Source: a virus
IMG/VR virus record: IMGVR_UViG_3300048034_000280
Coordinates: 1-24,491 of that record
DNA length: 24,491 bases
Direction: 5' to 3' (one strand)
The first letter of the stretch is position 1; each line of letters opens with the position of its first letter. This document shows positions 1 through 24,491 of this stretch, piece after piece. Under the pieces are notes generated by a model. That model was not told where the DNA came from. It made no database searches and was given only the letters and a program-made list of their open reading frames with translations. Made by a program: the position numbers and the translations under genes.

Positions 1-30
1 TGCTACATCCGCACAACTTATATATACAAT

Positions 31-162
31 TTAATGCAAGACTTTTTCGGCATTCTGCGCTAACTTAGCAGCGACTTCCAACCAATATTCTTTCGCCCAA
101 TCAGACTGAGCGTTCTCGTATGCCTTCATGGCATTACAGAGGAGACGGGTATAATCAGGCAT
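31..162 (-). CDS. Small hypothetical protein, 43 aa
   Basis: Found by translating the DNA by hand. ATG at 162-160, TAA at 33-31. The product is 43 residues, begins MPDYTRLLCN and ends NAEKVLH, and looks like one amphipathic helix rich in Ala, Lys, Glu and Trp. Its start overlaps the end of the upstream 78-residue gene by 8 nt, which suggests translational coupling. The upstream GATAAGAAG is only a weak ribosome binding site. It is the last member visible of a run of small early-type genes. I do not recognise a family. It could be a chance ORF, but the tight packing and sensible composition argue for a gene. Confidence 0.6.
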   Translation of the reverse strand: MPDYTRLLCNAMKAYENAQSDWAKEYWLEVAAKLAQNAEKVLH

Positions 163-391
163 TGAACTTCTTATCCGTTTTAAGTTGAGCCGCAGTAATT
201 TTGTGTTTCACAACTTGGAAAGTCTTATCTCCATGTTGTTCTTTGATTAGTTTAGAAGTCTCAATTACTTCTTTTAACTTAGCGGATGCTTTATCTTGAA
301 CGGCAGTCAATGACACACCCTCAAAACGTTTGGCTCCAATAGAACCATCCTTATAAGTTACTTCTAAATCAGCGTAATACATATGTGTCAT
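155..391 (-). CDS. Small hypothetical protein, 78 aa
   Basis: ATG at 391-389, TGA at 157-155. The product starts MTHMYYADLEVTYKDGS and looks like a small alpha/beta protein: an N-terminal beta hairpin, a central charged helix (about residues 28-50) and a Lys-rich C-terminus. The start overlaps the TGA of the upstream 53-residue gene as ATGA, so the two are probably co-translated. It belongs to the block of small genes transcribed from the sigma70-like promoter at 734-762. No family or function recognised. Such small early proteins of T4-like phages often act on the host during takeover, but nothing here shows that. Confidence 0.75.
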   Translation of the reverse strand: MTHMYYADLEVTYKDGSIGAKRFEGVSLTAVQDKASAKLKEVIETSKLIKEQHGDKTFQVVKHKITAAQLKTDKKFNA

Positions 392-549
392 TGATAATCT
401 CCAATCGCATTAATAACTTCTACACCATATTCATTGACCAATGTTTCTACACGAGCATCACGGTCTTCTTTGATACGAAAGTAGTAACCTTCTACTTCCC
501 CACCAGTCACAGAGGTATCGACCTCTACAAAAAATTTACCTAACTTCAT
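388..549 (-). CDS. Small hypothetical protein, 53 aa
   Basis: Found by hand translation. ATG at 549-547, TGA at 390-388. The product begins MKLGKFFVEVDTSVTGGEVE and ends INAIGDYQ. A GAGG ribosome binding site lies 7 nt before the ATG. The start overlaps the TAA of the upstream 51-residue gene (TAATG) and the stop overlaps the start of the downstream 78-residue gene (ATGA). Overlaps at both ends make it very likely real. It is acidic, with predicted beta strands followed by a helix. No family recognised. Confidence 0.75.
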   Translation of the reverse strand: MKLGKFFVEVDTSVTGGEVEGYYFRIKEDRDARVETLVNEYGVEVINAIGDYQ

Positions 550-704
550 TACTCAACCTCATATTCTACAATAACAACATTCTCTGCGAAACCCTTCTCG
601 ATGAAGTAGGCTTGTGCGCCCTGTGCTTCTTCGACAGTTTCGATTGCTTCAAACATACCAGCCAAAGTCCGACCCGTATCTGCATCCTTAATCAAATAAT
701 TCAT
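549..704 (-). CDS. Small hypothetical protein, 51 aa
   Basis: Found by hand translation. ATG at 704-702, TAA at 551-549. The product begins MNYLIKDADTGRTLAG and ends VVIVEYEVE. A good ribosome binding site (AGAAAGGA) lies about 7 nt upstream, nearly the same as those of the 80- and 85-residue genes. The stop overlaps the next gene's ATG as TAATG. It is the first gene after the promoter at 734-762. It looks like a compact beta-alpha-beta fold with an acidic C-terminal strand. No family or function recognised. Confidence 0.75.
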   Translation of the reverse strand: MNYLIKDADTGRTLAGMFEAIETVEEAQGAQAYFIEKGFAENVVIVEYEVE

Positions 705-733
705 AACGATTCCTTTCTCTCAATTACATATTA

Positions 734-762
734 ACTATACGGCATTCCGCATAGAATGTCAA
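734..762 (-). promoter_or_regulatory. Sigma70-like early promoter, TTGACA-N17-TATAGT
   Basis: On the minus strand the -35 box TTGACA (762-757) is a perfect consensus match. It is followed after exactly 17 nt by TATAGT (739-734), 5 of 6 matches. The -35 box overlaps the TGA of the 80-residue gene. The expected start site near 727 lies about 23 nt before the 51-residue gene. Host sigma70-type promoters of this kind are what T4-like phages use for early transcription. It probably drives the run of small genes ending at 31. Confidence 0.8.
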
Positions 763-1001
763 GCAAAAAGCGCCAAATATTCGGGATTATTTGTTTCTAA
801 AGTAACAAACGGCCCGAAGTATGATTCGAAGGCAACCAACAGGTGATTGTAGTCACCCGCCTGTAAGTCTTCCATGACTTCATCTTTATTGTAATCAAGT
901 TCCCGACACAGATTAGATGCAGCACCCAGAAGGACAAACGCATTGCCTTCGGGGCCATCTAGGTTGAAAACATATCCAGTATCATTGTTTTGACGTATCA
1001 T
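759..1001 (-). CDS. Conserved-looking small phage protein, 80 aa, unknown function
   Basis: ATG at 1001-999, TGA at 761-759, with an AAAGGA ribosome binding site about 8 nt upstream. The product begins MIRQNNDTGYVFNLDGPEGN and continues with a short hydrophobic helix (FVLLGAASNL), an acidic middle and an aromatic C-terminus. From memory, this N-terminal pattern occurs in small uncharacterised proteins of many T4-like and marine phages; I could not check this. It lies 13 nt after the 85-residue gene and shares its promoter. Its stop codon lies inside the -35 box of the next promoter. Confidence 0.8.
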   Translation of the reverse strand: MIRQNNDTGYVFNLDGPEGNAFVLLGAASNLCRELDYNKDEVMEDLQAGDYNHLLVAFESYFGPFVTLETNNPEYLALFA

Positions 1002-1014
1002 AATCTAATCCTTT

Positions 1015-1272
1015 CTAGTAGAGGTCAACACCAAGTTCGTCAGTGAGAATACCAGCGATAATCTCACGGTCAACGGTGTCACCACCGCCCCACCGATGTT
1101 CACCATCGATGAAGAACTGTTTATCACCACGCATCAGATAGATGTTAGTGGCTTCCATGATTTGTTCACGAGTAGCGAAGTCACGATTAGCATACAACTG
1201 ACCTTCACCATAGAACATCTCACAGTAGTCTGCGAAGTTCTGTTTCTCTTTAAAAGTAATTTCCGTAATCAT
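1015..1272 (-). CDS. Small hypothetical protein, 85 aa
   Basis: ATG at 1272-1270, TAG at 1017-1015, with an AAAGGA ribosome binding site about 8 nt upstream. The product begins MITEITFKEKQNFADYCEMF, is rich in aromatic and acidic residues, and has a central Gly/Trp stretch (HRWGGGDTVD). It is the first gene downstream of the late terminator and the first after the early-type promoter at 1304-1332. Its leader of about 25 nt has no evident structure. No family recognised. Confidence 0.75.
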   Translation of the reverse strand: MITEITFKEKQNFADYCEMFYGEGQLYANRDFATREQIMEATNIYLMRGDKQFFIDGEHRWGGGDTVDREIIAGILTDELGVDLY

Positions 1273-1303
1273 TTCTAGTTCCTTTCAACTCAACTTATAC
1301 TTT

Positions 1304-1332
1304 ATATTACAACAAGTATCAGGAATTGTCAA
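1304..1332 (-). promoter_or_regulatory. Sigma70-like early promoter, TTGACA-N17-TAATAT
   Basis: Minus strand: perfect -35 TTGACA at 1332-1327, spacer of exactly 17 nt, then TAATAT at 1309-1304 (4 of 6 matches to TATAAT). The sequence just upstream is the T/A-rich tail of the terminator and could act as an UP element. The same TGCTTGACA occurs in the promoter at 734-762. The expected start near 1297 leaves about 25 nt of leader before the 85-residue gene. It restarts transcription directly after the late operon ends. Confidence 0.7.
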
Positions 1333-1343
1333 GCACTTTTTTC

Positions 1344-1382
1344 AAAAAAAAAGCAAAAAAAAGGGAGACCCGAAGGTCTCCC
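1344..1382 (-). terminator. Strong intrinsic terminator with C(UUCG)G tetraloop after gp23
   Basis: Minus strand: perfect 8-bp stem GGGAGACC / GGTCTCCC (1382-1375 and 1370-1363) closed by a TTCG loop, giving the extra-stable C(UUCG)G tetraloop common in T4 terminators. It is followed by T8, GC and T9 (1362-1344). It lies about 40 nt after the gp23 stop. The plus strand has no T tract, so it acts in one direction, ending late capsid transcription before the early-type genes. Confidence 0.95.
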
Positions 1383-1384
1383 AG

Positions 1385-1407
1385 AAAAAGTGGTAGGTTA
1401 ACCCTAC
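1385..1407 (-). terminator. Weaker hairpin directly after gp23, possible first of tandem terminators
   Basis: Minus strand: 5-bp stem GTAGG / CCTAC (1407-1403 and 1397-1393) around a GTTAA loop, then CAC and T5 (1389-1385). It begins about 15 nt after the gp23 stop and lies just ahead of the UUCG terminator. The short stem and displaced T run make it a weak terminator alone; it may instead protect the gp23 mRNA 3' end. Confidence 0.45.
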
Positions 1408-1421
1408 TCTTTTTGTTATCC

Positions 1422-2732
1422 TTATGTAAGGATATTCGTAACTTTGAAGATACGATAGTATTGGTTGGTTTTGGCAGATGCCAGACCATTCGAAGGCGTA
1501 GAACCAACAAATGGGTTCGATGCCATACCGTAACGAGTTTTGAACCCGATACGAGGTTGGAATGTGTCTTCACCAACGGCCTTGACCATTTGCAGCGGAA
1601 CATATGGGCAGTAGAATACACCACTGTCATATGGGTTCTGACCTTTGTAACCAACGGTTACATAATCAGTCTGTGCATATGGGTCAATGTATACACGCAC
1701 ACGACCATTAAGGACACCAGCGAAGGTGTTACCTGTATCGTCTACTTGCAGATTGTTGCTGATTGCTGGAGAATAGTCCAAAGAACCAGCAGCGGCCAGT
1801 GCAGTAGCAACGTCTGAAGAACAGATTACTACGTTACCTTTACCACGGCGAGTTTCTTTAGCAATTACATTGGACTCACGGTCAATCTGAACCGTCAGAC
1901 CTTTGAATTTCTCAGCAGACCAACGACCATCGGCATCAGAACTCAAGTTAAACACACCATTGACGGTGACGTTTGACTGTTGAGCGCCGTTTTTAGCCTG
2001 TGAGTTAATCGTTCTGATAACTTCACGGTTGATTTCGGCCAAGATTTCAGTTGACAGAATGTTTGCCAACTCAGTTTCAGCGTCAAGACCGTGGATTGCT
2101 TTCAGGTCTTGTGCGAGTTCCAAGCTGTATTCTGCTTTCAGCGCACGGCTTTTGGCAGTAACAGTTTGGCGCTCAATAGTGAAACCCATTTCGTTGAACG
2201 AAGAACCACCAGTTGAACCCAGAGATTCTGCGTCATCAGTTGGCATACCACCAGCGGCAAGCGAAGACAAACGAGCGCCGTCTGAATCGATACCATTGTA
2301 ACCTGATGGGTTGTCAGAGTCGTGAGTGCCTGAGCTGTCGCCAGAGAACTGAGTTTCAGCTTCGTTGAACAGGGCTTCACGATTAGATGTTGAACCGCCT
2401 TGATAACGGGACTTCATCGCGAAGATGAGACCAGTTGGGCCATTCATTGGTTGAACGCCACAAACGTCATAAGCAATGAGGTTTGGCATGGCGCGGCGAA
2501 CCAGTGAAATTAACACTGGGTCAAAGTTGTTTACTGAACCCGTATTGTTTGCTGGTGCAGCTTCCGTCAGGAAACCTTGCTCAGCAGCACGGGTCTCGGC
2601 GATTGCTTTCTCTTGGTTTTCCAAGATAGCGGCAGTCACCGCACGGCGATGATGGTCTTTAATCTCGCCAGCGGAAGTTTCGTCCAATACTGGAGCCCAC
2701 TTCTCGATAAGGTTATCGTAAGATACTTGCAT
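1422..2732 (-). CDS. 23: Major capsid protein (T4 gp23-like)
   Basis: The product, 436 residues, is the T4 gp23 family precursor that forms the hexamers of the head. The N-terminal region is a helical scaffold-binding delta-type segment, followed by LTE|A at residues 55-58, an excellent match to the T4 prohead protease site (L/I-x-E before A/G/S). Cleavage would leave about 379 residues. Typical gp23 stretches follow: FDPVLISLVRRAMPNLIAYD at about 70-89, then GVQPMNGPTGLIFAMKSRY, and a C-terminus with IGFKTRYGMASNPF. It is shorter than T4 gp23 (521), as in several marine relatives. AAGGATAAG before the ATG serves as ribosome binding site and overlaps the gp22 stop. No late promoter box lies directly upstream, so it is probably co-transcribed with gp21/gp22. 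Two hairpins end the transcript. Confidence 0.97.
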   Translation of the reverse strand: MQVSYDNLIEKWAPVLDETSAGEIKDHHRRAVTAAILENQEKAIAETRAAEQGFLTEAAPANNTGSVNNFDPVLISLVRRAMPNLIAYDVCGVQPMNGPTGLIFAMKSRYQGGSTSNREALFNEAETQFSGDSSGTHDSDNPSGYNGIDSDGARLSSLAAGGMPTDDAESLGSTGGSSFNEMGFTIERQTVTAKSRALKAEYSLELAQDLKAIHGLDAETELANILSTEILAEINREVIRTINSQAKNGAQQSNVTVNGVFNLSSDADGRWSAEKFKGLTVQIDRESNVIAKETRRGKGNVVICSSDVATALAAAGSLDYSPAISNNLQVDDTGNTFAGVLNGRVRVYIDPYAQTDYVTVGYKGQNPYDSGVFYCPYVPLQMVKAVGEDTFQPRIGFKTRYGMASNPFVGSTPSNGLASAKTNQYYRIFKVTNILT

Positions 2733-2743
2733 TTTTCTTATCC

Positions 2744-3802
2744 TTATGCTTTAGGTGCTGTTTTACGAATGGCGGCGAGGTAGCTATCCATTGAAGAGGA
2801 GAGTTCAACCGTTTGGTCTGCGTCTTCAACAATGGCTTCGACTTCTTCGTCACCAGTTACTTGTTTTGCGAAATGCGACTCGACAACGATGGCAACTTTT
2901 TCAGCGAATTGTTCTTCACTGTCAAAATCGATATCGGCAACGAGTGATTTCAATTTCTCGACTTGAGTGTCTGCAAGTTCACGAGACGATTCACGAATAA
3001 TCGTTTCACGCTTGTAAACTTCCAATTCTTCAGTCGTGTCTATAACTTTCTGAGTTGTTTCGTTGAGGCGACCCTCAAGTTCTTCAACAGATTCAGCAAG
3101 TTCATCAACTAGGTCAACTTTGGATTCTGGAACTTCAATGTAAGACTCCGTGAAGAGGCCTTTCATTTTGTCCATGAAAGTCTCGGCAATTTCAGTGCGG
3201 AGACCGCTCTGGATTGCAACTTGATTTTCTTCCATCCAAGTTTCAACTACATAGTTCAGGTAGCTGTCTACTTTTTCTACAAGGTCAGACTTCGTAGAAG
3301 CAATTTCTTCTGCGAGTTCTTCCTTATACTGTGTTTCGATACGGTCTACTTCTTCAGACAGTTTCGATTTCACAGCTGCTTCAAAAATTACGGCGGTTTT
3401 AGCTTTGAACTCATCGCTGAGTGTAGCTTCAGACTCGACTAATGCATTAAGTTCGGCAGTAGTGTCAACACTGGTTTCAGCGATGACTTCATCTTCTTCC
3501 ATGTCTACCGATTCGTCCATCATTGCGCTATATGCGGCTTGAAGGTCTGTTTTTTTCATGCCATGCATCTTCATTGACATTACATTAATCATGCCCGCTT
3601 TTGTTTTTGGAGCAGGAGCTTGTTTGGCTTTAGTAGCGTCTGCAGCTTTGTCAACAGATGCGATTGCGTCTTCTTCATCAGTCGCGTTTGCATCTGGTTT
3701 TGCTTTAGCAGCAGGCGCATTAGCCTCATCGAGAGTTTCTTCCACGAATTCGTCTGTTACTTCATCGTGGAGTTCTTCGACTTGGTTAGTTTCTTCAGTC
3801 AT
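2744..3802 (-). CDS. 22: Prohead core scaffolding protein (T4 gp22-like)
   Basis: The product, 352 residues, is very acidic and mostly helical, with long coiled-coil potential at about 150-280. It is the main internal scaffold around which gp23 assembles, and is destroyed by the prohead protease. The stretch from 128 (LSDEFKAKTAVIFEAAVKSK) is characteristic of gp22 homologues. Possible protease sites of the L/I-x-E type include LVE|S near 121-124 and LAE|S in the coiled-coil half. It is longer than T4 gp22 (269) because of an Ala/Lys/Pro-rich N-terminal extension (about 28-70). AAGGAG lies about 8 nt before the ATG. It sits between gp21 and gp23, the canonical order. Confidence 0.95.
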   Translation of the reverse strand: MTEETNQVEELHDEVTDEFVEETLDEANAPAAKAKPDANATDEEDAIASVDKAADATKAKQAPAPKTKAGMINVMSMKMHGMKKTDLQAAYSAMMDESVDMEEDEVIAETSVDTTAELNALVESEATLSDEFKAKTAVIFEAAVKSKLSEEVDRIETQYKEELAEEIASTKSDLVEKVDSYLNYVVETWMEENQVAIQSGLRTEIAETFMDKMKGLFTESYIEVPESKVDLVDELAESVEELEGRLNETTQKVIDTTEELEVYKRETIIRESSRELADTQVEKLKSLVADIDFDSEEQFAEKVAIVVESHFAKQVTGDEEVEAIVEDADQTVELSSSMDSYLAAIRKTAPKA

Positions 3803-3812
3803 ATTAGACTCC

Positions 3813-4475
3813 TTACATACTAGATTTTAGTAACGAGAGGAAATTCTTAAACTCTCGAACACTTGTCTCATACAAGACAGGCTTCGGAGCCGTTTTAATT
3901 TCAGTCTCCATTTTTTCAATTACTTGAGGCTTCAGAACACCGTTATTCCAAACCCAGTCAACACCTTCCATGATTCCATTAACAAATGCATCTGGTGCTG
4001 ATGGGTCTTGCACGATGTCAACCGTGCTAAGAACAAAGTCATCTTTGACGACCATTGCGCCATTCTGTTGCTCAAGACTACCCATACCACGAGTTGACAC
4101 GCCTAGTTGAACACCACCATCAAGGAGACCTTTAACAATCTTACCCATTGGAGTATCCAATATTTGTGCCTTTCCTACCACATCATTACCCTCAAACTTG
4201 AGGTCTGTGATGAGGTGAGAAACTTTATCAAGGTTAACAGTTGGGCCTTCTGGGTGATTCAATTCACCCACGGCACGCTTCTTGTTAACCTGTGTATCAA
4301 CGTATGTCTTTACTGCCTTTTCCATAATTGGTTTAGGGTAAACACGGCCGTTGCGATTCTTTTTATCTGTCTGCGCGAAAACGCCCTCGATGACGTATTT
4401 CTTTTCGCCATCTTCTTTTTTCTCAATGATACATTGAAGGGTATCGTTTTCAGTATATTCAGTAATTAACTTCAT
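3813..4475 (-). CDS. 21: Prohead core protease (T4 gp21-like)
   Basis: This serine protease of the herpesvirus-assemblin-like fold (phage prohead protease clan) cleaves the scaffold and the N-terminus of gp23 during head maturation. The protein is 220 residues (T4 gp21 is 212). The histidine motif GELNHPEGPTVNLDKVSH is at 70-87 (His74 and His87 are visible) and the serine motif GVSTRGMGSL at 125-134 (candidate nucleophile Ser127). The acidic VDIVQDPSAPDAF follows at 152-164. The C-terminal 40 residues (after W177) are likely removed by self-cleavage. The start overlaps the stop of the 72-residue gene as ATGA, so translation is coupled. The gp22 gene follows after 10 nt. Confidence 0.96.
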   Translation of the reverse strand: MKLITEYTENDTLQCIIEKKEDGEKKYVIEGVFAQTDKKNRNGRVYPKPIMEKAVKTYVDTQVNKKRAVGELNHPEGPTVNLDKVSHLITDLKFEGNDVVGKAQILDTPMGKIVKGLLDGGVQLGVSTRGMGSLEQQNGAMVVKDDFVLSTVDIVQDPSAPDAFVNGIMEGVDWVWNNGVLKPQVIEKMETEIKTAPKPVLYETSVREFKNFLSLLKSSM

Positions 4476-4690
4476 GTCAATTCCTTTACTACTTGCATCG
4501 CAGACTTCTCTGCATCTTTCTGTGATTTGAAGGCATCCAGTCGGTCACCATCAATATACACAACGAATGGCAGAGAACCTTTCTCTTTAGTGATTAGAAC
4601 TGGGATTCTTTTAACCTTTTTATCAAAGACTACATCGCCTTTAGGTTTCCGTCCCTTTAATTCACTAATTAGTTCTTTATACGTTTTCAT
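4472..4690 (-). CDS. Small prohead-cluster protein, 72 aa, at the gp68-like position
   Basis: The product begins MKTYKELISELKGRKPKGDV and continues as a basic small alpha/beta domain with strands (VKRIPVLITK, FVVYIDGDRL) and a C-terminal helix with several Lys. It lies between the acidic core protein and gp21, where T4 has the minor core protein gene 68, but its sequence does not resemble an acidic core protein. The stop overlaps the gp21 start (ATGA). The ATG is only 5 nt after a perfect late promoter box (4696-4703), and no clear ribosome binding site lies between them, so either the mRNA is leaderless or translation depends on readthrough transcripts. Function unknown; a head-assembly role is inferred from position only. 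Confidence 0.8.
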   Translation of the reverse strand: MKTYKELISELKGRKPKGDVVFDKKVKRIPVLITKEKGSLPFVVYIDGDRLDAFKSQKDAEKSAMQVVKELT

Positions 4691-4695
4691 AGTAT

Positions 4696-4703
4696 TATTT
4701 ATA
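4696..4703 (-). promoter_or_regulatory. T4-type late promoter box TATAAATA, 5 nt from a start codon
   Basis: TATAAATA on the minus strand is a perfect match to the T4 late -10 element used by the gp55 sigma factor. It lies in the 41-nt gap before the 72-residue gene, within an imperfect palindrome (ATTATTT-N4-AAATAAT). The usual start site falls on or next to the ATG at 4690, so the transcript would have little or no leader. It could mainly serve gp21, gp22 and gp23 downstream. Confidence 0.7.
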
Positions 4704-4731
4704 CAAATAATGTTTTCAAGATAACAATTAG

Positions 4732-5100
4732 TTACTCTTCTGAGTCACTTTCTTCCGTTTCTTCTTCGGTTTCGGTTTCGATTTCTTCGATTTCGTCTTC
4801 GTCAACGGCATCAAGTTCATCCTCAACCTCTCCGTCCAACTCAATCGTCTCATCTTCGACTTCCTCGTCTGTGATGTCTTCTATATCATCTTCAACATCA
4901 TCATCGACATCATTAAAGATTGCTTGTGCAGTCGCAATTCGCTGTGCTTCAAGCGCATCTTCCATTTTGTCCTGAACGATACTTTTGAATGACCCTTCTG
5001 CATTCGCTAGGTCACCCGAAGTAATCTGATTGATAAGTTCTTCAACCGCATTAACATCTACGGTTTCAACTTCTTGTTCAAGTGTTTCTGATTCACTCAT
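4732..5100 (-). CDS. Acidic prohead core protein (gp67/gp68-like)
   Basis: From the ATG at 5100 the protein has 122 residues. Residues 1-60 form a helical segment with the pattern SGDLANAEGSFKSIVQDKM followed by EALEAQRIATAQAIFND, a motif I associate with minor core proteins of T4-like phages. Residues 60-122 are almost entirely Asp and Glu, recalling the very acidic T4 gp67. It probably forms part of the internal core with gp22 and is lost during maturation. The start is placed at 5100 because it lies 1 nt after the gp20 TAA and has AAGAGG about 11 nt upstream; an upstream in-frame TTG at 5133 would overlap gp20 without need. Whether it is the gp67 or gp68 equivalent cannot be settled from the sequence alone. 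Confidence 0.85.
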   Translation of the reverse strand: MSESETLEQEVETVDVNAVEELINQITSGDLANAEGSFKSIVQDKMEDALEAQRIATAQAIFNDVDDDVEDDIEDITDEEVEDETIELDGEVEDELDAVDEDEIEEIETETEEETEESDSEE

Positions 5101-5101
5101 T

Positions 5102-6610
5102 TTACATATCCTCTTGTTCATCTTCGTCTTCAACGGAGTTTTCGCCTTCGACTTGTTTTTTCATTTCTTCGATGTCCTCATCAGACATCATCATTACGTT
5201 TTTCATTGCCCATTCACGCGAGAAATATTCACCAACATACTGTGATACTTGGTCAAGAGTCTGAAGTCTGTTCTGCAACAGTTCAGCATTCTTGAGTTCA
5301 GTGAAATGGTTATCTCTTTGGAAGTTTATACCCACACCGCTTTTCCATGTATCCCAATCCTGTTCAGTAATAATACCTTTGAGAATAAGTTGTTTCTTTA
5401 GAATATTTGTAAACAGAGTTGCGAAACGTTTACGGAGACGGTCAATAAACTTTTGGAACTTAACTTCATCTCGTGAGATTTCAGTTGAACGACCCAAAGA
5501 GAATTGTGCTTCCTGTTCGAGACGATTAATCGGGACATTCAGTGAACGATACAATCTCTTTTGGAAATAGAGAATATCGTCAATCTGTCCTAGATTTTCC
5601 CCGCCAGGAAGTGTTGAGATTTCAGTTCCTCTACCACCTTCACGGCGAGGCAACCAGAAATCTTCCAACATCGACATATGCTTACGGTCATCTTTCAGTT
5701 GACCCGTATTTGAATCGTAAACAATCTTATTGCGATAACGAGACATGATGTCTTTCATATACGCTTCAGATTTATTACGGGGCATATTACCAACATCGAT
5801 ATAGAAGATACGGCGTTCTGGCGCCCGTGCGAGACGGTAGATAACCAGACTGTCTTCCATCATGCGAAGTTGGTTGATTGGTTTTAGTGCCTTATGGAGA
5901 TAGGATACAACCTGTCTCCTACTAGGGTCAAGCAGACCACTAGAAACATACGACACACTATCAGGAGAAAGTCTTACGCCTTGGTTTTGTCCTGCTTTCT
6001 CTTGATAGATATAAAATTCGTTGACCTTCTCAACTACCTTTGCGCCAGTTGCTTGGTCTTTTCTATATTTGACTTCTTTTACTTTGCGAATCTTCGCAGC
6101 GTCAATAGGACGGATTTCTTGAATACCCGCTTTGAGATTTGATTCATTTACTACGAGGTGGTGATAAACACGACCATCAACATAAAATGAACGGAAGATA
6201 TCATGACCCAGTTCAGTGAATCTCAACATACTATAGATGTTGTTGAACTCTTCGGTCATGGTTTTCTTGATATTATCAGGTGCATCTACATCGTCCAGAT
6301 TTAGTTCACATGATACACCAATCTCCGAACCCACGATGGACTCGTTAACGATATCTTCGATTGCAGCGTCTACTTCAGGGTGTGCTGCGACACCACGATA
6401 TTTGATAATTAGTTGTTGGTTGTCCTTCGCCTGTGCGCCATCCATGTCGATGTATTGACCATAGTGACTACCAGACGCAGTAACATACCCCGCACCATCA
6501 TCATCGGTGGGGGCAACAATAGACTTTAGTTTTTCCTTTTCTTTCGGTTGTTCGGAAGCTCTCTTGAGTTCAAAACCAAACAACTTAAAAATACTATTAT
6601 CGTCTGCCAT
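5102..6610 (-). CDS. 20: Portal vertex protein (T4 gp20-like)
   Basis: The product, 502 residues (T4 gp20 is 524), forms the dodecameric ring at one head vertex through which DNA is packaged and which starts prohead assembly. Signature stretches are ARAPERRIFYIDVGNMPR near 258-276, DFWLPRREGGRGTEISTLPG near 317-336 and FSLGRSTEISRDEVKF near 370-386. The C-terminal 25 residues are very acidic (VEDEDEQEDM). GGATAG lies about 5 nt before the ATG. It follows gp19 after a 67-nt gap holding a stable hairpin, and is followed 1 nt later by the acidic core gene, so portal and core proteins are probably made together. Confidence 0.97.
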   Translation of the reverse strand: MADDNSIFKLFGFELKRASEQPKEKEKLKSIVAPTDDDGAGYVTASGSHYGQYIDMDGAQAKDNQQLIIKYRGVAAHPEVDAAIEDIVNESIVGSEIGVSCELNLDDVDAPDNIKKTMTEEFNNIYSMLRFTELGHDIFRSFYVDGRVYHHLVVNESNLKAGIQEIRPIDAAKIRKVKEVKYRKDQATGAKVVEKVNEFYIYQEKAGQNQGVRLSPDSVSYVSSGLLDPSRRQVVSYLHKALKPINQLRMMEDSLVIYRLARAPERRIFYIDVGNMPRNKSEAYMKDIMSRYRNKIVYDSNTGQLKDDRKHMSMLEDFWLPRREGGRGTEISTLPGGENLGQIDDILYFQKRLYRSLNVPINRLEQEAQFSLGRSTEISRDEVKFQKFIDRLRKRFATLFTNILKKQLILKGIITEQDWDTWKSGVGINFQRDNHFTELKNAELLQNRLQTLDQVSQYVGEYFSREWAMKNVMMMSDEDIEEMKKQVEGENSVEDEDEQEDM

Positions 6611-6638
6611 AACTATCCTATCAAATCTTTACGATAAA

Positions 6639-6661
6639 GGGGTAGGGATTACCCCTACCCC
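6639..6661 (-). terminator. Hairpin between gp19 and gp20, possible partial terminator
   Basis: Perfect 9-bp stem, GGGGTAGGG / CCCTACCCC on the plus strand, around a 5-nt loop. In the minus-strand RNA it is followed only by UUUAUCG, so the U tract is poor. It lies 17 nt after the gp19 stop and about 28 nt before the gp20 start. It may reduce readthrough from the very abundant sheath/tube mRNA into the portal gene, or mark an mRNA processing or protected end. Confidence 0.6.
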
Positions 6662-6677
6662 CCTACTTATAACCAGA

Positions 6678-7205
6678 TTAACTGGTAGTGCCTGATTCCC
6701 AATATTGAACTTGGAACTCGACAGTGAACTCTTCCACAGCGTCTACGGTTTCGTAACTAACTTCAATTTCACTGACGTTAGTTGGGAAACAACCACGGAA
6801 GTTGTATGTCTTGAGTGAGTTTCCATCTCTGTCCAACTGTTCAACAACGAGGTCTGCTTGATAATCCACTGGATTGGTCAAACCTGTGTTTGCCTGATGG
6901 GCATTGATACCGTTCATCCAACGTTCCATTGCGTTACGGATGGAGAAATCGGTGTCATTGAGAATGGTTACTGTCCACGGTTCAAAGGTGCGGTCTCCAG
7001 CAATTTTCAACTGGCGACCACGGAATGGGATTTCAATAACATTCATTACTGATGCTGGCAACTGTGCAGTCTTGCAGAGGAAAGATGTAAGTTCTACATC
7101 ACCGCCTGCATAGCCTGGAAAGTTGACAGTGGCTTTGAAGAGATTAGGACGAGCGCCCCCACCTCTTAGTTTTGACTTAAAGTCATCTACGCCTAGAATT
7201 GCCAT
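6678..7205 (-). CDS. 19: Tail tube protein (T4 gp19-like)
   Basis: The product, 175 residues (T4 gp19 is 163), is the subunit of the inner tail tube, made of stacked hexameric rings. It begins MAILGVDDFKSKLRGGGARP, followed by typical tube-family stretches: FLCKTAQLPASVMNVIEIPF near 42-61, GRQLKIAGDRTFEPWTVTIL near 63-82, and the C-terminal strand region EFTVEFQVQYWES. AAGGAGTAAGGA gives a strong ribosome binding site. The gene starts 13 nt after the gp18 stop, the usual sheath-tube pairing. Both are made in large amounts and probably share the late promoter at 9052-9059. Confidence 0.97.
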   Translation of the reverse strand: MAILGVDDFKSKLRGGGARPNLFKATVNFPGYAGGDVELTSFLCKTAQLPASVMNVIEIPFRGRQLKIAGDRTFEPWTVTILNDTDFSIRNAMERWMNGINAHQANTGLTNPVDYQADLVVEQLDRDGNSLKTYNFRGCFPTNVSEIEVSYETVDAVEEFTVEFQVQYWESGTTS

Positions 7206-7218
7206 TTTTCCTTACTCC

Positions 7219-8988
7219 TTAAACTGTGCCTACAACTTCTTCAAACTCTACACCAGTTCTAACTGCGACAAAGTTCAGTGTCACGAAGTTGATAGAACGG
7301 GCAGGCTTGATGAAGATGCTTGCGATGAATTCATTGCGGTCAACCACAGCAGGAGTATTGTTCGTTTCGTCACATTGAACTCGGAAGTCCGTGATACCAC
7401 GGCGACCTTGAATCTCACGAAGGAACGGTTCTACGATGTTGACGAATTCTGCACGAGTAAACTCGTCATTGAATTCGAACATTACACCGCGACCTGCTAT
7501 TGCAATCGCACGTTCAATGGCGAGGAAGAGACGGCGAACATTGATTCGGTCAAATGCACTTGGACGCGATTCGTTTGTTTTGTCACCGAAGAGCATGATG
7601 CCCTCGCCTGGAATGTTTGCAATTGGGTTGATACCAGCTTTATACAACTGGTCTCTTTCCGCTTTGGTTGGTGATACAATAATATCTGTGATACCCAGAT
7701 ATCTACCACGGCGTGAACCAGCAGGCGAGAACCACGGTGCAGCAACCAAGTCGGTAGCAGCCATGAGACCCGCAGTGGACGATGCGGCAGGAATCTTGAT
7801 GTATTTGTCATTATACTTGTCAAATACCTTCAGATAGTTATTGTCTTGAACCAAGTAGGAAGACTTTGTATATGTGTTGTTACATGCCAGAATTGCAGTG
7901 TTAGTGCCTGATGTGACAACCGCAGCACGAGATGGTGATACGACTGCAACACAGTCTTTACGAGTAGACGCAGCGGTTGAAACGAGGTCATTTACAATGG
8001 TCGTTGCCGTTCCGTCTGTGAGTGATTCTGGAGCAATAAGGAAATCAACTTCAATATTGTCTTTGTCTTCGAACTTATCGAATCCGCGAAGGACATCATC
8101 AGTTCCCAGTGAACTTGAAGTTACACCTGATAGGAATGAGAATGTGCTTTGGGAGGACGAATATTTGAAGTCTGATTTGAAGTCTTGCGCGCCATTGGTC
8201 GCGTTAACTCCCCAGTTCGAACCAATGAAGTCGGATACGGATGCAGAGTCACCTGTGTGACCTACACCAGCATATACCCATTGTGAACGGAGTTTCAGAA
8301 CATCTTTGAAATAATTTGATGTTCCATCTGATGCCTTGGCGTTTTTAGCAACAGACAAGAATGGGAAAGTTTCCAGAACTGTTCCAGCAGTTCCAGTAAT
8401 TTCACCGTCTTGGTCAACAACAGCAACGTGGATTTCATCGTTTTTACCACCAAGAGCGGACACATAAGATGATGTGCCTGGAGCAGCATCAAAGTTATCT
8501 TTATATGACCATGCAGCAAAGTTGGTAGCCCCACCATTATCGGAGTCAGAACCCACAATAGAGATTTGGAGAGAGTTGCCAAGTTCGCCTGGATATTTAG
8601 CGATAAATGCGCCATCAGAACTGTCAACTGACAGACCTTCGAAAGCATCCAAGTTATTAATTGCCTGTGCTGACAATGTGCCAAGGTTTGTGTTATTAGC
8701 AACAGCATTTTTGCCATCACTATCCTGTTCGCGCACAACAAACAGCGTGTTAGAATATCTTAAAAAATACGCGGCAGAGTGGAAATCTACCGTGTTGTTA
8801 TCGGTTGGTGCGGAGAAAGTAGATACAAGACCTGACTCGTCTGATACGAGCGTGGCCACGCCTACTGGCCCCCAACCGAAATTTCCTACAAACGCACCCG
8901 TAGAAGTTTGAACGTTAGGCACTACGCCCGTTAGGTCAATCTCTTTAACGGTTACGGCAGGAGAAGCAGAGGGTGTAAAAAGTGCCAT
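7219..8988 (-). CDS. 18: Contractile tail sheath protein (T4 gp18-like)
   Basis: The product, 589 residues (T4 gp18 is 659), is the subunit of the contractile sheath around the gp19 tube. The N-terminus MALFTPSASPAVTVKEIDLT followed by FVGNFGWGPVG is typical of sheath proteins. The variable middle (about 80-350) is Ser/Asp/Thr-rich and probably surface exposed. The conserved C-terminal assembly domain spans about 400-589 and includes APWFSPAGSRRGRYLGI, GEGIMLFGDKTNESRPSAFD, and the final strand region IKPARSINFVTLNFVAVRTG. AAAGGAAAAAG provides the ribosome binding site. A perfect late promoter box lies 64 nt upstream, giving this gene its own transcript with a normal leader. Confidence 0.97.
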   Translation of the reverse strand: MALFTPSASPAVTVKEIDLTGVVPNVQTSTGAFVGNFGWGPVGVATLVSDESGLVSTFSAPTDNNTVDFHSAAYFLRYSNTLFVVREQDSDGKNAVANNTNLGTLSAQAINNLDAFEGLSVDSSDGAFIAKYPGELGNSLQISIVGSDSDNGGATNFAAWSYKDNFDAAPGTSSYVSALGGKNDEIHVAVVDQDGEITGTAGTVLETFPFLSVAKNAKASDGTSNYFKDVLKLRSQWVYAGVGHTGDSASVSDFIGSNWGVNATNGAQDFKSDFKYSSSQSTFSFLSGVTSSSLGTDDVLRGFDKFEDKDNIEVDFLIAPESLTDGTATTIVNDLVSTAASTRKDCVAVVSPSRAAVVTSGTNTAILACNNTYTKSSYLVQDNNYLKVFDKYNDKYIKIPAASSTAGLMAATDLVAAPWFSPAGSRRGRYLGITDIIVSPTKAERDQLYKAGINPIANIPGEGIMLFGDKTNESRPSAFDRINVRRLFLAIERAIAIAGRGVMFEFNDEFTRAEFVNIVEPFLREIQGRRGITDFRVQCDETNNTPAVVDRNEFIASIFIKPARSINFVTLNFVAVRTGVEFEEVVGTV

Positions 8989-9051
8989 AACTTTTTCCTT
9001 TTTTTCGTTATCTAATTATAAGTTCTCATAATACGGTAGTTTCAATACTTT

Positions 9052-9059
9052 TATTTATA
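9052..9059 (-). promoter_or_regulatory. T4-type late promoter box TATAAATA before gp18
   Basis: Perfect TATAAATA on the minus strand, followed by AAAGTATTG, in the 90-nt gap between gp17 and gp18. The expected start near 9045 leaves a leader of about 57 nt before the gp18 ATG at 8988. This is the best-placed late promoter of the window and fits high, separate expression of sheath and tube. No -35 element is needed in T4 late promoters. Confidence 0.88.
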
Positions 9060-9078
9060 ACTAGAGAAATTTGTAGAA

Positions 9079-10695
9079 TTACCACTCCTCAATACCTATG
9101 TTAGAGTGTTGAAATGTGTGCCATTCGGTATCTTTTATGATATCCTGTTGTTCCGCATAGTCCAAACCATCATCTATGAACCCTACGGGTGGAACATCGT
9201 CTTCTATTTCCTTCATCTTCTTTGCGAACATCATCTCTTTTAGATTGATGTCGGTCATATCAGAGAAGTATTGGGTGGAGATGAAATATCCAAACATGAC
9301 CAAGTTCATCATCAAATCATCATAATTACCATCAGATGCCTCGTAGGATTGACCTCTAGAGACAAAGGTGGATATTTCTAGAATTGCGTTTTCATCGTTT
9401 ATCTGGAGTTTCTTATTTTCGAGAACATCTTTGATTGAGGAACATCCCAGTCTTTTGACCTTTCTGTTCATCTCGATACCAATACGGTCTGCTTTTATCG
9501 CAGATTCCATATGGATATTATCATACTCCAAGTCTTGATATAGTCCATTACAAACTACTTGTCCCGAATCATTTGACTCTATAATAACATATGCTTGATT
9601 ATAGAGGTTTGCATACTTATATATAACATTAGGAAAGAGTAATGGAGATATAGTGTTATTGCGATAGACGGCAACCTGTTCAAAAGGTCTCGTGCCAATG
9701 TCAATTACCGTAAAGGTTGAATAATCCTGTCCTCTTCCCTTTGATACATCCACAGTCATGATATATTCATGATTGGGTTGCGGTTTTTCATAGACCAGTA
9801 GGTCTCCACCTTCAAGAACATCTGTGGGTGGTTTAGCGCGAAAAGATAGTAACGTCTCGGCGTTTATTAGGGTATCGCCTGTCCCAAAGAAGGTGTTACC
9901 AAACTCTTGGTCAAACTGTAATTGAGATGTATTTGCTATTGTTTGTCTTTTCCAGTCTTCGTCTCTGCCTGGGACATCCCACCAGTTGACTGTGAATGGG
10001 ATGAACTCATTAACCTTTTGAACTGAGCCCTCCCAGATTTTATGGAATGTATTGCCAATTCCATTTGCAGTTGACGTAATAATGACTTTTGTTTCCTTAC
10101 CCGCTGAGACCACAGGATAGGTTGAAGTGTAGAATTCATTCGCCTTTTCCACAAATGCAAATTCGTCAAGAAATAGTAAGTTAACAGACATACCGCGAAT
10201 GGAACTACCAGAGGTAGCACTGGCAATAATGCGACTATTATTACTAAATTCAATAGAACCTTTGTTGAGTGCTTTGCAGCCAGGTTGTAGGAAGAAGGGA
10301 AGATTCTCCAACATGAGAGTAACCCGCGCCAACATTTCACGAGCGACTTGCCCTTTGTTTGCGAGAATTGCAATCGTCTTCTCACTATGGAAACAAGCAT
10401 ACCATAGTAGATAACCAACAGAGCTAATCGACTTACCCGATTGACGACACGCCAGAACGATAGAAAACCTGTTATCATTAAAGTGTTTGAACATCTGCTC
10501 TTGATAAGGATATAAGTCGAAAGGGACTAGTCCATCATCGAGAGAGATAACTTTTAGGTAAGTTTTGCAGAAGTATATAGGGTCTCTGCCACATTTGACA
10601 TATTCCTTAACTTCTTCTTCTGTGAATTGATGCTGAACACCATCCCGTTTTACATTGGGATTACCAAGATACGACTCATTCTGATTTATCAGCAT
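9079..10695 (-). CDS. 17: Terminase large subunit (T4 gp17-like)
   Basis: This is the ATPase motor and nuclease that packages DNA through the gp20 portal. From the ATG at 10695 it has 538 residues (T4 gp17 is 610). ATPase domain: Walker A-type CRQSGKS at 83-89, Walker B LLFLDE at 173-178, coupling motif ITSTANG at 206-212. Nuclease domain, RNase H-like: MTVDVSKGRGQDYS with Asp316, YVIIESNDSG with Glu373, and GNYDDLMM with Asp459/460, matching the T4 Asp-Glu-Asp triad. The start is chosen at 10695 because GGGAG lies 9 nt upstream; an earlier in-frame ATG at 10719 has no ribosome binding site. It overlaps the end of gp16 by 20 nt, as expected for coupled terminase subunits. Confidence 0.97.
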   Translation of the reverse strand: MLINQNESYLGNPNVKRDGVQHQFTEEEVKEYVKCGRDPIYFCKTYLKVISLDDGLVPFDLYPYQEQMFKHFNDNRFSIVLACRQSGKSISSVGYLLWYACFHSEKTIAILANKGQVAREMLARVTLMLENLPFFLQPGCKALNKGSIEFSNNSRIIASATSGSSIRGMSVNLLFLDEFAFVEKANEFYTSTYPVVSAGKETKVIITSTANGIGNTFHKIWEGSVQKVNEFIPFTVNWWDVPGRDEDWKRQTIANTSQLQFDQEFGNTFFGTGDTLINAETLLSFRAKPPTDVLEGGDLLVYEKPQPNHEYIMTVDVSKGRGQDYSTFTVIDIGTRPFEQVAVYRNNTISPLLFPNVIYKYANLYNQAYVIIESNDSGQVVCNGLYQDLEYDNIHMESAIKADRIGIEMNRKVKRLGCSSIKDVLENKKLQINDENAILEISTFVSRGQSYEASDGNYDDLMMNLVMFGYFISTQYFSDMTDINLKEMMFAKKMKEIEDDVPPVGFIDDGLDYAEQQDIIKDTEWHTFQHSNIGIEEW

Positions 10696-11020
10696 CAATA
10701 ACCACTCCCGATTCTGCATGAATCAGTCTTTGTAAGTCTGTAGTCGTGCCTACAAACAAGTTGTTCGTGGTATTACCTAATTGTTTAGGTTCATCCTTTT
10801 TGTTAATGTCTTTGTTTTTTTTGTTCAAATCCATCAACTTGTCGTTGATATCTGCCATGTTTTTCATCATAGTTGATAAAACTTCAAACGCACGAGGATG
10901 CTCCGATTCACGAGCAACTTCAATCATAAGTTCCATACTCTCTTTACCTTTTTCTAAAAGGTCATAATACGTTTCGCGAGAGTATTCATAATCATCTTTA
11001 ACATTTTTTTCTTCACTCAT
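10676..11020 (-). CDS. 16: Terminase small subunit (T4 gp16-like)
   Basis: The product, 114 residues (T4 gp16 is 164), is the regulatory terminase subunit that forms rings and stimulates gp17. Diagnostic for the family are DYEYSRETYYDLLEKGKESM near 10-29 and ARESEHPRAFEVLSTMMKN near 35-53, followed by a Lys-rich helix (KLMDLNKKNKDINKK) and a C-terminal segment with FVGTTTDLQRLIH. The start overlaps the gp15 stop (TAATG) and the end overlaps the gp17 start. The N-terminal DNA-binding part is short compared with T4. Confidence 0.93.
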   Translation of the reverse strand: MSEEKNVKDDYEYSRETYYDLLEKGKESMELMIEVARESEHPRAFEVLSTMMKNMADINDKLMDLNKKNKDINKKDEPKQLGNTTNNLFVGTTTDLQRLIHAESGVVIDADKSE

Positions 11021-11799
11021 TAAGCACTATCCAAATCAATTTCAGTAAATCCATAATCACTGTCAGCATTTATATTAGTTGGGTTTGGTGTAAGTTTCAG
11101 TGTTTTGATATACACATCACTATCATTAAGACCCGATTCTTGTAAAAATAAGTTATTACGAACATCGCGGATGATAGAACCATTATTCTCTGGGCCATAC
11201 AACGCAATCTTCATATCAAAATCTAAAGTATAAAGAATTGTTCTTCTTTGTTCTATTGCACCTTCAAAATCATCAGAGAAGGTAACTCCACTTAAAGTTA
11301 TAGGAACATCTTCTGTGAGTGAACTAATATCAGAGAACGGTTTAATCGTTACCGAATATTGTGGTGCAAAGTATGGTAGTATCTGTTCTACAACTTGTAA
11401 TGCGTCATCCTGTGATTTCGCATATATGTTCAGTTGGAACGAGATTATATATGGTGTTGCAGTATAAATTCTTTGACGAGTTAGAACACTATCTGATACT
11501 GCCTTCGAGATATTGTTCATCTTGGGTAGTTGACGTTCTGCGTCATACGACATGTTCGTAATCTCAAATGACATACGAGGTAACTTGATTGCGACCCTAC
11601 GTTCTGCCTGTTCACCTTTATTCATTTCCTCTAGACGAGAAATGAAGTTTCTTTTAGGTGCATATGATAAAGGAACTTTGACTTGAGATATAACTACACC
11701 ATTACTATTAGTTCGGAGGACATGTAGATTATTGAACAGTGACCCAAAGACGGATACCGCAGTTCTCACTCTTTTATGATAGAAGTGTGTGCCAAACAT
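11020..11799 (-). CDS. 15: Tail sheath stabiliser and completion protein (T4 gp15-like)
   Basis: The product, 259 residues (T4 gp15 is 272), forms the hexameric ring that caps the tail and connects it to the neck. It starts MFGTHFYHKRVRTAVSVFGS, with later stretches SYAPKRNFISRLEEM, LPRMSFEITNMSYDAERQLP and PYFAPQYSVTIKPFSDI that are typical of the family. Both ends overlap neighbours by one base (TAATG), so gp14, gp15 and gp16 are translated in chain. GGAGATATCGGATA lies before the ATG. The order gp13-gp14-gp15-gp16-gp17 is that of T4. Confidence 0.95.
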   Translation of the reverse strand: MFGTHFYHKRVRTAVSVFGSLFNNLHVLRTNSNGVVISQVKVPLSYAPKRNFISRLEEMNKGEQAERRVAIKLPRMSFEITNMSYDAERQLPKMNNISKAVSDSVLTRQRIYTATPYIISFQLNIYAKSQDDALQVVEQILPYFAPQYSVTIKPFSDISSLTEDVPITLSGVTFSDDFEGAIEQRRTILYTLDFDMKIALYGPENNGSIIRDVRNNLFLQESGLNDSDVYIKTLKLTPNPTNINADSDYGFTEIDLDSA

Positions 11800-12671
11800 T
11801 ATCCGATATCTCCAAATGGATTAGACTCTGAGAAATCAAGGAAGTCTGATTCGAAGTCATCAAAGATTTTATTCTGTGCGTCTTTCTGTATCTCCTGAAG
11901 TTCCTGAACCAAATTAGGTGTTGCTACTGCACCAGACGTTACACCTGTTACCTGTTTGTTTGTGGCAAAGGTGTGGAACTTACCGTCAGTTGAACCAACA
12001 TGTGCAACCTGAAGAACTCTATCAGAGTCAGACCAATCAGTGACTTCACCTTCCATATTATAACCCGTATGAACTTGGGTGATAGTTTCACCAACAGTAT
12101 AACCACTAGATGCAGAGTCCATAGTCAACGCATATTGAAAAGCGCCTTCATACTCAATCACATCAATACTCGCGATTTCTGTATCAAAATCTTCATCATT
12201 ATATTCAAACAATTCGCAAGTCATACGGAATGTAGGCAGATTACTCAACTGATAAAAAGGAGTCTCTGTCTCTACTTTCTGGATTTGGAATATGGAGTTG
12301 GAAAGTGTCAGATAGATTAAGTCACCTTCACGAGGCCGAAAGTTCTGTGAGTCAAGTCGAGACCCTACGAGTTGTTTCCATCTTTTTCTTGAAACAATGA
12401 AGTTTGCTTGGTCTCTTAGTTCGATACCGAATTTGGTAAACAAGTCTCCCTCACCATCAAACGCTTCAGTATTCTCAATATACATCTCCACCTTGTAGGC
12501 AGAACCGAAACGTGACGGAACATCGTCAAGAAAGACTTTATCTTTATTGACTATTTCTCTTGGAAGGTAGTAAACATCCTGACCATACATTTTGAGGGCT
12601 TCAATAATGATGTCCTCATACATGTTCTGTTCAGAACGAACTCCTTGTTTGAAATACGGGTTCGTTGCCAT
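11799..12671 (-). CDS. 14: Neck protein (T4 gp14-like)
   Basis: The product, 290 residues (T4 gp14 is 256), is part of the neck that closes the filled head and binds the tail. It begins MATNPYFKQGVRSEQNMYED and contains YGQDVYYLPREIVNKDKVF near 29-47 and FRPREGDLIYLTLSNSIFQI near 111-130, both typical of gp14. The last 90 residues are Ser/Thr/Asp-rich and less conserved, and account for the extra length. The gene starts 4 nt after the gp13 stop with GGATAATTAA ahead of the ATG, and its stop overlaps the gp15 start. Confidence 0.95.
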   Translation of the reverse strand: MATNPYFKQGVRSEQNMYEDIIIEALKMYGQDVYYLPREIVNKDKVFLDDVPSRFGSAYKVEMYIENTEAFDGEGDLFTKFGIELRDQANFIVSRKRWKQLVGSRLDSQNFRPREGDLIYLTLSNSIFQIQKVETETPFYQLSNLPTFRMTCELFEYNDEDFDTEIASIDVIEYEGAFQYALTMDSASSGYTVGETITQVHTGYNMEGEVTDWSDSDRVLQVAHVGSTDGKFHTFATNKQVTGVTSGAVATPNLVQELQEIQKDAQNKIFDDFESDFLDFSESNPFGDIG

Positions 12672-12675
12672 TTAA

Positions 12676-13470
12676 TTATCCAACAAAGAAATCTGGTGGT
12701 GTATCATATTCATTATATATTCTCTGACGAGCAGCTTCAATCTCTTGTTTTGCATCTTCAAGAATTTGTCTACCATTTAATTGCACACCGCCAGGCAATT
12801 GTATACCCTCAAACTTTATGAGATTTTGTCCCCACTGTTCTTTGATAAGTGCAGTTGCATATTCTTTTAGGAACATATTATCATATGCTTTTCCAACACC
12901 ATTTACATCGGTTGCAATATACATTTCAATCAGAATGATATCACCCGCCTGTAAATCACCTCGTGAACCAGCAATATCACCAAATATATTCAGAGTATTT
13001 CCGGCTCTACTAAATTGTATTTGTGGATGACCAGTCAGTTTTAGGTCAATCGTTGCAAGATACTGTTGCATCTGTTCGTAATACGCAAGGTCACCTACAC
13101 TGGTTGCTAAATCTGCAACATCATTTAGTCGCATTTGATACTTGATATCAAAGAAATTGACACTACTTGTTTGGTCATCAACAGGGAGAACTCGAACAAC
13201 ACTTAAAATATTATCGGGATTTATTGAACCGATACCATCAAGGTCAAAATTAATAAATCCTCTAGAAACTATATCTGATGTTATTGTTTTTGGAACATAT
13301 GCCCTAAAACTACCCTCTGCAACATAATCGTGATATAGTTGTATTGCATCATTAATACGGTCTTCAATTTGTTCATCATCCACATTGATTTCAATCACAG
13401 GATGACCCAATCTACGAAGACAGTAATCTATGAACTGGCCTCTATTTGTTATTCTACTATACTGTGACAT
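12676..13470 (-). CDS. 13: Neck protein (T4 gp13-like)
   Basis: The product, 264 residues (T4 gp13 is 309), attaches to the portal after packaging and, with gp14, forms the head-to-tail joining site. It begins MSQYSRITNRGQFIDYCLRR with LGHPVIEINVDDEQIEDRIN following, a helical N-terminus conserved in the family. Later stretches are FLKEYATALIKEQWGQNLIK near 198-217 and the Pro-rich end YDTPPDFFVG. It is the first core gene after the giant fibre, 14 nt downstream. AAGGATAAATAG before the ATG contains a possible ribosome binding site that coincides with a weak late-promoter-like box (13476-13483). Confidence 0.95.
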   Translation of the reverse strand: MSQYSRITNRGQFIDYCLRRLGHPVIEINVDDEQIEDRINDAIQLYHDYVAEGSFRAYVPKTITSDIVSRGFINFDLDGIGSINPDNILSVVRVLPVDDQTSSVNFFDIKYQMRLNDVADLATSVGDLAYYEQMQQYLATIDLKLTGHPQIQFSRAGNTLNIFGDIAGSRGDLQAGDIILIEMYIATDVNGVGKAYDNMFLKEYATALIKEQWGQNLIKFEGIQLPGGVQLNGRQILEDAKQEIEAARQRIYNEYDTPPDFFVG

Positions 13471-13475
13471 CTATC

Positions 13476-13483
13476 TATTTATC
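13476..13483 (-). promoter_or_regulatory. Weak late-promoter-like box GATAAATA before gp13
   Basis: Seven of eight matches to TATAAATA on the minus strand, 5 nt before the gp13 ATG. The same bases form part of AAGGAT, a plausible ribosome binding site, which alone could explain them. If used as a promoter it would give a leaderless mRNA. Confidence 0.3.
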
Positions 13484-13484
13484 C

Positions 13485-16400
13485 TTAATTTAACAACGTT
13501 CCAGAGGCATCGAACACTGAAATCAATCTTTGTGCGACAGGTTTACCGCCGACCAATGCTGAATCCATGCCAACAACACCAGCACTACTAATCTCTAATC
13601 GAACCGCCCCAGAGTTGTTTTGGTCTCTAATTTCATATTTACTATTGTAGGCGACATGTTTGAACTCGGCACTACTTGTCTTCAGTGTCAGGTTAGCGGT
13701 TGAATTATCGTCCGCTAAAATACCCAAATGAGCAGCATTATTTTGGCCTGCAACATCAAGAACGTTAGTAGGGGTATTAACGGAATTGAAAGCAAATTTA
13801 CCATTTGTTGCGTCAAAAACCATTTTTGGATTGTCATTAACATCACGGATGACCATATCACCGCCATCCAAGAATTGCAAATATGAACCCGCTGCGGAAT
13901 CGCCTGTAATACGAAGTTGACCATTGAAATTTGATATATGTGATATTGCGCCAGTATGTCGAATGCTTAAGTCATTACCAGTGCCAAATTTTAATTGTTT
14001 ATTGTCACCAAACAACATATCACTATCTGGGAGATTTGACCTTCTCGATGTGATATTGGTTACAAACGAACCACCATCAGCAGTGCTAATAGTAAATTGA
14101 CCTGTTCCAGAATCAAATGCTGTCGAGGATACACCCGCAACTGAAGTTGTTGATGCGCTTGTAATTTGACCTTGTGCGTTGACTACCAGAACTGGAACTA
14201 AAGAGGCAGAACCATACGTTCCAGCACTGACACCACTATTTGTTATATCAAATGTGCCTGTGCCACTTGTGTATGTAAGACCAGTTCCACCAACAAACAT
14301 TCCTCTGACATTTGCAGAGTCAATATCGATTGTTCTTGATGCGGTGATATCACCGCCACCTGAAAGACCTTTACCAGCGACAATCGATACACCACTGTGG
14401 TCGATGTGTTCATTTGCAACAAACCCTGACAGATTATCGTGAACGATATCTCCATCTGTTGTTGTGATTGCACCTGTCCCTGTATTATATGTAATACCTG
14501 TTCCGCCTGAAAGATTTGCTCTCGCAATCGTAATAATATCTGCTGAGTCAACGTGAAGATTACCAACATGTAGGTCACTTAGTATGACTGTTCCTGCTGT
14601 AAATCCACCCGAACCATCACGAGCAACTATCGCAGAGTTGGTATTTGCGTCTGTTGCCGTAGTCGCAGAGTTACTTACTTTACCAGATGTTGATATTGTT
14701 GCAAGTTTAGTATCTGCAATTGCGGCATCTGATTTGATGTCTGCATTGATAATCGTATCAGCAGTGATTGCGGCACTTAATGTTACCGCACCCGTTCCAT
14801 CAAACGATACGGCACTTGCAGTCACATCACCAGATATGGAGAAGTTACGACCACTTGCGAGTGCCGTTGCAGTCGAGGCATTACCTGTCACCGCACCAGT
14901 CAGATTACCTTCAAAGGTTTCTGCAACCAATGTTGCAAGACTGAATGATGAATCCGCAGCATTAATAGTTCCTGTTGGTGTTGAGTCATACTCATCAAGG
15001 AGTTTCCACTTCTCGTCAGAGATATCAAAATAGAGACCCATGTGGGTATAACCGACACCTGATGTGCCTGTGTTTCTGTTTGTGAAGAAACCAGTATCAA
15101 CATTTACAGGAGATGCAACACCTTGCCATAGGTCACCTGAGTCGTGACCCGTGGTTGCACCGAACTCAACCGAAATATTATCGGTAGAATGAATTTCTTG
15201 TTTATTACCTGTGATTGCAACTTTTGTAAGGATAGGTGAGGCAAATACACTATCATTACCCAATGCAACCTCAAAGGTATCTACACCACCCGCACCAGTT
15301 CCCGCACCGTCAATACGGACATAGTAGGTCTGTGCTGTTGTTCCTGTAAAGTGACCAGAGAAGAAGGCATCGTCAAGACCCGTTCCAGTATATGTCGTTC
15401 CTGCTTCACCAATCGCGTCACCTTCATTGAGACGATAGAAAGGCGCACCTTGTGTCACATTTGATTGACCCACAGTAGTCTGACTACCCAGAATGGTCAG
15501 GTTACCATCGACTTGTAAGTCCGAACCGATATGTGCAGATGTGCGAACACGGAATGAGTTCACAGAGTGGTTTTGTTGATTAACCAACAGGATACCGTTG
15601 CTAGAGTCACCCGAAAGAACAACCCAACCCAGACACATTGGGAAGTTTGGATATGTCGGAGATTGGTTTTGATGTGAGCCAGGTTGTGTCACTGATACAA
15701 AGAAGTTTTGTCCATCACTCAAATGTGCGGTATTTACTTCGGTCAACTGACCAGCGATAATACAATGACCATAGGAGAGGTTTGCAATATCTCCAGCTGC
15801 AAGACCTTGTGCGTTATATGCGTTTACATCTGTCGCATCTGCAAGACCTACAGTTGGAACATCGATTGCTCCTGATGTATAGTTACCAGAGAAGTAGAGT
15901 GCTGAACCCTTCTTGATAGTGGCGCCTGTATTATTGAATACACGTTGGTGTTCTTCCAGACCAATCTCATGAACAACATTTGTGATATCATCATAGTAGT
16001 TGAGGGTTTTATGCGTATTATCGTAGAATAATCTACCTTCTTTATACGGTGCATGACCAGAGATAGTTGTATCAAAATCTATAACATGCAATTCTGCGGA
16101 ATCACCATGTATCTTACCAAAGGTCACATCGCTTGTTGTTGAAACATTTTGTCCGATACTGATAAGACCATTGGAACTATCGTATGTGACACCTGTTCCC
16201 GCCTGTAACATACCTTTGACATTTGCAGAGTCGATATTGAACTCACCACTCGTTACCGATAAACCTTTGTTTGCGGTCAGATGCGCTCGAACTTCTGCAG
16301 CACTTGGGCCAGTATATGTAAATCTACCTGTTGAAGAATCATATGCGAGTGAACCGTCTCCTCCGACATCGGAGAGACCGATTGAATTTCTCGCTCTTGC

Positions 16401-18755
16401 ATCTGTATAATATAAATTCGTTCCTTCAGTAATGTCACTTGTTGTATTGGTCAGTGTAGTAAATTTTAACGTTCCAATATTTGCACTGTCAATAGTTGCT
16501 TGAGAACCAGTGAACTGTGTATTTGCTAAATTAGTTACTGTGGCCGAATCTACGGTTGCGTTTGTGATAGTCGCAGTGGTTGATTTTATAGTTGTGATAT
16601 CAGCACTATCGATAGTCGCCTGTGAACCAGTTAATTGAGTGTTTGCAAGATTTGTAATTGTTGCACTATCAACTGTCGCATTTGTGATGGTCGCGGTAGT
16701 CGATTTTATAGTTGTGATATCAGCACTATCGATAGTCGCCTGTGAACCAGTAAACTGGGTGTTCGCAAGGTTCGTAATCGTTGCACTATCGAAGGATGCA
16801 GAATCCGTATGAATGAATTCCGCAGTAAGTTGGTCAAAACTTGCACTGTCAATCTGTGTCTGTAATCGTGTCAGGAAGTCACTATCAAAGTTTGCTTGAC
16901 TGTAGATTTGTTCAACATCAATCGAGAAACGACCCGTTGAACTGTCATACGTCATATCTCCGCCAGCACTAAAGTGTGCGCGAACCTCACTGGACGATGG
17001 CCCTGTGTAGGTGAATACACCAGTCGCACTATCGTAAGACAGTGAACCATCACCACCCGTATCGTTGACAAGGAGAGATGCCTTCGCATCAGAGTCAGCA
17101 CGAGCGGTTGTATAGTAAAGGTTTGTTCCCTCTACAAGATTACTCGTTGTGTATGGGTCAAGGGTAATCGTTGTGAGGAATGTTGCACCATCAGCAGTTC
17201 CGATAGAGATGTTACCATTTGAGGAATCGAATGCAAATGATGTCACACCCGCAACTGAAACTGTTCCCGCACTATCAAGTTGACCCTGTGCATTCACAGT
17301 AAAGACAGGAATCAAAGACGCCGAACCATAAGTTCCCGCAGTAACACCCGTGTTCGTTATAGAAATTGTATCTGTCGAACTATCGTAAGTGATACCCGTG
17401 CCACCATCAAGGGCTGCACCCAAGTCACTGTCAAAATTAGATTTAGTATAAACCTGTTCTACATCAAAGGAGAATTGACCTGTTCCACTATTGTATGTTA
17501 GGTCACCCGCAGAGGAGAACAATCCACGCAAGGTAGAAGTTGATGTTGCATCAAATCCAGTAATACCACCTAGAGATGTGATATTCGCACTGTCGAAGGT
17601 TGCCTGTGAACCTGTCAATTGAGTGCTTGCTAGATTAGTAATGGTTGCAGAATCAATTTGTGCGTTGGTGACTCTCGCATTGTTGGAATACAATGAATAT
17701 ACTTGTTGTTCACCTGTCGTATCGGAGTCAACCAGTCTGTGCCATGCACCGCCGTGTGCAAAGTATCCACGACCCGTTGCATGAACGTGTGCAAACATAC
17801 CATGATATGTCGATGCACTTGGAAGGTCACCCTCTGTGCTGTATACGTTTGCAAAGAGAATCTTACCTGTGGTGTTGAAAGTCTCTGACCCGATTGACCA
17901 ATAATCGTTGGTCTCATCCCAGAGGAATGTTTTGTTTGCATCATCACCACGTTCAATCTCGATACCAGCATCTTCGGTTGCAGAACCCGTTGCATTTGAG
18001 TTCAAAACAATAGTGTTATCTGCGAGTGCGATTGTCTCTGTATTCAGAGTAGTGGTTGTCCCCGTTACATTGAGGTTACCCGTAATCTTCAGGTTTCCAA
18101 TATCTGCACTATCAAAGGTCGCTTGAGAACCCGTCAGTTGTGTATTTGCGAGATTGGTGATTGTTGCGGAGTCAATCGTTGCGCCATTGTCTACTGTAAT
18201 GCCTTGATGAAATATTTCTGCAACATCAGTTCTTGCAACATCTGAATCTCTAAATGTAAACTGACCTGACCCACTATCAAACGTCAGAATATCCGTATTA
18301 CCGTCTGTGTGAGAAGTTCCTAGAGAGATGTTGAGACTGATAGAGTTTCCGTCACTATCCACGACCACCAATGCACCACTACTATCTTTTAGGTCAATTG
18401 ACCCTAGAGTGATGGTGTTGCCTGACAGGAAAAGACTACGAAACTTTTTATTTTCACTGCCGAGGTCATATACCTCGTTACTATCTGGTATCAGAGAACC
18501 AGTGAATGTTGTATTGGTGAAAGCAAAGGAATATGTATTTTCAGCACTATCAAATGTGACAGTGACATTATCATCATTACGAAGATTCGTTATTTCATAG
18601 TTCCCTGTTGTGGGGTTATATGCAAGGATAGAACCATCAGATTCGGTGGCAGTAACATCCACACCACCCAAGTTGGTGAGAGAGAAAGAACCAGCAGTCA
18701 CTCGTTTTACAGGAGTTCCTACTACCACCTTCTTGACAATAATCTTTTCAGTCAT
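13485..18755 (-). CDS. Very large repetitive tail fibre / virion structural protein, 1756 aa
   Basis: Probably a trimeric, beta-rich fibre for host contact. The N-terminus (1-110) ends in a module [20 protein letters not shown] often seen in phage fibres. Then come five copies of a [18 protein letters not shown] module (near 190-215, 365-390 and three in tandem at 650-756), two copies of a GTYGSASL[I/V]PV module (near 475 and 1510), and [12 protein letters not shown]-type modules. A distinct domain rich in Gly, Asn and hydrophobic residues spans about 935-1060 ([20 protein letters not shown] onward). The C-terminal 170 residues begin near [20 protein letters not shown]. No KGDKGDTG collagen-type repeat or recognisable self-cleaving chaperone domain is seen. 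GAGG lies 6 nt before the ATG. It is beta/Ser/Thr/Asp-rich with almost no Cys. Fibre class is confident; receptor and exact T4 counterpart are unknown. Confidence 0.85.
16477..16800 (-). repeat. 120-bp tandem repeat in the giant fibre gene (about 2.7 copies)
   Basis: Units at 16561-16680 and 16681-16800 match with an exact 120-bp period, including a continuous stretch of about 50 identical bases (from about 16581 and 16701). A more diverged partial copy lies at 16477-16560. Each unit encodes 40 residues of the form [10 protein letters not shown][12 protein letters not shown]. Further diverged copies lie near 17581-17660 and 18096-18178. The DNA identity suggests recent duplication within the gene. 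Confidence 0.9.
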
Positions 18756-18767
18756 GGTTTCCTCTTA

Positions 18768-19136
18768 TTATTTTGTGACCGAAGGTGAGACTTCGATTTG
18801 TCCTTCGAGAACTCTTTGAATTATTTGATTGTTATCACTATCAGCGTAAGATACTTCTACATCATAAACATACCGACCTCTTGTTTTCAGAGCATCAGTT
18901 TCGGCGTTTGTAAGAGATAATGTAACAATACCATCTTCTGGCGGTGTGGTAACCACGGCATTAAATGTAACCGTATCAGGGTCATTTGCCGAGTCACCAT
19001 ATCTACGTTTCATTTTTGCTGTAGCTGTTCGTGATGTTAAATCATATGCAGAACCACTGTCATTGATGAGATGAATCTCAATAGCGACATCGGTGCCTTG
19101 ATTTATTACAATATCTTCATATGAAATTAATGCCAT
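18768..19136 (-). CDS. Small Ig-like virion protein (baseplate/fibre-associated), 122 aa
   Basis: The product begins MALISYEDIVINQGTDVAIE and continues as alternating beta strands (LTSRTATAKMKR, DGIVTLSLTNAETDAL, GRYVYDVEVSYAD, RVLEGQIEVSPSV), the pattern of an immunoglobulin-like or BppU N-terminal-type domain found in small phage structural proteins. It starts just after a perfect late promoter box and ends 13 nt before the giant fibre, so the two are probably made together and may interact. The start is set at the ATG at 19136; an in-frame TTG two codons earlier has a slightly better-spaced AGAAG and cannot be excluded. Function inferred from fold pattern and context. Confidence 0.75.
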   Translation of the reverse strand: MALISYEDIVINQGTDVAIEIHLINDSGSAYDLTSRTATAKMKRRYGDSANDPDTVTFNAVVTTPPEDGIVTLSLTNAETDALKTRGRYVYDVEVSYADSDNNQIIQRVLEGQIEVSPSVTK

Positions 19137-19166
19137 TTTCAAAACCCATTACTTCTTCTTTGTCTT

Positions 19167-19174
19167 TATTTATA
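19167..19174 (-). promoter_or_regulatory. T4-type late promoter box TATAAATA before the Ig-like gene
   Basis: Perfect TATAAATA on the minus strand in the 59-nt gap between the oxygenase-like gene and the Ig-like gene. The expected start near 19160 leaves about 24 nt of leader containing AAGAAG. It probably drives the Ig-like gene, the giant fibre and perhaps the neck and terminase genes. Confidence 0.85.
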
Positions 19175-19195
19175 AGGATTTTGACGTTAAGGAAA

Positions 19196-19864
19196 CTATA
19201 TTTCAGACATTATTTCTTCTACAATTTCGTCTTGCAGTCCCATAGACATTTGACTTCTATCAAACATGTATGATACCGTTAGTCGCCAACAGTCAGTTTC
19301 CGCTGCATGATATACACGATTATACCACGGTTCACCATATGCACCAAAGTATCCTGCTTTACACTGCCATCCTTTTACATCTTGCATGACAACTTCGTCA
19401 CCTGTATGACCATCAACATACCTAAAACATCCTTCTCCCGTCTCTGACCAAGAGAAAATAATATTATATGCAGATGCATTTGCATTATTATGCCAAGCAA
19501 TAAATCCGCCAGGCGGATACATTTGAGTTAGTGCATTATTTTTTGTGCATAACATATGTGCTAGTTGTTGATTATAATCACTATATTTTGATATTGCCTC
19601 CGCCACCTCAACACTGTTATTGTTGACATGAACGATACGGTCAGCCTTGAGAGCGTAAGAGTGTATTGTTTCTGGGAAACCATCATGGTTTTCATTCATT
19701 GCGATAACCTTGTCACGATACTCAGAACTCACATACTCCTTTCTTTGTCTCTCAGTTCCATGTAATACATAATTTCTTTCAATAATTCCCCGATTATTAT
19801 AAAACCATAGAAAGTTATTTAAGGCCTCAAGAATCTCTTGATTTTTTATGGGGACATTTTTCAT
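19196..19864 (-). CDS. 2-oxoglutarate/Fe(II)-dependent oxygenase-like protein, 222 aa
   Basis: The C-terminal half reads as a double-stranded beta-helix oxygenase: PPGGFIAWHNNANASAYNII at 117-136 with His125 as likely first metal ligand, then FSWSETGEGCFRY, GWQCKAGYFGAYGEP, and VYHAAETDCWRLTVSYMF at 184-201 with His186 as second histidine and Arg194 as likely 2-oxoglutarate binder. The usual HxD acid is replaced by Asn127, so the metal site is either altered or completed by another residue. The family hydroxylates proteins or small molecules. The start overlaps the glycosyltransferase stop (ATGA), so the two are co-translated. It lies among fibre genes, which suggests virion modification, but the substrate is unknown. 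The N-terminal 100 residues are not recognised. Confidence 0.75.
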   Translation of the reverse strand: MKNVPIKNQEILEALNNFLWFYNNRGIIERNYVLHGTERQRKEYVSSEYRDKVIAMNENHDGFPETIHSYALKADRIVHVNNNSVEVAEAISKYSDYNQQLAHMLCTKNNALTQMYPPGGFIAWHNNANASAYNIIFSWSETGEGCFRYVDGHTGDEVVMQDVKGWQCKAGYFGAYGEPWYNRVYHAAETDCWRLTVSYMFDRSQMSMGLQDEIVEEIMSEI

Positions 19865-20607
19865 ACTATGAGTGTATCCTTTTTCAAAGAACCAGAGTAG
19901 TGACGTAAAACTGGTGGTTTACCTTCAATGGATTTTAGACCTTCATAACCATATTGGGTAAAATAGTTCCATCGAATATCATCATGAAAGAAACCAATCT
20001 TTAAGTCCTTATATTTATCTACCTTGTTAACCAACCACCAAAGTGTTGTCTGGTCAAATTTAGCAAGGTCTTGTCTCCACTGTTCATCATTAAATCCATT
20101 AGGAGTCCACAGACCATTATATTGTTTGTTAAATAATTCAAACCAGTCTTCCATGAACTCCCGAACCAGAGGATTAGAACTGCGATACAAACAGACACCA
20201 CCGCATAAGGTATATTTCTCCATATTACCATTATATGAAAACTCTCGTATTGCGTAAAATTTCTCTCTTTCTTTTGTCAACTCGTGAAAGACCATATCAT
20301 AGTCTTTTAGATTATCCCACACGGTCATGATGTCTTCGTGTTCGCAATCCATATCTGCATCAACATACATTGTTATGTCATATGGAGTTTGTGCCATACC
20401 CCAGAGTTTGGCACGATAGTGATTGTCACAATATATGATGTTATCTGCAACATCAGCCCGTCCATCAATAAAACGTTCTTCTGTTACCAGAGTGATTTGC
20501 GATTCAGGATAAAAGTCTTTGATTGATTCTGCTAGGTTAGTCGCATAGATATAGAAGTTTGAATTCTTTGACGCGACAATTACAAAACCCTTACTTGATG
20601 TGTTCAT
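19861..20607 (-). CDS. Glycosyltransferase-like protein (GT-A fold), 248 aa
   Basis: The N-terminus GFVIVASKNSNFYIYATNLA with SQITLVTEE after it is a nucleotide-sugar-binding Rossmann-like start. A DxD metal motif lies in ITMYVDADMDCEHED (Asp83-Ala-Asp85). Further family-like elements are CGGVCLYRSS near 135-144, FDQTTLWWLV near 184-193 and a late histidine in LRHYSG (His236). This is the plan of GT-A retaining enzymes such as GT8. No membrane segment or signal peptide is seen, so it acts in the cytoplasm. It overlaps the upstream coiled-coil gene by 17 nt and the oxygenase gene by 4 nt. Likely acceptors are virion proteins or, less likely, host surface sugars; the sequence does not tell which. 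Confidence 0.8.
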   Translation of the reverse strand: MNTSSKGFVIVASKNSNFYIYATNLAESIKDFYPESQITLVTEERFIDGRADVADNIIYCDNHYRAKLWGMAQTPYDITMYVDADMDCEHEDIMTVWDNLKDYDMVFHELTKEREKFYAIREFSYNGNMEKYTLCGGVCLYRSSNPLVREFMEDWFELFNKQYNGLWTPNGFNDEQWRQDLAKFDQTTLWWLVNKVDKYKDLKIGFFHDDIRWNYFTQYGYEGLKSIEGKPPVLRHYSGSLKKDTLIV

Positions 20608-21049
20608 CTTCTAAAGATTCCTTAACAATCATCATAGCATACAGGTTCACTTCAGGAATCGATTTAGAACGTCTCAACTTTGATTTTAATAAACGGTTTT
20701 TTGAATTCTTTATTTCATCAATCTCAAATGTCTCTAGTTTATACTCAAACAGTTTTTCGAGTTTCTTAGAACGTTCTTGCTCTAACTTTTTTTCTTTTTC
20801 AATTTCAGCTTCTGCTTGTTTCTTTTCAAGACGTTTGTTAGTTGCTGCATTGATAGACTCTTCACCTAAAAATTCAATCGCTTCATTAAAAAGTTCGTTT
20901 GGTGTTCCGTCATCATTATATTTATTTAATTTGTGAACTTCCCGTTTCACCTTATTAGGTTCTTCGGTCACCTCACTAATTGCATTCAACATTTGTCTTT
21001 TGGGTGTTTCCCAAAATGCATTATTTAACCATATTCTCTGCACTATCAT
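20591..21049 (-). CDS. Coiled-coil protein of unknown function, 152 aa
   Basis: The product begins MIVQRIWLNNAFWETPKRQM. Residues about 65-105 are a strongly charged helix with coiled-coil character (EKKQAEAEIEKEKKLEQERS), followed by a basic C-terminal segment FEIDEIKNSKNRLLKSKLRR and a short hydrophobic helix. From memory, similar C-terminal segments occur in uncharacterised proteins beside tail-fibre genes of marine T4-like phages; I could not check this. A role as fibre chaperone or assembly factor is possible but only by context. GGAG lies unusually close (1 nt) to the ATG, so the true start could be elsewhere. Confidence 0.75.
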   Translation of the reverse strand: MIVQRIWLNNAFWETPKRQMLNAISEVTEEPNKVKREVHKLNKYNDDGTPNELFNEAIEFLGEESINAATNKRLEKKQAEAEIEKEKKLEQERSKKLEKLFEYKLETFEIDEIKNSKNRLLKSKLRRSKSIPEVNLYAMMIVKESLEDEHIK

Positions 21050-21085
21050 TCTCCATAGTTAATTTCAATTTTATATATTCATTTT

Positions 21086-22816
21086 TTACAATGCGGTTTT
21101 AACATATAGGGTGTATGTTTCAATTGTAGAAGTCGATGCTGCGATTGTTGTTCCGACATAGTTACCTAAAAAACTTTCTCCATAGTTACCTATGAAGTCT
21201 CGACTATAGTCAGCTGAAAAATTCCTAGAGTAATTACCTTCATAGTTACCTGTGAAGTCACCTACAAAGTCTCCAGTGAAATCCTCAGTTCGGTCAGCGG
21301 TAGAGTTTCTTGTGAAATCCGTAGCATAGTTACCCTCATAGTTACCTGTGAAATCGCCAATAAAGTTACCTGTAAAATCAACCGCCCGAGTTCTGGTAAA
21401 GTCACCAACATAGTTACCAGCAAAGTCGCCTGTAAAGTCGCCTGTAAAATCACCAGCAAAGTTGCCTGCAAAGTCGCCGACATAGTTAGTAACTCTAGTT
21501 CGAGTTGATGTTCGAGTTGATGTTCGAGTTGATGTTCTGGCGTAGTTACCTACATAGTTACCCGCAGTGCCATAAAATGTTCCGTCAGAATAATAGAGTC
21601 TACCGCGAGTATAGTCACCAACAAAGTTACCAACAAAGTTACCAGCAAAGTTGCCTGCAAAGTTGCCGGCATAGGTAAGAACTCTAGTTCGAGTTGATGT
21701 TCTATTTGAATCTCTAGTTGAATTTCTGGTAGAGTTTCTTGTGAAATCTGTAGCATAGTTACCAATAAAGTCACCACTAGAACTTCTGGTAAAATCCGTA
21801 TCAGTTTCACGGGTAGAAGTCCTCGTATAACTTGTAGCATAGTTACCAGTGAAGTCGCCTACGAAATTTCCCGTAAAAACTTGTGTGAAGTTTTCAGTTG
21901 AATTCCTTGTATAGTCAGCAGAAAAGACCCTAGAGTAATTACCCTGAAAGGCACTTGACCTAGTTCTTGTAAATTCAGTTACAGATGTTCTAGTATAATC
22001 TGTATCAGTTGTATCCCTACGACTGTCAGTTGCAGTTCCTTTTGCAACCCATGTTCCACCTGATGGCGCACCTTGAGCAGATGACCTGATTAGATAATTA
22101 CCAATAGCACTTGAAGCAGATGCCATCCGACTTTGACAAAGAGCACCAAAAGTATACCTCACCTCTGCATCAGACATCTCCTGAATACCCTGAAACGTTC
22201 CTGTTGCACCACTTGAACGTTTGACACTAACTGGTCGGACAGCAGACGGTGGAGATGAGATAGAGTCTTTTACATATAGATTATATGAAGTTCCTGATAC
22301 ACCAGTTTCAATTGTATCCTCAAAGATACCTGATTTGTGAACTGACCAATCACTGCCTGGCGTTGATGACCCTAACTTGTAACAGCCAGGATATTCATTG
22401 GTAAAAAGTGCAGATGCTATTCTATCACCTAGTGTGTTTTGTTCACTTGTTGTAAGTTCATGAATTTCAGCAGAACCACTATTATCAACAAATTCAGTAG
22501 GAATTCTGAAATCCGCTGAGTCTGAATATGTTATCGAATCTGCGTGTTGATTGAAGGCATAACTTGTTTGAGTAACAGGAACAGTTCCATTAGCAAATCC
22601 ATGTGTTCCAACTCCGTCATCAAACTTGGTATCAACTATAGAACCGATTGAACGATTTGTTCCAGAATGAGAGACATTACCTATCACATAGGTTTGACCA
22701 GAATCCAAAGATGCAAGATGCAATCCCGCCTGATATGCGAGATAGTTCTCTTCAGATGTTGTCATCTGTTTAAGGTTGCCGTCAGTTCCGTCAAGTTTTA
22801 GTGGTGTAGTTCCCAT
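21086..22816 (-). CDS. Tetrapeptide-repeat tail fibre-like protein, 576 aa
   Basis: Three parts are visible. Residues 1-260 form an N-terminal region beginning MGTTPLKLDGTDGNLKQMTT, probably for attachment to the tail or another fibre protein. Residues 274-553 are about 70 consecutive four-residue units, [F/Y/S/R]-[T/A/V]-[G/R]-[N/D/T], for example FTGDFTGNYEGNY and TRTSTRTSTRTR; the register slips only once, around 410-420. Residues 555-576 are a short C-terminal tail ending IETYTLYVKTAL. The same tail ends the neighbouring protein upstream. Signal peptide and membrane segments are absent. The ATG lies 12 nt downstream of the previous gene's stop, with AGGG ahead. Role as fibre or adhesin is inferred from context and repetitiveness. 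Confidence 0.8.
   Translation of the reverse strand: MGTTPLKLDGTDGNLKQMTTSEENYLAYQAGLHLASLDSGQTYVIGNVSHSGTNRSIGSIVDTKFDDGVGTHGFANGTVPVTQTSYAFNQHADSITYSDSADFRIPTEFVDNSGSAEIHELTTSEQNTLGDRIASALFTNEYPGCYKLGSSTPGSDWSVHKSGIFEDTIETGVSGTSYNLYVKDSISSPPSAVRPVSVKRSSGATGTFQGIQEMSDAEVRYTFGALCQSRMASASSAIGNYLIRSSAQGAPSGGTWVAKGTATDSRRDTTDTDYTRTSVTEFTRTRSSAFQGNYSRVFSADYTRNSTENFTQVFTGNFVGDFTGNYATSYTRTSTRETDTDFTRSSSGDFIGNYATDFTRNSTRNSTRDSNRTSTRTRVLTYAGNFAGNFAGNFVGNFVGDYTRGRLYYSDGTFYGTAGNYVGNYARTSTRTSTRTSTRTRVTNYVGDFAGNFAGDFTGDFTGDFAGNYVGDFTRTRAVDFTGNFIGDFTGNYEGNYATDFTRNSTADRTEDFTGDFVGDFTGNYEGNYSRNFSADYSRDFIGNYGESFLGNYVGTTIAASTSTIETYTLYVKTAL
21158..21997 (-). repeat. 12-bp / 4-residue coding repeat array
   Basis: About 840 bp of quasi-tandem 12-bp units in the 576-residue protein. 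Position 1 of each unit is almost always Phe, Tyr, Ser or Arg; position 3 is Gly or Arg; position 4 is Asn, Asp or Thr. Gly-type runs (FAGNFAGDFTGD) alternate with Arg-type runs (TRNSTRNSTRD). The DNA units are diverged in third codon positions, so most of the array is old and kept by selection on the protein. Confidence 0.92.
21501..21536 (-). repeat. Three perfect 12-bp tandem copies (CGAGTTGATGTT on plus strand)
   Basis: Three identical adjacent copies encoding Thr-Ser-Thr-Arg units within the larger repeat array. Exact identity contrasts with the diverged neighbours, so this is a recent slippage expansion or a likely site of length variation. Confidence 0.95.
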
Positions 22817-22824
22817 GATAACCC

Positions 22825-22832
22825 TATTTATG
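22825..22832 (-). promoter_or_regulatory. Weak late-promoter-like box CATAAATA before the 576-residue fibre gene
   Basis: Seven of eight matches to TATAAATA on the minus strand, 8 nt before the ATG at 22816 and overlapping the stop of the preceding gene. If real, the leader would be one to three bases. It could equally be chance in coding sequence. Confidence 0.25.
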
Positions 22833-24491
22833 CAGTTCTTACATAGAGTGTATATGTCTCAATGTTACTAGACCCTGAACCAATACTATCACCAGCATAG
22901 TTACCTAAAAACTCACCTACATAGTTACCAATATAGTTTTGTTGATAATTACCTTCGTAGTTTCCAGTAAAGTCTCTTGTGTAGTTACCTTCAAATGTTC
23001 GAGTAAAGTTCCTAGTATAGTTACCCTCATAGTTACCTGTGAAATCACGACTAAATGTTTCAGCACCCAAGTATGTTGATGTGCGTGTTCTAGTGAAATC
23101 CCTAGTATAGTTCCCCGTGAAGTTCCTAGAATAGTTACCAGCAAAGTCGCCTGTAAAATTAGTTTCAATTAGACGGGTGAAGTTCTGTAAGAAATCAGTT
23201 GAATAGTTACCAGTATAATTTGTAGAAACCGCCGTTGAAAAATCACAGACTGTAATCCCTCGATTACTACTTGTGCTTTGTGAATCTAACCAATTCGAAC
23301 CAACTAGATAAACATTATTATTGTTCGCATAAAAACAAAATATTCCACCCGTGCCATAATCATCATCAAAACCTACAGGGTATATTCCATTAGCAAATGT
23401 TGGTTGTGATGAGTTATTCAGAGCATAAGCACGAGTTAGGTTTTTCGTGAATGTTGCGCCATATGGGCATTGCGTTCCATTCGGGCCGGCCTGAATGTAA
23501 TCACTATTCGAATAAGGATAACTAATGCCAGACGATGCGCCAATCCAATCCTGTCCGTTTGTGGCCGCAAGACCCGGCTGATGACCTCGTATCCAAGTTA
23601 GTTGTGCGGTAGTCGCTGTCCTGATAGTCTCTGTATAACTAGGTGATTTATTTGTTCTTGAGACGCTCGCGCTCGCTGGATGACCATAATATCCATGTAA
23701 GTATGTCCCATTTGTATTGTAGTTTTCAACGCTTATGGCAGAACTACCACTGGAAGCAATTAGATTGGTAGCAGCAAACCAAGATTCAAAACTTCCAAAA
23801 GATACACGATTGGTTTGGTTACTGCTCGACCACCAATAATTGGTATTACTACTTGCCGGCCCAATAAGAACTCGTTGAGTTGCTCCTGTAGTTGCTGTGC
23901 TAATTCTAGTGAAATTACTAGTAAAATCACCAGTATAGTAACCAGTATATCCACCCGTAAATACACCAGTGGCGTTACGAGTATATGTTGATACTCTTGT
24001 TCTGGTATAGTCATTACTATAGTCACCTGTAAAGTCACGAGTAAAGTCGTCTGGTCTTGTGGCCTGACGGTTTCTTGTGAAATCGCCTAAAAAGTCTCCC
24101 GTATAGTTACCAGTATAAACTGCATCTCTAGTATAATTACCTGTGAAATTTCTAGAAAAATTTGACGTATATTGACCAACTCTCGTAAAGTTACCAGTAT
24201 AAGTAACATCATAATCTTGTTCAAACTTTGATGGTGCCCAAGAGGCTACCGCCGCACTTTCACCAAAATCATTTTGCATATAACGAAATGAAATTGTCCC
24301 AGCTGGCCCAACACCAGTTGGCAATTCATAACCAGTGATAGACCCACTGTTATTGCCACTTGGATGTTGAATAAAACCCTGATTCCAACCAGTAGTATCG
24401 ATATAAGGTGAGTATAGATACGCCAAATCGCCAACCTGAGCAACATAAGCACCACTATTCGGCGCTCGACATGTGGCACTTGCTACAGTTA
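22828..24491 (-). CDS. Tetrapeptide-repeat tail fibre-like protein, N-terminus beyond the window (partial)
   Basis: The frame is open to the window edge: reading upstream from the TTG at 24426 gives sensible sequence (NSGAYVAQVGDLAYLYSPY), so the true start lies outside and at least 554 residues are present. Order seen: an N-terminal globular part; a first block of four-residue aromatic repeats (about 23896-24213, units such as FTGN, YTRD); a globular insert of about 220 residues rich in Trp, Tyr, Asn and Gly (about 23221-23895, including NTNYWWSSSNQTNR and FGSFESWFAATN); a second repeat block (22890-23220); and a tail ending IETYTLYVRTA. The tail and repeats match the next gene, so the two are paralogues. 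The insert could be a receptor-binding or lectin-like domain, but no family was recognised. Confidence 0.8.
   Translation of the reverse strand, partial: TVASATCRAPNSGAYVAQVGDLAYLYSPYIDTTGWNQGFIQHPSGNNSGSITGYELPTGVGPAGTISFRYMQNDFGESAAVASWAPSKFEQDYDVTYTGNFTRVGQYTSNFSRNFTGNYTRDAVYTGNYTGDFLGDFTRNRQATRPDDFTRDFTGDYSNDYTRTRVSTYTRNATGVFTGGYTGYYTGDFTSNFTRISTATTGATQRVLIGPASSNTNYWWSSSNQTNRVSFGSFESWFAATNLIASSGSSAISVENYNTNGTYLHGYYGHPASASVSRTNKSPSYTETIRTATTAQLTWIRGHQPGLAATNGQDWIGASSGISYPYSNSDYIQAGPNGTQCPYGATFTKNLTRAYALNNSSQPTFANGIYPVGFDDDYGTGGIFCFYANNNNVYLVGSNWLDSQSTSSNRGITVCDFSTAVSTNYTGNYSTDFLQNFTRLIETNFTGDFAGNYSRNFTGNYTRDFTRTRTSTYLGAETFSRDFTGNYEGNYTRNFTRTFEGNYTRDFTGNYEGNYQQNYIGNYVGEFLGNYAGDSIGSGSSNIETYTLYVRTA
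22890..23220 (-). repeat. Second tetrapeptide repeat block of the partial fibre protein
   Basis: About 27 four-residue units, such as FTGNYEGNYTRNFTRTFEGN, precede the common C-terminal tail. Composition is mainly aromatic-T-[G/R]-[N/D], with fewer Ser/Arg-led units than in the 576-residue protein. Confidence 0.88.
23896..24213 (-). repeat. First tetrapeptide repeat block of the partial fibre protein
   Basis: About 26 four-residue units, such as FSRNFTGNYTRD and YTGNYTGDFLGDFTRN, with a few one- or two-residue register shifts (near VGQY and DAVY in the protein). It lies ahead of the Trp/Asn-rich insert. Confidence 0.85.

Follow-up and report, generated by a model that had tools for sequence, protein, structure and literature searches.

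The four small genes at the start of the window probably make up an early-expressed operon of accessory proteins, lodged in a variable island within the late head and tail region of the phage and remodelled gene by gene at the junctions where its members overlap. The window (24,491 nt) spans one IMG/VR contig in full. It holds four genuine genes, a terminator after gp23 and strong sigma-70-type promoters; in relatives a late promoter restarts transcription at a tail-tube gene, the content of the island runs from nothing to about 5.6 kb, and the overlaps are conserved although the neighbours change. In the scheme we favour, host polymerase would transcribe the island at once after infection and gp23 and the tail genes would wait for late transcription; ribosomes would pass from gene to gene through coupling at the overlaps; the small proteins would bind targets in the host or in competitor phages, which would account for the turnover of these genes; and single genes would be swapped, with the operon left unbroken, when co-infecting relatives recombine by homology at the conserved junctions.

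By its gene content, the source phage is a T4-like marine virus. PHROG and Pfam matches identify a T4-type set on the minus strand (gp23, scaffold, protease, portal, tail tube, sheath, terminase and neck genes), and the T4-like label of the first-pass annotation is upheld by the match of gp23 to PF07068 together with the PHROG head and tail matches. The best named relatives of the window gp23 are phage C48C1 (71%), the Methylophilales phages Melnitz (63%) and Pelagibacter phage HTVC008M (63%), and contig L002 is near-identical to the window (99.9%). Two genes resembling a tail-tube gene match phrog_45; the first lies between sheath and portal and the second, as seen in relatives, beyond the island.

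Table 1. Coordinates of the features discussed (positions in the window unless a contig is named)
Feature	Position	Strand	Remarks
tRNA-Gly(ACC), first 12 nt	1..12	-	Cut by the window's end
43-aa ORF (P1/P0001)	31..162	-	Overlaps the 78-aa ORF by 8 nt; closes the island in many relatives
78-aa ORF (P2/P0002)	155..391	-	ATGA start; predicted beta-beta-alpha-beta
53-aa ORF (P3/P0003)	388..549	-	TAATG start; acidic
51-aa ORF (P4/P0004)	549..704	-	First gene of the chain; predicted beta-beta-alpha-beta; acidic
Sigma-70-type promoter TTGACA-17-TATAGT (11/12)	734..762	-	Before the chain; -35 overlaps the stop codon of the 80-aa ORF
80-aa ORF, same island	759..1001	-	phrog_1933, E 3.5e-8; function unassigned in PHROG match
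85-aa ORF, same island	1015..1272	-	phrog_7799, E 2.5e-13; function unassigned in PHROG match
Promoter-like TTGACA-17-TAATAT (10/12)	1304..1332	-	Opens the island
Terminator-like hairpin GGGAGACC-TTCG-GGTCTCCC with T tract	1363..1382	-	After gp23
gp23 major capsid protein	1422..2732	-	PF07068 E 7e-147; phrog_138; upstream border of the island
Tail-tube-like genes (phrog_45)	6678-7205; L010 2539-3066		
Second micro-gene chain (53, 89, 65, 53, 73, 84 aa)	L107 4211-5476		Also in L106, L108 and L109; same promoter type

A chain of four small protein-coding genes

The chain of 51, 53, 78 and 43 residues described at first pass, for which no strand had been given, lies entirely on the minus strand, where the order of ORFs after gp23 is 85, 80, 51, 53, 78 and 43 aa. 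Its three junctions, read from the sequence, are also as described: a TAATG with a 1-nt overlap at 549, an ATGA with a 4-nt overlap (388-391) and an overlap of 8 nt (155-162). Shared ribosome binding sites had been claimed as well, which does not hold for the first three ORFs, each preceded by its own Shine-Dalgarno-like stretch of moderate strength (equalled at 5-11% of 5,000 random positions). The 43-aa ORF probably relies on coupling, because the stretch before it is poor (equalled at 32% of 5,000 random positions), and for this gene the claim may stand. It is plausible that the 51-, 53- and 43-aa ORFs were missed by length cut-offs. Upstream in the island, the 85-aa ORF has relatives in 15 named records, all of them cyanophages.

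Comparison with related loci indicates that all four ORFs are real, protein-coding genes under purifying selection. A tblastn search, as the first-pass annotation had proposed, recovered homologues from fetched viral loci in 14 (51 aa), 15 (53 aa), 16 (78 aa) and 27 (43 aa) contigs, the window not being counted and each contig being entered once; some homologues are cut by contig ends (one partial homologue each among the 51-aa and the 78-aa matches). The median dN/dS is 0.22 for the 51-aa, 0.23 for the 53-aa, 0.20 for the 78-aa and 0.11 for the 43-aa family, well below 1 throughout, and 0.13 for the gp23 capsid gene; 8 of 36 pairs in the 43-aa family (28 of 36 defined) and 2 of 55 in the 78-aa family were saturated. 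Unconserved frames and equal rates of synonymous and nonsynonymous change had been named at first pass as grounds for giving the genes up; the frames are conserved, and pN reached or exceeded pS in none of 155 sequence pairs.

That these are chance ORFs in a non-coding leader might be suspected from their size, all being under 80 aa, and from their lack of a PHROG or Pfam family, and it can be dismissed with near certainty. It is already refuted by the conservation of the ORFs, whose order and frames are kept in relatives. Moreover, among 5,000 dinucleotide shuffles of the 704-nt segment none contained four ATG-started ORFs, each of 40 aa or more, chained by junctions of this kind, in keeping with the earlier remark that chance ORFs would not overlap so neatly; among shuffles of the whole window, 2 of 300 did on the minus strand and 0 of 300 on the plus strand. 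Confident folds predicted for two of the four proteins, described below, also argue against it.

The chain proteins had no relative by tblastn among 50,697 named phage records, nor had the 61-aa protein of related islands or a distant version of the 43-aa protein among named phages, and a search of genome contigs with the 78-aa profile found no relative. Members of the 78-aa family also occur in other phages among the fetched loci (L106-L109), in a different chain of overlapping micro-genes that lies beside a DNA methyltransferase gene (Table 1).

An early-type unit within a late region

The hairpin behind gp23 recurs in relatives: 76 of 80 loci (58 of 60 distinct segments) have a stem of at least 7 pairs followed by a T tract no more than 150 nt from the stop codon of gp23, compared with 7 of 400 random pieces. 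The sigma-70-type promoter before the chain lies 29 nt from the 51-aa ORF start and has a counterpart before the 51-aa gene in all 12 distinct homologous contexts, compared with 66 of 3,960 random 110-nt pieces. Predicted sigma-70 promoters have been taken as early in Melnitz (PMC9004378), and TATAAATA is the late promoter of T4 and KVP40, with NATAAATA in S-PM2 (PMC2984593). An exact TATAAATA occurs within 80 nt before the tail-tube start in 31 of 33 distinct cases from related loci, compared with 51 of 3,960 random pieces, and before all 22 of the starts that come directly behind the 43-aa gene; this promoter at late genes, like the head and tail gene set, is what a T4-like phage should carry. 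The window itself has three exact copies, each upstream of a minus-strand ORF and all outside the island, a number that is not significant for the window alone (1.18 expected; 15 of 100 shuffles reach 3).

With a terminator behind gp23, promoters of the sigma-70 type ahead of the small genes and a late promoter at the tail-tube gene, the island reads as an early unit set in a late region, having both a host-type promoter and a separation from the late genes. This anatomy supports the early class that the first-pass annotation had suggested for the small proteins, and the chain is probably switched on early in infection, a timing read from promoter resemblance. Since a terminator may be read through, late co-transcription with gp23 could also occur.

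Taken together, promoter-like sites show hardly any enrichment in the window, at 34 against 26.7 +/- 5.2 in positions 1-12000 and, in a further count, 43 against 35.9 +/- 5.2. The intergenic promoter-like sites of the fetched loci follow an extended pattern, TTGACA-N5-TG-N10-TAnnnT, in which the extra TG at spacer positions 6-7 is present in 87-88% of 95 distinct sites; inside long ORFs the figures are 68% and 58% of 31 sites. The pattern, which was derived from a site set that includes both window matches, occurs in the window only in these 2 places, both in the island (expected 0.07; 1 of 100 shuffles reaches 2), and it is perhaps a lineage-specific early promoter consensus.

A variable island and its junctions

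The first-pass annotation had not seen the context of the chain, which in relatives lies in an island between gp23 and the second tail-tube gene. Across 27 loci with both borders on one strand, some of them near-copies, the gap between these genes measures 59-5,577 nt with a median of 3,489; the tail-tube gene lay out of reach in another 64 loci. The smallest gap, in phage C48C1, is 59 nt (88 nt by the annotation of the record). The exact four-gene chain is not the usual arrangement and is rearranged in most relatives. Fourteen contigs hold all four genes (L003 with a partial 51-aa gene), and the 51- and 53-aa genes are adjacent in only 4 of them (L002, L003, L014 and L015), the others having a 61-aa gene or more in between. 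This 61-aa gene is often found there, or in place of the 78-aa gene before the 43-aa gene, and L008-L010 have another ORF between the 53- and 78-aa genes.

Several other genes border the island in particular contigs. A tRNA-Gly(ACC) follows the 43-aa gene directly and is complete in L002 (5697-5770), L003 (582-655) and L017 (220-293); a similar tRNA-Gly with TCC is located elsewhere in three other loci (L007, L012 and L013). The Gly anticodon ACC is rare in bacteria, where GCC, UCC and CCC are usual. Next to the island in L002 (5832-6965), and with its own strong promoter, is a gene of 377 aa whose product carries a DruA (Druantia) domain (PF14236, 38 bits at a cut-off of 27; phrog_19197), a phage-borne relative of a defence protein. 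In L122 the end of the 43-aa homologue overlaps the start of a 372-aa gene (5268-6386), which shows weak similarity to AMP-binding enzymes (E 2e-4, short of the Pfam cut-off).

The 43-aa gene keeps its overlap although its upstream neighbour changes. Among 41 distinct contexts, a count that includes near-copies but no exact duplicates, it lies behind the 61-aa gene in 25, behind the 78-aa gene in 11 and behind the 53-aa gene in 1; in the other 4 the partner was not identified. All 37 known partners overlap the 43-aa gene, 30 of them by 8 nt, 4 by 4 nt and 3 by 11 nt. When L003 is compared with L002, the first 228 nt differ at 2 positions, the next 196 nt at 77 and the following 296 nt at 9; the divergent 196 nt fall wholly inside the 78-aa gene, the ends of which match, making this a candidate replacement of a single gene, confined to its interior. 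In eight loci with the 53- and 78-aa genes adjacent, synonymous conservation is highest at their junction. In the 53-aa gene, synonymous-codon identity is 0.86-1.00 over the final 13 codons and 0.60-0.73 before them, apart from one 6-codon bin at 0.84; in the 78-aa gene it is 0.78-0.94 over the first 18 codons and 0.46-0.63 beyond. This signal fits recombination at the junction and equally a constraint on translation initiation or on RNA, which the data do not separate.

We tentatively propose that the overlapping start/stop junctions (the ATGA and the 8-nt overlap) could serve as conserved recombination sockets, at which mini-genes would be exchanged singly by homologous recombination within a few dozen nucleotides. 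Exchange at an overlap would couple a newly acquired protein translationally into the early operon at once, and if this is so, phage genes would overlap not only to compact the genome but also as a plug-in standard that allows rapid arms-race evolution, giving a testable reason for the overlap of small genes, namely exchange without loss of coupling. A different account, which is quite possible though not the one we prefer, has the junctions conserved for RNA-level control, through translation initiation or a structured RNA, with the changes due to drift and rare insertions and the overlaps having no special role in recombination. It draws support from the inclusion of the Shine-Dalgarno stretch and the start of the 78-aa gene in the zone of high synonymous conservation; the reach of that zone, about 18 codons into the 78-aa gene, and the L003/L002 replacement lying wholly inside a gene with matching ends argue against it, each from few observations.

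Possible roles and relation to known systems

AF2 models made for two of the four chain proteins, those of 51 and 78 aa, are both confident beta-beta-alpha-beta folds (mean pLDDT 93.3 and 86.8). Every member of the 51-aa family (net charge -8 to -4) and of the 53-aa family (-6 to -4) is acidic; in the other families charge varies. In the viral fold library the lowest E was 1.8e-3 with the 78-aa model and 4.1e-2 with the 51-aa model, nothing lying at or below 0.001. Among solved structures the best matches were 1j27 for the 78-aa model (Z 6.9, rmsd 1.5, 61 aligned) and 4ev1 for the 51-aa model (Z 4.3, rmsd 2.1, 48 aligned), from which we draw no function because both fall under the level that the tool calls common. 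Sequence profile searches of the PDB gave nothing below E 0.02, the one match of the 51-aa profile being FixJ (E 0.31); PHROG scans of all family members gave weak, scattered matches only (best E 0.001, phrog_5190); and the chain proteins had no Pfam match above cut-off. Several of the small proteins looked like beta-beta-alpha-beta folds, but we do not claim common ancestry for them, since profile-profile comparison gave probabilities of 0.2-10%, though the two AF2 models share the order of their elements. Of small early proteins that serve host takeover or counter defence, the 51-aa protein resembles T7 Gp2 (2wnm; VIA-align Z 3.8, rmsd 2.7, 46 aligned) and the anti-CRISPR AcrIC9 (8hjj_A; Z 3.8, rmsd 2.5, 46 aligned) in size range, acidity and its small predicted beta/alpha fold, but both scores are tied with those of unrelated proteins and below any useful level, and there is no sequence match; the resemblance of the model is a lead.

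The early-type promoters, small size, turnover and dispensability of these genes, which are missing in C48C1, suggest that their products may be directed at the host or at competitors. For the targets suggested at first pass, host polymerase, nucleases or defence systems, the family and fold searches gave no convincing match. Two other roles can be weighed against this evidence. The genes might belong to a selfish or addictive cassette of toxin-antitoxin pairs or of immunity against co-infecting phages, serving phage competition rather than host takeover. Such a cassette would suit tiny genes in overlapping pairs, the exchange of partners at a fixed overlap, purifying selection and the DruA-domain gene that adjoins the island in L002 and its near relative L003; we think it unlikely, given that none of the six small window proteins matched a PADLOC model, that the chain proteins lack a Pfam match above cut-off and that genes are exchanged singly and not as fixed pairs. 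It is similarly improbable that the small genes are late ones, read through the gp23 terminator and encoding minor head or tail proteins or assembly factors. Their strand, their place between gp23 and a tail-tube gene, and the position of the 43-aa gene directly before the latter (33-45 nt in 28 of 41 contexts and 18 nt in one) are what this would predict, but it has to contend with the terminator found so widely after gp23, with the island's own sigma-70-type promoters, with the absence of an exact TATAAATA from the island of the window, and with C48C1, where the island is missing although the head and tail genes stay. An early operon of accessory proteins remains our preferred reading.

The analysis adds at least four conserved protein families, without named-phage relatives or convincing PHROG matches, to a T4-like marine lineage, and it points to the stretch from gp23 to the second tail-tube gene as a site where related phages keep early accessory genes. 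Because the site is bounded by two core genes, a pangenome of candidates for host interaction could be collected by anchoring on both. The available portions of PMC9004378, PMC4503421, PMC7029224, PMC3950731, PMC2984593 and PMC4177764 contain no description of this island that we could find, which is not proof of its absence in print.

As described in the available text of two reports, PeSLs combine a stem-loop and an early promoter between core genes and bound variable small early genes (PMC4503421, PMC3950731). The island is like these in having a hairpin (1382-1363) and a promoter (1332-1304) behind gp23, and in consisting of variable insertions between core genes with empty or nearly empty sites in relatives, C48C1 being the smallest. 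A genome with PeSLs should carry the composite motif in many near-identical copies; the 24.5 kb of the window contain 2 matches to the extended promoter pattern, which was drawn from a set including both. Unlike at a PeSL, exchange within the chain seems to proceed gene by gene at overlaps that have neither promoter nor stem-loop, and the one clear replacement, between L003 and L002, ends within a gene near the overlaps and not at a promoter. Variable insertions between conserved structural genes are likewise known from the hyperplastic region g15-g18 of cyanomyoviruses (PMC2984593) and from the gp14-side host-recognition island and other hypervariable regions of pelagimyophages (PMC7029224), as far as the available text of these sources describes them; here, in contrast, the site runs from gp23 to the second tail-tube gene, the genes are much smaller and each group has an early-type promoter. 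'Semilegitimate' recombination at conserved regulatory signals, including translation initiation regions, has been proposed for T4-like phages (PMC4177764), and our proposal shares with it the use of small conserved translation-initiation sequences as joints for exchange; it differs in that the joint would be an overlapping start/stop junction, with a candidate single-gene replacement (L003 versus L002). We place the island among the plastic regions and the PeSL-type shuffling already known from T4-like phages, as available portions of those accounts present them (PMC4503421, PMC4177764, PMC2984593, PMC7029224), and what seems to set it apart is the exchange of genes one by one at overlapping junctions.
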